Part shown: piece after piece, positions 1 through 64,000 of the stretch
Numbering within the stretch: the stretch's first letter is position 1
Layout: the number at the start of each line of letters is the position of its first letter
Source of the DNA: Solirubrobacterales bacterium
GTDB lineage: Bacteria; Actinomycetota; Thermoleophilia; Solirubrobacterales; 70-9
DNA length: 64,000 nucleotides
Assembly (NCBI GenBank): GCA_020438355.1
Contig: JAGQUT010000005.1
Location: forward strand, 1-64,000
Direction of reading: 5' to 3'
Made by a program: the position numbers and the translations under genes
Notes under the pieces: model-generated
What the model was told of the DNA's origin: nothing
What the model saw: only the letters and a program-made list of their open reading frames with translations
The model's database searches: none

Positions 1-1327
1 GGTCGACCCGTTCGGCCGGTGGCGCGAAGTAGCTGGTCGAGACCCGCTCCTTGCATGCCATTCGAATGCCGCCGTCACTGGTCGGGCAGGCGCTGGCCGG
101 TATCTGGAGGTGATCGGCGTTGACGCTCAACTCACCGGTCATGTACGGCTCGAAGGCACCTTCGCCTCCGACGTAGCGGCGGAAGAACGCCGCCATGGTC
201 GCCAGGCCGATCTTCTCCTGGTCACCCATGCGGGCCGGATCGCCGGAGATCCGCGTGTTGACCAGCGGATTGTCCTTGTCCGAATTGTTGATCACATAGT
301 TCGTCTCGGCGGTGGTGCCACCCTGGCCAGACAACCTGATGTGGTTGGTCTGGTTGGTGCGGCAGGCCGGATCGGTTGTGGTCGAATCGTCACCGTCGGC
401 GAACCAGACGCTGTTGTACCAGTTGTGGTTTGCGCCCAGTTGCGATGACTGGATCCTCGGGAACGGGTCATCGCCCTTCACGTACTGGCTGCGCTCGTAG
501 AAGCGTGCACCCTGCAGGTTCGAGACGTCGCCGTCACACCAGGGAAGGATGGTCATGTACGGCGAGCCGTACGGCGCCTTCCGTTCGTAGTCCACCGGGG
601 CGAGCGAGATGACGCCACGCAGGCCGTACCGGGGCCCGTCGGTGCGGATCCGGTTGTAGTCCATGAAGGACGTGACCGCGTCACCACCGCGAGAGTGGCC
701 CATCAGGCCGATTCTCGTCATATCGAGCTTGCCCTCGAGGGTCGTCCCGATCGTGGTGTTCGCGTCAACCGCCAGTCCGCCGGTCGCGTTCGCGGCCGCA
801 AGGGCATCGAGGGTCTTGGCGATCAGCAGTCTGCGCTGATGCATGCCCTTGCCCTTGGCGTTGTCCTGGCGCATCATCAGCTGGTCCTGGCTGAGTGAGA
901 ACACCGTGTATCCCCAGGTCGCAAGGTTCTCACCGAGGTACGCGTAGCCAGCCTCGTTTCGTTTGAAGATCGCGCAGGTCGCGGTCACCGAGTCCTGACC
1001 GGAATCACACGATGCGTGGTTGCCGTGCACCAGAACGATCACCGGTGAGGGAACGGTGCGATCAGATGGCCGGTACAGGGCACCCCGGATCTGGAGAGTG
1101 ATCTCGTTCTGCGCGGAGGCAGCACCGGGGGCGGCCCCCGACGAGTTCGGCTCCTGGAGTGTGGCCAGGCCGAGTTTGGTCTCCTGGATTGTCTGCACCG
1201 TGTACGGCCCGCGCGCCATCGGGTCGGGCGGGTCGGCGGCTGAGGCTGACGGGACGAATCCCGTCAGTACGAGTAATGGCAAAAGCAGCAACGCAATGCG
1301 TCGCCGCAGGAATGAGGGTTCCTGCAC
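1..1327 (-). CDS. Secreted alpha/beta hydrolase, 3' end cut by window edge
   Basis: At least 442 codons read leftward from a GTG with AGGAG six bases upstream (ATAGGAGCAATCC-GTG). Residues 1-31 form a signal peptide (RRR, a leucine-rich core, then ASA-A), so the protein is probably exported. HGNH at 101-104 is the usual oxyanion-hole motif of the fold, and GHSRGGD at 210-216 is the nucleophile elbow with Ser212. A later GANHNWYN stretch probably carries the catalytic His. The mature part has several Cys, as in extracellular enzymes. Family knowledge suggests a lipase, esterase or acyl hydrolase; the substrate cannot be read from the sequence. The frame stays open through base 1, so the C-terminus is missing. 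Confidence 0.85.
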   Translation of the reverse strand, partial: MQEPSFLRRRIALLLLPLLVLTGFVPSASAADPPDPMARGPYTVQTIQETKLGLATLQEPNSSGAAPGAASAQNEITLQIRGALYRPSDRTVPSPVIVLVHGNHASCDSGQDSVTATCAIFKRNEAGYAYLGENLATWGYTVFSLSQDQLMMRQDNAKGKGMHQRRLLIAKTLDALAAANATGGLAVDANTTIGTTLEGKLDMTRIGLMGHSRGGDAVTSFMDYNRIRTDGPRYGLRGVISLAPVDYERKAPYGSPYMTILPWCDGDVSNLQGARFYERSQYVKGDDPFPRIQSSQLGANHNWYNSVWFADGDDSTTTDPACRTNQTNHIRLSGQGGTTAETNYVINNSDKDNPLVNTRISGDPARMGDQEKIGLATMAAFFRRYVGGEGAFEPYMTGELSVNADHLQIPASACPTSDGGIRMACKERVSTSYFAPPAERVD

Positions 1328-1498
1328 GGATTGCTCCTATGTTCGAAGGGTGTTTTGGGAACGAGATGCCTGGACGGTTGAGCGAGGTCCTCATGACCTC
1401 CGCCGGCAGGACACAACCTAGGTTGACCGGGCAACTAAGTCGTTGGCCGGTGGTCCAGTCTTGGGAGGCGGCCGGTTGTACCGATTGAGAGGTTTCCC

Positions 1499-1535
1499 AA
1501 AAGGAGACGCCGACCGCATCATGGGCCGGCGTCTC
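1499..1535 (-). terminator. Rho-independent terminator for the small secreted protein gene
   Basis: On the minus strand a perfect 9-bp stem (GAGACGCCG at 1527-1535 pairing with 1504-1512) with a 14-base loop is followed by CTTTT. It is the last of five hairpins between the small secreted protein gene and the hydrolase gene and is the only one with a T-run. Confidence 0.6.
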
Positions 1536-1559
1536 TCTCGTTCCCCTCTCATCCCTTCG

Positions 1560-1706
1560 AAAGTCTGAGAGGAGACTTTGGGTCCGGTCGGCGGGACCGG
1601 ACAGGACTGGTCAAACCTTTCGCTTCAGGTTAACGGCCACCTTCTTTTGTGGCCACCAGCCCGTTAACGCGAAACGCCGGCCGCCCCGAGGGAACGACCG
1701 GCGTTT
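1560..1706 (-). other. Array of four tandem hairpins in a 397-bp gene-free stretch
   Basis: Between 1328 and 1724 no gene is seen. Read leftward from the stop of the small secreted protein there are four perfect inverted repeats before the terminator: a 9-bp stem 1672-1680/1698-1706, an 8-bp stem 1629-1636/1661-1668 that contains a second GGCCAC/GTGGCC stem (1635-1640/1649-1654), an 8-bp stem 1582-1589/1595-1602 with a 5-base loop, and a 7-bp stem 1560-1566/1573-1579. This may be a structured 3' UTR or a small RNA; there is no match to a known family that I recognise. Confidence 0.45.
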
Positions 1707-1724
1707 GCTGACAACGTTGGCTTC

Positions 1725-2165
1725 TCAGCCGCCGAACTTGCCGAGGAGGCTGCCCAGGTTGAGGCCCCCGGTTCCACCCAGCTTGCTGAGGATGGCGGAG
1801 AGGTTGAAACCTCCGAGGCTCAGGCCGCTGGTGTTGCCACCGATCAGCGACTTGAGCTTGCTGATGATGCCAGCCGTGCTTCCGGTGGTCGGAACGCCCG
1901 AGCCGACGATGCCCTTGGCCGCCGAAGCGAGGCAGGAAGCGAGACCCTTCGCGCTGGTCTGGTTGCTGCAGCTGTCGTATGCGGCGACGCCCTTGTTACA
2001 GAGCGACTGGATCCTCGTGTTGCCTGCCTTGGCGCAAAGCGCGCTCAGGTCACCGGCGCTCGGAAGTGCCGGGGCCGACGGGGCTGCCTGCGCCGGGGCT
2101 GCACCGATCGCACAGGCGACCGCGGCAGTTGCGACGAAAGCACCAATCTTGGCTTTCAGCTTCAT
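1725..2165 (-). CDS. Small secreted protein, Gly/Leu-rich C-terminus
   Basis: 146 aa. Residues 1-27 are a clear Sec signal peptide (MKLKAKIGAF then an Ala-rich core ending AQA-A). The mature part has four Cys, which may form two disulfides outside the cell, and a C-terminal third made of glycine-leucine rich segments such as SLGG, NLSAILSKLGG and LNLGSLLGKFGG. GGAGGAG eight bases before the ATG is a strong ribosome binding site, suggesting high expression. The gene stands alone and is followed by a hairpin array and terminator. I do not recognise the family; a small structural or surface protein is possible. Confidence 0.75.
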   Translation of the reverse strand: MKLKAKIGAFVATAAVACAIGAAPAQAAPSAPALPSAGDLSALCAKAGNTRIQSLCNKGVAAYDSCSNQTSAKGLASCLASAAKGIVGSGVPTTGSTAGIISKLKSLIGGNTSGLSLGGFNLSAILSKLGGTGGLNLGSLLGKFGG

Positions 2166-2246
2166 CTAGTTATCTCCTCCGGTACTGCGTTTATCTCCCT
2201 ACCCGAAAGTAAATGTAGCTTAAAAACCGGCGCCTATAAACAATCG

Positions 2247-2274
2247 GTTCATGAAACTTTCCGTCCTCATGAAC
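2247..2274. promoter_or_regulatory. 8-bp inverted repeat in a divergent intergenic region
   Basis: GTTCATGA (2247-2254) and TCATGAAC (2267-2274) form a perfect inverted repeat with a 12-base spacer, between the leftward secreted-protein gene and the rightward siderophore-interacting protein gene. It may be an operator for either. The rest of 2166-2412 holds an A/T-rich stretch (2215-2245) likely to contain the minus-strand promoter. Confidence 0.35.
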
Positions 2275-2412
2275 GGGCGGGTACTGGAACCTCACGTTCC
2301 CGAATCAGGGCTCGCCAAACACCGTCCAGAAAGCGGCGTGGGAAGCCGACAAGCGCACCGACCAATGCCGATCGTCAGGATTGGGTCCCGGATCCCCGGA
2401 CAGAAGGAAAGT

Positions 2413-3248
2413 TTGGCCCAGAGAACACCCATCGTCGCCCGAGTAGCTTCGAGGCAGCCCGTCGCCTCACACATGGTCAGGCTGGTCCTGGAGTCAGACG
2501 CACTCAGGAGTTCCCGGTCGGGGAGTTCACTGACCACTATGTGAAGCTCCAGCTGCCTCCGCCGGGCGCCTCATACGAGGTGCCCTTCGACCCGGCGGAC
2601 GTGCGGGAGAGGCTCGACAAATCCCAGTGGCACCGTCAACGTACTTACACCATCCGGGACGCTGACCCCGAGGCCGGCACCATCACCATCGATTTCGTGA
2701 CTCACGGCTCCGGGCTGGCAGGTCCCTGGGCCCGGAGTGCGCAGCCGGGCGACCTCGTCCAGCTGGTCGGGCCCGGCGGGGCGTACTCGCCAGACCCGGA
2801 AGCCGACTGGCACCTGCTGGCCGGGGACGACGCGGCAATCCCCGCGATCAGCGTGGCGCTCTCGAGGATCCCCCCTGACCGAGAGACCTTCGTGATCCTC
2901 GAGGTCGAGGACGAGGCCGACCAGGCTGACCATGAAAGCGCCTCCGGCCTGTCAGTGCCGGCCGGGCAGCCGATCATCTGGCTACATCGCAACGGAGACG
3001 AGCACACCGCCGAGCCTCGAATCCTCAGAGCGATCAAGTCGCTCGAGCTGCCGGAGGGCCGGGGTCACGCCTTCGTGCATGGCGAGGCCGGAATGGTGAG
3101 GGAAGTCAGGAGGCACCTGGTCAATGACCGGGGGATGGACGTCCTGGACCTTTCGGCGACCGGCTACTGGAAGTTCCGCCGTACGGAGGAAGGCTGGCGG
3201 GAGGACAAGCCCGAGTGGAAACGGCTTGCCGAGGAAGACCTCGCCTGA
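2413..3248 (+). pseudogene. Siderophore-interacting protein (flavin reductase family) with an apparent frameshift
   Basis: These proteins are FAD- and NAD(P)H-binding ferric-siderophore reductases. The main frame from 2541 codes for YVKLQLPPPG (flavin-binding start), AGDDAAIPAI (pyridine nucleotide-binding region) and the family ending GYWKFRRTEEGW. The expected N-terminus, AQRTPIVARVASRQPVASHMVRLVLESDALR, split here only in the DNA, is in another frame starting at TTG 2413, which follows AAGGA. That frame reaches about 2504, and the main frame gives EFPVGEFTDH from 2508. One base appears to be missing near 2505-2510. A protein started only at GTG 2541 would lack the first flavin-domain strand. 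Either the gene is broken or the assembly has a base error. Confidence 0.7.
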
Positions 3249-3255
3249 GACAGCT

Positions 3256-4206
3256 CTACTTTGGTGCCGCGAGCTTCTCGGCCTGGCGCTCGGGGGAGAT
3301 ACGAACCACCTTTCGGGCCAGCCCGACCTTTTCCATCGCGCCGATCACCCAGGCGCTGGGATCCAGCTCCCACCTCTTTAGGCCATGCTGGGCCGAGCGG
3401 GGGAAGGCATGATGGTTGTGGTGCCAGGCCTCGCCGAATGAAGGCAGGGCGAGCCAGAACACGTTGGTTGATTCGTCGTCGATGTCGAAGCGCCTGGTAC
3501 CGAAGAAGTGGCAGACCGAGTTGATCGACCAGGTGATGTGGTGGCCGAAGAAGACCCTGACCAGGCCACCCCAGAAGAACCCGCCGAGGGCGCCTGCGGC
3601 GGTGCCCGTGAACAGGTAGCCGAGAAGGGTCGGGATCGCAAGTCCCAGCAGGACCCAGGCCACGAAGTACTTGCTGATGAACTGCATGCCCGGATCCTCG
3701 TAGAGGTCACGGGCGTACTTCTGCTGGTCGGCCTCTCCGTGCTTGGAGAAGGTCCAGCCGAGGTGGGCATGCCATAGCCCGGTGAGCACGCCCTTGGGCT
3801 CGCCGTCCGGACCGACATGGGGGCTGTGCGGATCGCCCTCTTCGTCGGTGTGGGCGTGGTGCTTGCGATGGTCGGCTACCCAGGTGGTGACCGGACCCTG
3901 GACGGCCATCGAACCGATGATTGCGAAGAAGTACTCGACCGGTTTGAAGGTCTGAAATGAGCGATGGGTCAGCAGCCGGTGGAACCCCACCGTGATCCCG
4001 AGCCCTGTCAGCAGGTACATGAAGAGCATGATCAGGAGATCTGTCGCGGTGACGATCTGATTCCAGAGCAGGACGATCGCGGCGAGGGTGGCGATGAAGG
4101 GAACCACCACGGCGAACATGTTGGCGACCTTGTCGATAAGAGGCATCTGGTGCTGCCTCGTCCCTTGCTGCGTCATCTCCTGCTGCGTCATCTCGTGCTG
4201 CGTCAT
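3256..4206 (-). CDS. Membrane acyl-CoA (delta-9 type) fatty-acid desaturase
   Basis: 316 aa. All three histidine boxes of the di-iron membrane desaturases are present: HRLLTHRSF, DHRKHHAHTD and GEAWHHNHHAFP. Hydrophobic segments flank them, so the enzyme sits in the cytoplasmic membrane and introduces a double bond into saturated acyl chains using oxygen. The N-terminus is odd: three MTQ units in a row, so 4206, 4191, 4176 and 4146 are all possible ATG starts; the family fold begins near MPLIDK. It lies tail-to-tail with the siderophore-interacting gene (8 bp between coding ends) and divergent from a PucR regulator. Confidence 0.9.
   Translation of the reverse strand: MTQHEMTQQEMTQQGTRQHQMPLIDKVANMFAVVVPFIATLAAIVLLWNQIVTATDLLIMLFMYLLTGLGITVGFHRLLTHRSFQTFKPVEYFFAIIGSMAVQGPVTTWVADHRKHHAHTDEEGDPHSPHVGPDGEPKGVLTGLWHAHLGWTFSKHGEADQQKYARDLYEDPGMQFISKYFVAWVLLGLAIPTLLGYLFTGTAAGALGGFFWGGLVRVFFGHHITWSINSVCHFFGTRRFDIDDESTNVFWLALPSFGEAWHHNHHAFPRSAQHGLKRWELDPSAWVIGAMEKVGLARKVVRISPERQAEKLAAPK
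4147..4206 (-). repeat. 15-bp tandem repeat at the desaturase start
   Basis: Read on the minus strand, units of the type ATGACGCAGCA(C/G)GAG repeat with a 15-base period: two near-identical full units, a third partly diverged one, and a fourth degenerate one (ACGAGGCAGCACCAG) before the last ATG. Each of the first units carries an in-frame ATG, and the second ends in AGGAG. Because the period is a multiple of three, unit gain or loss keeps the frame and only changes the number of start sites. Confidence 0.6.
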
Positions 4207-4271
4207 GACCGGAAATCTATGTTCACATTTCTAATATTTCTTGGCCGCAACGCACGTCGTCTGATCCAGTT

Positions 4272-4293
4272 ATTATAAATTTTCTTATAAGAA
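4272..4293. promoter_or_regulatory. AT-rich divergent promoter region with a 12-bp palindrome
   Basis: TTCTTATAAGAA (4282-4293) is a perfect palindrome. Beside it the minus strand reads TATAAT (4272-4277), a consensus -10 box facing the desaturase gene, and the plus strand reads TATAAA (4274-4279) facing the PucR gene. This is one of the few A/T-rich spots in the core part of the window. The palindrome is a plausible operator for the neighbouring PucR-type regulator. Confidence 0.45.
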
Positions 4294-4415
4294 CTCCACG
4301 CCAAGAGCCCTGGCGCGGCCTTTCACCCGAGGTTGCTGACGTACTTGAACCCGAACTGTCAGGGATTGCCGACGAGATCCTCGAGTCGATCGGCAGCCAG
4401 ATTCCGGAGTACTCG

Positions 4416-5459
4416 ATGCCACTCGACGGCTCTTTCGGGCGGGCCGTCTACCGCGGAGTGGGCGAGGCTCTGGAGCAGTTCCTGGTCCTGATCAGGGACC
4501 CCGACGCAGACCGGCGGGCGAGCCGAAAGGTCTACGTGATCCTCGGCCGGGGAGAGTTCCGGAACGGGCGCTCGCTTGACTCTCTCCAGTCCGCCTACCG
4601 GCTCGGCGCCCGAATCGCCTGGCGTCGCATCGCGGCGGCAAGCCTGGAGGCCGGACTGGACGGAAAGACCCTCAGTCTCCTGGCCGAGTCGATCTTCGTC
4701 TACATCGACGAGCTCTCGGCGGACTCCACCGAGGGCTATGCCGAAGCACAGTTCAAGCAGCAGGGAGCGAGGCTGAGGCGCGAGAGGGGCCTGGTCACCC
4801 TGATGCTCCAGCCCAACCCCGACTTTGCGGAGATCGAACGGACGGCCCGGCTGGCCGCCTGGGAGGTCCCCAAGAGCCTGGCGGCAATTGCCTGCCACGA
4901 ACGCGACCTGGCCGAGGTCACCCGAATCCTCCCCATCGGTGTGATCTCGGCCACGGTCGACGGTTCCGGCTGCATCGCCGTACCCGACCCGGCCGGTCCC
5001 GGCCGCCTGAAGGAACTCAAGCTGGCGATGTCAGGGCGACCTTCGGCGATCGGACCTTCGTCGAGTCCATCCCGCTTTCTCGAGTCCTGGCAGCTTGCAC
5101 GCAGCGCCTTCGAAGCCGTCTCCTCCGATGCGCTCCAGGCCGAAGGGCTGATCAGGGTCGAAGACCACCTGGTCGACCTTGCGCTCTACCGCAGCCGCGA
5201 CCTGATCGCCCGTCTGCGCGAGCAGACCATGGCCCCGATCGGTGACCTGACTCCCAAGGCCCATGCCCGAATGGCCGAGACTGCGCTCGCCTACGTCGAG
5301 AATGCCGGCAATGCCGCAGAGATGGCCCGCAGCCTCAACATCCACCCCCAGACTGCCCGCTACCGGATCGCCCGTCTCAGGGAGCTTTTCGGGGACGATC
5401 TCGATCGCCCGGACCGCCGTCTGGCACTTGAGCTCTCGCTTCGATCTCCCCGGGCTTGA
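4416..5459 (+). CDS. PucR-family transcriptional regulator
   Basis: 347 aa from the first ATG. The C-terminal ~60 residues are the PucR-type helix-turn-helix (AEMARSLNIHPQTARYRIARLRELFG), and the rest resembles the ligand-sensing part of such activators. The same frame is open from 4209, and 4287-4415 still reads like family sequence (EPWRGLSPEVADVLEPEL, then IADEILESIG), yet holds no ATG, GTG or TTG. The true start may therefore be non-canonical (ATA 4287 or CTG 4356), or a start codon was lost. Divergent from the desaturase gene, which it may control. Confidence 0.8.
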   Translation: MPLDGSFGRAVYRGVGEALEQFLVLIRDPDADRRASRKVYVILGRGEFRNGRSLDSLQSAYRLGARIAWRRIAAASLEAGLDGKTLSLLAESIFVYIDELSADSTEGYAEAQFKQQGARLRRERGLVTLMLQPNPDFAEIERTARLAAWEVPKSLAAIACHERDLAEVTRILPIGVISATVDGSGCIAVPDPAGPGRLKELKLAMSGRPSAIGPSSSPSRFLESWQLARSAFEAVSSDALQAEGLIRVEDHLVDLALYRSRDLIARLREQTMAPIGDLTPKAHARMAETALAYVENAGNAAEMARSLNIHPQTARYRIARLRELFGDDLDRPDRRLALELSLRSPRA

Positions 5460-5486
5460 ACATTCCAGTTACATTTCAATCGCTGT

Positions 5487-5506
5487 CCGGTTTCTGAGTG
5501 AACCGG
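5487..5506. promoter_or_regulatory. CCGGTT-N8-AACCGG inverted repeat before the TetR gene
   Basis: A perfect 6-bp inverted repeat (5487-5492/5501-5506) with an 8-base spacer lies between the PucR stop and the TetR start. The TetR gene beside it makes an autoregulatory operator plausible. There is no T-run, so it is less likely to be a terminator. Confidence 0.35.
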
Positions 5507-5562
5507 GCTGGCTCCGGGTAGACGGAACCTGACCGGAAACAGGCACAAGGAGAGTTGACGAC

Positions 5563-6261
5563 GTGACCCGTCTCGCAGCGGGAAGGACAACCCATCTGGA
5601 GCGCGAGGAGATCGCGCTGGAAACGCTGCGGCTCTTCGACCAGGGGAAAGACCCAAGCATCCGCCAGCTCGCCGCGGCGCTCAACGTGACCCCCTCGGCG
5701 ATTTACCACCACTACAACTCGAGAGCGGAGATCGTCCAGTCAGCCGTCGAGCTCGTCTGGGTCGAGATCCTCGCCGAGACCACGACGAAGATCGGCAACC
5801 CCTTCGAGGCCGATCCGATCGAGGCCCTGGTCACCGTCGGCCTGTACGCAAGGCGCGCCTTCCTCAGGCACCACAAGATCACCCCATACATGGCAGCTAT
5901 CCCGCGCTCGGGCGAGCTCTCGGCCGGCGGCATCGCGCTGTTCGCGAACGTCTTCGAGCGACTCGGTCTGGTTGGCGACGACGCCGGCGACGCCTTCCAC
6001 TACTACGCGAGCTACTGCTTCGGGACCGCCCTCTACGCGGCAAGTCGACTGAACGCCAGCGAGGCGCTGGGTCCGAACGACCTCGGGCATGAGGAGCTGG
6101 AGGAGTTCCGGCGCGAGGCCGGCGTGGACGGCACCTCGAAGGAAGAAACCCGCGCCGCGCTCGACTCGATCCTCGACCTGTCCGAGATGGATCCCGAGCG
6201 GGACGAGGAGCTGTTCCTTCTCGGCGTGAGGCAAATCCTTGACGGATTCGCCAGAGTCTGA
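5563..6261 (+). CDS. TetR/AcrR-family transcriptional regulator
   Basis: 232 aa from GTG 5563, preceded by AAGGAG ten bases upstream. The N-terminal helix-turn-helix reads PSIRQLAAALNVTPSAIYHHYNSRAEIVQSAVE (positions about 31-63), matching the TetR DNA-binding domain, with a helical ligand-binding C-terminal part. Three bases separate it from the enoyl-CoA hydratase gene, so the two are co-transcribed; it probably responds to an acyl-CoA or related compound. The specific ligand is not readable. Confidence 0.88.
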   Translation: MTRLAAGRTTHLEREEIALETLRLFDQGKDPSIRQLAAALNVTPSAIYHHYNSRAEIVQSAVELVWVEILAETTTKIGNPFEADPIEALVTVGLYARRAFLRHHKITPYMAAIPRSGELSAGGIALFANVFERLGLVGDDAGDAFHYYASYCFGTALYAASRLNASEALGPNDLGHEELEEFRREAGVDGTSKEETRAALDSILDLSEMDPERDEELFLLGVRQILDGFARV

Positions 6262-6264
6262 GCC

Positions 6265-7038
6265 ATGTCACTCGTAAAAACGGAACGTGAAGGGCCGATG
6301 GCGGTCATCACGCTCGACTCCCCGCCACTCAATCTTTTCGACCGCGCGATGACGACGGAGCTGATCGCTGCGATCGATGCCGTCCATGACGACCCGCCCC
6401 GCGGCCTGCTCATCCGCGCCGAGGGCAAGGTCGTTTCTGGCGGCGTAAACGTCCAGGAGTTCAAGGGCCTGAGCGAAACCGAGGGCATCCGTCTTTGGGA
6501 ACAGCTGATGGGCCTGATCGACAGGGTCGAGGGACTTCCCTTCCCGGTCGTCTTCGCGGCTCACGGGCTCACCCTCACCGCTGCCTTTGAGCTCTCCCTG
6601 GCCTGCGACCTGATCATTGCTTCCGAGTCGGCGCAGTTCGGCCTGGTTGAGATCGTGGTCGGCCTGACCCCTTCGATGGGCGGACCGCAGCGCCTCGCCG
6701 AGCGGGCCGGTTCCGGCCGCGCCCGACAGCTGGTCATGACCGGTGGCCTCTTCGACGCGGCCACGCTCGAACGCTGGAACGTCGTCAACGAGGTCAAGCC
6801 GGACGAGGAACTCGACCAGTACGCCCGCAAGCTGACCAACCGGCTCGCCAACGGCCCCACCCTGGCCCATGCGATGACCAAGCGCATCCTCCGTGGCTGG
6901 AGGGATGACGGAATGGCCGGAGCCGACCGGGTCACCAGGCGCGACGCCGCCGCCCTTTTCGAGACCGAGGATCTGAAGAACGCCGTCGACTCATTCCTCG
7001 AAAACGGCCCCGGCAAAGCCACCTACGAAGGCCGCTAG
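6265..7038 (+). CDS. Enoyl-CoA hydratase/isomerase family protein
   Basis: 257 aa, the usual length of the crotonase family, which hydrates or isomerises acyl-CoA thioesters in the cytoplasm. Seen: the N-terminal strand MAVITLDSPPLNLFDRAM, the CoA-site region GLTLTAAFELSLACDLI and the second active-site region FGLVEIVVGLTPSMGG. The first oxyanion loop (AHGLTLTAAFE) lacks the GGG of typical hydratases, so the reaction may differ. Translationally linked to the preceding TetR gene. Followed by a 272-bp gene-free stretch with repeats. Confidence 0.85.
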   Translation: MSLVKTEREGPMAVITLDSPPLNLFDRAMTTELIAAIDAVHDDPPRGLLIRAEGKVVSGGVNVQEFKGLSETEGIRLWEQLMGLIDRVEGLPFPVVFAAHGLTLTAAFELSLACDLIIASESAQFGLVEIVVGLTPSMGGPQRLAERAGSGRARQLVMTGGLFDAATLERWNVVNEVKPDEELDQYARKLTNRLANGPTLAHAMTKRILRGWRDDGMAGADRVTRRDAAALFETEDLKNAVDSFLENGPGKATYEGR

Positions 7039-7117
7039 ACGTCCCCCACCCCCCCCGAATTCGCCGGCCAAAGGCCGGAAGCTTCTCTGCCCGAACTCAG
7101 CCCGGACACCCCCGGCA

Positions 7118-7145
7118 GTCGAGGTGACCTTTTTCGTTCTATGCG
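7118..7145 (+). repeat. Left copy of a 28-bp inverted repeat bracketing the AbiEi/DUF559 gene
   Basis: The core is GTCGAGGTGACCTTTTTCG followed by TTCTATGCG. The reverse complement of 8297-8324 matches it at 25 of 28 positions. It lies about 165 bp upstream of the gene start. Confidence 0.65.
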
Positions 7146-7180
7146 AACCATTTCGGATGCCTCAACCGCCCATCCCTAGG

Positions 7181-7237
7181 CTGATCTCGCCCCCAACTGA
7201 TTTCGCTCCTACTGATCTCACTCCCGACTGATCTCGC
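7181..7237 (+). repeat. Four tandem CTGATCTCGC-type repeats
   Basis: CTGAT(C/T)TC(G/A)C occurs at 7181, 7197, 7212 and 7228, spaced 16, 15 and 16 bases, in the leader of the AbiEi/DUF559 gene. The phase is about one and a half helical turns. It may be a multi-site operator, or decayed repeat DNA. Confidence 0.5.
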
Positions 7238-7310
7238 CTCACCCGCGGTCGAGAGGGATTTGTCGCAGTCCGCGTGCCATTCGTGAGGCCCTTGCGATCA
7301 CTCTTCGGGG

Positions 7311-8273
7311 ATGGGGCAACGAACTGAAAAGGATGAAGTTGCTGGCGAGAAGATCAGGCGCCTCTACCTGCTCATGCGCGAGCAGTGGTTCGTGGCCGGT
7401 CGAAGTCAACTGATCGAATCCGGCTTCCAGAGTTCCCAGATCACGAGTTGGCGGCGTAGCGGGAGGCTGGTACCGGTCCTCCAGGGCGTCTACTCGTACG
7501 GCCGGGACATAGAGACCAGGGAAGCAGCCTGGAAGGCCGCGCTGGTCTTCGGCGGCGGTGGATCAGCCCTGATGGGGGTCAGCGCCTGCGAAGCCTGGGG
7601 CATTGTCCGAAGCACTCAACGGATTCCCCAGCGAATAGAGGTAGGGCGCCCGTCCCGGAAGCCAGCCTCCCCTGTCGGCGTTTCGCCGGCCCTGAAAGGC
7701 ACCCGATTTCGCTTCTGCAGCCGTCAACTGCTGGCGACCGATGTGGTCTCCAGAAACGGACTGGAGGTCGTCACGCCCTCCCTGGCCTTGATTGATCTCG
7801 CGGAGACAGCTTCGGAGAAGGAGGTTCGGTTCGCCTTCCTGGAGGCGTGTCGCCTTCGCCTGGTTGGCAGCAGTGAGGTCGATTTCTGCTTCCGGAGGGC
7901 GGTAGGGAGAAGAGGAGCTACGACGTTCAAGTCTCTTCTCGCCTCGTGGGTCCCCGAGCTGGCCAGGACGAGGTCCGTACTCGAGGGACTGTTCCTGCTG
8001 GCATGGGCCGAATCGGGCCATCCCATGCCGCTCGTAAACGTGAAGCTCCTGGGCTTCGAAGTTGACATGTACTGGCCTGGCTTCGAAATCGTCCTGGAAC
8101 TCGACGGAGCCGCCTTCCACGACGATCCTCTCTCCAGAGCAAGAGATCGAACCAAGTCCGAGCAGCTCGAACTCAGTGGTCGCTCAGTCCTTCGCGCGGG
8201 ATTTCACGAGGTGGAATCCCGTCCACATGAGGTCGTCTCGATGGTGATTCGGGCGATGGAGCAGAAGCGGTGA
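7311..8273 (+). CDS. AbiEi-like N-terminal domain + DUF559 (Vsr-like) protein
   Basis: 320 aa. Residues ~20-65 (SQLIESGFQSSQITSWRRSGRLVPVLQGVYSYG) match the winged-helix start of AbiEi-type antitoxins. The C-terminal ~85 residues (FEIVLELDGAAFHDD, then RDRTKSEQLELSGRSVLR) match the DUF559 restriction-endonuclease-like fold, with E/D-x-D-G and later acidic/basic residues. Such fusions are common in actinobacteria and often scattered as orphan genes; their role is unproven. No AbiEii toxin lies beside it. The gene is bracketed by an inverted repeat (7118-7145 and 8276-8324), which suggests self-binding operators or a mobile cassette. Confidence 0.75.
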   Translation: MGQRTEKDEVAGEKIRRLYLLMREQWFVAGRSQLIESGFQSSQITSWRRSGRLVPVLQGVYSYGRDIETREAAWKAALVFGGGGSALMGVSACEAWGIVRSTQRIPQRIEVGRPSRKPASPVGVSPALKGTRFRFCSRQLLATDVVSRNGLEVVTPSLALIDLAETASEKEVRFAFLEACRLRLVGSSEVDFCFRRAVGRRGATTFKSLLASWVPELARTRSVLEGLFLLAWAESGHPMPLVNVKLLGFEVDMYWPGFEIVLELDGAAFHDDPLSRARDRTKSEQLELSGRSVLRAGFHEVESRPHEVVSMVIRAMEQKR

Positions 8274-8275
8274 AA

Positions 8276-8324
8276 GTCGAAGTGACCGTTTTCAGCCGTA
8301 TGGAACGAAAAAGGTCACTTCGAC
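8276..8324. repeat. 18-bp stem palindrome, right copies of the bracketing repeat
   Basis: Three bases after the stop codon, 8276-8293 pairs with 8307-8324 (17 of 18 positions, GTCGAAGTGACC perfect). The right arm in reverse is the partner of the left repeat at 7118-7145, so the locus has three copies of one motif. No T-run follows, which argues against a simple terminator. Confidence 0.65.
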
Positions 8325-8340
8325 GAGATGGAGGCTGGGG

Positions 8341-9432
8341 CTAGGAGAGGACCATGCAGTGTTCGGGGTGCCAGCCGATTCTGACCCGCTGGCCGATCTC
8401 CCACTGCTCGTCGGCCCTCATCCGGTAGGTCGCCTGTTCCAGAGCGACGAGGCGGCCTCCGTTCCCGAGCTTCAGGGTGAGCTGGTTTCCGACCCCCAGG
8501 TAGACCTTGCTTTCGATCTCGCCCTCGACCGTGAACATGTCCGGCTCGATCCGGTAGGGCTCACCTCCAAGCTCATCGACCGCGACCTTCTCCGGACGCA
8601 CCGCGATCTGGACCATCTCCCCTTCCGGGTGCCCGTCACCGAGGTCGGGCACGGCGAGGCAGTCTTCTCCGATCCTCACCCTCCCTCCGGACTCGACCCG
8701 GCCCTCGAGCAGGTTCGAGATGCCGATGAATCCGGCGACGAACTCCTCGTTCGGATGCTCGTAGACCTCTTCCGGTGGGCCGCACTGTGCGACCCGGCCG
8801 TCGCTCATCACGGCGATCCGGTCGCTCATCGAAAGAGCTTCCTCCTGGTCGTGAGTGACATACACGAAGGTGATCCCGACCTCCCGCTGGATCGCCTTCA
8901 ACTCGATCTGCATCTGCCGCCTCAGCTTCAGGTCAAGCGCCCCAAGAGGCTCGTCCAGCAGCAGCACCCTGGGCTGGTTGACGAGGGCTCGGGCCAGGGC
9001 GACACGTTGGCGCTGACCACCCGAGAGTTCGTTTGGCCGCGCCGCCGATCGGGAGGAAAGGTCGACCAGTTCCAGGGCATCGGCGACCCTGGTCCGGATC
9101 TCGTCCTTCGGGACCTTCTTGCGCTTCAAGCCGAAGGCGACATTGCCCTCGACGTCGAGATGCTCGAACAGGGCGTAGCTCTGGAACACCATGTTGACGT
9201 TGCGCTGGTGTGGAGGCACCTTCTCGACCGGTTCGCCCTCGAGCAGGATTCTCCCCGCCGTCGGCACCTCGAACCCCGCAAGCATCCGGAGGGTCGTCGT
9301 CTTGCCACAGCCGGAAGGCCCGAGCAGGGAGAAGAACTCCCCCTGGGCGATCGAGAGATCAACGTCATCGACCGCGACGAAATCACCGAACCGCTTGGTC
9401 ACGTTCTCGATCCGGATCGCCTCTTCAGCCAT
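8341..9432 (-). CDS. potA: Polyamine-type ABC transporter ATPase
   Basis: 363 aa, typical of PotA. Seen: Walker A GPSGCGKTT (~38-46), the Q-loop VFQSYALFEH, the ABC signature LSGGQRQRVALARAL, Walker B RVLLLDEPLGALD, the switch His in YVTHDQEEA, and a C-terminal TOBE-like regulatory domain. It powers import by the two permeases encoded just upstream in the operon. The ATG is three bases after the permease stop (TGA GGA ATG), so translation is coupled. The substrate may be a polyamine or another amine; see the neighbouring catabolic genes. Confidence 0.9.
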   Translation of the reverse strand: MAEEAIRIENVTKRFGDFVAVDDVDLSIAQGEFFSLLGPSGCGKTTTLRMLAGFEVPTAGRILLEGEPVEKVPPHQRNVNMVFQSYALFEHLDVEGNVAFGLKRKKVPKDEIRTRVADALELVDLSSRSAARPNELSGGQRQRVALARALVNQPRVLLLDEPLGALDLKLRRQMQIELKAIQREVGITFVYVTHDQEEALSMSDRIAVMSDGRVAQCGPPEEVYEHPNEEFVAGFIGISNLLEGRVESGGRVRIGEDCLAVPDLGDGHPEGEMVQIAVRPEKVAVDELGGEPYRIEPDMFTVEGEIESKVYLGVGNQLTLKLGNGGRLVALEQATYRMRADEQWEIGQRVRIGWHPEHCMVLS

Positions 9433-9435
9433 TCC

Positions 9436-10260
9436 TCATTCCTCCGCTCCAGTCAGAACCTTGACGCCGCTCTCGCGCCGTCCGAAAAGCCTCGGGATCA
9501 GGACCGCCAGGGCGACCGCACTGATCGAAACGACCATCATCAGCGTCCCGACCGCGTTGATGGTCGGCGACACGCCGAACCTGATCATCGACCAGATCCG
9601 CACCGGCAGAGGCTGGGCGTCCTCGCCGGTGGTGAAGAAGGAGAGCACGAAATCATCGAAACTGAGCGCGAAGACGAGCAGCCCCGCAGCGACGATCGCC
9701 GGCCAGAGCGCAGGCACCAGCACAAGCCGCACTGATTCCCATCGTGAGGCGCCAAGGTCCTGGGCGGCCTCCTCCACCTCCATTCCGATCGAGGCAAGCC
9801 TGCCCCGCACGACGATCGTCACGTAGGAGATCGAGAAGGTGATGTGGGCGATGATGATCGTCCAGATCGAAAGCGCGATGCCGAGCTGGGAGAAGATCAG
9901 GAGGGCGGAGATGCCGGCCACGATCTCCGGGGTGATCAGTGGCACCAGCATCAGGATGTTGAAGCCCTTGGAAGTTCCGGAATGGGCGCGGACCAGGCCG
10001 ATCGCCAGGGCTGTCCCGACGATGGTCGAGATCACCATGGTGACCAGAGCGATCTGTACCGAGGTCATCAGCGAATCCATCAGGGTCGGGTCGTTGAAGA
10101 ACTCCGTGTACCAGCGGAAGGAGAGCCCCTCCATCACCTGGAGAGACTTCTGGCTGTTGAACGAAAAGACGATCACGATCGTGATCGGGATGAACAGGTA
10201 CAGGTAGACCAGTCCGGTGAAGAGGCGAAGGAACCGCGGTTTGTAGAACGGCGTGCTCAT
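9436..10260 (-). CDS. potC: Polyamine-type ABC transporter permease
   Basis: 274 aa with about six membrane helices. The EAA loop that docks the ATPase is EEAAQDLGASRWESVRLVLVP. Gene order (binding protein, PotB-like, PotC-like, ATPase) and length match the second permease of spermidine/putrescine-type importers. The start overlaps the region right after the PotB-like stop (3 bases between). Assignment of C rather than I of the putrescine system cannot be made from sequence reading alone. Confidence 0.88.
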   Translation of the reverse strand: MSTPFYKPRFLRLFTGLVYLYLFIPITIVIVFSFNSQKSLQVMEGLSFRWYTEFFNDPTLMDSLMTSVQIALVTMVISTIVGTALAIGLVRAHSGTSKGFNILMLVPLITPEIVAGISALLIFSQLGIALSIWTIIIAHITFSISYVTIVVRGRLASIGMEVEEAAQDLGASRWESVRLVLVPALWPAIVAAGLLVFALSFDDFVLSFFTTGEDAQPLPVRIWSMIRFGVSPTINAVGTLMMVVSISAVALAVLIPRLFGRRESGVKVLTGAEE

Positions 10261-10263
10261 GGC

Positions 10264-11112
10264 TCAGAGAACCTCCGCCTCGCCCTTGCTGGCCCGGCGC
10301 AGGTAGAAGACCATCCAGACCGCTAGGAAGAGCATCATCACCACGGTCAGGGCCGAGCCGAACGGCCAGTTCGACGCGGCGAAGAACTGATCCTGGATCA
10401 GGTTGCCGACCATGTAGGTGTCGGGACCGCCAAGCAGCTGGGCCGAGACGAAATCTCCAACCGCGGGCAGGAAGACGAGCACGCAACCGGCGAGGATGCC
10501 GGCCTGGGTTGCCGGCAGCGTTACGTGGATGAAGGTCTGGAGCGGCGACCCGTAAAGGTCCTTGCCGGCCTCGACCACGCTCGGATCCATCCTCTCTATC
10601 GACCCGTAGAGCGGCAGGATCATGAAGATGATGTAGCCGTAGACCAGCCCGCCGATCACCGCGTACGGCGTGTTGATCATCTGGATCGGCTCCTGAGTGA
10701 ACCCCCAGTCGACCAGCAGGTTGTTGATCAGGCCCTGATCGGCGAGCAGCGCCACCCATGCGTAGGTGCGAACGAGATAGTTGACGAAAAAGGGAATTAC
10801 GAGCGCGGCGAGCAGGGCGTAGCGGTACTTGCCTCCGTATCGGGCGATGAAGTAGGCGACCGGGTAGCCGATCAGCAGGCAGAGGATGACCGTGGCGAGG
10901 GCATAGGCGACCGACCTGATCAAGACGGGGACGTAGGTCGCATCGAAGACATCCCGGTAGTTGTCGAGCGAGAAGCCGTAAACGCCCCGGCCGAAGTCAT
11001 CGACGTGTCCGAAGCTGAGCGCCAGCACGAGCATCAGCGGCACGGCGAAAAGCAGGGCGATCCAGATGCCACCCGGGAATATGAACCAGTCCCAGAAGCG
11101 CCGTGAGCTCAT
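10264..11112 (-). CDS. potB: Polyamine-type ABC transporter permease
   Basis: 282 aa, about six membrane helices. The EAA loop is VEAGKDLYGSPLQTFIHVTLP. The N-terminal WIALLFAVPLMLVLALSF helix and the YGFSLDNYRDVFD periplasmic segment are typical of PotB-type subunits. It pairs with the PotC-like protein to form the transmembrane channel. Ten bases separate it from the binding-protein gene. Confidence 0.88.
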   Translation of the reverse strand: MSSRRFWDWFIFPGGIWIALLFAVPLMLVLALSFGHVDDFGRGVYGFSLDNYRDVFDATYVPVLIRSVAYALATVILCLLIGYPVAYFIARYGGKYRYALLAALVIPFFVNYLVRTYAWVALLADQGLINNLLVDWGFTQEPIQMINTPYAVIGGLVYGYIIFMILPLYGSIERMDPSVVEAGKDLYGSPLQTFIHVTLPATQAGILAGCVLVFLPAVGDFVSAQLLGGPDTYMVGNLIQDQFFAASNWPFGSALTVVMMLFLAVWMVFYLRRASKGEAEVL

Positions 11113-11122
11113 CCAGCCCGCC

Positions 11123-12232
11123 TCATGCCTTGACCTCGGTCCAGAGTCGGGTCCACTGCTGTCTGGCTTCGGGACTGTCGAGCCGGAACTCCATCGCCGA
11201 GTCGTCCAGCTGGGCGAGGTCTACGTCGATCGAGGGGTCGTCCTTGACCAGCTCGGCGAAGGCTTCACGGCCCCCGGCCACCGGCTGGGGATACCCGTTC
11301 CACATCACGTTCTGGTACGCGTTCTCGGGCTTCAGCATCCAGTCCATGAACAGCATCGCGGTGCCCGGACTCCTTGCCGTGATCGGGATGCACATCAGGT
11401 CGGAGCCGACCGGGACGCCCTCCTTGCAGGTCTCATAGGCGAAGATCGAAGGGTCATCGACCTGGTTTCTCGCGTTTACGACATCGCCGTTCCATGCCTG
11501 CGTGATTGCCGCGGCGCCGGAAACCAGGTTCTGGACGGAGCTGGTCGAGAAGCCGCGGAGACCCTCCTTCTGCTCAAGTAGCGTCTCCTTGGAGACTTCG
11601 AGCTCCTCCGGCTTCTCGGTGTTCAGGTAGAAGCCGTTCAGGAGGTTGGCCTGGCCGATCCCCTCCTGGAAGTCATCGAGCATGAAGATCCTGCCGAAGC
11701 CCTCCGGGTTGCTGAGGTCAGCCCAGGATTCGGTCATGGTGCTGATCTCCTCCGTGTTCCAGGCGATCCCTGTCGTGTAGTACGCGTAGGGGACCGAGAA
11801 CTCGGAGTTTGGGTCGTACCAGGGGCTTTCGTAGAAGGGTGAAAGCGAGTCCGCATACTTCAGCTTTGACCGGTCGAAGGGCCTGATCAGCTGTTCGTCC
11901 CGCAGACGCCTCACGTACTCGGTCGAGGGGAAGATCAGGTCGTAAGCCCCGCCCGCGCGGAGCTTGGTCACCATCGCTTCGAGGTTGTCGAAGTTCACCT
12001 CGTTCACCGCTACCCCGTACTTGTCGGAGAAGCTCTTCTTGAGGGCCGGGTCCATGTACTGGGCCCAGTTGAAGATCAGCAGGTCACCATCGACCTTCGG
12101 CTCGACGATGTCGCCGGCAGCCGACCGGTCGAGCGGGCGCTCCACCGTGCAGCCACTTAGCCCGTAGGCGGTAGCGACGAGGCCGGCGCCCGCCAGCAGC
12201 AGCTGCCGCCGGTTCAGTTCGAGGTCACTCAT
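11123..12232 (-). CDS. potD: Polyamine-type substrate-binding lipoprotein
   Basis: 369 aa. The N-terminus is a Tat-type lipoprotein signal: NRRQLLLAGAG followed by a lipobox LSGC with Cys28. The mature protein shows the family pattern LLIFNWAQYMDPAL near the N-terminus, and SPGTAMLFMDWMLKPENA near the C-terminus. It would capture substrate outside the membrane and feed the PotB/PotC-like channel. Twin-arginine export of a PotD-type protein is usual in actinobacteria. Known relatives bind spermidine, putrescine and also other amines, so the ligand is open. Confidence 0.88.
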   Translation of the reverse strand: MSDLELNRRQLLLAGAGLVATAYGLSGCTVERPLDRSAAGDIVEPKVDGDLLIFNWAQYMDPALKKSFSDKYGVAVNEVNFDNLEAMVTKLRAGGAYDLIFPSTEYVRRLRDEQLIRPFDRSKLKYADSLSPFYESPWYDPNSEFSVPYAYYTTGIAWNTEEISTMTESWADLSNPEGFGRIFMLDDFQEGIGQANLLNGFYLNTEKPEELEVSKETLLEQKEGLRGFSTSSVQNLVSGAAAITQAWNGDVVNARNQVDDPSIFAYETCKEGVPVGSDLMCIPITARSPGTAMLFMDWMLKPENAYQNVMWNGYPQPVAGGREAFAELVKDDPSIDVDLAQLDDSAMEFRLDSPEARQQWTRLWTEVKA

Positions 12233-12270
12233 GCCGCAGCGCTCCTTCGCGCAGCTTCTTCTTCGGGGTG

Positions 12271-12295
12271 CCGCACCAGCCTTGCTGAGGTGCGG
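12271..12295. other. Short hairpin between TetR and binding-protein genes
   Basis: CCGCACC (12271-12277) and GGTGCGG (12289-12295) form a perfect 7-bp stem with an 11-base loop in the 70-bp gap between the TetR gene and the transporter genes. It has no T-run; it might damp read-through or stabilise one part of the message. Confidence 0.3.
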
Positions 12296-12302
12296 GAGCC
12301 GG

Positions 12303-12920
12303 TCACTCGGTAAGCGCCTCCGGTTCGATCCCGAGTTCCCGCGCGATTCGCGAGGCGGCCAGCACCCGGACCCTCTCCACGTCCATGTCGGGGTCGGCCA
12401 TCAGGGCTCTCACTCCCAGCCCGTCGAGCAGGCCGATTGCGACATCGGCGCTTGCTTCGGGATCTGCGGTCTCGAACTCCCCACGTTCAACACCGTAACG
12501 GATCACCCTGCACATCCAGTCGCGGTAGCTGGCGTAGAGCCGCTGACCCAGCGGCCGCGACTCCTCGTCCCGGGCGGCCCGCAGCCAGAGTTCGACCCAG
12601 AGCAGCCACTCCTGATGCTGGCGACCTTCGAGGGGCAGGCATTCGTCGATCATCACCTTCATCCGGGCGACCGCCGAGGCGTTCTCGTCGACCGGCCGCC
12701 CGAAGCGGTCCTCGGCTGCCAGTTCGTAGGAATGCATCAGGGCTTCCTCCAGCAGTTCCTCCCTGGTCGAGAAGTAGTGGTGAACCAGGGCGGTCGAGGC
12801 GCCGGCCCGCATCGCGACCCTCGCGATCCGCACATCATCGATTCCGTCCTCCGCGATTGCGGCGCAGGCGGCTTCGAGGATCCTCTCGCGAGCGTTCTTG
12901 GCAGGAGCTTCGGCGGTCAT
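12303..12920 (-). CDS. TetR-family regulator with BetI-like C-terminus
   Basis: 205 aa. The DNA-binding part reads ARERILEAACAAIAEDGIDDVRIARVAMRAGASTALVHHYFSTRE, split over residues ~10-54. The C-terminal domain (WLLWVELWLRAARDEESRPLG) resembles the type found in BetI, the choline-responsive repressor. It is the only regulator in the amine locus, and is the first candidate to bind the 21-bp element shared by the promoters at 15879 and 20892. Lies 5 bp downstream of the FAD oxidoreductase gene, in the same operon. Confidence 0.88.
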   Translation of the reverse strand: MTAEAPAKNARERILEAACAAIAEDGIDDVRIARVAMRAGASTALVHHYFSTREELLEEALMHSYELAAEDRFGRPVDENASAVARMKVMIDECLPLEGRQHQEWLLWVELWLRAARDEESRPLGQRLYASYRDWMCRVIRYGVERGEFETADPEASADVAIGLLDGLGVRALMADPDMDVERVRVLAASRIARELGIEPEALTE

Positions 12921-12925
12921 CCAGG

Positions 12926-14602
12926 TCAGGCCCCGATGCTAAGGCCGGCGTCGGCCAGAACAGCCTCGGCTGCGTTCCGGCCGTTGAGCGCAATCACGCT
13001 GCCGGCCGGATGGGTTGCCGCTCCGGACATGTAGAGGCCAGGCATCGGGGTGCGGGAAGAGAGCCTCCCCTCCCACATCTGGTCGGGTGTGACCTCCCCC
13101 TGGAAGATGTTTCCTCCGGTCAGCCCGACCCGGGACTCGATGTCCGGGGGTCCCAGGACCTCGTGATGGGTGATGCAGTCACCGAAGCCGGGGGCGAAGC
13201 GGCTGATCAGTTCGATGAACTGGTCGGCCACCCCGTCGCGGGCGGCATCCCAGTCGCCGCCCGAGATGTCGTAGGGCGCGTACTGGCCGAAGACACTCAT
13301 CAGGTGGGTGCCAGGAGGGGCGACAGTCGGGTCGTATCCGGTCTGGATGTAGATCTCCGCGAAGGCGACTGCGGGCTCGCCGGCCGCGCAACGCTCGAAG
13401 GCAGCCTGGGCTTCTTCCATCGGTCCGCAGGCGTCGATCGTGGCCTGCGCCGGCCAGCTCTGGCCCGGGGCGGCAGCCCATTCCGGAAGCTTCGACAGCG
13501 CCGCGTTGAACTTCACCACGGGGCTGCGGATCTTCCAGGCTTCCAGCCTGTCCCTGAAGCCATCTTCCGCTCCGGACCCCCCGGGCGCTTCGAGCATCCC
13601 GAGGGTCCGTTTGGGATCGGCATTGGAGATCACGTTGCGGGCCCGGATCAGGGTGCCGTCCTCGCAGACCACGCCCTCACCCGGACTGATCGCGGCAACC
13701 TCCACTCCGCAGGCGATCTGCGCTCCGGCCTCTATTGCGGCGTCGGCGATCGCGAAACTGACCATCCCCATCCCGCCTTCGACATACCCCCAGACGGGTC
13801 CCTGACCCTCGAGGTCACCCTGGTAATGCATCAGCTTGATCGAGGCGGTTCCCGGTTCATACGGTCCACCCCATGTGCCGATCACACCCTGGCCGTAGAG
13901 GGCGGTCTTGAGCTTCTCGTTTTCGATGTAGCGGTTGAGGACGTCGGCGATCGAATCCTCGAAGACGAGGTCGATCATCTCCTGGTCGTCGAGGATCTCC
14001 TCGATCTGTGCCCTAGTCGGGGTGTCCCCGACCCAGGTGTCGCGCTCACCCTTTCTCAGGCGAATGCGGGTCTGGTCGAACAGCTCCTCGTATTCCCAGT
14101 AGCCCTTCTGATCGGCCTCGGACACCCCGAGCTGGTCGAGGTTGGTCCTGGTCTTCTCGTCATCGAGGAACTGCCCGAAAGCGGTTCCGTCCTCGAATGG
14201 CACCCAGAGGTTGGGGTCGGCGGTGAAGAAGCGGAGGCCTCTCCGACGCAGCTCGAGTTCATCGATGACCAGGTTGTCGAGCAGACCGACCACATAGGCG
14301 CAGGGGCTGACCAGGTAACCGTCGCCGAAAGGCTCCTCCAGGGTGCATGCGCCGCCGATCTGGTCGCGTCGCTCAAGCACCAGTACCTTCTGACCGGCCC
14401 GCGCAAGGTAGGCGGCGGCGGTCAATCCGTTGTGCCCGGCCCCGATCACGACCGAGTCCCAGTCCTTCGAGGCGAGGGCGGAAATCGTCTCAGGCATTCC
14501 CAGCTTGCCCAGCCTGGCGGCGACCTTGTTTGCCCCGACCGGGTTACCGGTCGCTGTCAGCAGGTCATCGCCGGAAACGCTCGACCCGTTCATCTCGCTC
14601 AT
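12926..14602 (-). CDS. FAD-dependent oxidoreductase, CrtI/phytoene-desaturase-like
   Basis: 558 aa. Rossmann FAD site SVVIGAGHNGLTAAAYLARAG at ~49-69 (GxGxxG), then VLERRDQIGGAC, and a C-terminal FAD segment MPGLYMSGAATHPAGSVIALNGRNAAEAV. Families of this type dehydrogenate or oxidise diverse substrates; in this setting an amine-derived compound is more likely than a carotenoid. Its start overlaps the Rieske oxygenase stop by four bases (ATGA), so the two are coupled. A paralogue lies at 20933-22615. Confidence 0.85.
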   Translation of the reverse strand: MSEMNGSSVSGDDLLTATGNPVGANKVAARLGKLGMPETISALASKDWDSVVIGAGHNGLTAAAYLARAGQKVLVLERRDQIGGACTLEEPFGDGYLVSPCAYVVGLLDNLVIDELELRRRGLRFFTADPNLWVPFEDGTAFGQFLDDEKTRTNLDQLGVSEADQKGYWEYEELFDQTRIRLRKGERDTWVGDTPTRAQIEEILDDQEMIDLVFEDSIADVLNRYIENEKLKTALYGQGVIGTWGGPYEPGTASIKLMHYQGDLEGQGPVWGYVEGGMGMVSFAIADAAIEAGAQIACGVEVAAISPGEGVVCEDGTLIRARNVISNADPKRTLGMLEAPGGSGAEDGFRDRLEAWKIRSPVVKFNAALSKLPEWAAAPGQSWPAQATIDACGPMEEAQAAFERCAAGEPAVAFAEIYIQTGYDPTVAPPGTHLMSVFGQYAPYDISGGDWDAARDGVADQFIELISRFAPGFGDCITHHEVLGPPDIESRVGLTGGNIFQGEVTPDQMWEGRLSSRTPMPGLYMSGAATHPAGSVIALNGRNAAEAVLADAGLSIGA

Positions 14603-15792
14603 GCCTCCACCCTTTCGTTCAGCGCTTCCATGTACCTGACCGCCACGAGGTTGTCGAACTCGTGGACCGTGCCTTCCTCACCGGAGTAGCGGCCGGCCGT
14701 ATAGCCGGTCGTCCCCACGCCCTTCTGGGTCAGTTCGCAGACGTACCAGTCCTGGCGATTGGTCTGATCCCAGAAATCGATCGCGTCCGACGGGTCGAAA
14801 CCTTCGGCCTCGGCGGTCTTGCGTTCGAAGAACCACTCGCAGATCACTTCCGTGTGGTCGGGGGCCGTCGGGAAAAGGGTGTGCAGCATCACGTAGTCGG
14901 GATGCATCGAGACAAGAGCGTTGGGGAACAGAGCGAAGTAGAGGATCGTCCGGTCATCCTCTTCCGAAAGACCTTCGATCCGCGGCCTGTTGCCGGCGTG
15001 GCCGCCCTCCTTGCCCATCGTTGCCGCGTTTTCTGCGGTGATGAACATCGAGCCGCCGCACCAGGAACCGGCCCCGGCGATTTCTTCGCCGCTCATGTAG
15101 TCGGAGAGGGCGTTCAACTCGGGGTGTACGCCAGGGCAATGGAGGCACTCGTTGTAGTTCTCCGCTATCCCTTTCCAGTTGGCATCGACCTCGTAATCGA
15201 TCCTGCCGCCACTGACCAGATCGGCGGTGCGGTAGCGGTCGAGGTGCTCGATCAGCTCTCCCACGTGATCGTCAGGTTCGGGAGCCTCGCCGCTCAGGTC
15301 GACCAGGACCAGGCCACCGACGGTGGCGAGCCGGACCGGGATCAGGCCGTAACAGGAGCGGTCGAAATCCTCCACGTCGTCCATGTGAGGGGCGGCCACC
15401 AGGCTGCCATCGAGGGCGTAGGACCACGCGTGGTACGGGCACTGGAGCCGCCGCTTGACCTGGCCGTCAGCTTCCTCAATGACTCTCGCGCCCCTGTGCC
15501 TGCAGACGTTCAGGAAGGCGTGAGGCTGGCCGTCCTCCCCGCCCACAACTACCACCGAGTCCGGGCCGATCTCGCGACGGATGAACTTTCCCTGCTTTTC
15601 GACCTGCGAGATGTGACCGAGGCAGACCCAGCTGTCGTGGAATAGGTTCTGCATCTCCCACTCGAAGACCTGTTGATCCACGAAGGCCGCAGGTGGCAGC
15701 ATCGACGCATACTCGAGCGGTCTGAGGGCGCGTCCCACGTCCTCAGGGTCCAGGGGGAGGGCGACTTTCCCGTTGCCGTTGACCATGCTCAT
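14599..15792 (-). CDS. Rieske non-heme iron oxygenase, alpha subunit
   Basis: 397 aa from ATG 15792, preceded by AGGAG. An in-frame upstream ATG at 15900 lies inside the shared promoter element and is unlikely to be used. The Rieske centre ligands are CRH and CPYH (NVCRHRGARV, then LQCPYHAWSY). The mononuclear-iron site is NYNECLHCPGVH. This site pattern is seen in oxygenases that demethylate or split quaternary amines such as glycine betaine (GbcA type) as well as in aromatic dioxygenases. Next to an amine importer, the amine role is the better guess. No reductase gene is adjacent. Confidence 0.87.
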   Translation of the reverse strand: MSMVNGNGKVALPLDPEDVGRALRPLEYASMLPPAAFVDQQVFEWEMQNLFHDSWVCLGHISQVEKQGKFIRREIGPDSVVVVGGEDGQPHAFLNVCRHRGARVIEEADGQVKRRLQCPYHAWSYALDGSLVAAPHMDDVEDFDRSCYGLIPVRLATVGGLVLVDLSGEAPEPDDHVGELIEHLDRYRTADLVSGGRIDYEVDANWKGIAENYNECLHCPGVHPELNALSDYMSGEEIAGAGSWCGGSMFITAENAATMGKEGGHAGNRPRIEGLSEEDDRTILYFALFPNALVSMHPDYVMLHTLFPTAPDHTEVICEWFFERKTAEAEGFDPSDAIDFWDQTNRQDWYVCELTQKGVGTTGYTAGRYSGEEGTVHEFDNLVAVRYMEALNERVEA

Positions 15793-15878
15793 CTCGCTCC
15801 TGTGGGTCGCTTGGATTACGGACGGACCTGCCCTGCCTCGGGCTCCCGTACGCACCATTGGGGCGATCCTAGCGCTGG

Positions 15879-15907
15879 TTGACCTTGTAGTCAATCGCAT
15901 GTAGTCT
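15879..15907 (+). promoter_or_regulatory. Bidirectional promoter with shared 21-bp operator element, copy 1
   Basis: TTGACCTTGTAGTCAATCGC plus A (15879-15899) contains the inverted repeat TTGAC-N6-GTCAA. On the plus strand TTGACC serves as -35 with TAGTCT (15902-15907) after 17 bases, facing the acyl-CoA dehydrogenase gene. On the minus strand TTGACT with TAGGAT (15866-15871) after 17 bases faces the Rieske gene. A protein bound to the repeat would cover both -35 boxes. The identical element recurs at 20892. Confidence 0.7.
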
Positions 15908-15949
15908 CAACACATTCCGCATGGCTAAACGAGATCGCTGAGGGAGCCA

Positions 15950-17143
15950 ATGAACGAGAACGTCACAATCTCCACCGTCGAAGGTCTCGACGAAGCAGCC
16001 CTCGACCTTCAGCGACGGGCCCGGAAGTACGTTGACGAGGTCCTGATCCCGCTCGAACAGGAGGCCGAGCTCCTTCACGGCCGCCTTCCGGATGACACGG
16101 TCTCCTTCGTGAAGGCGAAGGCTCTCGAGGCCGGGCTCACGGGTGGTCTCCACAAGCCGGAGAACGGTGGCCAGGGCTGGTCCAAGCTGGAGTGGTTTCT
16201 GGTCGAGGAGCAGCTCGGCCGCTCGACCAACGCGATCTCCTGGCACATCCCCAACGGCTACAACGTCTGGGATCTGGCCTCCCAGGAGCACATCGACAGG
16301 TGGCTGAAGCCGCTGCTCCGGGGAGAGACCCGGGACGCCTACGCGGTTACTGAGCGAAACGCCGGGTCCGACCCCTCGGGAATCGAGACCGTCGCGGTCC
16401 GGACCGACTCCGGGTTCCGGATCAACGGCGAGAAGTGGTTCGTCACCTCGGGAGACGTCGCCGACGTGCTGGTCGTGATGGCCAATCTCGAAGAGGACGG
16501 CGAGCTGCTGCCGACCCTGTTCGTGGTCGACAAGTCACTCGGTGGAGTCGAAACGATCGAGGATCCGGGCTTCACTCACTCCTACCCCGATGGCCACCCG
16601 ACCATCCGTTTCAACGACGTCGAGGTTGGCGAGGACGACGTGATCGGTGGCATCGGAGGAGGCGACGAAGTCCAGAAGGCCTGGTTCGCTGAAGAGCGGC
16701 TCGGCATCGCGGCCCGGGGCATCGGCTCGATGTGGCGACTGCTCGACGAAACCGTCGAGTGGGCCACCAACCGCGAACAGGGCGGTTCGCGGATCATGGA
16801 TTACCAGGGAGTCTCCTTCCCCCTGGCTGACTCGGCCGCCGACACCGCGGCCGGCCGACTCCTGACCCTCGAAGTTGCCCGGATGATCGACGCCGGAGCC
16901 GACCCCAAGATCTGCCACAACAAGGCCTCGATGGCAAAGCTCTTCGTTTCCGAAGCCGCCTGGCGCTGCGCCGATCGCTGTGTCCAGATCTTCGGAGGCC
17001 GCGGCTACCGTCGCGACAACGTGGCCGAGCGTTTTCTTCGCGAGCTCCGGGTCGACCGCATCTGGGAGGGAACCTCGGAGATCCAGCGGCTGATCATTGC
17101 CCGGGGCCTCGAGAAGCGCGGCGTCGAAGCCCTGATCCAGTAG
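15950..17143 (+). CDS. Acyl-CoA dehydrogenase
   Basis: 397 aa, full family length. Signature 1 is YAVTERNAGSDPSG and signature 2 is FGGRGYRRDNVAERFLRE, followed by WEGTSEIQRLIIARGL, where the Glu lies in the position of the catalytic base in medium-chain enzymes. It would oxidise an acyl-CoA at the alpha-beta bond, passing electrons through FAD to an electron transfer flavoprotein. Expressed from the shared promoter divergent from the Rieske operon and followed 28 bp later by an acyl-CoA synthetase gene. Confidence 0.9.
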   Translation: MNENVTISTVEGLDEAALDLQRRARKYVDEVLIPLEQEAELLHGRLPDDTVSFVKAKALEAGLTGGLHKPENGGQGWSKLEWFLVEEQLGRSTNAISWHIPNGYNVWDLASQEHIDRWLKPLLRGETRDAYAVTERNAGSDPSGIETVAVRTDSGFRINGEKWFVTSGDVADVLVVMANLEEDGELLPTLFVVDKSLGGVETIEDPGFTHSYPDGHPTIRFNDVEVGEDDVIGGIGGGDEVQKAWFAEERLGIAARGIGSMWRLLDETVEWATNREQGGSRIMDYQGVSFPLADSAADTAAGRLLTLEVARMIDAGADPKICHNKASMAKLFVSEAAWRCADRCVQIFGGRGYRRDNVAERFLRELRVDRIWEGTSEIQRLIIARGLEKRGVEALIQ

Positions 17144-17171
17144 CCGCCCGGCGGCCCGGTAGAAAGCCGTC

Positions 17172-19382
17172 ATGGAGCCGATCCGACCGACACCACTTCT
17201 GACCCCGAACTCGATCGCCGTGGTCGGGGCGACGGAACGGCCCGGCTCCTATGGAGACACGGTCGTACGGAACCTGGACGAGGCCGGGTTCCCCGGTGAA
17301 GTCTTCTGTGTGAATCCAGGCCGTGATTCTGTCCACGGTCACCCCTGTTTTCCCTCGCTGACCGAGCTGCCCGGGCCGGTCGATGCTGTCGTCGTGGCGG
17401 TCCCGGCAGCAGCGGTGAACCAGGCCATCCGTGAGGCGATCGACACCGGCTGTGGCGGGGCAGTCGTCGTCTCGGCCGGCTTCGGAGAGACCGCGGCCGG
17501 CGAGCATCTCGAATCCGAACTCGCCGGGCTGGCCCGCGATGCCGGGTTTCCGGTCTGCGGGCCGAACGGGAACGGTGTGATCAACGTGGCAGGCCGGGCA
17601 CCGCTATGGGGCGACTCGGTCCCGGCCGGGCTCGAGGCGGGTGCGGTTGCGATGGTCTCCCAGTCGGGAAACGTCGCCGTGAACGCGATCGGATCCAGGC
17701 GCGGGATCGGCTTCCACACGATGGTCTCCACTGGCAACCAGGCAGTGCTCGACACCGGTGACTGGCTCGGGGCCGTTGCCGAACTCGAAGGAGTACGGTC
17801 GATCGCCCTTTTCCAGGAGACCGACGGAGACGGTGGAAAACTGGCTGACGCGCTGGCACTCTGCGCCGAGAGGGAGATCGGCGTCGCCGTGCTCAAGGTC
17901 GGAACTTCCGAGGCGGGACAGGCCGCGGCCTCAGCCCACACGGGGGCGATCGCCGGAGACCAGAAGGTCTTCCGCTCCCTGATCGAGGAGGCCGGCGCCG
18001 CCTGGGCCACCGACCCGCACGAGTTGCTCGAGATCGCCCGGGTAATGGCCGAGCCGAAAGCCAGACCCCGCCGATACCTGCCGCCCGCGGGCGATTCTCA
18101 TGAGTTCCGGTCCGGGGTGGCTGTTCTGACCTGCTCCGGGGGTGACTCGGGAATCGCCGCCGACCAGGCCGAGCAAGCCGGGCTCGACTTTGCCGAGCTC
18201 ACGCAGGACACGATCGAGCGCCTGCGACTGCTGCTTCCAGAGGCGGCAACGGTCGCCAACCCGCTGGATTACACCTCCCTGCTCTGGTTCGAGACCGACC
18301 GGCTGACCGAGATCGTCGAAACCGTCGGGAGCTGCGAGACAGTGGAGCAGATGGTGATCTTCCACGACCACCCGGCCGACCTCCGGCCAGAGCACGAAAG
18401 CGAATGGGCGGTGGTGAGGGAAGCGCTGGCCGAGGGTGCCCGGAGGTCGGGCTGCCCCGCCTTCCTCGCCTCCACCCTTCCCGATCTGGTTTCCGAAGCC
18501 GGCCGGAGCAGCCTTGCCGAGTCGGGCATTCCGGTGGTCGGCGGCCTGCGGGCCGCGGTTCAGGCTGCCGCCGCCAGCCAGCGCTCCAGTCGCATCCCCA
18601 GCTTCGAGGCCGCCGGAAGACTCGGGCTGATTGCAGGAGCCGCCCGCGCCGCATCTGAAGATCGAGCGACTGACTCCGGAGCCGATCCGGATGGCGGAGT
18701 CTGGTTGTCCGAGCACCGGGCGAAAGAGATCCTCCGGAAGGCAGGTGTCGCTGTGCCGAACTCGCTCACCGCGCTAACACCGGGAGCCTGCCTGGACGCC
18801 GCCGCCGGTCTGGAGTTCCCCCTGGTGCTGAAACTCTCCGGGCCAACCATTCAGCACAAGTCAGAGCTGGGCGCCGTGAAGGTGGGGATCCGGGATGAGG
18901 CTGAACTTCTCAGGCACGCCGAGGACCTGATGTCGATCGCCGGCCAGATCCACCTCGACCGGGGTCTGTCAGGGTCACCCTCGGCGGAACCGCCGGTCTT
19001 CCTGGTCGAAGAAATGGCCGGGCCCGGGGTCGAAGTGATCGTGACCGCCCGCTCCGATGCGGTCGTGCCCTCGCTGACCGTCGGTCTCGGTGGCATCTGG
19101 GCCGAACAGCTCGCCGACAGCGTCGTGATCCCGCTGCCCGCGACAGGACCCCAGGTCCTTGCCGCGCTCCGGAAGCTCAAGGGTTTTCCACTCCTGTCCG
19201 GCGCCCGCGGGGCAATGCGGACCGACCTTGACGGCCTGGCGGAACTCGCCTCGAAGGTTGGTCAGGTGCTCCTCGAGTACCGCGAAGAGGATGGCCGCCG
19301 ACTCGACCTGATCGAACTCAATCCGGTTGTCGCCAGACCGGATCGCGCCATCGCACTCGACGCCCTGGCTCACCTGGCCTGA
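17172..19382 (+). CDS. ADP-forming acetate/acyl-CoA ligase, fused subunits
   Basis: 736 aa. An N-terminal CoA-binding domain (NSIAVVGATERPGSYG), a ligase middle part with SQSGNVA and the presumed phosphohistidine loop ASAHTGAIAG, and a C-terminal ATP-grasp domain (VLKLSGPTIQHKSELGAVKVG). These enzymes interconvert acyl-CoA and acid with ADP/ATP. It is in an operon with the acyl-CoA dehydrogenase, so it probably activates or releases the acid made from the imported amine. Confidence 0.85.
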   Translation: MEPIRPTPLLTPNSIAVVGATERPGSYGDTVVRNLDEAGFPGEVFCVNPGRDSVHGHPCFPSLTELPGPVDAVVVAVPAAAVNQAIREAIDTGCGGAVVVSAGFGETAAGEHLESELAGLARDAGFPVCGPNGNGVINVAGRAPLWGDSVPAGLEAGAVAMVSQSGNVAVNAIGSRRGIGFHTMVSTGNQAVLDTGDWLGAVAELEGVRSIALFQETDGDGGKLADALALCAEREIGVAVLKVGTSEAGQAAASAHTGAIAGDQKVFRSLIEEAGAAWATDPHELLEIARVMAEPKARPRRYLPPAGDSHEFRSGVAVLTCSGGDSGIAADQAEQAGLDFAELTQDTIERLRLLLPEAATVANPLDYTSLLWFETDRLTEIVETVGSCETVEQMVIFHDHPADLRPEHESEWAVVREALAEGARRSGCPAFLASTLPDLVSEAGRSSLAESGIPVVGGLRAAVQAAAASQRSSRIPSFEAAGRLGLIAGAARAASEDRATDSGADPDGGVWLSEHRAKEILRKAGVAVPNSLTALTPGACLDAAAGLEFPLVLKLSGPTIQHKSELGAVKVGIRDEAELLRHAEDLMSIAGQIHLDRGLSGSPSAEPPVFLVEEMAGPGVEVIVTARSDAVVPSLTVGLGGIWAEQLADSVVIPLPATGPQVLAALRKLKGFPLLSGARGAMRTDLDGLAELASKVGQVLLEYREEDGRRLDLIELNPVVARPDRAIALDALAHLA

Positions 19383-19383
19383 C

Positions 19384-19398
19384 CCCGGGCAGCCCGGG
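19384..19398. other. CCCGGG-CAG-CCCGGG hairpin between convergent genes
   Basis: A 6-bp GC stem with a three-base loop sits in the 22-bp gap between the ligase and aminotransferase genes, which converge. It could help end transcription from both sides but has no T-run. Confidence 0.3.
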
Positions 19399-19404
19399 AT
19401 CTAC

Positions 19405-20841
19405 TCAGATCGGTCTGGTCGCGCTCTGATGGGGCGGTGAGCCCGACTGGACCCGGGCCGCGGTCAGTTCGAGGCCCTCGCGAAGAATCGCCGCGATCTC
19501 GCCAAACAGTTCGGGCTCCGAGATCAGCGGCGGCGCGATCTGGATGATCGGGTCGGCCCGGTCATCGAGCCTGCAGAGCAGTCCGCGCTCCCAGAGTGCC
19601 TCGGAGAGAACGTTCTTGAAGAGGTCTTCCGACTCCTCACCCTTGAACGGCTCCTTCGTCTCCTTGTCACGCACCACCTCGATCGCCCAGAAGTGCCCGG
19701 TGCCGCGGACCTGACCGACGATCGGGATGTCCATCAATGAGGTGAGTTCACGCTCGGCGACCGCATGGTTCGAGTTCACGTTCCCAAGAACGTTCTCCCG
19801 TTCAAGGATCTCGATCGTCTTAAGCGCGACCACCGCGCCGGTCGGATGGCCACCGAATGTGTAGCCGTTGTTGTAATCCGCCCGTCCGTCGAAGAAGGGC
19901 TCGGCAACCTTGTCGTGCATCAGGACCCCACCCATCGAGAAGTGTGCACCCGTCAGGCCCTTGGCAAAGGTGACGATGTCCGGGACGTAATCGAACCTCT
20001 GGCCTCCGAACCAGGTTCCGAGGCGACCCCAGGCGCAGATCACTTCATCCGAGCAGAGCAGGATGCCGTGGCGATCGCAGATTTCCCTAAGGCCCTGCCA
20101 GTAGCCGGCGGGTGGCATCAGGCAGCCGCCGGCGTTCTGTACCGGCTCGGCGATCATCATCGCGATGGTCGATGGATCCTCGAACTCGATCGTCTCTTCC
20201 ACCTCGTCGAGGAGTGCCTGGCAGAAGGCCGCCTCGTCGTCACCGTGGGGGTGCCGGTAATTGCTTGTGTTGTTGACGTGAACCGTCGGAATGCCGAGCG
20301 GATCGAAGGGGGTGCGGCAGACCGGGATGCCGGTGAACGAGAGGGCACCCATGGTCACCCCGTGGTAGGCGTCCTTGCGGGCTATCACCTTGCGGCGTCG
20401 TCCCTCGCCCATCGCCTGCTGCCACTGGACGGCCATCTTCCAGGCCGCCTCGACCGACTCTGATCCGCCCGAGGTGAAGTAGACCCTGTTCATGCCATCA
20501 GGCGCGAGCGAAGCGATCTTCTCGGCCAGCTCGATCGAGGGTGGGTGGGCGACGGTCCAGTTGGTCGCGTACGGCAGCTTCTTCATCTGCTCGTGGGCTG
20601 CCTCCCCGATCTCGTCACCGTGGGAGTGCCCGAGCGAGGCGCAGTAAAGACCGGAGAGACCGTCGATGTAGCGGGTCCCGTCGGTGTCGAAGACGTGAAC
20701 TCCTTCGCCCCGTTCGATGATCGTGATGCCGTCCTCCACCGCCGACTTCATGTCGGAGAAGTGCAGCATCAGATGCCGCTTCGCCGAAGTTTCCAGGTCA
20801 ACAGTGCCCGTGGCTTCCGCCGTACCGCTCTCTCCACTCAT
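19405..20841 (-). CDS. Class III PLP-dependent aminotransferase (omega-amino acid/polyamine type)
   Basis: 478 aa from ATG 20841; the frame extends upstream to 20913 but only through the shared promoter element. The PLP lysine is in IVTFAKGLTGAHFSMGG, and GSESVEAAWKMA and LLCSDEVICAWGRLG are family motifs. Members move terminal amino groups from beta-alanine, GABA or diamines to pyruvate or 2-oxoglutarate. With the PotD-type importer this fits diamine or omega-amino-acid breakdown. Divergent from the FAD oxidoreductase at 20933. Confidence 0.88.
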   Translation of the reverse strand: MSGESGTAEATGTVDLETSAKRHLMLHFSDMKSAVEDGITIIERGEGVHVFDTDGTRYIDGLSGLYCASLGHSHGDEIGEAAHEQMKKLPYATNWTVAHPPSIELAEKIASLAPDGMNRVYFTSGGSESVEAAWKMAVQWQQAMGEGRRRKVIARKDAYHGVTMGALSFTGIPVCRTPFDPLGIPTVHVNNTSNYRHPHGDDEAAFCQALLDEVEETIEFEDPSTIAMMIAEPVQNAGGCLMPPAGYWQGLREICDRHGILLCSDEVICAWGRLGTWFGGQRFDYVPDIVTFAKGLTGAHFSMGGVLMHDKVAEPFFDGRADYNNGYTFGGHPTGAVVALKTIEILERENVLGNVNSNHAVAERELTSLMDIPIVGQVRGTGHFWAIEVVRDKETKEPFKGEESEDLFKNVLSEALWERGLLCRLDDRADPIIQIAPPLISEPELFGEIAAILREGLELTAARVQSGSPPHQSATRPI

Positions 20842-20891
20842 GACTCCAAGTGTACGCCCGGGCGGATGACTTTCCCGATCAACCGCGTGCA

Positions 20892-20921
20892 TTGACCTTG
20901 TAGTCAATCGCACTTTACGCT
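20892..20921 (+). promoter_or_regulatory. Promoter with shared 21-bp operator element, copy 2
   Basis: 20892-20912 is base-for-base identical to 15879-15899, again in a divergent intergenic region. On the plus strand TTGACC (20892-20897) and TACGCT (20916-20921), 18 bases apart, face the FAD oxidoreductase gene whose ATG is 11 bases further on. The minus-strand TTGACT faces the aminotransferase gene, with no good -10 box visible on that side. Confidence 0.68.
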
Positions 20922-20932
20922 AGTGTCGCGAC

Positions 20933-22615
20933 ATGGAGGCGAACACGATTTCCACTGGCAGTGCCAATTCATCGACGGCGGCGGGCAGTGGGAGCCCCTC
21001 CGCATTCGACGCGATCGTGGTCGGCGGGGGCCACAACGGCCTTACGACTGCGGCCTACCTGGCCCGGGCTGGCATGAAGACTCTGGTCCTCGAACGAAGG
21101 CCGATCCTCGGCGGGGCCTGCGTCACCGAAGAGGTCTGGCCGGGCGCCCGGGTCTCCCGCTGCTCCTACGTGGTCTCGATGCTCCAGTCGAAGGTCATTT
21201 CGGACTTGAGGCTGAAGGACTTCGGCTACAAGGCCTACCCGCTTGACCCCGCCTATGCGGCGATGACCGAGGACGGCCCGATCTTCTTCTTCAACGAATC
21301 CGAGCGCACGGCCGAGTCGATCCGCCGCTTCTCCCCTCATGACGCCGACAATTACGAAGGCTTCGAGGACCTGCTCGAGCGCACTGCTTCCTTCCTTCGA
21401 CCGATGCTTCTGCGGGAACCCCCGGCCCTCGGTTCGAAGTCACCCGGAGACATCGCCTCCCTGATTCGCGAGGGGGCAAGGATGGCCGGTCTCAGCAAGC
21501 GAGACATCAACGACCTGATCCGCATCTTCACGATGTCGGTCGGCGACCTGCTCGATGACTGGTTCGAACTCGACGCTCTGAAGGGCTCGATCGCCTCGAC
21601 CGGCGTGGTCGGGGTCTGGGCCGGACCTCGGACCCCCGGCACCGCGTACAACCTCCTTCACCACGCCCTCGGCGAGCTCGACGGCATGGGCGGAGTCTGG
21701 GGCCAGGTGGTCGGCGGTATGGGTGCGATCTCGACCGCGATCGCCCGCTCGGCCGAGTCTCACGGGGCGACGATCCTGACCGACGCCGAAGTCGCCTCGA
21801 TCGACGTCGAGGGAGGCCGGACAGTCGGGGTAACCCTCGCCAACGGTGACCGCTATCGGGCCCCGATCGTCGCTTCCGGCGCCCACCCGAAGACCACGAT
21901 CCTTGACCTGGTCGGTGGCGAACACTTCGATGACGACGTGCGGACCGACATGGAGCGCTACCGCACCCGGGGCGGCTCGGTGAAGGTCAACTACGTGCTG
22001 AACGAACCGCCGCAGTACGCGAACGTCACGCCCGAGGAGCAGAAGATGCTGCTCGGCGCCGGCGTGAACATCTGCCCGTCGATCGATTACCTGGAAGCCG
22101 CCTGGCAGGACGCCCTGCAGGGCCGACCCGCCGCAGCCCCGTACATCGAGGCCGAGTTCCCCTCATCGATCGATGACACCCTGACCGACGACGACCGGAC
22201 GATCATGACCATGTTCACCCAGTACGGACCGTCGGAGGAGTCGCAGTGGGCCGAAGGTGACAGGGAGCGCTATGGCGAGACCTGCATCGACATGCTGACC
22301 AGGTTCGCGCCCAACTTCCGGGACGGGATCGACCAGTATGAAGTGCTGGCCCCGCCGGACCTCGAGCGAATCTTCGGCCTCCAGGGCGGGTCGATCTTCC
22401 AAGGCGAACAGGGCATGAACCAGATGGCTTTCATGCGGCCCGTTCCGGACATGGCCCAGTACGCGACCCCGGTTGACGGTCTCTATCTATGTGGTGCCGG
22501 GACCCACCCGGGAGGCGGCGTGACCGCAGCTTCAGGCCACAACGCAGCCCAGCGGATCATCAAGGACCGTCGCGCTACCAGGTGGCCCTGGAAGCGTCGC
22601 CGCGCCACTGCCTGA
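20933..22615 (+). CDS. FAD-dependent oxidoreductase, CrtI-like (second copy in locus)
   Basis: 560 aa. FAD site IVVGGGHNGLTTAAYLARAGMK at ~26-47, split by family spacing, ERRPILGGACVTEE, and a C-terminal DGLYLCGAGTHPGGGVTAASGHNAA. It aligns by eye over its full length with the oxidoreductase at 12926-14602 (for example NGLTxAAYLARAG, and WEGxxSIFQGE-like segments), so they are paralogues. The shared promoter element places it in the amine regulon. Confidence 0.85.
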   Translation: MEANTISTGSANSSTAAGSGSPSAFDAIVVGGGHNGLTTAAYLARAGMKTLVLERRPILGGACVTEEVWPGARVSRCSYVVSMLQSKVISDLRLKDFGYKAYPLDPAYAAMTEDGPIFFFNESERTAESIRRFSPHDADNYEGFEDLLERTASFLRPMLLREPPALGSKSPGDIASLIREGARMAGLSKRDINDLIRIFTMSVGDLLDDWFELDALKGSIASTGVVGVWAGPRTPGTAYNLLHHALGELDGMGGVWGQVVGGMGAISTAIARSAESHGATILTDAEVASIDVEGGRTVGVTLANGDRYRAPIVASGAHPKTTILDLVGGEHFDDDVRTDMERYRTRGGSVKVNYVLNEPPQYANVTPEEQKMLLGAGVNICPSIDYLEAAWQDALQGRPAAAPYIEAEFPSSIDDTLTDDDRTIMTMFTQYGPSEESQWAEGDRERYGETCIDMLTRFAPNFRDGIDQYEVLAPPDLERIFGLQGGSIFQGEQGMNQMAFMRPVPDMAQYATPVDGLYLCGAGTHPGGGVTAASGHNAAQRIIKDRRATRWPWKRRRATA

Positions 22616-22650
22616 GCGGGCGGCGGAAGGGCTCCCGGCTACTAACGCGC

Positions 22651-24321
22651 TTAATGCCGGAGGTCGCGCTCCAGCAGTTCATTGCCCTGCTCCAGTTCCT
22701 CCCGGGTCGCCTTGCTGACCGAGGCGACTCCGAGTTCCCTGTTGATGCGGGCGTTGATCTGCTGGTAGGTCTCCCCTGTCTTGCGCGAAACATCCGCGAC
22801 CAGTTCCTTGCGCTGTTCGCGCAGCCTTTCGCGGATCGCGAAGGCGGAATCCGAGCGGGGCGCCAGGGTCTTGAGTGGCTTCTTCGCCGCCGGGGCCAGA
22901 GTCTTCTCGGGAGCCGGGCCGTCATCGAAGTCATCCGTGGCGAAGAGCTGCATGGTCGTCTGGGTGAGGATCGCGTCATCGAGTTCGGCAGCGGTCGAGC
23001 TGAGCGCCTGGAAGGCCTCCCCCGGTTCGGATTTCTCGGGAAGCTCGTGGTCGAGTTCCTCCAGCTCTTCGGCCAGTTCCGGGCCGAGTTCGATCGCGTG
23101 CCGCCTTTCCTTCTCGATTTCGAAGGCGAGCTGCTTGAGGCGGTTGTCTGCGGGCAGCAGCAGGTAGCTCATCTGACGCTTCGGTGAAGGGGTGGTACGG
23201 ATGAAGCGGCCGACTACCTGGCGGAAGAAGAGCTCAGTCCGGGCGGCCGTCGCATAGACCCCGACTCGCAGCCGCGGAATGTCGACCCCCTCGGAAACCA
23301 TCAGCACCGAGACCAGCCAGCGCTGGTCCGACTCGGCGAACTCGGCGATCCGGGCGCTCGCACCCGGCTCGTCGCTCATCACGATCTCCGGGGAGTCGCC
23401 GGTGATGAAGGCGAGGCGTTTCGCAATGGCCCTGGCGTGATCCTGATCCGAGGCGACCACAAGCCCGCCAGCCTCGGGATGGCCGGCAGCCCTGACCTCG
23501 CTGAGCCTCGCGTCGGCATCTCGCAGCACCTCGCCCATCCAGTCGCCATCGGCGGCCAGCGCGGTCCTGAGTCGCCGGGCCGACTCGCTGGCCGGCAGGA
23601 CCAGGTCGAAATCGGCGTTCCAGACCTTGCCTTCACTCGACCACTCCATCTCGCCGTCATAGGGGAGGAAGGTGATCGGCCGGCAGACCCGGTCGACCAG
23701 CGCATCCGGGTAGCCGTAGGTGAAGTCGGCGCTCGAGATGCCGTCGTCGTCATAGGTGATCCACGGAATCGCCTCGTTGTCCGAACGAAACGGTGTGCCC
23801 GAGAGCAGCAGCCGGAAGGTCGCGTGGTCGAAGGCACGCCGGGCGCTTACTCCCCAGCTCGCCTGGTCGCCCATGTGATGCGGCTCGTCGGCGATAACCA
23901 GGGTTGGCCGCCGGGCGGCGTCCGCGTGCACCCCGGGTCCGGCCGCGACCGTCTGGTAGGTCACCGTGACTCCGTGGAAGTCGGTCGTCTCCGGGCCGTC
24001 GGCATTCGGGCGGTTCGGTTCGAGGTCGATCCCGTAACGGGAGGCATCGGCCGCCCACTGACGGCAGATGTGGGTGGTCGGAGCGACCACGACCACCCGG
24101 CTTACCCGGCCGCTGGCCAGCATCTCCCAGGCAACCCTCAGGCCGAAGGTCGTCTTGCCGGCTGCCGGTGTCGCCGATGCGAGGAAGCTCTTGCCCGGGT
24201 GGGCTGCCAGCTCGGCAAGGGCCTGCTTCTGCCAGGCACGTAGCTTGCGGTCCTGCGGCCACGGAGGGAGGCTCCTGCCCGGTCCTGGGGTGGGCTCGGG
24301 CTGTGGCTGGGTCAGAGTCAA
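22651..24321 (-). CDS. Superfamily II DNA/RNA helicase (DEPH-box)
   Basis: About 556 aa from TTG 24321; the frame is open to 24459, but that would overlap the divergent oxidase start. Motif I is ATPAAGKTTFG, motif II is VIADEPHHMGD, motif III is LLSGTPFRS, and the C-terminal lobe has TELFFRQVVGRFIRT. The arrangement resembles the helicase part of type III restriction enzymes and XPB-like proteins. A charged C-terminal tail (~150 residues) follows. No methylase or nuclease gene is next to it, so a repair or general role is as likely as defence. Confidence 0.8.
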   Translation of the reverse strand: MTLTQPQPEPTPGPGRSLPPWPQDRKLRAWQKQALAELAAHPGKSFLASATPAAGKTTFGLRVAWEMLASGRVSRVVVVAPTTHICRQWAADASRYGIDLEPNRPNADGPETTDFHGVTVTYQTVAAGPGVHADAARRPTLVIADEPHHMGDQASWGVSARRAFDHATFRLLLSGTPFRSDNEAIPWITYDDDGISSADFTYGYPDALVDRVCRPITFLPYDGEMEWSSEGKVWNADFDLVLPASESARRLRTALAADGDWMGEVLRDADARLSEVRAAGHPEAGGLVVASDQDHARAIAKRLAFITGDSPEIVMSDEPGASARIAEFAESDQRWLVSVLMVSEGVDIPRLRVGVYATAARTELFFRQVVGRFIRTTPSPKRQMSYLLLPADNRLKQLAFEIEKERRHAIELGPELAEELEELDHELPEKSEPGEAFQALSSTAAELDDAILTQTTMQLFATDDFDDGPAPEKTLAPAAKKPLKTLAPRSDSAFAIRERLREQRKELVADVSRKTGETYQQINARINRELGVASVSKATREELEQGNELLERDLRH

Positions 24322-24433
24322 GGCAGCGGAAACTAACCGCTCCCGCGGTCGGAACGTCGCCCGATCCGGTCGTGATAGAAGGGCCGGTCGCCAGACTGTG
24401 CGAGACCTTGACTGGTGGGCTAGTTTGAGAGGC

Positions 24434-25759
24434 ATGAGCTCAGGTAGCAGCATCATCAAACCGACCGATCCCGGCTACGAGAAGGCGGTTTTCGCCTATG
24501 ACCTCCACCCCCAGACTCCTGCTGCCGCCTGCGTCCCGACCACGGTCGCCGAGGTTCAGGAGGCGATCGGCTGGGCCCGTGAGAACGGCCTGACCGTCGC
24601 CGCCCAGTCGACCGGCCATCGGGCGGTCGGCCTGCCGCCCCTCGACGATTCCCTGCTGATCAGACCGATGATCAACACCGAGCCGGTTATCGACGCGAAA
24701 GAGCGGATCGCCAGGGTCGGAGCCGGAACCACCTGGGATTCCGTGGTCAACGCCGCCGCCGAACACGGTCTCGCCGCGATGCACGGCTCGTCCCCCACGG
24801 TCGGAGTGGTCGGCTACACGGTCGGTGGCGGGCTCAGCTTCTACGGCCGCGAGCACGGGCTTGCCTGCAACAAGGTTCGGGCGATCGAAGTGGTAACCGG
24901 CGAGGGCGAGGTGGCCCGGGTCGACGCCGACCACGAGCCCGACCTCTTCTGGGCCCTCCGGGGGGCCGGTGGCTGGGCCTCGGTTGTGACCGCGATCGAG
25001 TTTGAGCTTCTCCCCTACCGCGAGATCTTCGGCGGAGCCAGCTTCTGGCCGGTCGAGGCATCGGATGCCGTTCTTTCGACCTGGCTGGACTGGACCCGGA
25101 GCGCCCCCGAATCGGTGACGACCAGCTTCCGGATCATGAACATGCCGCCAATCGAGGAGGTGCCGGAGCCGATCCGGGGCCAGAACCTCGTGGCGATCGA
25201 CGGGGTCGCGACCGATCAGGGTGACGGTCAGGCCCTTGTCGCCCAGCTCGACGGGATAGCCGAACCATTGATGGCCCAGTGGGGCCAGATGCCCGCTCCC
25301 GCCGCCTCCCGCCTTCACGGCGATCCGGAGGACCCGGTCCCCGCGATCGGGGCCGGCGGCATGGTCGACGGACTCGACGAGGAAGCCGTTGCCGCGTTCG
25401 TCGAGGCCGCCGGAGGGGAGTCGGGCTCTGCGCTCCTCGCTGCCGAGCTGAGGCAGCTTGGCGGCCAGCTTCGTCGCCCCGACGATTCAGGTGGCGTGGC
25501 CGATCACATCGATGCGGAGTTCGTCAGTTTCGGGGTCGGCATGGCGGCTGATCCGGCCGGGGCAGCCAAGACCCAGGAGGACCTCGGCCGGCTGATGGGA
25601 GCCCTGGAGCCCTGGGCCGGCAAGCATCGCTTCCTCAACTTCTCCAATCCGGACAGCAGCTGCCAGCAGTGCTTCGGCGATGACTCGACCGAGGCCCTGA
25701 AGGCGATCCGGCACGAGTACGACCCCGATGGTCTGATCGTGCCGCCGATCGCCCTCTGA
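24434..25759 (+). CDS. FAD-linked oxidase, berberine-bridge/6-hydroxynicotine-oxidase type
   Basis: 441 aa from ATG 24434. The FAD domain shows AQSTGHRAVG (the His corresponds to the covalent flavin ligand of the family), ARVGAGTTWDSVV and GVVGYTVGGGLSFYGREHG. The C-terminal PDGLIVPPIAL is the berberine-bridge-type ending. The second covalent Cys of plant members is not apparent. It would oxidise an alcohol or amine with oxygen. A TTGACT at 24409 may be part of its promoter. Converges on the MMPL gene with one base between stops. Confidence 0.82.
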   Translation: MSSGSSIIKPTDPGYEKAVFAYDLHPQTPAAACVPTTVAEVQEAIGWARENGLTVAAQSTGHRAVGLPPLDDSLLIRPMINTEPVIDAKERIARVGAGTTWDSVVNAAAEHGLAAMHGSSPTVGVVGYTVGGGLSFYGREHGLACNKVRAIEVVTGEGEVARVDADHEPDLFWALRGAGGWASVVTAIEFELLPYREIFGGASFWPVEASDAVLSTWLDWTRSAPESVTTSFRIMNMPPIEEVPEPIRGQNLVAIDGVATDQGDGQALVAQLDGIAEPLMAQWGQMPAPAASRLHGDPEDPVPAIGAGGMVDGLDEEAVAAFVEAAGGESGSALLAAELRQLGGQLRRPDDSGGVADHIDAEFVSFGVGMAADPAGAAKTQEDLGRLMGALEPWAGKHRFLNFSNPDSSCQQCFGDDSTEALKAIRHEYDPDGLIVPPIAL

Positions 25760-25760
25760 A

Positions 25761-27848
25761 CTACTTGGGCCCGGTCGGGTCCGGCTTCTTCGCCAGCGCC
25801 GACGGCCACCAGATCTTCGATCCGATGTCCAAAGTCAGGGCGGGCACCAGCACCGACCTGACCAGGAAGGTGTCAAGCAGGACTCCGAAGGCGACCGTGA
25901 AGCCGAGCTGGGTCAGGAAAACCAGCGGCAGGACGGCCAAAACCGAGAAGGTTCCGGCCAGCACGATGCCGGCCGAGGTGATCACCCCGCCGGTCACGGC
26001 GAGTCCGCGCAGCATTCCTTCTCTGGTCCCGAACTCCTCGGTTTCCTCCCGCACCCGGGCCATCAGGAAGATGTTGTAGTCGATTCCCAGCGCGACCAGG
26101 AAGACGAAGGCGTAGAGCGGTATCGACGGGTCCACCCCCGGGAACCCGAACAGCACGTCGGATGCCACGAACCCGACGCCGAGCGCCGCGAAGAAGCTGA
26201 CGACGACAGTCCCGATCAGGACCAGCGGCGCCATCAGCGAGCGGAGCAGCGCGATCAGGATCAGGAACACGACGATCAGGACGATCGGCACGATCACCTT
26301 GCTGTCTCGCGTATTCGCCTGCCGGATGTCGTACTCGACCGCGGTCCCGCCGCCGACCAGGGTTTCCTCCCCGCCGGCTTCGTGAGCGGCATCGCGGATG
26401 CCGGGGATCAGGTCGAAGGCATCGGTCGAGTAGGGCTCCGGCTCCAGCACCGCATTCAGGAGCACCCCGTCCGGAGTGCTGGCCACGGTCCTCACATAGG
26501 CAACGCCATCGACTTCACCGACCGCGGTGGAAACGGCCTTGGCCTGGGCCGGATCGGAGACGACGATCTCGGTCGGGGCATTGGCACCGGCCGGGAAAGA
26601 CTTGGCGAGCAGGTCCTCGCCCTCGACCGCTTCGACGTCATCGCGGAAGCCGCTGGACGAGGTCAGGCCGGTGTCGTAGTTGAACAGCCCGAGGCACATG
26701 ACACCGAGGACCACCAGGGCGGCGATCCAGACGGTGCGGGGGCGGCCGGAGATCCGGTCACCGAGGCGGCGCCACGGTCCGTGTTCGGCGTCGACACCGC
26801 CGGTACCGACTCGCGGGACCCTCGGCCAGAAGACGAAGCGAGGCAGGATCACCAGCATCGCGGGCAGCAGGGTCAGCATCGAGAGCATCGCCATGAAGAT
26901 GCCCATCGCGGCGATCGGTCCCATCGATGCGGTCGAGTTCAGTTCAGCCAGCGAGAGGCAGAGCAGGGCTGCGATCACGGTGAAGCCGGAGGCGAGAATC
27001 GCCGGACCGGCGCTTCGAAGGGCGACCTGCATCGACTCCGTCTTGCTTTCGCGGTGTCTCAGTTCCTCGCGGTATCTGGCCACGAGTAAGAGCGCGTAGT
27101 CGGTGCCGGCACCGAGCACGAGCACAGAAAGGATCGAGGAGGACTGACCATTGACGGTGACCCCCATCTCGGTCAGGCCGTAGCCGGCCGCCCGCGCCGC
27201 GATCTCCGCGAAGCCGACCGCCAGTAGCGGCAGCCAGAGCAGGAAGGGTGAGCGGTAAATCAGGATCAGCAGGACGAATACGAGGCCGAACGCGGCCGCA
27301 AACAGGGTGCCGTTGATCGACTCGAAAACCTCGACCGAGTCGGCCGCGTAACCGGCCGGGCCGGTCAGCGCGACGTCGAGGCCGCCGAATGAACCGCTGG
27401 CGATTGCCCGGGCCTGGTTGACCGGGTCCAGCAGGTCCTCACCTTCACCGGTGGCGGTGATGCTCGAGGTGACGATGACCGCGGTTCCGTCCCGGGACTG
27501 CTGGGTCACCTTGAACGGTTCGCTGGTCCCGTCGACCCCTGTGTTGAGCTCCTTGACGTCCTGCTTGATCCTCTGCTGGTCTGCCGGGGTGAGCCCGCCG
27601 TCGCGCCGGTAGACGATCACGATCGGGGCTTCCTCGGAGCCGGTCAGCTCCTTCTGGGCTTCCAGTGCCCTGGTCGCTTCGGCACTACCGGGCAGGTAGG
27701 AGATCGACTCGTTGTTTTCGGCTTCGGCGAACTTGCCGGGAATGTTCGTCGCGAAGATCGCGAACATCGCGATGAACCAGAGGGCGACAACGACCCAGCG
27801 TGCGCGCTTTCCAACGGGGAGAACCAGGAGAGACCTCAAGGGGGACAC
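25761..27848 (-). CDS. MMPL-family RND transporter
   Basis: 695 aa with about 12 membrane helices in two halves. The first half begins VVVALWFIAMFAIFATNIP, with a large extracellular loop after it, and contains GAGTDYALLLVARYREEL; the second has ALGIDYNIFLMARVREETEEFG. Both paired motifs are proton-relay/interaction segments of MMPL proteins. Members export lipids or hydrophobic compounds. No lipid synthesis genes adjoin it, so substrate is unknown. Confidence 0.88.
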   Translation of the reverse strand: MSPLRSLLVLPVGKRARWVVVALWFIAMFAIFATNIPGKFAEAENNESISYLPGSAEATRALEAQKELTGSEEAPIVIVYRRDGGLTPADQQRIKQDVKELNTGVDGTSEPFKVTQQSRDGTAVIVTSSITATGEGEDLLDPVNQARAIASGSFGGLDVALTGPAGYAADSVEVFESINGTLFAAAFGLVFVLLILIYRSPFLLWLPLLAVGFAEIAARAAGYGLTEMGVTVNGQSSSILSVLVLGAGTDYALLLVARYREELRHRESKTESMQVALRSAGPAILASGFTVIAALLCLSLAELNSTASMGPIAAMGIFMAMLSMLTLLPAMLVILPRFVFWPRVPRVGTGGVDAEHGPWRRLGDRISGRPRTVWIAALVVLGVMCLGLFNYDTGLTSSSGFRDDVEAVEGEDLLAKSFPAGANAPTEIVVSDPAQAKAVSTAVGEVDGVAYVRTVASTPDGVLLNAVLEPEPYSTDAFDLIPGIRDAAHEAGGEETLVGGGTAVEYDIRQANTRDSKVIVPIVLIVVFLILIALLRSLMAPLVLIGTVVVSFFAALGVGFVASDVLFGFPGVDPSIPLYAFVFLVALGIDYNIFLMARVREETEEFGTREGMLRGLAVTGGVITSAGIVLAGTFSVLAVLPLVFLTQLGFTVAFGVLLDTFLVRSVLVPALTLDIGSKIWWPSALAKKPDPTGPK

Positions 27849-27917
27849 CTCGAATCGGGAGGGAAAAGACCACCGAAGACTAGCCGGACGGGACGATCGG
27901 CCACAGGCGCGATTAGT

Positions 27918-28460
27918 ATGCGCGCCATGGACCGGAAGCTTGGGATTCTCATTGGCCTGCTCGTACTCATCGGCGTGCTCGTCGCCGCCATCCTGATTGG
28001 TCGCGGAGGCGGCGATTCGGATGAAGGTTCCGCCAGTTCGGGATCGGTGCCCTCAGACACCACCGCACAGGTGAGCGAGAACCTCGATGAACGCCCGACG
28101 ATCGGTGGCACTTCGGAGCCCGCGCCGACCGAGCTGGTCACCGAGGACATCGTGGTCGGTGACGGCCCCGAAGCCAAGCAGGGTGACACCGTGAATGTCC
28201 AGTACGTCGGCGCCCTCTACGAGGACGGCACCGAGTTCGACGCTTCCTGGGATCGAAACGAGCCCTTCGAGTTCACTCTTGGTGCCGGCCAGGTCATTCA
28301 GGGCTGGGACCAGGGTGTCGAAGGCATGAAGGTCGGTGGCCGCCGGGTGCTGATCATTCCGCCTGACCTCGGCTACGGCCCGCAGGGCAGCCCGCCCACC
28401 ATCCCCGGTGGCGCGACCCTCGTCTTCGTGGTTGACCTGGAAGACGTCCAGAGCCAGTAA
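27918..28460 (+). CDS. Membrane-anchored FKBP-type peptidyl-prolyl isomerase
   Basis: 180 aa. A single N-terminal membrane helix (LGILIGLLVLIGVLVAAILIG) anchors it outside the cytoplasm. A Ser/Asp-rich linker follows, then the FKBP domain: VQYVGALYEDGTEFDASWDR, GQVIQGWDQGVEGMKVGGRR and IPPDLGYGPQG. It probably helps fold exported proteins. ATG 27927 is an alternative start. It stands divergent from the MMPL gene. Confidence 0.9.
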   Translation: MRAMDRKLGILIGLLVLIGVLVAAILIGRGGGDSDEGSASSGSVPSDTTAQVSENLDERPTIGGTSEPAPTELVTEDIVVGDGPEAKQGDTVNVQYVGALYEDGTEFDASWDRNEPFEFTLGAGQVIQGWDQGVEGMKVGGRRVLIIPPDLGYGPQGSPPTIPGGATLVFVVDLEDVQSQ

Positions 28461-28487
28461 TAGAAAGCGTCAACGGCGGGTAGAACC

Positions 28488-28988
28488 ATGGACGTAATCA
28501 ACAAACTCGTCGACAACAACCGTGAATACTCGGGCCGGATGCCGGAGCAGCATCTCGGTGTCAAGCCGACCCGGCAGTTGGCGATCGTCACCTGCATGGA
28601 CTCCCGGCTCGACGTCTTTGTCGCTCTGGGCCTCGAGGACGGCGAAGCGCATGTCCTCCGGAACGCCGGCGGCGTAATCACCGACGACGTGATCCGCTCG
28701 CTCTCTATCTCGCAGCGCCGCCTCGGAACCGAGCGGATCATGCTGATCCATCACACCGACTGCGGCATGCAGACGATCACCGACGACGGCTTCCGGGCGG
28801 AACTCCAGGAGGCCACCGGGACCGCCCCGGCCTTCGCGATCGAATCCTTCACCGACGTCGAGAAGGACGTCGCGCAGTCGATCCGGCGGGTGCGCCGGTC
28901 AGAGTTCATTCCTCACCGCGACAAGGTTCGGGGTTTCGTCTACGACGTGAAGAACCACCTCCTGAGAGAGGTGGTTGTCGAGGACTGA
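28488..28988 (+). CDS. Beta-class carbonic anhydrase
   Basis: 166 aa, the short form found in actinobacteria. Zinc ligands are Cys36 (TCMDSRL, with the Asp38-Arg40 dyad), His89 and Cys92 (HHTDCG). RNAGG at 58-62 is the family motif. It hydrates CO2 to bicarbonate in the cytoplasm. It follows the FKBP gene by 27 bp on the same strand and ends in a hairpin. Confidence 0.92.
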   Translation: MDVINKLVDNNREYSGRMPEQHLGVKPTRQLAIVTCMDSRLDVFVALGLEDGEAHVLRNAGGVITDDVIRSLSISQRRLGTERIMLIHHTDCGMQTITDDGFRAELQEATGTAPAFAIESFTDVEKDVAQSIRRVRRSEFIPHRDKVRGFVYDVKNHLLREVVVED

Positions 28989-29005
28989 CTCCCTCGAGTC
29001 GGTCC
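28982..29005. terminator. Hairpin overlapping the carbonic anhydrase stop
   Basis: GGACTGACTC (28982-28991) pairs with GAGTCGGTCC (28996-29005) with one T-G pair and a four-base loop. It lies between convergent genes; no clear T-run follows, so it would be a weak bidirectional terminator. Confidence 0.4.
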
Positions 29006-29015
29006 TGGAGATCCT

Positions 29016-29294
29016 CTAGTCCTCGTCCTTCTTGCCGGACTCGCCCGGCCAGGCGCCGGTGTATCGGCGGAAGGCGACCCTGGAGCCATGATCGACCAGC
29101 CCGCGTACCAGCGTGAACACGGCCCCTTCGAGAAGCAGGGCCAGCACCAGCTTCTTCATGCTGATCTGCTCCTCTTCCGGCGAAGGCGGTGCCTGGTCAT
29201 CGAACGCGCTCCAGCCGCGATCAACGATCTTTCGAGCAAGCAGTCCGGCCACCAGGCCGGCGATCAGTCCCATGGGTCGAAATAGAAGGGTCAT
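29016..29294 (-). CDS. DUF4235 family membrane protein
   Basis: 92 aa from ATG 29294 (MTLLFRPMGL); an upstream in-frame start at 29348 is less like the family. An N-terminal helix (GLIAGLVAGLLARKI), a soluble loop, and a second hydrophobic stretch (LVLALLLEGAVFTLVRGLVD) match DUF4235, a small actinobacterial membrane family of unknown function. Confidence 0.75.
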   Translation of the reverse strand: MTLLFRPMGLIAGLVAGLLARKIVDRGWSAFDDQAPPSPEEEQISMKKLVLALLLEGAVFTLVRGLVDHGSRVAFRRYTGAWPGESGKKDED

Positions 29295-29372
29295 GGCTCG
29301 ACGGTGCCCGTCCAGTGGGGACCCAAACAAAGAGAGAGGTTTGATCACCCGGCCGAGAGGTACCGGGTGGTC

Positions 29373-29894
29373 ATGTCAGACCGTGAACTGGGCATCTACC
29401 TGAACGACCACATCAGCGGGGCCACCGCGGGGCTCGAAACAGCCCGCCGTGCCGTCTCGAACTCGACCGATCCCGAGAGGACTCGCATGTGGCGGGACTT
29501 CGAGGCGCAGGTCTCCGACGAACGGGAGCTGCTGAAGGCGATCCGGGACCGGATCGAGGCGAAGCCGAACATCCCCAAGTACGCAATCGCCTGGGCTGGC
29601 GAGAAGCTGGGTCGCCTCAAGCTGAACGGCCGTCTGATCCGCCAATCGGACCTCGGCCAGATGCTGGAGCTGGAAATGCTGGTGGTCGGAGTGACCGGAA
29701 AGCTCTCGCTCTGGCGGGCACTCGAGCGGCTTGAAGATCCACGCCTCAGCGCCTTTGACTTCAACGATCTGGCCAGCCAGGCGGAAGCGCAGCGCAGTCG
29801 GCTTGAGCAGTTCCGGATCAATCTGGTTCCCGCCGCTCTCGGCGACCGTTCGACATCAGCCAGCAAGCCTGAAGAGAGTAAATTGGAGGCATGA
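29373..29894 (+). CDS. Hypothetical helical protein
   Basis: 173 aa from ATG 29373. Mostly charged helices without membrane segments (ERTRMWRDFEAQVSDERELL, then RQSDLGQMLELEMLVVG). The layout is suggestive of a ferritin-like helical bundle of unknown function, but I see no metal-site pattern that proves it. Its stop overlaps the next start (ATGA at 29891), so the two are coupled. Confidence 0.65.
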   Translation: MSDRELGIYLNDHISGATAGLETARRAVSNSTDPERTRMWRDFEAQVSDERELLKAIRDRIEAKPNIPKYAIAWAGEKLGRLKLNGRLIRQSDLGQMLELEMLVVGVTGKLSLWRALERLEDPRLSAFDFNDLASQAEAQRSRLEQFRINLVPAALGDRSTSASKPEESKLEA

Positions 29895-30154
29895 AACCAC
29901 CGTGGCATGACCTTGAGGAACGGCTGGAACGCGAGAACGAAGCGGAGCGCCCGCTTCGCGAGGCAGGTGAAGGTGAGTCCGAGGGCTTCGAGGAGTCCGA
30001 GCGGGATCTGATCGAGCAGGCGGAGAACACTTTCGCCGGCCGGAACCCGAAGTACGACGCGGGCCGCCCCGAGGCTGAACCCGACCCGGGTGTCTACGGC
30101 GAAGCGGACGAGGTTCACTCCTCCGAGGAGCCCGGCTCCGACTACGACGGCTAG
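29891..30154 (+). CDS. Hypothetical small acidic protein
   Basis: 87 aa, very rich in Glu and Asp (EERLERENEAERPLREAGE and SERDLIEQAENTF), with no hydrophobic segment, likely disordered. Translationally coupled to the helical protein before it. No family recognised. Confidence 0.6.
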   Translation: MKPPWHDLEERLERENEAERPLREAGEGESEGFEESERDLIEQAENTFAGRNPKYDAGRPEAEPDPGVYGEADEVHSSEEPGSDYDG

Positions 30155-30160
30155 GTCCGT

Positions 30161-31006
30161 TTACTTCAGAAGTTTCGAGAGTCGGCGGTCCTTCAGGATC
30201 TGGCCACCGGTCTGCTCCTCCGGGCAGTAACAGAGCGTGTAGTCGCTGTAGTGGACAGCATTGATCGTGGCTCCGCAACGCGAACACTTCTCCCCCTCAC
30301 GGCCGTGAACCTCCAGAGGCTTGGGGAACTTGTCCGGCAGAGGCACCTTGAGGCCTGAGAGGTAGAAGTCGATCGCGCCATCAAGGGTGTCGTGAATCGC
30401 CTTTGTCACTGCAGCTTCCTCCTCGGCACCCAGGTCCGACGCCCGTTTGAAAGGTGAGAGCCGGGCCGCCCAGAGAATCTCGTCAACCCAGGTCCGTCCT
30501 ATCCCGGCGACCGTCCTCTGATCGCGAAGCAGCGAATAGAGCGGCCGGTCGGTTGTGCTGACCACATCGACCGGAAGCCTTTCCGGCCACGCATCGGGCC
30601 CGAGTTTCGCCACAACTTCGTCGGCCTGTACTTGCTCCTTGGGCATCAGCTTGGCCCAGGCCCGCTGGTGGGTCCCCGACTCCCTGATCCGCAACTCCCT
30701 GCCGTCCTCGAGACGGACCAGCACCCTTGAGGTCCGGTCTTTCGGACCGGCTCTCTTCGTATGTACCTGGAGTTTGCCCGCTGACATCAGGTGGGTCAGC
30801 AGGGCGACTCCGGATCCGAACTCGATGATCAGGAGCTTGCCGCGCCGGCCGATCGATTCGATCCGGTCCCCAGCCAGAGAATCAAGCGGCGGCTTGAAGG
30901 ACTTCATCACATTGATTCCGGGAGCCAGCGCCGACTCGACGGTCGCTCCGCTCACCTCCTGGCCGATCAGCCGGGCGGTCGCTTCAAGCTCCGGCAACTC
31001 GGGCAT
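30161..31006 (-). CDS. Fpg/Nei-family DNA glycosylase with altered zinc finger
   Basis: 281 aa. Starts MPELPELEA, so the catalytic Pro2 and Glu3 are present, and GRRGKLL holds the conserved Lys. These enzymes cut out oxidised bases and nick DNA. The C-terminal zinc finger is unusual: Cys241 and Cys244 are in place and Cys261 fits, but the fourth expected Cys (264, in YCPxCQ) is Glu; an extra Cys259 may substitute. The TGGQILKDRR strand that reaches the lesion is kept. It lies 3 bp after the methyltransferase gene. Confidence 0.87.
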   Translation of the reverse strand: MPELPELEATARLIGQEVSGATVESALAPGINVMKSFKPPLDSLAGDRIESIGRRGKLLIIEFGSGVALLTHLMSAGKLQVHTKRAGPKDRTSRVLVRLEDGRELRIRESGTHQRAWAKLMPKEQVQADEVVAKLGPDAWPERLPVDVVSTTDRPLYSLLRDQRTVAGIGRTWVDEILWAARLSPFKRASDLGAEEEAAVTKAIHDTLDGAIDFYLSGLKVPLPDKFPKPLEVHGREGEKCSRCGATINAVHYSDYTLCYCPEEQTGGQILKDRRLSKLLK

Positions 31007-31009
31007 GAC

Positions 31010-31690
31010 TTAGCCGGACGAACCTGCAGGAGCGAGATGAGCGATGCCGCTGACGATCGGCCGCGCCACCGGAGGCATGGGGAACTTGTCCTGGGCCGCG
31101 GTCACATCGACATCAAAGCCGTTGGCCTCGAGCATCGGCACGGTGCGCCGGTTGCAGTGGCAGCCGTCGGCGAGTTTCATCCACGGTCTTTCGAGCCTGT
31201 CTTGTAGGCGGCCCAGGCGGGGCTTCTCCGAGCGAACATGCTCCATGAAGAGGAACTGGCCGCCGGGCTTCAGGACCCGCCTGATCTCGGCCGCGGTCGC
31301 CTCGGGGTCGGCGACGGTGCAGAGCACGAGGGTCTCGACCACCGTGTCAAAGCTGTCGTCCTCGAAGGGGAGCATTTCTCCTGGCGCCCGGACTATCTCC
31401 GCATCTATCCCCTTGGCGTCAGCCTTCCCGGCAAGGATTCTCGCCTTGTGAACGTCGGGCTCGACCAGAACCAGCCTCTCGAGTCCTTCCGGGTAGTGGT
31501 CGAGGTTGAGCCCGGTCCCGGCACCAAGCTCGAGCACCGAGCCGGATACCTGTCCGACGATCCGCTTCCGCCAGCGGCTGAACCCGGTCTTCTCCGCGAA
31601 CCAGAGGAAGGGGTCATAGAGCCGGGCGGAAAGGCTGCTGCCGGGCACCTTGTCCGCCGCCTCTTCGGCCTGTTCTCGAGTGACCGCCAT
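31010..31690 (-). CDS. Class I SAM-dependent methyltransferase
   Basis: 226 aa. SAM motif I is VLELGAGTGLNLDHYP, motif II VLVEPD, post-motif FEDDSFDTVVETLVLC, then RVLKPGGQFLFMEHVRS. This is the Methyltransf_11 (UbiE/phosphatidylethanolamine-methylase-like) pattern. The C-terminal DGCHCNRRT stretch resembles METTL7-like proteins. Substrate unknown. Co-directional with the Fpg gene and the GNAT gene. Confidence 0.85.
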   Translation of the reverse strand: MAVTREQAEEAADKVPGSSLSARLYDPFLWFAEKTGFSRWRKRIVGQVSGSVLELGAGTGLNLDHYPEGLERLVLVEPDVHKARILAGKADAKGIDAEIVRAPGEMLPFEDDSFDTVVETLVLCTVADPEATAAEIRRVLKPGGQFLFMEHVRSEKPRLGRLQDRLERPWMKLADGCHCNRRTVPMLEANGFDVDVTAAQDKFPMPPVARPIVSGIAHLAPAGSSG

Positions 31691-31692
31691 CC

Positions 31693-31971
31693 CTACCCGG
31701 GGTTCTCCGCGATCCAGTCCTTGACGAACGGGCAGACGGGAATGATTTCCAGGTTCCTGCTCCGCGCGTCGGTCACCGCGAACTCGACGAGTTTCGAAGC
31801 CAGCCCCTGACCACCGAATTCCGGTCGCGTCTCGGTGTGGGTGAAGGTGATCTCGTCCTCGCCGAGCCTGTAGTCGGCAAGCCCGGCCAGATCCCCATCC
31901 ACCCGGATCTCATACCGGCTGAGGGCGGTCCGGTCACTGATCTCGATCTTCTGGTCTTCGGTTTCTGCCAT
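31693..31971 (-). CDS. Small GNAT-like N-acetyltransferase (YidJ type)
   Basis: 92 aa. GQGLASKLVEFAVTDARSR is the acetyl-CoA binding segment, and PVCPFVKDWIAEN is the typical end of the short Gcn5-related family. Members usually act on a small molecule or protein N-terminus; target unknown. First gene of the three-gene leftward run with the methyltransferase and glycosylase. Confidence 0.82.
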   Translation of the reverse strand: MAETEDQKIEISDRTALSRYEIRVDGDLAGLADYRLGEDEITFTHTETRPEFGGQGLASKLVEFAVTDARSRNLEIIPVCPFVKDWIAENPG

Positions 31972-32038
31972 TGGGTCATGTTAGTGATGGTGATTTTCTT
32001 GACCTCGAAATTGCGACTGGTTAAATGGGGACCGATCA

Positions 32039-32590
32039 ATGACCGACTTTGAACCGACGCTTTCGAGCGAAAAGCTGAAGGAAGCGACCGGCAAGGATTG
32101 GGATCAGTGGCTGGAGGTTCTCGACCAGGCTGGCGCAATCAGGCGGACTCACACCGAGATCGCCCGCTGGCTGATCGATGACCAGGGCGTCCCCGGTTGG
32201 TGGGCCCAGTCGATCACGGTCGGTTACGAGCGGGCCCGCGGCCTGAGGGAACCCGGCCAGAGAGCGGACGGCTGGTCGGTCACAGCCTCGAAGACGATCG
32301 AGGTGCCGGTCCAGAAGGTTTTCGACGCATTCGAGAAGGAGTCGATCCGGGACCAGTGGCTGCCGGAAGCCGAGCTTCACCTGCGAACCGCGACGGCTCC
32401 CGTCTCCGCCCGTTACGACTGGGGTGACGGCTCGACCAGGCTGATCGTCGGCTTCGAAGCCCTCGGTCCCGCCAAGAGCCGCGTCGCACTCGAGCACGAG
32501 AAGCTGCCCGACGCCCAGGTCGCCGACCGGATGAAGGACTGGTGGCGCGAACGCGTCGCCGAGCTCAAGGAACTTCTCGAAAAGGGCTGA
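32039..32590 (+). CDS. DUF4287 + SRPBCC (AHSA1-like) domain protein
   Basis: 183 aa. The N-terminal ~75 residues (TGKDWDQWLEVLDQAGAI, then WLIDDQGVPGWWAQSITVGYERARG) match DUF4287. The rest is an SRPBCC/AHSA1-like ligand-binding domain (KTIEVPVQKVFDAFEKESIR). Function unknown; small-molecule binding is likely from the fold. Convergent with the next gene. Confidence 0.75.
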   Translation: MTDFEPTLSSEKLKEATGKDWDQWLEVLDQAGAIRRTHTEIARWLIDDQGVPGWWAQSITVGYERARGLREPGQRADGWSVTASKTIEVPVQKVFDAFEKESIRDQWLPEAELHLRTATAPVSARYDWGDGSTRLIVGFEALGPAKSRVALEHEKLPDAQVADRMKDWWRERVAELKELLEKG

Positions 32591-32603
32591 TCCGCCCGTG
32601 GGT

Positions 32604-33107
32604 TCAGGCTCCGGGTTGGGCGATCATCAGGTAGATCGCAAGCACGATCAGTATCCCGGAGATCGGACCCAGAATCCCCTGGACCTTCGCTTTTGACATG
32701 TACTCCTCGGAGGGCGTGAACTCGCTGTCGCCGGCGGCCGCTATCTCGGCGTTCAGCATCGCCTCGAGTTTCTTGTCGGAGGGGATGAAGTAGGCGCCGT
32801 TCAGTCCGCCGAGGATGATCACGATCGCGAAGCTGGCACTGATCCAGAAGGCACCGAAGCTGATGCTGGCTTCGGACACCTGGTAGACGCCGGTGATCAG
32901 GATCAGCAGCAGGGCCGGACTGGCCACGTAGCGGTTTATGGTCAGCTGCATTCGGTGAACATAGGGAAGATGCCTCGGGTTCATCTTCATCGCGACCGGA
33001 AAGAGCAGCGCTTCGGCGAAGGTCATACCCAGGCCGACCACCACCGCGGTCACGTGGATCCAGAGGGACAGTTCAAAGGTCGTCAATCCAAGCGGCAGGT
33101 TCTCCAT
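32604..33107 (-). CDS. DUF2269-like integral membrane protein
   Basis: 167 aa with four membrane helices, starting with the His-bearing LSLWIHVTAVVVGLGMTF. The second helix pair is ALLLILITGVYQV and SASFAIVIILGGLNG. The conserved HVTAVVVGLG pattern occurs in DUF2269, a family of unknown function sometimes linked to respiration. Confidence in the family name is moderate. Confidence 0.7.
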   Translation of the reverse strand: MENLPLGLTTFELSLWIHVTAVVVGLGMTFAEALLFPVAMKMNPRHLPYVHRMQLTINRYVASPALLLILITGVYQVSEASISFGAFWISASFAIVIILGGLNGAYFIPSDKKLEAMLNAEIAAAGDSEFTPSEEYMSKAKVQGILGPISGILIVLAIYLMIAQPGA

Positions 33108-33178
33108 ACCCGGACCATATCCGCCCTGCCCGACCTCTACTATCGGTCCGGTCCCGTCCCCCCCATCGAAAGGCCCCT

Positions 33179-33625
33179 GTGAAGAAGCCCCTTGTCATCG
33201 CCGCGACTCTCGCGGTCGTACTTTCTCTCGGTCTCGCTGCCTGCGGCGGTGATGATTCCTCCGAAGAGACCCTCTCCAACTCGGAACTGATCGCCCAGGC
33301 CGACCAGATCTGCACTGACTACAACGAACAGCTCGACACCATGAATGAAGAGGCCGCGCTGGACGAGAACTCGAGCCGTCAGGAGATCGCCACCTACATC
33401 AGCGACGACCTCGTGCCGCTCTACCAGGAGCAGGTCGACGAACTGCGCAGCCTGAACCCGAACGAAGAAGACGCCGCTGCCTACAACGACATCGTCGACA
33501 CGCTCGAATCCGAGCTTCAGGTGGTCGAGGATGATCCGGAAGCTGCGATCGACGCGGAGGATCCGTTCGCCGGCGCTACCGCCAAGGCCCAGGACTTCGG
33601 TCTCGAGGTTTGCGGGTCCAACTGA
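33179..33625 (+). CDS. Secreted lipoprotein, first of a tandem pair
   Basis: 148 aa from GTG 33179, with AAAGG five bases before it. The signal peptide ends in LAAC, a lipobox with Cys22, so the protein is lipid-anchored. The mature part is acidic and helical with two Cys (QICTDY near the N-terminus and EVCGSN at the end) that may bridge. It shares IVPLYEQ/LVPLYQEQ and LDTLESELQ-like segments with the next gene. No known function. Confidence 0.75.
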   Translation: MKKPLVIAATLAVVLSLGLAACGGDDSSEETLSNSELIAQADQICTDYNEQLDTMNEEAALDENSSRQEIATYISDDLVPLYQEQVDELRSLNPNEEDAAAYNDIVDTLESELQVVEDDPEAAIDAEDPFAGATAKAQDFGLEVCGSN

Positions 33626-33681
33626 TCCCCGGCTAGAGTCTCACGCTCGTCCTTCCCAGTCACCGTTCCTGAAAGGTTCAA

Positions 33682-34131
33682 ATGAGAAAGCCCCTTGCCG
33701 TCGGAGCGGCCACCATTGCCGTGGCTCTGTCGCTCGGCCTTGCCGCCTGCGGTTCCGACGATTCCGATGAAGGTCTGACCAAGGCGGAGGTCATCGAGCA
33801 GGCCGACGCCGTCTGCCTGGACTACACCGGACAGCTGGCCGAGATCGTCTCCAACCTGGACCCCCAGGCAACGCAGGCGGATGCCGAAGCGCTGGTGACC
33901 GACGAGATCGTGCCTCTCTATGAACAGGAGATCGAGGAGCTGCGCGCCATCGAGCCGAACTCGGATGACGAGGCTGCCTACACCGAGATGCTCGACACCC
34001 TCGAGTCAGAACTCCAGGCGATCGAGGATGACCCTTCGAGGATCACTTCCGGTGACACCGCGTTCCCGGAGGCCACGAAGATGGCCCAGGAGTTCGGTCT
34101 GACCGAATGCGGTTCGGGCGAACCTTCCTGA
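33682..34131 (+). CDS. Secreted lipoprotein, second of a tandem pair
   Basis: 149 aa. Same plan as the preceding gene: MRKPLAVGAA signal, LAAC lipobox, VCLDYTGQL, EIVPLYEQEIEELRAIEPN, LDTLESELQAIEDDP and a terminal ECGSG Cys. Clearly a paralogue from tandem duplication, with 56 bp between. A strong terminator follows. Confidence 0.75.
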   Translation: MRKPLAVGAATIAVALSLGLAACGSDDSDEGLTKAEVIEQADAVCLDYTGQLAEIVSNLDPQATQADAEALVTDEIVPLYEQEIEELRAIEPNSDDEAAYTEMLDTLESELQAIEDDPSRITSGDTAFPEATKMAQEFGLTECGSGEPS

Positions 34132-34161
34132 GCCTTCTGGCCTGACCGATTCGCTTCACCC

Positions 34162-34198
34162 GGAGCCGTCCGCGAACGCGGGCGGCTCCTTTCTTATT
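34162..34198 (+). terminator. Strong rho-independent terminator after the lipoprotein pair
   Basis: GGAGCCG (34162-34168) pairs with CGGCTCC (34183-34189), extended through a T-G pair by CCGCG/CGCGG to the loop, and followed by TTTCTTATT. The next gene's ATG begins at 34207, so that gene needs its own promoter or read-through. Confidence 0.8.
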
Positions 34199-34206
34199 CT
34201 CCCCGC

Positions 34207-35043
34207 ATGTACCTGCTCTTCCTCGACGAGTCCGGCGTTCCGGGCGATGACGGAATCTTCGCCCTCGGTGGGGTGGCGATCCGGGCCGACCAGTGGGCAG
34301 AGGTCAAAGAGCGCTTCCACAGCTGCCTGACCGAGGCGGGCTGGCCGGCCGACCGCGAGTACAAGTGGTCCGAGATCGTTGGTGGCCACGGCGCAGCCGA
34401 AGAGGCTTCCTACAGCGTTTACGAGTGCCTCGGCCATCTGCCGATTCACTCACTGGTCACCGTCCTTTACACCGAAGGCGATGACCCGGAGTTCCGCGAG
34501 AGGTACTTCGCCGATGCCGCGACGATCTACCGGACCGCCCTGACCTTCATCGCCGAGAGGTTCCAGCGTTTCCTCGCCCATCACGACTCCTACGGCGTGA
34601 TCGTCCTCGACTCGCGTCGCTACGAGGAAGACGACCACATGCGTCGCTACTTCGACCGCATCCACGAGGAGGGCACCGACTTCGCGGAACTCGGCCGTAT
34701 CGTCGACGGACTTCTGCTTGGTCCCTCCCACTACTCGCTCGGCCTTCAGCTCGCCGACCTGGTCGTCGGCCCGACCCGCGCCTCCCGCTACCAGGGTCCC
34801 GGCGCCGCCACCCGCAGCTTCCGCTCCCTGAAGCCGACTTTTATGGCCCACCCGGACACCGGAAAGGTCGAAGGTGTTGGCCTCAAGGTCTTCCCCGGCC
34901 GCCGTTCAGACGAGGAAGACCGGCTTTTCCAGCCGGGCGACCTCGAAGACGCCGAAGACGTAGCCGCCTTTGATTCAGCGATGGCCGAGGAGGGCCCGAA
35001 CGTCCCGTGGGCCGAAGTCAAGGCGGACCTCGACGGGGAATGA
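34207..35043 (+). CDS. DUF3800 domain protein
   Basis: 278 aa. Starts MYLLFLDESGVPGDDGIFALGGVAI, split at the family's LDESG motif; later YGVIVLDSRRYEED and LQLADLVVG. The D-E-S-G, D and QLAD motifs match DUF3800, a family with a predicted RNase H-like fold and unknown role, found both in mobile and core genes. It is alone here after a terminator. Confidence 0.78.
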   Translation: MYLLFLDESGVPGDDGIFALGGVAIRADQWAEVKERFHSCLTEAGWPADREYKWSEIVGGHGAAEEASYSVYECLGHLPIHSLVTVLYTEGDDPEFRERYFADAATIYRTALTFIAERFQRFLAHHDSYGVIVLDSRRYEEDDHMRRYFDRIHEEGTDFAELGRIVDGLLLGPSHYSLGLQLADLVVGPTRASRYQGPGAATRSFRSLKPTFMAHPDTGKVEGVGLKVFPGRRSDEEDRLFQPGDLEDAEDVAAFDSAMAEEGPNVPWAEVKADLDGE

Positions 35044-35192
35044 GCCGCTAGCGCGTCGAAGTGCTCCTCGTCGTGGTTGTCGCCCTTGGCCACCGTCGCG
35101 ACGTCTACAAGCGCTGAGTTTTCCGACACGGCGGCAACACGGTCAGGAGTAGACTCGCGAGACCGGAGAGGAACTAGAAGAGGAGCGCCGTT

Positions 35193-37151
35193 TTGCTGAA
35201 CGAGAGCCGGACCCTGACTCTGAACACCGTTTGCGACACGATCGTGCCGTCGCTCGAACGCGACGATGATCCGACCGGCTTCTGGGCCCGGTCAGCCGCG
35301 GACACTGGCGCCAACCAGGCGGTCGCGCAGGCGATCAGCGAGATGCCCGAGGCCGACCAGGCCGGCATCGGCGAACTGCTCGACGCCCTGGCACTCCAGA
35401 ACTTCACCCAGCTCTCGCAGGCTTCCCGCGAGCAGATCCTGACCAACATGTCGCTGGCCAACCGTGAGGCGGCGATCGGGGTCGGCGCCCTGACCGGTCT
35501 CACACTCTTCATGCATTACGGCATGCCTCCGAACCCGGCCTGGGAGCAGTTCGGCTTCCCCGGCCCGATCTCGGCTCCGCCCGAGGTCGAGAAGCCGATC
35601 GTGCCGCTCACCCCCTCCGACGGGGACACTCTGGAGGCCGACGCGGTGATCGTCGGTTCCGGTGCCGGTGGCGGAGTGATCGCAGCCCGCCTCGCCGCGG
35701 CGGGCCTCAAGGTGATCGTGCTCGAGATGGGCGGCTACTTCAACGAGGCCGACTTCGACCAGACCGAGCTGAACGGCTTCGCCCGCATGTACTGGCGCGG
35801 CGGCCCGACCTACACCGCTGATTTCAACGTGAGCGTCCAGGCGGGGAGCTGTCTCGGTGGCGGCACCCTGATCAACTGGACCAACTGCCTGAAGCCCAAG
35901 CCCTGGGTCCGGCAGGAGTGGGCCGACGAGTACGGCCTGGAGGATGTGAACACCCCCGACTTCGACCGTCACCTCGATTCGGTCTGGGAGCGCAGCCTGG
36001 TCAACAACGAGTGCTCGGAGCTCAACCAGACCCAGAAGACCTGGATCGAAGCAGCCGAGAAGCTCGGCTGGTCCTGGCATCCGACCGATCGCAACTGGGA
36101 CAAGGCAAAGCACGACCCGGCGATGGCCGGCTTCATGGGCTGGGGCGATCAGTCCGGCGCCAAGCAGTCGACCATGAAGACCTACCTCCAGGATGCGGTC
36201 GATGACGGCGCCGAGATCATCGTCGGCTGCCAGGCCCGCAAGGTACTGGTCGAGGACGGCCGTGCGGCCGGGGTCGAGGCCGACATCAATGGTGCGACCG
36301 TCACGATCCGCGCCCCTCGCGTCGTGGTGGCCGGTGGTGCCCTGGAGTCCCCCGCCCTGCTACTTCGTTCGGGCATCGGTGGCCCGGCCGCGGGCAAGTA
36401 CCTGCGCCTCCACCCCTGCACCCTGATCTTCGCCAGCTACCCGGAAGACCAGAAGGCCTGGTGGGGCGCGCCTCACGCCGCAGTCGTGAACGAGTTCGAG
36501 CGCGGCCTCGAGGGCGACGGTTACGGCTTCCTGATCGAGGGCGCCCAGTACACGACCGGTCTCGGCGCTTCGGCTATTCCGTTCACCACAGCCGAGGAAC
36601 ACCGCGAGGTGCTCTCCGAATACGCGAACGGCTCGATCACGATCAACCTGACTCGTGAGCGTGGCGGCGGCCAGGTCTTCATCGATGGCGACGGCAACTC
36701 GATGCCGACCTACTCGGTTACCGACCCCCGTGACGTCGCCAACATGCACTTTGGTCTCGAACAGCAGGTCCGCCTGCATCACGCAGCCGGCGCCCGGCAG
36801 ATCTTCGCCCTCGCGACCGGCCTGCCCGGCTGGAGTGTCGGTGACGATCTCGAGGCGTTCATCGCCCGCATGCACCGGATGCCGCTGCGGGCCGGTGGGG
36901 CCAGGCTGTTCGCCGCCCACCAGATGGGCTCCTGCCGCATGGGCAAGGACCCTGAAGACAGCGTCGCCAACCCGTCGGGTGAGCTCCATGACGTTCCCGG
37001 CGTCTGGATCGGTGACGGCTCCGCGTTCCCGACCCCGTCAGGCACCAACCCGATGATTACGATCATGGCTCTCGCCTCCCGCACCGCGGAGAGGATCCTC
37101 GATGAGGCAGGCGCGCGACCAGCCACCACCACGACGGAGGCCGCAGCATGA
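35193..37151 (+). CDS. GMC-family FAD oxidoreductase with N-terminal helical domain
   Basis: 652 aa from TTG 35193, with AGGAG seven bases upstream. Residues 1-130 are a helical domain like those in long-chain alcohol oxidases and gluconate-dehydrogenase small subunits. FAD site [20 protein letters not shown] at ~152-171. The catalytic His lies in HQMGSCRMG and the Asn in [10 protein letters not shown]. These enzymes oxidise alcohols. The stop overlaps the aldehyde dehydrogenase start (ATGA), so alcohol-to-acid conversion in two steps is the likely operon function. Confidence 0.88.
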
Positions 37152-38617
37152 ACCCGACCGCCAGCCCCGCAGCCGAGACCGGGTTAGAGGCCGCAGCCGC
37201 CGAGAAGTTCGCAGCCCATTTCATCGGCGGTACCTGGAAGCCCGCCGCCTCGGACGAGCGGATCGAGGTGATCAACTCGGTCACAGAGCAGGTGATGGGT
37301 TCGGTGCCCGCCGGATCCGCAGACGATGTCGACGCCGCGGTAGAGGCCGCCCGTGCCGCTCTCCCCGCCTGGAAGGCCCTCACTCCCCAGGAGCGGGCCG
37401 GTTTCTGCACGATGATCGGCTACGGCCTCCAGGACCGGGCCGAGGAGATCGCCGGACTGGTCAGCCAGGAGCTCGGTACCCCGGTGACCGAAGGGATGAT
37501 CATCCAGGCCGGCCTCCCGGCGATCGACTTCACCTCGATGGAGTACCTGGTCGAGGAGCTTCCCTGGGAGCAGACGATCGGCAATTCGCAGGTGATCCGC
37601 GAGCCTCTCGGAGTGGTCGGCGCGATCACCCCCTGGAATTACCCGATCCACCAGATCGCCGCGAAGATCGCCCCGGCCATCACCGCCGGCTGCACGGTGG
37701 TGCTGAAGCCGAGCGAGATGACCCCGCTTTCCGCCTACCTGCTGATGGAGGTGATCGAAGCCGTCGGCCTGCCCGCCGGCGTGGTCAACATGGTCTGCGG
37801 CACCGGCCCCGTGGTCGGTGAGGCAATCGCCTCGCATCCCGGCATCGACATGGTTTCCTTCACCGGCTCCACCCGCGCCGGGGTGAGGGTCTCGGAGCTG
37901 GCGGCGACCTCGGTCAAGCCGGTCACCGTCGAACTCGGCGGCAAGTCAGCCAACGTGATCCTCGATGACGCCGACTTCGAGGCGGCGGTCGTGAACGGCA
38001 TCCAGAAGTGCTTCATCAACGGTGGACAGACCTGCTCGGCCCTGACCCGCCTGCTGGTGCCCCGCGAGGCCCTGCCGGTGGTCGAGGCGGTCGCCGCTGC
38101 GGCGCTCGCCGAGATCAAGGTCGGTGACCCGACCAACCCGGAGACTCAGATCGGCCCGATGAGCAGCGCGGCCCAGCGTGACCGGGTCCGCGGCTACATC
38201 GAGAAGGGAATCGAGGAGGGCGCCAAGCTGGTCGCAGGCGGTCCCGAGACTCCGGAGGGTCTGGAGACCGGCTTCTTCGTCCGCCCGACGGTTTTCTCCG
38301 AGGTGACCCGTGAGATGACGATCGCCCGCGAGGAGATCTTCGGCCCGGTGCTTTCGATCCTCCCCTACGACTCAGAGGAGGAAGCAGTCGAGATCGCCAA
38401 CGATTCCGTCTACGGCCTGGCCGGAGGCGTCTGGTCCTCGGACAAGGAGCGAGCGGTCGACTTCGCCCGGAAGATCGAAACCGGTCAGGTCGAGATCAAC
38501 GGCGCCGCCTTCAATCCCCTCGCCCCCTTCGGAGGCCGAAAGCTCTCCGGCCACGGCCGCGAACTGGGCCCCTACGGAATCGAAGACTTCCTGACCCTCA
38601 AGGCCATACAGCTCTGA
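37148..38617 (+). CDS. NAD(P)-dependent aldehyde dehydrogenase
   Basis: 489 aa. [10 protein letters not shown] (cofactor pocket), [12 protein letters not shown] with the general base Glu, and NGGQTCSAL with the catalytic Cys are all intact. [13 protein letters not shown] is the C-terminal family motif. Coupled to the GMC oxidoreductase, whose aldehyde product it probably oxidises to the acid. Confidence 0.92.
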
Positions 38618-38630
38618 GAACGGGGGCACA

Positions 38631-38669
38631 GAGCAGAGTTGTGCGCCGAAACGCCACTCAACTCTGCTC
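38631..38669. terminator. 11-bp hairpin between convergent genes
   Basis: GAGCAGAGTTG (38631-38641) and CAACTCTGCTC (38659-38669) pair perfectly with a 17-base loop. It lies between the stops of the aldehyde dehydrogenase and the leftward FAD oxidoreductase, so it may act on both strands. There is no T-run on either side. Confidence 0.5.
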
Positions 38670-38680
38670 CCGCCTCTAAC

Positions 38681-40096
38681 TCAGGCCCGCTCGATCGCCT
38701 TGAGAAGCGAGCGGGCCGCGTTGGCTCCGCCCATTCCGTGGACTCCGCCGCCGGGCGGGGTCGCGGACGAGCAGATCCACATCCCGTCGCCCACCTTGTA
38801 CGGGTCGAGGGCGAGGCGGGGCCGGGCGATCAGCTGCCGGGGGGTGTTGGCCCCGGCGACGATGTCCCCGCCGACGTAGTTCGCGTTGTAGAACGGGAAC
38901 TCGGTCGGGGTCATGGTCGTGCCGCTGACGATCCGCTCGCGGAAGCCCGGGGCGAACCTCTCGATCTGCTGAAGGATCAGCTCGGTCACATCGAGCGAGT
39001 AGCCGTTCGGTACATGCGCATACGCCCAGATCGGATGAACATCACCATTCGAGCGTGAGGGGTCCGCCAGGTACTGCTGACCGACCAGGATGAACGGCCG
39101 GTCCGGCATCCGGCCGAAGTTGATCTCGGATTCCGCGTGGACCAGCTCCTCGAAGGAGCCGATCACGTGGACGGTCCCGGCCCGGCGGGCCTCCTCGCTG
39201 GTCCAGGGAATCCCGCCCTCGACCGCGAGGTCGACCTTGAAGGCCGCGGGCCCGTACTTGTAGCGCTGGTAGGCCTTGCGAACCCCCTCCGGCATCCGGT
39301 GCCCGGCCAGACCGACAACCCCGGATGGAGAAAGGTCGAAGACGACCGGCTCGCCGCTCGGGAGTTCGTCGACCGACCTGATCAGGCGCCCGGTCTCGAT
39401 CCGGCCTCCGGACCCGGTGATCACCGCAGCCAGAGCATCGGCGATCGTCTGCGAGCCGCCCTTGGCGACCGGCCAGCCGTTCGAGTGTCCGGCCGAGATC
39501 AGCGCCATCCCGACCGCCGAACTCATCGCCTGACTGAGGCGGTTGAACGAGTGGGCGGCGACTCCCCCGAAGAGGGCCTGGGTCACTTCTGACTTGAACC
39601 CCCGGGCCAGCGTGGTCGCCGGCAGAAGCGACGGGATCCCGAACCGGGCCAGTTTCAGCGGATGTGAGGGGAAGTGGATGATCGGCTGGTTTATGTCGCG
39701 GCCGAGCGCCGGGAAGTCCCTGGCCGGTCCGGCGAAGAGTCCCATCCACACGTTGCCGTCCTCGCCAAGGTTGGCGGCGGTCCGGCCGATGTCCTGGACC
39801 ATCACCCCGGCCCTGCCCCCGTCGAGCGGGTGGGCGAGGTCGATCTCGGGATAACGCCATTCCAGCCCGTGGTTTTCGAGTCCGAGCTCGTTGAACACGG
39901 GTGAGCCGACCGCCATCGGGTGGACGGCCGAGCACATGTCGTGAATCAGGCCCTTGCCGCTCAGGTCCATCGAGCGGGTGCCACCGCCAATCGTCGAGGA
40001 AGCCTCGTAAACGGTCACACCGAGCCCGGCCCGGGCCAGCACGGCAGCGCAGGCCAGGCCGTTCGGGCCGGATCCGACGATGTGTACCTGGGTCAT
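38681..40096 (-). CDS. FAD-dependent oxidoreductase, CrtI-like (third copy in window)
   Basis: 471 aa. FAD site VHIVGSGPNGLACAAVLARAGLG at ~4-26, with GxGxxG; the C-terminal DGMWICSSATPPGGGVHGMGGANAA carries the second FAD contact. It is about 90 residues shorter than the two copies in the amine locus. Substrate unknown. Lies 23 bp after the DUF3556 gene, on the same strand, suggesting a shared transcript. Confidence 0.85.
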   Translation of the reverse strand: MTQVHIVGSGPNGLACAAVLARAGLGVTVYEASSTIGGGTRSMDLSGKGLIHDMCSAVHPMAVGSPVFNELGLENHGLEWRYPEIDLAHPLDGGRAGVMVQDIGRTAANLGEDGNVWMGLFAGPARDFPALGRDINQPIIHFPSHPLKLARFGIPSLLPATTLARGFKSEVTQALFGGVAAHSFNRLSQAMSSAVGMALISAGHSNGWPVAKGGSQTIADALAAVITGSGGRIETGRLIRSVDELPSGEPVVFDLSPSGVVGLAGHRMPEGVRKAYQRYKYGPAAFKVDLAVEGGIPWTSEEARRAGTVHVIGSFEELVHAESEINFGRMPDRPFILVGQQYLADPSRSNGDVHPIWAYAHVPNGYSLDVTELILQQIERFAPGFRERIVSGTTMTPTEFPFYNANYVGGDIVAGANTPRQLIARPRLALDPYKVGDGMWICSSATPPGGGVHGMGGANAARSLLKAIERA

Positions 40097-40119
40097 GCCC
40101 TGAAGCTACCGGCCCGCGC

Positions 40120-41868
40120 TTACGGCCGGTCGCCCTCGGGAGCGTTGGCAACGGCACCGCCACCCGCTCGTGGCCCGTCGGGCTCAGCGGGGAATACCTC
40201 GCCGGTGCCGAGCCATGGCTGCCTGACCACCATGTCGGTCACTTTCACGGTTCCTTCCTCGATCAGCCCGTCGGCCGCATCGAAGATCCGGTACCGCTGG
40301 TGCGGGTTGCCGGCCGGCTGTGACTCGAGCGTGACGACCCGCAGCTCTCCCGGCTCGTACCCGACCCTCGCCTGAACCGAAGCCAGCAGCTTCTCGTTGT
40401 GGAAGTGGCCGTCACCGAAGTTGTAGCCGCAGATCATTCCGGAGACGGTCTCCCCCTCCCTCACGTCGTAGTTCTCGACGTCTTCAACCGCCCGGTCGGC
40501 CAGACCGACCAGCGCCCGGCCATGGGTGTGCATCGAGCGGAATGCCAGCCCCTTGTGGAGCAGCACCTCGTTCATCTCGGGTTCGTAGAACTTGGCGAGC
40601 TGGACCGGCAGGGTCTTCGCGGCCTTGGTGATGTTCTCGTCGAGCTTCGCCTCGGAGCCCCTGTCGCGCCGGAAGTACCACTGGCTCGTCGCCCAGTTGC
40701 CGGCGTAGTAGCGCATGGAGGGCAGGAAGCTGATCAGGTCGGGCCGGAAGTTCCCGAGGATCGGAATCCCGACGATGATCGGCAAGAGGCAGGCGATCAG
40801 CAGCGGATCGTCAAGCGTCGAAAGTGGCACATCCCCGTAATGGCCGAACAGGAAGAAGATCGAGAAGATCATGAAGATGTTCCACTCGAGCGGAACCGCC
40901 AGCGGGAAGGTCGAGAGGATGTGGACGTGGAAGATCACCATCCCGGCCACGGCGATCCAGCCGATCGTGCCGCCGGATGAGGCGATCAGGATCAGTGGCA
41001 GCGTGAACTCGAGCACCGTCCCGAAGTGAGCCGAGAACTCGCCCACCTTTGATGGCAGCAGGTTCTCCGGGTGGTCCTTGTAGAGCTTCTTCTTCGCCCA
41101 CCGGGACCGGTTCCAGGGGGTGTTGGAGATCATCACGGTCACCACGAACGGGAAGTGCCGGTTCAGCTTGGAGGCGGCGGCTCCCCACCAGATGCAGAAC
41201 ATGACGAACTGCGCCGCGACGATCATCTGGTCGGCCGGGAACAGGAAGATGATCAGGAAAGGCCCGTAGACCTCTGCCCTCGCCGCAAGGAAGGGCACCT
41301 TGTCCCGCAGGCCGAGCAGCACCAGGAAGGCGAGCAGCACCGCGACGGTGACCGGGTTGAACCCGTCCGTCCCGCTCCGGATCAGCAGGTCGAGCATGCT
41401 GACCAGAAGGCCGGCGTAGAGGATCACGTCGAAGATCGTGCGCGTGTCGCCGCCGGTCAGCGGCACCTTGCCCGGCCAGGGGGGCTGGCGGATAGTTCCC
41501 GGTCTCAGCCAGTGGAGGAAGCCGCCAACCATCGGGGAGAAGCGAAGCGTGAGGGGCAGCGATCCGGCCCCGAGCCCGATCGCTTCCCAGAGCATTGTCC
41601 AGACTACGGCCTTCTGAAAGACGACCGGTTCGGTCCACCAGTCACCGATTTTCGAGAGGCCGCCGAGGTCCGAGGTGGCGGAGATCAGCAGCAGCCCGCC
41701 ACCGGTGAAGATGATCAGCTTGACGATGTAGAGCAGGTAGACGGCCTGCGGCACGCCGATCCCGTTCACCGCCCAGTCCTGGGCAAGCGGCTTCAGCCTC
41801 TCCCGGTACGGCCTCTTCCGCCACTCCTCGATTTCGAAGGGCGGGTCGGACGGACTCATGAACCCCAT
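40120..41868 (-). CDS. DUF3556 multi-pass membrane protein
   Basis: 582 aa. Begins MGFMSPSDPPFEIEEWRKRPY, then alternates about eight hydrophobic helices (YLLYIVKLIIFTGGGLLL, VAVLLAFLVLLGL, FLIIFLFPADQMIVAAQFVMF) with charged loops, and ends in a soluble domain of ~180 residues. This matches DUF3556, an actinobacterial membrane family related by pattern to HTTM-like proteins. Function unknown. Followed by a flavin oxidoreductase gene. Confidence 0.78.
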   Translation of the reverse strand: MGFMSPSDPPFEIEEWRKRPYRERLKPLAQDWAVNGIGVPQAVYLLYIVKLIIFTGGGLLLISATSDLGGLSKIGDWWTEPVVFQKAVVWTMLWEAIGLGAGSLPLTLRFSPMVGGFLHWLRPGTIRQPPWPGKVPLTGGDTRTIFDVILYAGLLVSMLDLLIRSGTDGFNPVTVAVLLAFLVLLGLRDKVPFLAARAEVYGPFLIIFLFPADQMIVAAQFVMFCIWWGAAASKLNRHFPFVVTVMISNTPWNRSRWAKKKLYKDHPENLLPSKVGEFSAHFGTVLEFTLPLILIASSGGTIGWIAVAGMVIFHVHILSTFPLAVPLEWNIFMIFSIFFLFGHYGDVPLSTLDDPLLIACLLPIIVGIPILGNFRPDLISFLPSMRYYAGNWATSQWYFRRDRGSEAKLDENITKAAKTLPVQLAKFYEPEMNEVLLHKGLAFRSMHTHGRALVGLADRAVEDVENYDVREGETVSGMICGYNFGDGHFHNEKLLASVQARVGYEPGELRVVTLESQPAGNPHQRYRIFDAADGLIEEGTVKVTDMVVRQPWLGTGEVFPAEPDGPRAGGGAVANAPEGDRP

Positions 41869-41941
41869 GGCCCAACCCTACTCCCGGAAACGGCACCCGG
41901 CGCTACCCAAGTCGATGACGCAACCCCACTATCCTCGTCTC

Positions 41942-42571
41942 ATGGTCAAAGACGTAGATGAGGCGACTTTCCAGCAGGAGGTCATCGAGCGTTCCAAAGA
42001 GGTTCCGGTAATCGTCGACTTCTGGGCCGAGTGGTGTGGGCCCTGCCGCACCCTTGGTCCGGCGATCGAGCAGGCCGTGAAGGATCGAGAGGGAACGGTC
42101 GAACTGGCCAAGGTAGACGTCGACTCGAACCAGCAGCTGGCCGCCGCCTTCCGGGTCCAGGGGATCCCTGCGGTCAAGGCCTTCGTGAACGGCGAGATGG
42201 TTGACGAGTTCACCGGCGCCCTGCCGCCCGCCCAGATCAACGCCTTCCTTGACCGTGTCATTCCGCCGCCGGAGAAGACCCCAGAGGAGCTGGCCGAAGA
42301 GCTCAACTCGAACGAGTTCGTCGTCGCCGGCCGCGAAGCCCGCGAGGAACTGGAGCTGTCAGAGAACCCTCCGACCGAAGCCTTCAAGGCCTGGGACGAG
42401 GGTGACCACGAGTTTGCCCTCGACCTGCTCCAGAAGGAAGTCGAGATCGCCGGCGACGATCCCGACCGTCGTGACCTGCTCCGCAAGGTGATGGTCGGCT
42501 ACTTCACCGAGCTCGGCCCGACATCAGAGCTGGCGGCGACTCACCGCCGCCGCTTGGCCACCTTTTTCTAG
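41942..42571 (+). CDS. Thioredoxin-fold protein with TPR-like tail (YbbN/CnoX type)
   Basis: 209 aa from ATG 41942. Active site WAEWCGPCRTLGP keeps both Cys. PAVKAFVNGEMVDEFTGALP gives the cis-Pro side. The C-terminal ~100 residues (DEGDHEFALDLLQKEVEI and DRRDLLRKVMVGYF) are helical repeats as in YbbN/CnoX, a holdase linking redox and chaperone functions. Earlier in-frame ATGs (41858, 41915) do not fit the family start. Confidence 0.87.
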   Translation: MVKDVDEATFQQEVIERSKEVPVIVDFWAEWCGPCRTLGPAIEQAVKDREGTVELAKVDVDSNQQLAAAFRVQGIPAVKAFVNGEMVDEFTGALPPAQINAFLDRVIPPPEKTPEELAEELNSNEFVVAGREAREELELSENPPTEAFKAWDEGDHEFALDLLQKEVEIAGDDPDRRDLLRKVMVGYFTELGPTSELAATHRRRLATFF

Positions 42572-43014
42572 CTTTCAGCGAGAGCCGGCGTCGACCACTT
42601 GAGGCCGGGATACCGGGCGAATCCCTTGTCCCAGGTGATCCACTCTGAACCCGATTCAATTGCCAGCGCCGCAAGCCAGGCATCGGAAACCGAGTTTCCG
42701 TCGGCGTTCGTGACCTGCGCCAATTCGAGAAACAAGTCCCAATGCCGTTGGCCCGGGTTGACTGGCACGCAATTGTTCCTTGACCTCAGGCGTTCGGCGA
42801 AGATAATCGCGGCATCCAGTGGAGCCGGGGCCGGAAAGACCTGGCGATTGGTCACCACCCTCAGAAACCCCTCGACTACTCGGTCCGCAAGTCCGAAGTT
42901 GGCTGGCCCGTTGATCTCCCTGTCGAACCAGGCCGAACTCGCCGCGTGGTGTACGTGATCGTCGCGGTAGGCCGCGACGAGGACGTTAACGTCGGCCAGG
43001 ATCATCAAATCCAT
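42568..43014 (-). CDS. vapC: VapC-type PIN-domain toxin
   Basis: 148 aa from ATG 43014, which overlaps the antitoxin end by about 29 bases. PIN acidic residues: the Asp in LADVNVLVAAYR, the Glu in VVEGFLRVV, and Asp in SVSDAWLAA and TWDKGF. Such toxins are RNases that cut tRNA or rRNA and are silenced by the antitoxin. ATG 43005 is an alternative start. Converges on the thioredoxin-like gene with 4 bp overlap. Confidence 0.85.
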   Translation of the reverse strand: MDLMILADVNVLVAAYRDDHVHHAASSAWFDREINGPANFGLADRVVEGFLRVVTNRQVFPAPAPLDAAIIFAERLRSRNNCVPVNPGQRHWDLFLELAQVTNADGNSVSDAWLAALAIESGSEWITWDKGFARYPGLKWSTPALAES

Positions 43015-43252
43015 CCATGACGTCCGCGAGCCTTGAGTTGTCACAGAGGATCTCGGGATCGAGGCCTTCTCGAAGACCTGTCCCGTGAAAAACGGGCAGC
43101 GTAGTCCGTTCCTGACGATCCCACTCCCTCGATCGAGCGATTCTTTCTCGCAGCGAGTCCTCGATCAGAGCGGTGAAGGTCGTGTTCTCTTTGGCCGCCA
43201 GCGCCTTTGCTTCGCGCATCAATGCTTCGTCAAGTCTCACGGTGGTTCTCAT
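42986..43252 (-). CDS. vapB: VapB-type ribbon-helix-helix antitoxin
   Basis: 88 aa from ATG 43252. TVRLDEALMREAKALAAKEN with TTFTALIEDSLRERI forms the ribbon-helix-helix DNA-binding part; the C-terminal ~40 residues would wrap the VapC active site. Its start is 20 bases from a perfect palindrome, so it probably represses its own operon together with VapC. An upstream in-frame ATG at 43288 lies inside or before the palindrome and is less likely. Confidence 0.82.
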   Translation of the reverse strand: MRTTVRLDEALMREAKALAAKENTTFTALIEDSLRERIARSREWDRQERTTLPVFHGTGLREGLDPEILCDNSRLADVMDGFDDPGRR

Positions 43253-43271
43253 GCCTTCCATCGTGCCACTG

Positions 43272-43287
43272 TGACATATATATGTCA
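43272..43287. promoter_or_regulatory. Perfect 16-bp palindrome, likely VapBC operator
   Basis: TGACATATATATGTCA is exactly self-complementary. It overlaps an A/T-rich -10-like stretch just upstream of vapB, the position expected for autoregulation by a ribbon-helix-helix antitoxin. Confidence 0.7.
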
Positions 43288-43355
43288 AACGGCTCGCTGA
43301 TCGGGTTCATGCCTTTCTGAGGGGGTGACAGGCAACAACTCTCCCCCCTTGGTCG

Positions 43356-44297
43356 CTAGTGCCCGAGTCCCTCGCGGATCATCTGACCGAGGTCACCGAC
43401 CTCGCCGAGGTGGTCGATCTTGTCCGGGTTGGCGACCGAGTAGAGCGCCTCGACCCTGCCATCCACGATCTCGAGGGCGATCGTGTTGATGACCCTGCCT
43501 TCGCGGTCTCGCATGATCGCCCCGGGCTGACCATTGACCTCAACCCGCTCGAAACGCCCGCCAGCGGCGCTTCCGATGACCCCCCACTTCGAGATCGCAC
43601 CGGCCACGACCCTGACACCCGAGAGCGGCCTGGAAATCGCAGGCACCTTGCCGCCACCGTCGCCGTGGAGCTGGACATCGCTCGCCAGCATCGTTTCCAG
43701 CGCCTGGACATCACCTTCGAAGACCGCAGCGAAGAACCGGCTCGCGAGTTCCTCCTGGGTTTCCTTCGAGGCCTCGAACCGGGGCCTTCTCGCCTCGACC
43801 GCCTTCCGGGCCCGCGCCGCGAGCTGGCGGGTCGCTGGCTCTGACTTGTCGACAATCTCCGCCACCTCTTCGTAGCAGTAGCCGAAGACGTCGCGCAGCA
43901 GGAAGGCGGCCCGCTGCTCGGGGCTGAGGCTTTCGAGCAGAATCATCATCGCGACGGAGAGGGAGTCGGCCAGCTCAGCCTGCTCGGCCGGCCCGGCGTC
44001 CGGGGCCTGGCCCGCCATCGGTCCTTCAGCGACTGCCCCAACAACCGGTTCCGGCAGCCACTCCCCCACATATTCCTCACGCCTGGCCCGGGCTGATCTC
44101 AACTCGTCAATCGAGAGTCGCGTGACCACGGTCGAAAGGTAGGCCCGCTTCGACTTGATCTCCTCGCCTGATTCTTCGGCCTGGTGCATTCTCAGCATCC
44201 CTTCCTGAACGATGTCTTCGGCGTCGGTGACGCTGCCAAGCATCCGGTAGGCGACCGCGAATGCGTAGCCGCGCAGGGTGTCGAGCGAGTCATCGGC
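43356..44297 (-). CDS. ECF41-group RNA polymerase sigma factor
   Basis: 313 aa from GTG 44297, with AAGGA seven bases upstream. Sigma region 2 is GYAFAVAYRMLGSVTDAEDIVQE, region 4 EQRAAFLLRDVFGYCYEEVAEIV. The C-terminal SnoaL-like extension (~120 residues) carries all three ECF41 signatures: WLPEP in the linker, DGGGK and NPDK. In this group the extension, not an anti-sigma factor, controls activity. The gene overlaps the preceding epimerase gene, its typical partner, and a fitting promoter lies at 45288-45314. Confidence 0.92.
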   Translation of the reverse strand, partial: ADDSLDTLRGYAFAVAYRMLGSVTDAEDIVQEGMLRMHQAEESGEEIKSKRAYLSTVVTRLSIDELRSARARREEYVGEWLPEPVVGAVAEGPMAGQAPDAGPAEQAELADSLSVAMMILLESLSPEQRAAFLLRDVFGYCYEEVAEIVDKSEPATRQLAARARKAVEARRPRFEASKETQEELASRFFAAVFEGDVQALETMLASDVQLHGDGGGKVPAISRPLSGVRVVAGAISKWGVIGSAAGGRFERVEVNGQPGAIMRDREGRVINTIALEIVDGRVEALYSVANPDKIDHLGEVGDLGQMIREGLGH

Positions 44298-45237
44298 CAC
44301 TGGCGAGTCCTTCCCAGATCGAGGGCCGCTCGGGATGCCAGCCAAGTTCGCGCCTGGCCTTCTCGTTCGAGGATCCTCTGAGCTGGGTCATCATCATCAC
44401 GCCGACCTCGCCGGCGAAGATCCGGCCGAGCAGCTTGGGAAAGTGCCTTGGCGGTTTCGCGCCGATCGTCTCGGCCACCTTCGGAAGCCAGTCTTTCACC
44501 GGGGCAGGCGTGTCATCGACGATGTTGTAGATGCCTGGCTCACCCCAGCCGACTGCGACCACGGTGGCCTCGGCCGCGTCCTCGACATGGACGAATGACC
44601 AGACCGCCCCGCCGCTGCCGACGATCGGGAACTGCCGTTTGCGGATCGTCCGGGTCTGCTCACCTTCCGGTTCGAGATCCATCGAGGTTCCAGGTCCGTA
44701 GAAGCCCCCGTAGCGGAGCACGATCCCTTCGATGCCCTGCGCCCCGGTCACCGCCTGCTCGAGGTAGCGGACCGATTCGCTGGTCTGGCGCATCGGTTCG
44801 GGCGGGTTACTGTCAACCGGGTCGTTCTCGGTCTTGACCAGGGAGCCGGTGCGTTGGTAAATCAGTGGCGCGAAGCTCTGGGCGATGTAGCGCCGGACCC
44901 CTGCCGCCTGGGATGCCGAGAGCAGATGGTCGGTTCCCTCGGTCCGCAGCCGGTTGGTCTGCCCGAAGAAGCGGTCGGGCTTGCGCAGGTCCATTCCCTC
45001 CCCGATCGAGGTGAGCTGATTGATCACCACTTCGGGTTCGGCCTCGGCAACCGCCCGGGCGACGGCATCGGGGTCGAGCGCGTCCGCGACCACTGCCTTC
45101 ACCCCCATTCCCTCGATCAGATCCCGCTTCGATTCGCTGCGGGTCATGCCGGTCACTTCATGGCCCCGTTCGACCAGCTTGGCCACGAGGGGCCGACCGA
45201 TCGCTCCTGTTGCTCCTGCCACCAGAATCTTCATCAT
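44290..45237 (-). CDS. NAD(P)-dependent epimerase/dehydratase (ECF41 partner)
   Basis: 315 aa. Rossmann start ILVAGATGAIGRPLVAKLVERGHEVTG, divided by GxxGxxG; VRYLEQAV and IVLRYGGFYGPGTSMD follow. The Tyr-x-x-x-Lys pair of classic SDRs is not obvious. ECF41 sigma genes are typically next to a carboxymuconolactone decarboxylase, oxidoreductase or epimerase gene, and this fits the third kind. Its 3' end overlaps the sigma gene start by 8 bases. ATG 45234 (second codon) may be the real start. Confidence 0.85.
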   Translation of the reverse strand: MMKILVAGATGAIGRPLVAKLVERGHEVTGMTRSESKRDLIEGMGVKAVVADALDPDAVARAVAEAEPEVVINQLTSIGEGMDLRKPDRFFGQTNRLRTEGTDHLLSASQAAGVRRYIAQSFAPLIYQRTGSLVKTENDPVDSNPPEPMRQTSESVRYLEQAVTGAQGIEGIVLRYGGFYGPGTSMDLEPEGEQTRTIRKRQFPIVGSGGAVWSFVHVEDAAEATVVAVGWGEPGIYNIVDDTPAPVKDWLPKVAETIGAKPPRHFPKLLGRIFAGEVGVMMMTQLRGSSNEKARRELGWHPERPSIWEGLASGR

Positions 45238-45287
45238 CTTCCTTCCGTCAGGTCGCCATTCGGCAGCTTTTTCCGGTTTACCCGGTT

Positions 45288-45314
45288 GACGAAACAGCGA
45301 TCAGGTCTGTGACA
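45288..45314 (-). promoter_or_regulatory. ECF41-type promoter for the epimerase-sigma operon
   Basis: On the minus strand TGTCACA (45314-45308), a 16-base spacer, and CGTC (45291-45288) match the known ECF41 target promoter. It is 51 bp upstream of the epimerase start. The -35 box sits in the last codons of the upstream amine oxidase gene, so the sigma factor probably drives its own operon from here. Confidence 0.75.
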
Positions 45315-46512
45315 CATCGGGACGAAGACCGCTCCGTACCGCCCCTTCCATCAGGGCAGAGAAAGGCCCTGCGGTGTGTTCCCCGACGAAGCGAAGCGGC
45401 CCGACCGGTTCGATCAGGGCAGCCGTTATCTCCGGTCCTGGAGAGACCGAGTAGGCAGCCTCGACGAAGGGGTCGTCACTCCAGGTCGAAAGGATCGCCC
45501 CGGAAGGATCAAGGGCCAGTTCAGGCCTGGTCGCGGCCAGCGATTCAAGCCACTTCTCCGGTCCCTCGCCCACATTGAGTGTCTCGAGAGCAAACAAGGA
45601 TCCGGCGAAGCAATGAACCGCTGGCAACGGCTCACCGTCCGGGCCGGCCTGGACCCAGCACCACCACCTCTCCGGCACGTTCATGACCGCCCCGACGGGT
45701 GCCGGCTCGGTCAGGGGAACGAACAGCTTCGCCGCCTGCCCGTAGGCGAGGTTCGCGAAGGCCTCGACCTTGGCTTCCGGCAGCGCCGGCGCGAACTGGA
45801 CCTGGTCCATTGCCGCGCCGGGGATCGCCATCACGCAGCGTTCCCCTTCGAAGATCGCCCCTGATTCACAGCAAACGGCCATCCCGGTTTCGGACCAGCT
45901 GATGAACTCGACCTTTTCGTTCAGGTGAACCCTGTCTCCGAGGCGTGCGGCCAGGGCGAGTGCCAGCGACTGGTTGCCACCGGCAAGTCCGGGTGAGGGC
46001 GAATCGTCGATCGCGGCCAGTCCGCCGAGCTCATTGGCCGGGACCCCGGCCGCGTCAGCCGCCGAGGAGATCTCACAGCGGGCAAGGATTGCTTCCCGCG
46101 CTCCTTCGTCGATGTCGAGCGAGGCGATCAGCTCCCCGGCGCTCGGCTCCTCCCCTCCGGTTTCTTCCATCCGTTTGAGTTCTTGCCGCAGCACGGACAC
46201 CGCAGCCATCAGTGTCGGCTCGTCAACTCCCAGCCCGCCCCGCGGTTCGCGCTTCCCGTAACGCATGCCCTTGTCGAGGGTTTCGATCCCAAGCTCGGCC
46301 GCCAGGGCAACGAGTTCAGTGTTCCCGGCCAGTATGAACTCGGCTCCCATCTCGATCGGCACCCCGTTGGAGAGTGTCTGACTCCAGGTCCTCCCGCCCG
46401 CCCGGTCCCGTGCTTCGAGCACGGTCACATCCCAGCCCTTGCGGTCCATCTCGTATGCGGCGGTCAGTCCAGCAATACCGGCCCCGACCACCACTGCCTT
46501 GCGCCCCTTCAT
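45301..46512 (-). CDS. Flavin-containing amine oxidase family protein
   Basis: 403 aa. FAD site VVVGAGIAGLTAAYEMDRKG at ~6-25, then VLEARDRAGGRTWS; the C-terminal GPLRFVGEHTAGPFSALMEGAV binds FAD again. These features match the monoamine/polyamine oxidase superfamily. It has the GGR(T/x)W segment of true amine oxidases. Substrate unknown. Overlaps the LLM oxidoreductase stop by four bases. Confidence 0.87.
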   Translation of the reverse strand: MKGRKAVVVGAGIAGLTAAYEMDRKGWDVTVLEARDRAGGRTWSQTLSNGVPIEMGAEFILAGNTELVALAAELGIETLDKGMRYGKREPRGGLGVDEPTLMAAVSVLRQELKRMEETGGEEPSAGELIASLDIDEGAREAILARCEISSAADAAGVPANELGGLAAIDDSPSPGLAGGNQSLALALAARLGDRVHLNEKVEFISWSETGMAVCCESGAIFEGERCVMAIPGAAMDQVQFAPALPEAKVEAFANLAYGQAAKLFVPLTEPAPVGAVMNVPERWWCWVQAGPDGEPLPAVHCFAGSLFALETLNVGEGPEKWLESLAATRPELALDPSGAILSTWSDDPFVEAAYSVSPGPEITAALIEPVGPLRFVGEHTAGPFSALMEGAVRSGLRPDVSQT

Positions 46513-47513
46513 GGTCGGCCCTTCAGGGCAGGGATCACCTTTTCGGCAAAGAGCCGATTTGATTCGAGGACCGCTTCCGGGTCGGCGTCCAGCGAGCCGG
46601 GCACCATCACGATCCGGTCGAGTCCAAGCCCGGCCAGTTCCTTCAGCTTCGGGGTCACCTGTTCCGGTGTTCCGCAGACCCCGAAGCGGTCGATGAACTC
46701 GTCACTCAGTCCGAGAGCCGCCGCCGACTCTGACTTTCCATGCCCGGCCTCTTCGTACTGCGAGTCGAGTTTCTCGATGCCCTCGCGGGTCTGCTCGGAG
46801 AGCCCTTCGGTCGAGCTTGATTCGGCCCCGAACCGGGCGAGGATCGCGGTGCTGCCCCGGATCAGGTCCCGGGCCCTGGCCGGGTCATCGGAGACACCGA
46901 TGTCGAGAAAGGCCCCGAGCGAGACATCCCGGTCCCCGGCTGCTTCTCGCGCGTGGGCGATTGCCCAATGAAGCCGGGAGAGCTCTGCCCCGACAGTGAA
47001 ATCGATTGCGTCGGCCTGTCGGGCCGCCACGGTGATTACCTTCGGGCCGGTCGCAGCAACCATGACCGGCACCTTCGGGGAGTGCTCTCCGGCCAGCCAT
47101 TCAATCGCCGCTTCGGTTCCGTTCTCCAGGGTTACCGTCTCGCCCGAAAGCAGGTTCTGGAGCTGTTTGAGGCCGGCTTCGAACTCGGCTACCGGCTGGG
47201 GTCCGAGTCCGATCTTTGAAACGGCCGAATCGCCCCGGCCCAATCCGAGCGTGGCGCGAGCCCCACTTTCCACCTGCAGGGTCGTGATCGCCGATGCGGT
47301 CACGGTCGGATGCCGAGTCACAAGGTTGGTCACCCCGGGTCCGAGCTTCAAGGTCTCGGTCGCTTCGGCCGCCAGGGCCAGCTCGACCCAGATGTCTGCG
47401 TTCAGGTCCTGGCTGTCAGCCAGCAGCATCCCGTCGAATCCCCAGTCCTCGATCTGCCGTGCCGCCCGGGCGGTCTTCCCGGCGAAAGAGAACTGATGGA
47501 TCCAGACCTCCAT
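46509..47513 (-). CDS. LLM-class flavin-dependent oxidoreductase
   Basis: 334 aa. TIM-barrel pattern: EDWGFDGMLLADSQDLN, LKLGPGVTNLVTRHPTVTASA and LGLGRGDSAVSKIG. Such proteins use F420 or FMN; the actinobacterial setting and TRHP motif favour F420, but this is inference. It precedes the amine oxidase in one transcript (ATGA overlap). Confidence 0.85.
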   Translation of the reverse strand: MEVWIHQFSFAGKTARAARQIEDWGFDGMLLADSQDLNADIWVELALAAEATETLKLGPGVTNLVTRHPTVTASAITTLQVESGARATLGLGRGDSAVSKIGLGPQPVAEFEAGLKQLQNLLSGETVTLENGTEAAIEWLAGEHSPKVPVMVAATGPKVITVAARQADAIDFTVGAELSRLHWAIAHAREAAGDRDVSLGAFLDIGVSDDPARARDLIRGSTAILARFGAESSSTEGLSEQTREGIEKLDSQYEEAGHGKSESAAALGLSDEFIDRFGVCGTPEQVTPKLKELAGLGLDRIVMVPGSLDADPEAVLESNRLFAEKVIPALKGRP

Positions 47514-47522
47514 GGCGCCACC

Positions 47523-48110
47523 CTAACGGGAGCCGGGCAGAGCCTTGTCAAGGAGAGTGTTGGAGGCTTCGGCGATGATCACGCCAGAGAGTGCGCCGAT
47601 CACGACGTCACCGGGGTAGTGGACACCGGTGTGAACCCGGCTGTATCCGACCGCGGCGGCCAGCAGGACCAGCGGCGGGATCGACCAGGGCAGGACATGC
47701 CCCACCCCGACCGCGAAGGCGAAGGCTGATGCCGTGTGACCGGAGGGGAAAGAGTGAGAGGTGGGCATCCGGACGTGCCTTGCTTCGGGCACCGCGGCAC
47801 CGTCACGGTCGGGCCTCGCCCTGTGCGCGACCGGCTTGACCGCCGCGTTCAGAACGGCCGAAGTGACCCCGATCGAGGCCATCCCCCGCACCGCCGCCTT
47901 CCGGCCGGCCGAACCCCCGAGAACCGCCAGTCCCAGCGAGATGCCTCCGGAGAGACGCGAGTAGTTGGCGGCATCGGAGAGCTTCCGCAGTCCGCTGTCA
48001 AGCGAAGGGGTTGGCGAGGTCGCAACCGCGGCGTAGACCGCCTGGTCGAGCTTGTTCACCTCGGAGAGAACTTGTTTGGCCTTCTTGATCACGGTGTTTC
48101 CCATATTCAT
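47523..48110 (-). CDS. PAP2-family membrane phosphatase
   Basis: 195 aa. The three acid-phosphatase motifs are KPVAHRARPDRD, SFPSGHTAS and YSRVHTGVHYPGDV, with membrane helices between. Members remove phosphate from lipid phosphates such as phosphatidate or prenyl diphosphates. Coupled by ATGA overlap to the lipid-kinase-like gene before it, so both may act on one lipid pool. Confidence 0.88.
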   Translation of the reverse strand: MNMGNTVIKKAKQVLSEVNKLDQAVYAAVATSPTPSLDSGLRKLSDAANYSRLSGGISLGLAVLGGSAGRKAAVRGMASIGVTSAVLNAAVKPVAHRARPDRDGAAVPEARHVRMPTSHSFPSGHTASAFAFAVGVGHVLPWSIPPLVLLAAAVGYSRVHTGVHYPGDVVIGALSGVIIAEASNTLLDKALPGSR

Positions 48111-49498
48111 TGAGTGTTCCCGCTGACCCGCTCCACAACCGGGCCCTCGACAGGAGGCTTGCCGAGCGCAATCCGGAGCAACCCGAGGGTGACCTTCATG
48201 AAACCGTCCGGAACAGCCGCGGAGGGTGAGGCACCGGGATGCTGCCTGGCGATCCTCACCCGCAGCGCCCCGGGCCGGATCTTGAACTTGAGCGGTGGCT
48301 CAAGCATTGCCGCTTCACCGTCTATGCCTGCCGCCACTTGCTCTTGGGCACCGACTTCAAAGGTGGGGGCATCCCAGTCCCGCCACGGGGTCTGGAACTT
48401 CCGAAGCCGGTGGCCGGCAGCAACCGGATCGGCCAGCACTGCGATCCCGAGCTTCCCGTCATCGATCTTCGGCCGGGTGCCTGACCCCACAGCTTTCCCG
48501 AGCCGGTATTTGTTGTTGGAGACGAGGATCGCCGCCCCGGAGTGATGCTTCTTGCCAGAGGGGCTACGCCAGTCAAGTTCGGGCGCCTCACCGTCCGGAC
48601 CAAGTACATCGGGAATGGTGTCAAGGAGCGTCTTGATCTTCGCCTCCCTGTACTCGTCCTTCTGAACCGCCTCCGCATAGATGCCAAGCGAGACGTTGTT
48701 AACGAACACCCGACCGTTCACCTCCGCCAGGTCAACCAGCCGCTCGCCCCCGTCAACGAAGGCATCTAGGGCGCCCACTACGTCCTCACGGTCAACGCCC
48801 AGGTCAAGGGCAAAGTGATTGCGGGTCCCGGCCGGAATACAGGCGTATGGCAACCCATGCTCCGAGGCGATCTCGGCCACCACCGCCTGCGAACCATCAC
48901 CACCAGCCATCGCCAAGGCGTCAGCACCCGTATCCACCTCTGCCTGGACGAGTTGCCGAAGGTCAGCCCCTTTGGTCAGCTCCACAGCCCGGTACCCGCG
49001 AGCTTCAGCCTCGGCGGCGAGGTCAAACTCCTCAGCCTTCCCCCCACCCGACTTCGGATTGAAGAAAAGCACCGGCCGCTCAGGAGCGGCCACATCAGGC
49101 AAAGGAACCCGAACCGAAAAAGCCCGCCTCGCCAAAGCAAACGATCCAGCCGCCAAAGCCGCCACCAAAAGCCCCTGAGCCAGGTTCCATTCGTCCTCCA
49201 CGAACACCCCAAACGTGAAACCAAGAACCAAGGCCCCCACACACCAGGCCCCAACCCGGATCAGACCCCGGGAGATTAAACCAAGTCCCCCCAGCACCCC
49301 AGCCAGAACCAGAAGCCCAACCACAATCAAGCCCCGAGGAAACTCCACCACGGCAATCTCAAGGGCAACAAGAATCGCGAGCGCTCCGAAGAGGAGCGAC
49401 CCGATGGCCGCCGCACGCTCGTTGGTTCCTGTCTGGTGGCTCACTTGAGCCACGCTACCGCTTCCTTTCGACTTCCGGACAACGAAGCTGAAGGCCAT
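48107..49498 (-). CDS. Diacylglycerol/sphingosine-kinase-like lipid kinase with membrane anchor
   Basis: 463 aa (GTG 49453 is a second possible start). Four to five N-terminal membrane helices (SLLFGALAILVALEIAVV and VGLLVLAGVLGGLGLIS), then the DAGK catalytic domain: FFNPKSGGGKAEEF, MAGGDGSQAVVAEIA and CIPAGTRNHFALDLGV. The C-terminal half is the beta-sandwich of the family. It phosphorylates a lipid at the membrane; the adjoining PAP2 phosphatase would reverse this. Confidence 0.88.
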   Translation of the reverse strand: MAFSFVVRKSKGSGSVAQVSHQTGTNERAAAIGSLLFGALAILVALEIAVVEFPRGLIVVGLLVLAGVLGGLGLISRGLIRVGAWCVGALVLGFTFGVFVEDEWNLAQGLLVAALAAGSFALARRAFSVRVPLPDVAAPERPVLFFNPKSGGGKAEEFDLAAEAEARGYRAVELTKGADLRQLVQAEVDTGADALAMAGGDGSQAVVAEIASEHGLPYACIPAGTRNHFALDLGVDREDVVGALDAFVDGGERLVDLAEVNGRVFVNNVSLGIYAEAVQKDEYREAKIKTLLDTIPDVLGPDGEAPELDWRSPSGKKHHSGAAILVSNNKYRLGKAVGSGTRPKIDDGKLGIAVLADPVAAGHRLRKFQTPWRDWDAPTFEVGAQEQVAAGIDGEAAMLEPPLKFKIRPGALRVRIARQHPGASPSAAVPDGFMKVTLGLLRIALGKPPVEGPVVERVSGNTQ

Positions 49499-49651
49499 GG
49501 TTTCGAATCCTGTTGAGCACGTTCTGCTTTTCGCGTCTCCGACCGTTGTCCCGTGACTTAGCCTTCTTCAGCGAGCGCCGAGACTCGACATGCAAACGAT
49601 CTCGCGGTTACTCGACATTTTGCTTCCGTATGTGCGGCTATCGTAAGGACT

Positions 49652-50212
49652 GTGGGCGCGGGCGTTTACACACTGGGGCACGGCAACAGGACGACTGATG
49701 AGTTCGTCGAACTGCTGCAGTCGCGCCAGATCGAGTACGCCATCGACGTGCGGTCGTTCCCCTACTCCAAGTACTTCCCGGATTTCAACCAGGAGCAGCT
49801 TCAGCGACGGCTCATGTCCGTCGGGATTGGCTACCTGTTCCTTGGAGCAGAACTCGGCGGGAGACCAGACGATCCAACTGTATACGTGGACGGTAGGGTT
49901 GACTACGGGCTCGCTGCCCAGCGAGCGCATTTCATCGAGGGGATCGACCGGGTGCTCGCCGCCGATCGGGGTGGTCATCGAGTCTGCCTCGTATGCAGCG
50001 AGAAGCGGCCCGAGACCTGTCATCGCACCAAGCTAGTTGCCGAGGAGCTCCGGAAGCGCGATTGTAGAGTGACGCATATCGACGAATCCGGTACCGACAG
50101 ATCGCAGGATGCGGTTATGGCTCGTATTGATGGCGGGCAACTCGTGCTTTCGGGCCTCGCGGAAAGTGCGACTTCGATTGGTCGGTACAACAGCGACGGC
50201 CGCAAAGTCTGA
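49652..50212 (+). CDS. DUF488 protein, first of a tandem pair
   Basis: 186 aa from GTG 49652. VYTLGHGNRTTDEFVELL and AIDVRSFPYSKYFPDFN are the N-terminal DUF488 motifs, and VCLVCSEKRPETCHRTKLVAEEL is the conserved Cys/His end (CSExxPxxCHR). A short linker leads to a C-terminal tail. The family has unknown activity; the Cys-His cluster and the fixed DVR suggest an enzyme or nucleic acid binder. The second DUF488 gene follows one base after its stop. Upstream 49499-49651 holds no gene. Confidence 0.8.
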   Translation: MGAGVYTLGHGNRTTDEFVELLQSRQIEYAIDVRSFPYSKYFPDFNQEQLQRRLMSVGIGYLFLGAELGGRPDDPTVYVDGRVDYGLAAQRAHFIEGIDRVLAADRGGHRVCLVCSEKRPETCHRTKLVAEELRKRDCRVTHIDESGTDRSQDAVMARIDGGQLVLSGLAESATSIGRYNSDGRKV

Positions 50213-50213
50213 A

Positions 50214-50699
50214 GTGCCCGAATCTCTCTTGACGATTGGCGTGTTCGGTCGCGACGAGGAGTCGTTCTTCGCTTCGCTGAAACACGGCGGCGTCGACGCA
50301 TTCATTGATATTCGGCAGCGTCGCGGGGTGCGTGGCTCCCAGTACGCGTTTGTGAACAGCACTCGACTGCAGAGTCATCTGGCGGAAATATGCGTGCCGT
50401 ACGTTCACCTCAAAGAACTCGCGCCGACCATGGCCGTGCGCGACGCGCAGAAGAGGTCCGACGCGCAGCTCGGAGTCAGTAAGCGCGATCGGCGCAATCT
50501 AAGTAACGCGTTCATCGATGCGTACTCCTCTGAAATACTTTGCCCTCTTGACCCCCAGGCGATCTTGGATCAGTTTCCGTCAGGTTGCCTCCGTCCGGTG
50601 CTCTTCTGCGTCGAGGGAGCTCCCGAAGCCTGCCATCGCTCACTTGCTGCTGAATGGCTCGGTAGCGCCGTGGGACTGAAAGTCGCGGAGTTAGTCTGA
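50214..50699 (+). CDS. DUF488-like protein, second of a tandem pair
   Basis: 161 aa from GTG 50214. LLTIGVFGRDEESFFASL, AFIDIRQRRGVRGSQYAF and FCVEGAPEACHRSLAAEWL mirror the motifs of its neighbour, with IDIR for DVR and an intact CHR. It is more divergent, so the pair may work as a heterodimer. The next start is one base after the stop. Confidence 0.72.
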   Translation: MPESLLTIGVFGRDEESFFASLKHGGVDAFIDIRQRRGVRGSQYAFVNSTRLQSHLAEICVPYVHLKELAPTMAVRDAQKRSDAQLGVSKRDRRNLSNAFIDAYSSEILCPLDPQAILDQFPSGCLRPVLFCVEGAPEACHRSLAAEWLGSAVGLKVAELV

Positions 50700-50700
50700 A

Positions 50701-51345
50701 GTGTCCGTCGAGCTGGAACGAGCCGAGGTCGTGATCGTCGGAGTGACCTATGCTGGTGACCGAGTCTGCGTTGGGGCGCTCGACGAGGATGGACGCACAT
50801 ATCGACTACACGAGGGCGATCGCGAGTTCATGCCAGCCAATCATCCTCCGACGATTGGAGAGCGATGGGTCATCACTTATGTCGCAGCTCCTGACGAACC
50901 GCCGCATCTCGAAGATGTCCACGTTCATGAGCTTGAGAAAAAGTCATCCGTGGATGCACCTCGCTTCATCGCAGCGCATGGTCGGGTTCATGAAGGCCGG
51001 CTAGAGCACTTGTTCCTCGGAGCCCTCGTGCCTGACCCCAAGTCGAATCGAGGCAAACTCTGTTTGGAGCCTGGGAAGGTCCCAGGGTTCAGTGTGCAAT
51101 TTTGCTCGCTCGATCGACAACTACGGCTGATACAAGATGCGAACTCCACGTTCAATTACTGCTCGACAGCGCCCGAATTACCGTTCGCAGTCAAATATGT
51201 CGGCGTGCGACGTCCAACACCAGCAATGCTCGAGACCGGAACGCTAGTCCGATTTTCGTTGGCCAAGTGGTGGAAGCCCTCAGATAGTCATGACGACGTG
51301 CCCAAGGCGTGCTCTCTGCAGTTATCGGGATGGTTTGAGTGCTAG
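50701..51345 (+). CDS. Dual OB-fold-like protein
   Basis: 214 aa from GTG 50701. The N-terminal half (VVIVGVTYAGDRVCVGALD then GERWVITYVAAPDEPPHLEDVHV) and the C-terminal half (AVKYVGVRRPTPAMLETGTLVRFSLAKWW) look like two small beta-barrels of the OB type. Such proteins are found with DUF488 genes in other genomes, as far as I recall. Single-stranded nucleic-acid binding is possible. Third gene of the tight operon with the DUF488 pair. Confidence 0.55.
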   Translation: MSVELERAEVVIVGVTYAGDRVCVGALDEDGRTYRLHEGDREFMPANHPPTIGERWVITYVAAPDEPPHLEDVHVHELEKKSSVDAPRFIAAHGRVHEGRLEHLFLGALVPDPKSNRGKLCLEPGKVPGFSVQFCSLDRQLRLIQDANSTFNYCSTAPELPFAVKYVGVRRPTPAMLETGTLVRFSLAKWWKPSDSHDDVPKACSLQLSGWFEC

Positions 51346-52154
51346 CAGAACGGATCGAACATGACCCCGCAGCTCTCGCAAACAAGCGCGGCCGGCCTGC
51401 CTTCATGCTCACCGTGTGTCCGGAGCGCATAGCTTTCGCCGCATCCCGGACACTGGATCAAGTCCTGTGGTGAGACAACCGGAACATCGTTCGGGGCGGA
51501 CTCGGCGGACTCAAGTGCATGCTGCGCGTCCGCAATTGCGGAACAGGCAGCGCTTCTCTGCGCAGCCGTAATCTCTTCCAGTTGTTCGATGGCATTCTGC
51601 GAACGGAGTAAGTCCGCAAGGACCTGGTCAACGGACGCCATCGGCTGGAAATCAAAGGAGTCGAGTTCCCCGGCGACGGCCGACGCCACCACGTCGTCAA
51701 ACGTGTCATGCATAGCGATGACGAGCCGAGCAACGCGCTGGACCTCGCGGGGGGTCTGCAACTCTCTGACTCCGAGGTTGAGCGGGAGCTCAATGGCTGC
51801 AGCTCTAGCCGTCCCGTCCTTGCGATCCCAGATGAGCGGAGGCTCGTTGGGCTCGCGCTGCCGCCACCTTCTATCGAGTGCTCCTCGGGCTCTCTCCAAG
51901 TCATCGAATAGCGTCTTGTTGAACAAGTCGTGGCCGGGTCCTTTGTCGATCCAAACCAACACTCGTGTACGGGTAGTCCCGATCAAGACCTTGAAGGAGA
52001 AGGGCTTAGGCAATCGGCCATAAACGACGCACCTCTTGCGGCCCATCGTCCAGGTTCGATCCGCGGAATCGTGTCTGACGACGGCTTTCCAAACTGAGTG
52101 CATCGCGAATTGCTGTTCGGAAGAGAGCTTCGCGCTCGAATCAACGGTGCCCAT
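51342..52154 (-). CDS. Hypothetical protein with C-terminal zinc ribbon
   Basis: 270 aa. The last 35 residues hold CPGCGESY and CESCG, a C-x2-C pair repeated 18 residues apart, which should bind zinc. The N-terminal ~120 residues (WTMGRKRCVVYGRLPKPFSFKVLIG, split) are of mixed alpha/beta type, followed by a helical segment rich in Ala. It converges with the OB-like gene (4-bp overlap). ATG 52103 is another possible start. Function not recognised; may be a nucleic-acid-linked accessory protein. Confidence 0.55.
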   Translation of the reverse strand: MGTVDSSAKLSSEQQFAMHSVWKAVVRHDSADRTWTMGRKRCVVYGRLPKPFSFKVLIGTTRTRVLVWIDKGPGHDLFNKTLFDDLERARGALDRRWRQREPNEPPLIWDRKDGTARAAAIELPLNLGVRELQTPREVQRVARLVIAMHDTFDDVVASAVAGELDSFDFQPMASVDQVLADLLRSQNAIEQLEEITAAQRSAACSAIADAQHALESAESAPNDVPVVSPQDLIQCPGCGESYALRTHGEHEGRPAALVCESCGVMFDPFC

Positions 52155-52412
52155 GTAGCGACAATAGTCGGCAGGTCAAGGGTACGATTCCTGTTGGCGC
52201 CCAAACGCACGTTGCCACAACAGATTTCGGCGGCTGTAAGTTCGACGCTGCTACTTCTTGATCGGCGCGTGACTGTACAGCAAAGACAACAACATCGACG
52301 CGAAAATCCTTCGACAACAGCTTCGGCATGTCGACAATCATTGCACTGACCGTGGGTCATCACATCAGATGTCAACCAAGATGAGGCAGACCCGGATACC
52401 CCTCGCGTCGTT

Positions 52413-55400
52413 CTAAACTCGTAGCTCAAGGACGCCGGCGCCAACCACCTTGTGGCTCACTTCGACCCCTCGTCTCTTCTGGAGTTCGCGAATCTTGCTC
52501 TCGTGATGGCGCTCGATGTTTGCGAGCTGGCCTCGGCGCATACGCGCGATCGAATCCTGGCCCTGACGGGTTGCGTCGGCTAACTGCTCCCTGATCGTCG
52601 TGCATCTCCTCCCGAAACTAATTCGGAGACTCTCAAGCTGCGTATCAACGGCATTCTCCACAACGACCTCGCGGTCTTCGCGAATCTTCTCAACATTCCT
52701 GCCTGCCCAGGCGAGAGCATCGGCGTAACACATATCGACCCGCTCGGCTGAAAGAAGTTCTTTCCCGGAAGAACTCAAACCATCAACCACGCCGCCGAGT
52801 TTCGCCAAAGTCAGGAAGCGGTCAGACAACCCATCATCTACTTCGCCTTCCGGACTCATTACCGCCGCAACAAGTGCAATCTCGTCGCGCAGCCCACGTA
52901 TCGAGATCTCAAACAAGAAGAACAGCCACGACCCGGGCTCGGCAGATTCCAGTTCAGCTGCTCCCAATGGAATCACCAAGTGACCAGTGCAGGGGAAAGT
53001 CTCCGCGTCGCCAGCCGATGAGAGAACCATTGCCCTCACTATCGGGTGGTGTATGGAGAAGAACTCAAGGGTCCGATCGATCATTGCCCGGCGTCCGTCG
53101 AACGTAAGGATGCAGCGCTCACCCTTTTCGAGCCTGACCAACAGACTGCGGTGTTCCCGAGACAGGTTCTTGCCGGCTAGGTAAGCGTCGTTCAGGAACG
53201 ACACGAACTGCGGCTGTTCTGAGCCAATCAATTCAAACGCTGGGGCCGTGTCACCCTCCGTGTGACCGAGCTGGCGAAGCTTGACCCCGGGAAACTTGAC
53301 CCTGAGGTAGCGATCAACGAAATCCTTGAGCTCCTCAGGAGAGATGTAACGCTCTCCCTGCCTAATGTCGTTGAAGCGGTCCGTGAACACTTCGTCAACG
53401 CCGACGAACTTCTTGCTTTGCTCATCGAACTCGTCGTGCTCTTTTTGAAGGTTTATGATCGCGTTCGCGACCTGATTCGCCCGCTCAACCTGCTGGTCTT
53501 CGGTGAGTTTGCCCGTAAGAACTTGTCGCTGGATCTCCCCGATAGCGTTCCCCAAGATCGCTTCGAGGTCCCCAACCGAGCGTTCGAAGATCTGGATTCG
53601 ATCGTAAAGCCGATAGAAGATTCGATCCTCGATTGAATCTCCGATCACCAGGTTGAATATCTCGATCAGCTCAGACTTCTGCCCATATCGGTCCAAACGC
53701 CCGATTCTCTGTTCAACCCGCATCGGATTCCAAGGAAGATCGTAGTTGACCATCGTGGAGCAGAACTGAAAGTCCAGACCTTCTGCGCCGACCTCCGAAG
53801 TAAGGAGAACCTGTGGTCCAGAAGATGTTCTGAAATCGTTGATCGCCTGATATCGGTCTTCTCGCTTGATCGGTCCGTAGATTTTTCGAACGCCTACAGG
53901 CAGGCCAGAGATTTCGACAGCCTTCAGTTTCTCTTCGAGGTAATCGATGGTTCCAATGAAGAAAGAGAAGACAAGTACTTTGGCGTCTGGGTCCGCGGCG
54001 AAAACCTCTCTCAGTTGAGTGGCAAACAGATCGAACTTGGTGTCGATTCCAGCCCGCTTGACCACATCCCAGGATCGCGCTACCTCCGTTGCACTGTCTG
54101 TCTGGTTGGCCTCGCCAAGATCAGTCTCGATGTGAGTCATTCCTGAATCCTCATCGGCGCCGTAAGGACCGGTCACCACCCTTGAGAAGGGCCCGACCCC
54201 GGGTTCCGCAATACTGGGGTCAAGGTCAGTCAACTCTTCATCTTCGATGTTCGCAATGGAGGTTGCCAGAGTTCGTTCGAGCTTTGTCCCCATGGCCATG
54301 ATGCAACTAGCCACCTGTCGCTGGTAATTGGCAGTCACGAATCCAACCGGCATCCCGGTCTCCTCGTAGAGTTCTGCCGCCCATCGAGATACCGCGTCGT
54401 AGAAACGGCGTTCTTCGGGACTGAATTCGACCTCTATCTTGTAGGCGCTTCGGGTAGGAAAGTGTTCTTGAACCTCCCGCTTTTTCGTTCTGGTGAAGAT
54501 GTGCGAGAGGCTGTTGAGTCGTGAGATGACGCGTTGGGTCTCGACCGAAAACTCTCGATCGACCTCACCTTGTGCCGCTTGATCGAGCCTCCTCAGAGCT
54601 TCCCTGTAATTCACGTTCTGTGAGTATCGACAGGCTTGGGAAGTCTCTTCAACCCGCCTTAGTGCTTCAGCCGCGGCAGCAAAATCCGGAGGCCATTGGC
54701 GCCTCAGAATCCGTAACGACTCGTTGATGGGTTCGTTCGGTTCAAGGAGCCGGTAGAAACTCTCGAAGTCATTGAACTCCTCTGGCACAAGCAAGTGAAG
54801 CAACTCAAAGAAATCTCGCTCTCCGAGATTCAACGGAGTCGCTGTCAGGAACACCATCGCCTCACTAAGACTCGACATGTAGTCGCCGAGAACATTCGAC
54901 ATGGTTCCGCTGTTGCGCATGTGATGCGCTTCGTCGACTATGACCAGATCAAGGCGTGGCTTCGTTTTGTTCAGCGCCTCAATGTTTTCCGCTCTGCGCA
55001 ACAACTCGAGTGAAGCGATACCCCGGATCGGAGCCGAATCGCCCAGCCTCCCCAGCTCTTCTAACTCATCACGGAACGTTGGCCCATCGTAGATCTCGAA
55101 CTCAAGATCAAACCTCTCGCGTAGTTCGGAGCGCCACTTGGTCATCAGCGAGGAGGGGCAGACGATCAGCACCCGGTTCAGATTCATCCTGGCGTTCAGT
55201 TCGGTCAGGATTATTCCTGCCTCAATCGTTTTGCCTAGTCCGACTTCATCGGAGATCAGTAGCCGCGGGTAGGGACTTTCGATCAGTTTCAGTACGGGCT
55301 TGAACTGATAGGCGAGTAGTTCGGTCCTTGAGGCAAGAAACGAGTACAGGTTGTCGGAGATTGGGCTCGTGAGCTTTGCGAGAGTCAGGGATCCCCGGAA

Positions 55401-55634
55401 CTCTTCGCCATTTCCCAGCCTCCACTGCTTTAGCCGATCAGCAGGACTTGCGGGGCCTTCCAACTCGCTCTGAGAAATAAGGGCGTTCTCGGGGAAGGTC
55501 CGAATCTCGTCGACGGAGAAGAAGACCTCGTACTGAGTCTTCCCGTCCGGTCCGGGGTGGATTGTCGAGACCACTCCTCCCCTTTCCGGGTTCGCCTTGA
55601 GCCTGACTGGCTCTCCGGGAGAGAACCGCGTCAC
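52413..55634 (-). CDS. SNF2/RapA-type DNA-dependent ATPase (helicase)
   Basis: 1073 aa. An N-terminal RapA-like small domain (MTRFSPGEPVRLKANPERGG), then SF2 motifs: I ISDEVGLGKTIEAGI, II LVIVDEAHHMRNSG, III FLTATPLNL, V TSEVGAEGLDFQ and VI MRVEQRIGRLDRYGQ. The 450-residue C-terminal part is charged and ends in coiled coil. Relatives move along DNA and displace bound proteins. DrmD of DISARM is a distant family comparison, but no DISARM partner lies here. It starts 16 bp after the Hsp70 gene, last gene of a three-gene operon. Confidence 0.87.
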   Translation of the reverse strand: MTRFSPGEPVRLKANPERGGVVSTIHPGPDGKTQYEVFFSVDEIRTFPENALISQSELEGPASPADRLKQWRLGNGEEFRGSLTLAKLTSPISDNLYSFLASRTELLAYQFKPVLKLIESPYPRLLISDEVGLGKTIEAGIILTELNARMNLNRVLIVCPSSLMTKWRSELRERFDLEFEIYDGPTFRDELEELGRLGDSAPIRGIASLELLRRAENIEALNKTKPRLDLVIVDEAHHMRNSGTMSNVLGDYMSSLSEAMVFLTATPLNLGERDFFELLHLLVPEEFNDFESFYRLLEPNEPINESLRILRRQWPPDFAAAAEALRRVEETSQACRYSQNVNYREALRRLDQAAQGEVDREFSVETQRVISRLNSLSHIFTRTKKREVQEHFPTRSAYKIEVEFSPEERRFYDAVSRWAAELYEETGMPVGFVTANYQRQVASCIMAMGTKLERTLATSIANIEDEELTDLDPSIAEPGVGPFSRVVTGPYGADEDSGMTHIETDLGEANQTDSATEVARSWDVVKRAGIDTKFDLFATQLREVFAADPDAKVLVFSFFIGTIDYLEEKLKAVEISGLPVGVRKIYGPIKREDRYQAINDFRTSSGPQVLLTSEVGAEGLDFQFCSTMVNYDLPWNPMRVEQRIGRLDRYGQKSELIEIFNLVIGDSIEDRIFYRLYDRIQIFERSVGDLEAILGNAIGEIQRQVLTGKLTEDQQVERANQVANAIINLQKEHDEFDEQSKKFVGVDEVFTDRFNDIRQGERYISPEELKDFVDRYLRVKFPGVKLRQLGHTEGDTAPAFELIGSEQPQFVSFLNDAYLAGKNLSREHRSLLVRLEKGERCILTFDGRRAMIDRTLEFFSIHHPIVRAMVLSSAGDAETFPCTGHLVIPLGAAELESAEPGSWLFFLFEISIRGLRDEIALVAAVMSPEGEVDDGLSDRFLTLAKLGGVVDGLSSSGKELLSAERVDMCYADALAWAGRNVEKIREDREVVVENAVDTQLESLRISFGRRCTTIREQLADATRQGQDSIARMRRGQLANIERHHESKIRELQKRRGVEVSHKVVGAGVLELRV

Positions 55635-55650
55635 GGTTTGTTTCCAGTCT

Positions 55651-57651
55651 TCACCGGGGCGGCCATTTCTTGGGCGAGAGACGGATGCAGCCGTTTCTGG
55701 TTTCGGCCTTCATCGTGCCGCTCGAAGTCTTGATGGTGAACTCGAACTCTTCCACGTTCCAGCTATCCATTTCTGACATCCCATTGTCCTCACCGATGCG
55801 ACGAATTTGCTCGATGTATCCACTCTTGGATGTGCTCTGTAGGTCCGCACCCGAGGCTGAACTCGTAGTGCCGCTCAGGTCCACATAGTCACCAACCCGG
55901 AGTTTGCGCACCAGGGGCGCGTGTTGAAACCTTTCTGGTCCGACCTGGGGAACGTATTCGCCGTCCTCCTCGAAGAAGTCTTCCAGGACGTTCTCCGGGT
56001 AGTCCGCAAAATCCGAATCCACCTTCAAGTCCTGGTCCCAACCCGAAGGAGATTCGGTCCGCCTGATGACCTGACCATTGGGTCCTTCTATCCGCAGTGC
56101 GGGAAACAGGGAATCGGGTCTGACCTTGACTTTGAGGATGCTTCCCGCCTGCAGGGCAGGCACCTCCGCGAGTCCGAATGTGAACTGGTAGTCGAGCTGC
56201 TTCTCGTAGATCCCGAACGAGCATCCCGGTCGACCGATATCAGGAGCTTCGACCTCCCTCTCGATCTCCACTGAACCATTTCGGTGCTCATACTTCGAGC
56301 CCCTTTCGATGATGTCGAAGAAGCCAGCGGCCTCTTCTCGCCCCACACATATGTCCCAAGGGACGATTCGTTGCAGGGATTGTTGCCGTCCGTACTGAGC
56401 GAGGCCTTCCGACACATCGGTAATCGCCGCCTCAACGCCTTGGTCGTCATCTGGGAAGTAGCGGAGTATCCGGTCGCGTTCGGCGAGCTCCGGAAAGATG
56501 TTCATCACTGTCTGCTGAACGGACGGAACCAGCGAGGACCCACCGGTCATTACCACCCAGCCGACGTCACCCGGCTCGACTTCGCCCCTTCTCAGGGTTG
56601 CATTGATCTCATCCTCGATTTCGAACAGCTGAAGCAAGATCGAATCTTCGAATTCGCTCCGCTCCACTTCCAATCTTGCAACCGGAATGACGGCATTGAG
56701 TTTGGTGGAAAGTTCTCGTTTGCAGCTCTCGATGACCTGGCGCCGCAGAGTCTCATCCGGTACTCGCTCCTCAAGAATCGCTTTGGTTCTCGGGTCTGAC
56801 TGGAGCTTTTCGGAGAAAGCAGCATCGAGATGTTTGCCCGCGACGGCGTCCGAGCCGCCCGCCGCCAATTCGAGAACAGGGACAGGCAACCTGAACTCCG
56901 GTTTGCGCTCGTACCGGATCAGAGAGAGATCAAGGGTTCCGCCCCCGTGGTCGAATATCAGGACGTTCTCGGTCCCGTCTATGTCGAGGTCATCACCCGG
57001 AGCGGCGGCGACAGCGATCGGCTCCAAGACGAACTTCGTTCGACTGATTACGTCCGAGAACCCTTTGAAGATGGGGCGTCCATCGCTCCCGCGCGCTCTC
57101 GTGAGAGCACAGACGAGTCGTTTGCGAGCGTAACCGGAATACGCGACCGGGACCCCAACCAGAATTTGGGAGTCCGGATCGGCACCGGCCTCGAGCGCTC
57201 GCCGCAGGAGATGCTCAAGCAAGGCTGCCGCCGCGCCAACCATCTCCTCTCGGCTGTACTTGCCTCCGGATTCAATCCATTCGGTCTTGTATTCGACTTG
57301 GTCGGAGAGAGTCCGATAGTTGTACTTGCCAGTCCTTACCGGTTTGCGCACAGGGATTCTCTGTTTGAGCCGGTGGCTGTCGAGGTCGTGTTTGAAGTAC
57401 TCGAGATAGGTTCCGGTTCTGTCAGCTTTCCATCGTTGTTCGGCCTCTAGACCGAGAGTCGGCGAAGAGCCCTTGTCACGGTCGGCGAGAGGATCAAGCA
57501 CGATTGAAGCGATAACCCGGTCGTAGGGAGCGTTGCCCGTAGCCACAGAAACGGGAACAACTTCTCCGAGTGCGTTCGTGAATGTCACACACGAATTTGT
57601 GGTTCCTAGATCAAGACCGATCGTGGGTCTAAGACCAGTTGAATCGCTCAT
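55651..57651 (-). CDS. Divergent Hsp70-family ATPase
   Basis: 666 aa. Nucleotide-binding motifs: GLDLGTTNS at 12-20, an EPIAVAAA segment (210-217), IFDHGGGTLDLSLI at 232-245, and VVMTGGSSLVPSVQQ at ~370. Housekeeping DnaK has DLGTTNS and DIGGGTFD as well, so ATP binding is well supported. The ~250 residues after the ATPase domain are acidic and beta-rich, with no DnaK-like lid or EEVD end, so the client site has diverged. Its ATG overlaps the previous stop (ATGA). Confidence 0.87.
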   Translation of the reverse strand: MSDSTGLRPTIGLDLGTTNSCVTFTNALGEVVPVSVATGNAPYDRVIASIVLDPLADRDKGSSPTLGLEAEQRWKADRTGTYLEYFKHDLDSHRLKQRIPVRKPVRTGKYNYRTLSDQVEYKTEWIESGGKYSREEMVGAAAALLEHLLRRALEAGADPDSQILVGVPVAYSGYARKRLVCALTRARGSDGRPIFKGFSDVISRTKFVLEPIAVAAAPGDDLDIDGTENVLIFDHGGGTLDLSLIRYERKPEFRLPVPVLELAAGGSDAVAGKHLDAAFSEKLQSDPRTKAILEERVPDETLRRQVIESCKRELSTKLNAVIPVARLEVERSEFEDSILLQLFEIEDEINATLRRGEVEPGDVGWVVMTGGSSLVPSVQQTVMNIFPELAERDRILRYFPDDDQGVEAAITDVSEGLAQYGRQQSLQRIVPWDICVGREEAAGFFDIIERGSKYEHRNGSVEIEREVEAPDIGRPGCSFGIYEKQLDYQFTFGLAEVPALQAGSILKVKVRPDSLFPALRIEGPNGQVIRRTESPSGWDQDLKVDSDFADYPENVLEDFFEEDGEYVPQVGPERFQHAPLVRKLRVGDYVDLSGTTSSASGADLQSTSKSGYIEQIRRIGEDNGMSEMDSWNVEEFEFTIKTSSGTMKAETRNGCIRLSPKKWPPR

Positions 57652-60600
57652 TCGTTCGGTCCTCCCTCATCTGCTTCAAACGGATCCTCTTGTCCCGCGT
57701 GTCTTCCCTCTGCTGGTTCGACGATGGCCCGAGAAACGGTTTGTCCACCGAACTTGATGCCCATCGTCTTGACCACGAAAAGATCCCCTCCGTCGTCCTT
57801 CCGGATTTCGTACTCGGTCGGATCAAGGCGATCTCGGCGGTAGGTGCGGCCGAGACGGTCTTCCACTCGACGCCAGCCAGATTCAGCCAGTCGTTCCCTC
57901 AGCCGGAAGTAACTGGAAAGCAGTCTCTCAATGGCTTCGAATCGCAGTTCGAAATCGGCTGCCATCTGCCGACCGATTTTGCTTTCCTGGTCCCGCTCCT
58001 GGGTCCGGAGACTGTTCTCATTCCGAAGGTCGATCGAGAACAACGCGGAAAGCGCCCGCCAGGCGTTCTCAGTTTGCTCAGGCGAAAGCTCGCGGACCGC
58101 ACGTTCTGCGTCGCCCGAATCGGAAGCATCCAGCGCAGCCGACAGCATCGACAGTGCGGAGTCGTCACCAGGCTGGTCCGCACACCGCTGAAGTGCCGTG
58201 GCGAGTTGGTTGGATTGGGACTCATCGCCCCTCTCGTTCGCCCGTTGCCAGAACAACTCCCTCAGCTCTGGCCTGCCTCCATCCAGAAGTTCAATCATGG
58301 CGGCTCCTGAATCGCCCAGCCGAGGGTCTGGTTTCAGGCTACTTCCGGCTTCTTCGATGGCGACAAGCTCCGAATCCAGAACCGAATCGAGTAAACGAAC
58401 GAGGTCATCACGGTAATGCTCTCGCTCCGAGACCGGGGCGACCCGTTTCGAGTGCGAGCGTCGGTCCAGATCCTTCATGAGTGCCAGGAGTCGACCGTCA
58501 TCAGTCCCCGAGTCGGGGGCGAAAAGCAAAATCTGACTATCGAGCACCACGAGTCCCGGGTATCGGTCGGTAGTTGTCTCGCGCCAGGCGAGCACCGCGT
58601 CTGGAGGGTCCCCCAGGTTCGTTCCCGCGCCCTTTCCCGAGGGCGCGACCGCAGGCTGATCTGACTGACCCTCCGAGGTTTCCCCGATGGTTTGACCGAT
58701 CTCGTCGAGAAGCACTACGATCCGGTCATTCCCGTCAGCCTCTTTCCTCGCATCGGCCAACGCGTCCAGGACTATCCGCTGTCTCTCAACCAGGGACTCT
58801 GGGGCTCCGACCTTCAAGCTCTCAGACAGCTGCCGGCACTTTGATCTCGATTCAATATCTGCGATCAAGCCGGCGACGAGCAGCCAAGAGCGGGCTTCGC
58901 CTGAGGCCTGCCGAATCACCTTGCCGACTGCTTCCGCATCGGTGCGGACTGCTTCGGTGAAAACGGGCAGGAGGACGCGCTGAACCTCCTCGCTCGATCG
59001 CGACCCTTCTGCGAACTCATGCAGCAGTTCCGGAACCAGAGAACCCTGACGAAGGCCGAGAGCCTCTCTCACAAGTCCCTTGGCTTGTTCCACCCGAAGC
59101 CGATTGATGAATTCGCCAATCTCCGCCGCGACTATCCCCCTGAAACGCTGCCATCTCATCAGCGACGAAGTGGACTCGACGATCCGTCCTTTCTGCGACC
59201 TGATCCAACCGGCTGAAACGCCGACCAAGTCCGGGATAAGTGCGGATTGCTCCGCAGGCTCGAGCAGCGCGAAACCTTCACCGAAGACCTGGATCAGTTC
59301 TACCGCCTGCTCAGGAGAGGTATCTGCCTGCCTCCCAGCCCATCGTTCAAGCAATGCCTGGAGCCGGTCTCGGACGTCCTCTACGCCCGCACCTTTCACC
59401 CATCGCAGGAAGCTCTCATGATTGTCCGGTCCCTTGCCCTCAAGCCGAAGGTCCGCAGAAATTCTGGATTGTTGTGCGGGCGGCAACCCGTCGTAGACGG
59501 TGGCGAGCCGACTTCGCATCGAAGCGTCAAGTTCCTCTGAGTCAACCGAAAGCAGCCGAAGTGCTTCCGAACGCAAGTCAGCATTTTCCTCGTCCAAACA
59601 GGCGACAGCCTCTTCACGCAAGGCCCGGCGAGTCTCCCCGTCACTCTTCCTCAGGCAATTGAGCGCCAGGGCGGCGCGTTCAGCCCGAGGACCGCGACGG
59701 TTCTGCGTCGTAAGCGCCCGCTTCGCATAGCCAGCGAGTTCGGATCCCGGCAAGAAAGGGGCAAGCTCACCCATCCGCTCGAGATCCTCTCGGCGAAACA
59801 GGTTCTCTCGGGCCCAGGTTTGGAACTCCTCACCGGGGGCCATCGAAGTGGTCAGAGCGAGATCGATCATCTCATCCCGAAATGCTGCGTCGTAGGAATG
59901 AAGACCACCGGAGCCACTTGAGAGTTCGCGGATGCGTGAACCTTCTGCGACAGCGGCGGGTACCATCCGCTCAATCAGTTCTCGGCCGTGGCCAGTTTGG
60001 GCCAGTTCTGATTGCCGACGTGGCGGCATTGACATAGCCGCAAGGAGAAGCTCTCGTGGTTCCAACTCCGCAGCCGGGGCTACAGGTTGACCTCCTGCGG
60101 CTGCTGTTTCCAGCTCGCCGATCTCAAGACTCCTTTCGCGAACCGAATGAACAATTTGGCCGGCAGTCAGGCCGGCTTCATCGTCGCGGCGGGAGAAGAT
60201 CTTTGAGAGTGCGAAGAGTGCTTCAGAGCCCGGGATACCGGCGAGTACCTTCACCGCCGGTCCGATCACCTGAGGCCGCTGTTTCAGATTTGCCCTCGCA
60301 AAGTCTCCGGCGTCTTCGGATTCCATTCGACCTTCAAGAACACCTAGGGCGAGCAACCGAACCTCATCGCTGGTTCCGGTGATTCCAAGTAACCGAATCA
60401 CGGCAGATCTGGCGGCTTTGCGGCCAACCATCTGGCCGAGCTCAACCTCGATCTCCGTCGGAGCATCTTCCGCTGCCTGGTTGTAGGCGGCGAGCAGATC
60501 GTCACCCGTTTCGCCCATTCCTTGAGCTTCAGCCCACTCACGCACTTCCCGAGTCTCGGTCTGTTTGACGCCTCCAAGCGGAGCGGTACGCAGCGCCTCG

Positions 60601-60659
60601 CTCAGCGCCACAGCGAGCTCCTCCGCGTCCGGGTACTGGTCAACCGTAGGTATTCGCAC
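57648..60659 (-). CDS. Helical-repeat (HEAT-like) protein with GrpE-like C-terminus
   Basis: 1003 aa from GTG 60659 (GGGAG then ATAG before it). Residues ~40-560 are helical repeats like HEAT/ARM units (AAIRLLG-type pairs, ERAALALNCLRKSDGETRRAL, REEAVACLDEENADLRSEAL), and the middle is acidic and disordered. Residues 906-985 resemble GrpE: a helical pair (LRERLAESGWRRVED) then LDPTEYEI, G..FVVKTMGIKFGGQTVSRAIVEPA, which fits the GrpE beta-domain pattern LDPxxHEA...G..L.GRxxRxAxV. It is encoded directly before Hsp70, so it may be the scaffold and exchange factor for it. The GrpE call is an inference by eye. Confidence 0.65.
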   Translation of the reverse strand: MRIPTVDQYPDAEELAVALSEALRTAPLGGVKQTETREVREWAEAQGMGETGDDLLAAYNQAAEDAPTEIEVELGQMVGRKAARSAVIRLLGITGTSDEVRLLALGVLEGRMESEDAGDFARANLKQRPQVIGPAVKVLAGIPGSEALFALSKIFSRRDDEAGLTAGQIVHSVRERSLEIGELETAAAGGQPVAPAAELEPRELLLAAMSMPPRRQSELAQTGHGRELIERMVPAAVAEGSRIRELSSGSGGLHSYDAAFRDEMIDLALTTSMAPGEEFQTWARENLFRREDLERMGELAPFLPGSELAGYAKRALTTQNRRGPRAERAALALNCLRKSDGETRRALREEAVACLDEENADLRSEALRLLSVDSEELDASMRSRLATVYDGLPPAQQSRISADLRLEGKGPDNHESFLRWVKGAGVEDVRDRLQALLERWAGRQADTSPEQAVELIQVFGEGFALLEPAEQSALIPDLVGVSAGWIRSQKGRIVESTSSLMRWQRFRGIVAAEIGEFINRLRVEQAKGLVREALGLRQGSLVPELLHEFAEGSRSSEEVQRVLLPVFTEAVRTDAEAVGKVIRQASGEARSWLLVAGLIADIESRSKCRQLSESLKVGAPESLVERQRIVLDALADARKEADGNDRIVVLLDEIGQTIGETSEGQSDQPAVAPSGKGAGTNLGDPPDAVLAWRETTTDRYPGLVVLDSQILLFAPDSGTDDGRLLALMKDLDRRSHSKRVAPVSEREHYRDDLVRLLDSVLDSELVAIEEAGSSLKPDPRLGDSGAAMIELLDGGRPELRELFWQRANERGDESQSNQLATALQRCADQPGDDSALSMLSAALDASDSGDAERAVRELSPEQTENAWRALSALFSIDLRNENSLRTQERDQESKIGRQMAADFELRFEAIERLLSSYFRLRERLAESGWRRVEDRLGRTYRRDRLDPTEYEIRKDDGGDLFVVKTMGIKFGGQTVSRAIVEPAEGRHAGQEDPFEADEGGPNE

Positions 60660-60799
60660 CTATCTCCCTCATTGGCTCAGGCGAGACCAATGGAATCAGA
60701 AAACGCTCGAGACCGGGGGCCATCGCTCCATCGCCTAGTTGTTCAGTAGCTTGTGACGACTCCTGCGATGGCTGCGGGAGCCAGATCGAAGGGAGCCAG

Positions 60800-62578
60800 G
60801 TGATCAAGTCCGCCAACCAATATCCGGTACATAGCCTGTTGAGTCACGAGGGCAACGTGATGTACCGCATACCTCCGTACCAGCGCGAATACTCGTGGCA
60901 CAAGGCGCAATGGGAGGACCTGTTCGAGGATCTGATCGAGGCCGACGGCTCACACTTCCTCGGCACGATTATCACGCTGGACCAGACGAAGGATGCACTC
61001 GAGAGCAATATCTTGCATGTGGTTGATGGCCAGCAGCGACTGACGACTCTTACCCTCCTGCTCGCAGCCGTCTACTCGGTGTTAAGGGAAAACCTTGACG
61101 AGCTCGACGAGGACACTAGGACCGACGTCACGAATCTTGGACGACAACTCGTTCGGAAATCAGACAAACGCTCGCGAGTGACCCCCCAGATACAAGGGCA
61201 CAACCTTGATGATTACAGGGCTGTTCTTCAGGAAGCTGGGTTGCCTATCGAAGGGGAACGCAAGCCCTACTACCCGCTCCGCCGGATACGAAAGTGTTAC
61301 GGGTACTTCCGATCAGCAATTGAAAAGCTCTCTGAATCCGAGCAAATCTCTCAGCCGCAGGCTGCGCTGATGGTGCACGACGCCGCGTTGAGAGCGGTTC
61401 TCGTCAAGATCGAGGTTGCCAGCCACGCTGACGCCTTCGTGCTGTTCGAGTCGCTCAACAACCGGGGTTTGCCACTTTCTCCTGTGGACCTCATCAAGAA
61501 TCACCTCTTGGCCGAGTCTGAGAAGAAAGAGGTCATGAAGGTTGACGAGGCGTTCCGACGCTGGAACGAGATACTCGCAAGCCTAGGCGACAACTACACG
61601 GTCCAAGAGCGATTTCTTCGGCATTTCTACAACGCATTCAAACCCGATCTGCCCGAAGTCCGGGACGCACCCGTTGCCACGAAATCTCGATTGATCCGCA
61701 TCTACGAGACCGTCCTCGGACATGATCTACGTCAGGTACTCGACTCGCTGGCGGACGCCAGTGAGATCTACGGCCGAATCAACTGCGTGCTGGAACTTGA
61801 TCAACCGAGCTCACTTGATCTGGCATTTCAACGGTTGATGCATGCCCAGGGAACACCCTCGTACGTGCTGGTTCTGTGGCTGGTGTCCAACCAAAGCGAG
61901 CTCGACCTAACCGACGAACAGATTGAGTCGGCTGTAGATCGGCTGGTCAGCTTCTTTGTGCGGAGGAACTTGACCGGATACCCGCAAACTTATGCGTTGG
62001 CCAAGCTCTTCATGTCGACCATCGATGCTGTTGGCGACGCCCACGGTGACGAGATGCTGACAGTCATCAGTGAGCGACTCCGTGCCAACTCCGCAAGTGA
62101 CGATGATTTCCGCGATCGGCTGATGGGGCCCATTTACGACGAGAACTCCGATGTCGCCAGGTTCATCCTCTCGACGCTTGCTGAGGACCAGATGACCAAG
62201 GAGACCAAAGTGGACCTTTGGCGGCAAGAGAACAATCGTTACGTCTGGACCATCGAGCATATTCTTCCGCAGGGGGAGAACTTGCCGTCCGCATGGCAGG
62301 AGATGTTGGGTGGACCAGAGGTTGCGGCCGGGATTCAGGAGGAGCACCGGCATAGGCTCGGGAACCTCACCATAACGGCCTACAACAGCAACCTGGGAAA
62401 CAAATCCTTCGTCGAGAAACGAGATCGTCAGGATCCTGGGGGCAGGCCTATCGGCTATCGAAACGGACTCTCGCTGAATCAGGACTTGGCCGTGAAAGAT
62501 TCCTGGACGGCACAAGACATAGAGGAGCGAACTGAAGGCCTTACTGCGAGGGTCTTGGAACGCTTTCCGCTCGCGTAG
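60800..62578 (+). CDS. GmrSD-type protein (DUF262 + DUF1524)
   Basis: 592 aa from GTG 60800 (GGGAG four bases upstream). DUF262 part: YRIPPYQREYSWHKAQWEDL and VVDGQQRLTTLTLLL, a ParB/GmrS-like nucleotide-binding fold. C-terminal DUF1524 part: WTIEHILPQGENL, HRLGNLTITAYNSNLGNKSF, the His-Asn/HNH-like nuclease. Fused GmrS-GmrD proteins act as type IV restriction enzymes on modified phage DNA (established for GmrSD). Divergent from the Hsp70 operon and 5' of the DUF499 gene. Confidence 0.88.
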   Translation: MIKSANQYPVHSLLSHEGNVMYRIPPYQREYSWHKAQWEDLFEDLIEADGSHFLGTIITLDQTKDALESNILHVVDGQQRLTTLTLLLAAVYSVLRENLDELDEDTRTDVTNLGRQLVRKSDKRSRVTPQIQGHNLDDYRAVLQEAGLPIEGERKPYYPLRRIRKCYGYFRSAIEKLSESEQISQPQAALMVHDAALRAVLVKIEVASHADAFVLFESLNNRGLPLSPVDLIKNHLLAESEKKEVMKVDEAFRRWNEILASLGDNYTVQERFLRHFYNAFKPDLPEVRDAPVATKSRLIRIYETVLGHDLRQVLDSLADASEIYGRINCVLELDQPSSLDLAFQRLMHAQGTPSYVLVLWLVSNQSELDLTDEQIESAVDRLVSFFVRRNLTGYPQTYALAKLFMSTIDAVGDAHGDEMLTVISERLRANSASDDDFRDRLMGPIYDENSDVARFILSTLAEDQMTKETKVDLWRQENNRYVWTIEHILPQGENLPSAWQEMLGGPEVAAGIQEEHRHRLGNLTITAYNSNLGNKSFVEKRDRQDPGGRPIGYRNGLSLNQDLAVKDSWTAQDIEERTEGLTARVLERFPLA

Positions 62579-62778
62579 AGGTCTCTCCGGCAGAAAGCGG
62601 TGAAAAACGCTGGCTCGCGCACGATTCGCGCGACGTCCCGCGTCTATCGGTGGCTCAAAGGAACCGCGTCCATGGAACGTAAGATGGTGGTTAGATGCGA
62701 GACTCTCGATGGACTGCTTGACTGCGCGGCACCGGGTCTCGACAGAGCCAGCCCGCCGACCGACGGAGGATAGGGAGA

Positions 62779-64000
62779 ATTTCCAAACTAGAGCCAATTA
62801 CCGATACCTGTATCCCGCGAGACGACGTTCGGGCAGGCAACCTGACAGACGCTCATTTCGCGGCCCAGCTGGACCGCATTGTCCGGAACCCGGACCAGTA
62901 CCCCGTCTATGGTGACGCCGAGCAGTTCTTCGAGCTGACCTACCCCACCAGTGGACTGAAGGCGCTTCTAGCACGGGTCTTCGGTCGACTTTCGGATGCA
63001 AAAGTCGAGGGTGCCGAACATGGTGTAGTTCGTTCAGAAACAAGCTTTGGCGGTGGAAAGACCCACGGTCTGATCGCCACTTACCACTTGGCCAAAGGAG
63101 CGCGGCCATCGAACATCGCAGAGTTCATCGACCCCGAACTGATCCCCGATGGGTGCCAGATTGCCGCGGTAGTAGGCGACACGCTCGACCCCTCAGCTGG
63201 ACTCACCACTAGGGGCCATCACACCTACACAATTTGGGGCGAGATTGCGGCACAGCTGGGCCCCGCAGCCTTCAAGGCGATTCAGAACAACGAAACGGAC
63301 CGCACCGCGCCCGGTGACGACGTTTGGAAACAGGTGATCGAGGACAAGCCCACGATCATCGTTATCGACGAGCTGGCCGCCTACATGCGGACACTCTCCT
63401 CGTCGGGTAGCGCCGACATCAGGAGGATGGCTGAGGCGATGCCTGCCTTTCTGAAGCGTCTCTACGAAGCGGCAGCCGGCAATCCGAACCTGGTGGTGGT
63501 GATCACCTTCGCCAGCACTCGAAATGCCTTCGGCAAGGAGACCACCGACCTTGAGCAGGCCATGAAGGAAGCCGAGGGTTCGATTCGGGCAGACGAGGTT
63601 CAGAGCGTGACCGAAAGGGGCGGCTCGATTCTGAAACCCGCCGAAGACGATGAGATCGGAGAGATCCTCAAGCGCCGTCTCTTCAAAGAAATCGACCAGG
63701 ACGCCGCTCGCTCGGCTGGAGATGCGTACCGGGACCTTTACCAGGAGCTCAAGGACCGAAATGAGACGCTCTCGGGCGGCGCAGATCGGCCCGTTACCTA
63801 CGGCGAACAGGTCGCCCGCACCTACCCCTTCCACCCCGAGCTGATTCGCGTCCTCGACAAACGCCTGGGTGCGATACCCAACTTCCAGCGGGCCCGAGGT
63901 TCACTAAGGCTGCTCGCGGAAACGGTCGCGAATATCTACTCGGGAAGCGGAGAGAACCCCGAGATCATCAACCTCGCCGACATCGACCTTTCAAACACCG
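62779..64000 (+). CDS. DUF499-family AAA-like ATPase, 3' end cut by window
   Basis: At least 407 codons. Walker A is SFGGGKTHGLIATYH and Walker B is TIIVIDELAAYM; an early GNLTDAHFAAQLDRIV and FFELTYPTSGLKALL match the N-terminus of DUF499 proteins. No ATG, GTG or TTG lies in frame before the Walker A site. The frame opens after a stop at 62719 and family similarity starts near KLEPITDTCIP, so ATT 62779, nine bases after GGAGG, is proposed as start. DUF499 ATPases are often next to DUF1156 methylases in anti-phage modules, which would lie beyond the window. Confidence 0.75.
   Translation, partial: MSKLEPITDTCIPRDDVRAGNLTDAHFAAQLDRIVRNPDQYPVYGDAEQFFELTYPTSGLKALLARVFGRLSDAKVEGAEHGVVRSETSFGGGKTHGLIATYHLAKGARPSNIAEFIDPELIPDGCQIAAVVGDTLDPSAGLTTRGHHTYTIWGEIAAQLGPAAFKAIQNNETDRTAPGDDVWKQVIEDKPTIIVIDELAAYMRTLSSSGSADIRRMAEAMPAFLKRLYEAAAGNPNLVVVITFASTRNAFGKETTDLEQAMKEAEGSIRADEVQSVTERGGSILKPAEDDEIGEILKRRLFKEIDQDAARSAGDAYRDLYQELKDRNETLSGGADRPVTYGEQVARTYPFHPELIRVLDKRLGAIPNFQRARGSLRLLAETVANIYSGSGENPEIINLADIDLSNT

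What the first reader, a model, noticed from the sequence alone, without database searches (positions are those of the whole stretch)
52413..60659. Hsp70 + GrpE-like helical-repeat protein + SNF2 ATPase operon in a defence-type island
Three coupled minus-strand genes (overlap ATGA, then a 16-bp gap) encode a 1003-aa helical-repeat protein, an intact but divergent Hsp70 and a 1073-aa RapA-type translocase. A dedicated chaperone machine with a DNA translocase is not part of any named anti-phage system I know. Its neighbours (GmrSD, DUF499, DUF488 pair) are defence-type genes. A testable idea: Hsp70 with its exchange factor loads, unfolds or resets a client such as phage protein on DNA, and the SNF2 protein strips it. 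The operon could instead be a DNA-repair or proteostasis unit.
Basis: partly seen in the sequence, partly recalled or inferred. Interest (0 to 1): 0.85.

Follow-up and report, generated by a model that had tools for sequence, protein, structure and literature searches.

The report
Hsp70-plus-SNF2 operon in defence island
Three coupled genes in a mobile, defence-gene-rich stretch of an uncultured bacterium's genome encode a DNA motor, an Hsp70-type ATPase and a large orphan helical protein; this exact trio was found nowhere else, but relatives of the motor across many phyla are mostly paired with an Hsp70-fold or Hsp90-fold ATPase, which points to an undescribed kind of chaperone-plus-DNA-motor defence unit.

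Summary
In detail: three coupled minus-strand genes encode a 1003-aa orphan protein, a divergent Hsp70 with intact ATPase motifs, and a 1073-aa SNF2 translocase. They sit in a low-GC island; a same-genus genome lacks about 38 kb here. Neighbours are GmrSD and a DUF499/DUF1156-methylase/PLD-SNF2 cluster. The exact trio is not conserved: no relative of the orphan and no orthologue of the Hsp70 turned up in the genomes, plasmids, phages or viral contigs searched. 'GrpE-like' is not supported. The main new result comes from the SNF2. In 89 loci fetched by SNF2 sequence alone, only two neighbour families recur at a fixed place: an Hsp70/actin-fold (ASKHA) ATPase in 45 and a Sacsin/Hsp90-like ATPase (PADLOC TmtA) in 28, mostly directly adjacent. 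SNF2 plus a chaperone-fold ATPase is thus a recurrent two-gene module. The window carries a third version, with a true Hsp70 and an extra helical protein, in a branch whose nearest members mostly lack such a partner. Best reading: a defence-type SNF2 DNA motor controlled by an Hsp70 switch. Anti-phage activity is inferred, not shown.

The parts
57648..60659 (-). first gene of the operon: 1003-aa orphan protein, probably largely helical; possible scaffold, adaptor or sensor
   Evidence: open frame; no Pfam/PADLOC/NCBIfam match; no relative in 296 phylum, 18 genus or 12 SNF2-clade genomes, plasmids or phages; AF2 of the last 234 aa: helices then three strands, pLDDT 47
55651..57651 (-). second gene: 666-aa divergent Hsp70 (ASKHA ATPase), nucleotide-binding motifs intact, C-terminal half poorly conserved
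   Evidence: PF00012 E 1.5e-14; alignment with own DnaK; Foldseek of a low-confidence model gives DnaK/Hsc70 first, E 9e-16; ATGA overlap with the upstream gene
52413..55634 (-). third gene: 1073-aa SNF2 translocase of the SEVGxEGxDxQFC clade (RapA/DrmD-like), helicase motifs intact (DEVGLGKT, DEAH, QRIGR)
   Evidence: PADLOC PDLC02623 E 5.6e-153; below the NCBIfam DrmD cut-off; clade and tree
60660..60799 (.). 140-bp divergent intergenic region between the operon and the GmrSD gene, likely place of the operon's promoter
   Evidence: sequence read; function inferred
60800..62578 (+). neighbour, not part of the operon: GmrSD-type type IV restriction protein
   Evidence: PF03235 E 4.9e-37, PF07510 E 1.5e-18
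63088..64000 (+). neighbour: start of a cluster that runs past the window end (to about 72548 of the contig): DUF499 ATPase, DUF7680, DUF1156 methylase, PLD-SNF2 helicase
   Evidence: on L037 (contig 60001-80000)

Best explanation
The three genes form one horizontally acquired, defence-type unit built around a DNA translocase (SNF2) and a chaperone-fold ATPase. Shown: operon layout; placement in a variable island with defence genes; and, for the SNF2 clade at large, recurrent one-to-one coupling with an Hsp70/actin-fold or an Hsp90/Sacsin-fold ATPase. Inferred: the Hsp70, with the large helical protein as scaffold or client adaptor, acts as an ATP-driven switch that holds the SNF2 motor in check or loads it, and releases it when it meets a foreign cue such as a phage protein or protein-DNA complex; the motor then moves along invading DNA and strips or blocks replication or transcription complexes. 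No nuclease domain was recognised in the three proteins, so the block would be non-nucleolytic or would recruit another nuclease. In this view the window is a variant of a two-gene SNF2-plus-chaperone-ATPase module in which a bona fide Hsp70 takes the partner's place.
For: Coupled frames with a ribosome-binding site at the first junction. Island: GC 0.55-0.61 from about 50 kb against about 0.65 in the core; same-genus genome G405 joins contig positions 49.1 kb and 87.3 kb through about 3.5 kb. Defence neighbours. SNF2 clade: a scan that required only an SNF2 motif returned 80 genome loci from many phyla. Clustering of 986 neighbouring ORFs in 89 loci found only two families at a fixed position: ASKHA ATPase in 45 loci (37 directly downstream, 6 directly upstream) and Sacsin/GHKL in 28 (24 directly downstream), usually overlapping or within about 60 bp. 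The ASKHA partner is Hsp70-related: profile comparison with DnaK 98.2%, E 5e-14, and with the window Hsp70 94.2%, E 1e-7; its ATP-site motifs are conserved. In six cyanobacteria the order is ASKHA then SNF2, as in the window. The Sacsin partners match PADLOC TmtA. The Aminobacter pair lies beside a HamA gene and an McrBC-type gene on a conjugative plasmid.
Against: The nearest SNF2 relatives (L122-L132; two of them cut by contig ends) show no such ATPase beside them, so the window's Hsp70 was probably acquired separately and the partner rule of the wider clade may not apply to it. The window Hsp70 is only a superfamily relative of the clade's ASKHA partners (direct phmmer E 0.013 to 0.21 in a five-sequence search). 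The trio is a single occurrence in everything searched. No experiment exists. Genes in islands can be adjacent without acting together.
Confidence: 0.5

Rival explanations
1. The SNF2 is a self-sufficient defence or RapA-like protein, and the Hsp70 and the 1003-aa protein are a separate cassette that happens to lie upstream of it in the island.
For: The closest SNF2 relatives (11 loci, L122-L132) have no conserved partner; no second case of the trio was found.
Against: 16-bp spacing on one strand; 73 of 89 relatives of the SNF2 carry a chaperone-fold ATPase, most of them directly adjacent, which makes an unrelated Hsp70 neighbour an unlikely coincidence.
Confidence: 0.25
2. A proteostasis or repair unit: the SNF2 recycles stalled RNA polymerase or clears DNA-bound protein, as RapA does, and a dedicated Hsp70 refolds or removes the released protein.
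For: The SNF2 resembles RapA (PDB matches about 1e-40); the Hsp70 motifs are intact.
Against: Absent from the other 17 genomes of the genus by the 1003-aa query and from the other 398 class genomes by the Hsp70 query; island setting with defence genes; no DnaJ or GrpE in the operon, the genome's own copies lie on other contigs.
Confidence: 0.15
3. A divergent relative of a CoCoNuT type III or similar Hsp70-plus-HEAT conflict system in which the SNF2 has replaced McrBC, with RNA rather than DNA as target.
For: CoCoNuT type III combines Hsp70-like ATPases with HEAT-like helical repeats (PMC11090510).
Against: No McrB GTPase, McrC or HEPN domain was identified among the neighbouring genes scanned; the ATP-site motifs of the window Hsp70 are intact, whereas those of CnuD are described as partly degenerate.
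Confidence: 0.1

Closest known systems
DISARM class 1 (DrmD SNF2)
   Same: The SNF2 is a full-length match to PADLOC model PDLC02623, labelled DrmD
   Different: Below the NCBIfam DrmD cut-off (358 against 610 bits); no DrmA, DrmB, DrmC or methylase in the operon; the same PADLOC model scores 978 bits on the Shinella SNF2 that has an ASKHA partner
TmtA (Sacsin/GHKL ATPase; Tiamat, name from own knowledge)
   Same: Relatives of the window SNF2 in 28 loci are partnered with Sacsin/GHKL ATPases, and the two tested match TmtA models
   Different: The window has an Hsp70, not a GHKL protein; Tiamat is known to me as a single-gene system
CoCoNuT type III (CnuD Hsp70 with HEAT-like repeats, PMC11090510)
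   Same: Hsp70-type ATPase combined with helical repeats in a defence setting
   Different: No McrB/McrC partner here; a SNF2 motor instead; intact Hsp70 ATP-site motifs
GAP1-N2 GTPase conflict systems with HSP70 and GrpE (PMC7159879)
   Same: Hsp70 inside a conflict-type operon
   Different: No GTPase, tubulin or GrpE found here; a DNA translocase instead
RapA (RNA polymerase recycling SNF2)
   Same: SNF2 core similarity
   Different: RapA is a single housekeeping gene; this one is an island gene with coupled partners

Membership tests
DISARM | SNF2 DrmD at the curated family cut-off | tested here: not met
   358 bits against a cut-off of 610, although a PADLOC DrmD model matches
DISARM | DrmA/DrmB/DrmC and methylase genes in the same operon | tested here: not met
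   the operon has only the three genes; the genome's only MZB/DUF1998 match is on another contig, C82
SNF2 plus chaperone-fold ATPase module (defined here) | SNF2 of the SEVGxEGxDxQFC clade with intact motifs | tested here: met
SNF2 plus chaperone-fold ATPase module (defined here) | ASKHA or GHKL ATPase gene directly adjacent on the same strand | tested here: met
   Hsp70 gene 16 bp upstream
SNF2 plus chaperone-fold ATPase module (defined here) | partner orthologous to the ASKHA or Sacsin partner of the clade | tested here: not met
   superfamily similarity only; the window SNF2 lies outside the ASKHA-partnered group, which has 99 support
DnaK/DnaJ/GrpE machine | Hsp70 nucleotide-binding motifs | tested here: met
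DnaK/DnaJ/GrpE machine | GrpE-type exchange factor in the operon | tested here: not met
   no Pfam GrpE hit; -0.8 bits, 327 of 1000 shuffles as good; a structural resemblance without sequence similarity is not excluded
DnaK/DnaJ/GrpE machine | dedicated J-domain protein | tested here: not met
   the genome's only DnaJ match is on contig C56
CoCoNuT type III | McrB-type GTPase and CnuC next to the Hsp70 | tested here: not met
   no such Pfam match in the neighbouring genes scanned
anti-phage system | protects against phage | not testable with these tools
   needs a plaque assay

The most novel reading that the evidence does not exclude
Prokaryotes carry a widespread, undescribed class of immune machines made of a SNF2 DNA motor and a chaperone-fold ATPase (Hsp70-type or Hsp90-type), in which a protein-conformation switch gates a DNA translocase; the window operon is a three-part version with a true Hsp70 and a new helical adaptor.
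Probability: 0.35. Interest if true: 0.85.

Novelty: new variant of a known kind. Interest (0 to 1): 0.62.

Why it matters
If right, it links two well-known machine types, Hsp70/Hsp90-fold ATPases and SNF2 remodellers, in one prokaryotic defence principle, with dozens of ready-made two-gene test cases in genera such as Pseudomonas, Stutzerimonas, Vibrio, Sphingobium, Microvirga and Roseomonas. It also warns that these SNF2 genes are picked up by a DISARM DrmD model although no DISARM operon was seen around those examined.

Tried and rejected
Hsp70 as bait in viral contigs and genome contigs found no relative; the 1003-aa protein in viral contigs, plasmids and phages found none. The Hsp70 over 296 phylum genomes gave only weak generic Hsp70 matches, and at a strict threshold none in 399 class genomes (own copy apart) and 261 genomes of the phylum of a Dehalococcoidia SNF2 host. 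GrpE test: negative (searches contain failed or badly set-up runs of the same test). AlphaFold without a deep alignment gave poor models (pLDDT 47 and 44); the COMMD-like top hits for the C-terminal model (E 0.05) are not trusted. The slower maximum-likelihood tree did not finish, so a FastTree tree was used. Haloarchaeal plasmid Hsp70 loci carry vWA, AAA ATPase, tubulin-like or GrpE genes, not SNF2. Literature searches found no description of the SNF2 plus Hsp70-fold pair in the held library, which misses most subscription papers.

Full report
Observation. The three frames are as reported. The 1003-aa gene and the Hsp70 gene overlap in ATGA with GGAGG upstream; Hsp70 and SNF2 are 16 bp apart. 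A 140-bp gap separates the operon from a divergent GmrSD gene, and the next same-strand gene downstream starts about 260 bp away. The Hsp70 matches PF00012 at E 1.5e-14 and aligns to the genome's own DnaK with intact phosphate-1 (GLDLGTTNS), phosphate-2 (DHGGGTLD), EP and adenosine (GGSS) motifs, but its C-terminal half is poorly conserved. The SNF2 has all helicase motifs. The 1003-aa protein has no family match.

Island. GC falls from about 0.65 to 0.55-0.61 near 50 kb. In the same-genus genome G405, sequence matching contig positions up to 49.1 kb is followed after about 3.5 kb by sequence matching 87.3 kb. So roughly 38 kb that include the trio are absent or replaced there; the exact ends were not mapped. 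The island holds GmrSD and, from 63088, a DUF499 / DUF7680 / DUF1156 methylase / PLD-SNF2 helicase cluster with matches to HmaC, HmaB, PbeA and PLD_Helicase models.

Conservation of the trio. The 1003-aa protein rang only in its own genome among 296 phylum and 18 genus genomes, in none of 12 genomes of SNF2 relatives, and not in plasmids or phages. The Hsp70 gave only weak generic matches elsewhere and none at a strict threshold in the other 398 class genomes or in 261 genomes of another phylum. One scan each of the viral and genome collections with the Hsp70 found nothing; those scans see only close relatives.

The SNF2 leads further. Its four best plasmid relatives (about 32% identity) are each followed by a gene for a chaperone-fold ATPase: Sacsin-domain proteins in Ensifer and Methanomethylovorans and Hsp70/actin-fold proteins in Shinella and Aminobacter (read from the sequence). 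A scan of one genome per species with an SNF2-only motif gave 80 loci. When all 986 neighbour ORFs of 89 loci are clustered without preconception, only these two families recur at a fixed place: ASKHA in 45 loci and Sacsin/GHKL in 28. Gaps are mostly between -52 and +59 bp. The ASKHA family is related to DnaK by profile comparison (98.2%) and keeps GxDFGT, DxGxxTxD and GGG motifs. The two Sacsin partners tested match PADLOC TmtA. One nearest large neighbour per locus, scanned against PADLOC at E 1e-20, gave matches to GajB, DrmMI, type IIG restriction and DRT models among others; the share of defence genes and a control were not measured.

Tree. In a FastTree tree of 93 SNF2s the ASKHA-partnered rows form one group (99 support) with a single exception, a row at a contig edge; Sacsin partners occur in several groups. 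The window SNF2 pairs with one from Solirubrobacter (45% identity, support 100) inside a group of mostly partnerless SNF2s that also holds one Sacsin case (L133); the neighbouring pair holds L161, where an Hsp70-like gene lies 1.6 kb downstream. So the Hsp70 of the window is most simply a separate recruitment of an Hsp70-fold partner. Support values are local and the tree is unrooted.

Mechanism. What is shown is the coupling, the motifs and the setting. That the Hsp70 gates or loads the SNF2, that the helical protein is a scaffold or sensor, and that the outcome is phage defence are inferences. No GrpE or J-domain gene accompanies the Hsp70, which fits a regulatory switch at least as well as a general folding machine.

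Known systems. By the features tested it is not DISARM, not CoCoNuT type III and not a GAP1-N2/Hsp70/GrpE system. It works most like a SNF2-centred restriction-type system with a chaperone-fold regulatory ATPase. No description of that pairing was found in the papers held.

Noticed in passing
window 63088-64000 and L037 3088-12548 (contig C89 63088-72548): Four-gene cluster DUF499 ATPase, DUF7680, DUF1156 methylase, PLD-SNF2 helicase with matches to HmaB/HmaC, PbeA and PLD_Helicase models: a second SNF2 system near the trio.
   Followed up: partly
L039 8953-12099, L041 8995-12180: PADLOC DrmD model PDLC02623 scores 978 and 790 bits on SNF2s that belong to ASKHA-partnered pairs, so this model may label a different two-gene system as DISARM.
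   Followed up: partly
L175, L180, L186, L190: Marine euryarchaeal members of the SNF2 clade have their own fixed upstream pair (about 147-171 aa at -1 and about 350-390 aa at -2) instead of a chaperone-fold ATPase.
   Followed up: no
L170, L177, L179: Cyanobacterial ASKHA-SNF2 pairs lie beside a gene of about 1050 aa and a 426-464 aa gene on the opposite strand; DrmMI/type IIG methylase models match three of the neighbours scanned, possibly these.
   Followed up: no
   Followed up: partly
L004 (Haloplanus plasmid): Hsp70 with GrpE, vWA, AAA ATPase and tubulin-like genes, resembling Hsp70/tubulin conflict systems in the literature.
   Followed up: no
window 57651-58352 (-): A low-confidence model of the C-terminal part of the 1003-aa protein gives COMMD-like proteins as top structure hits (E 0.05); not trusted.
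   Followed up: partly
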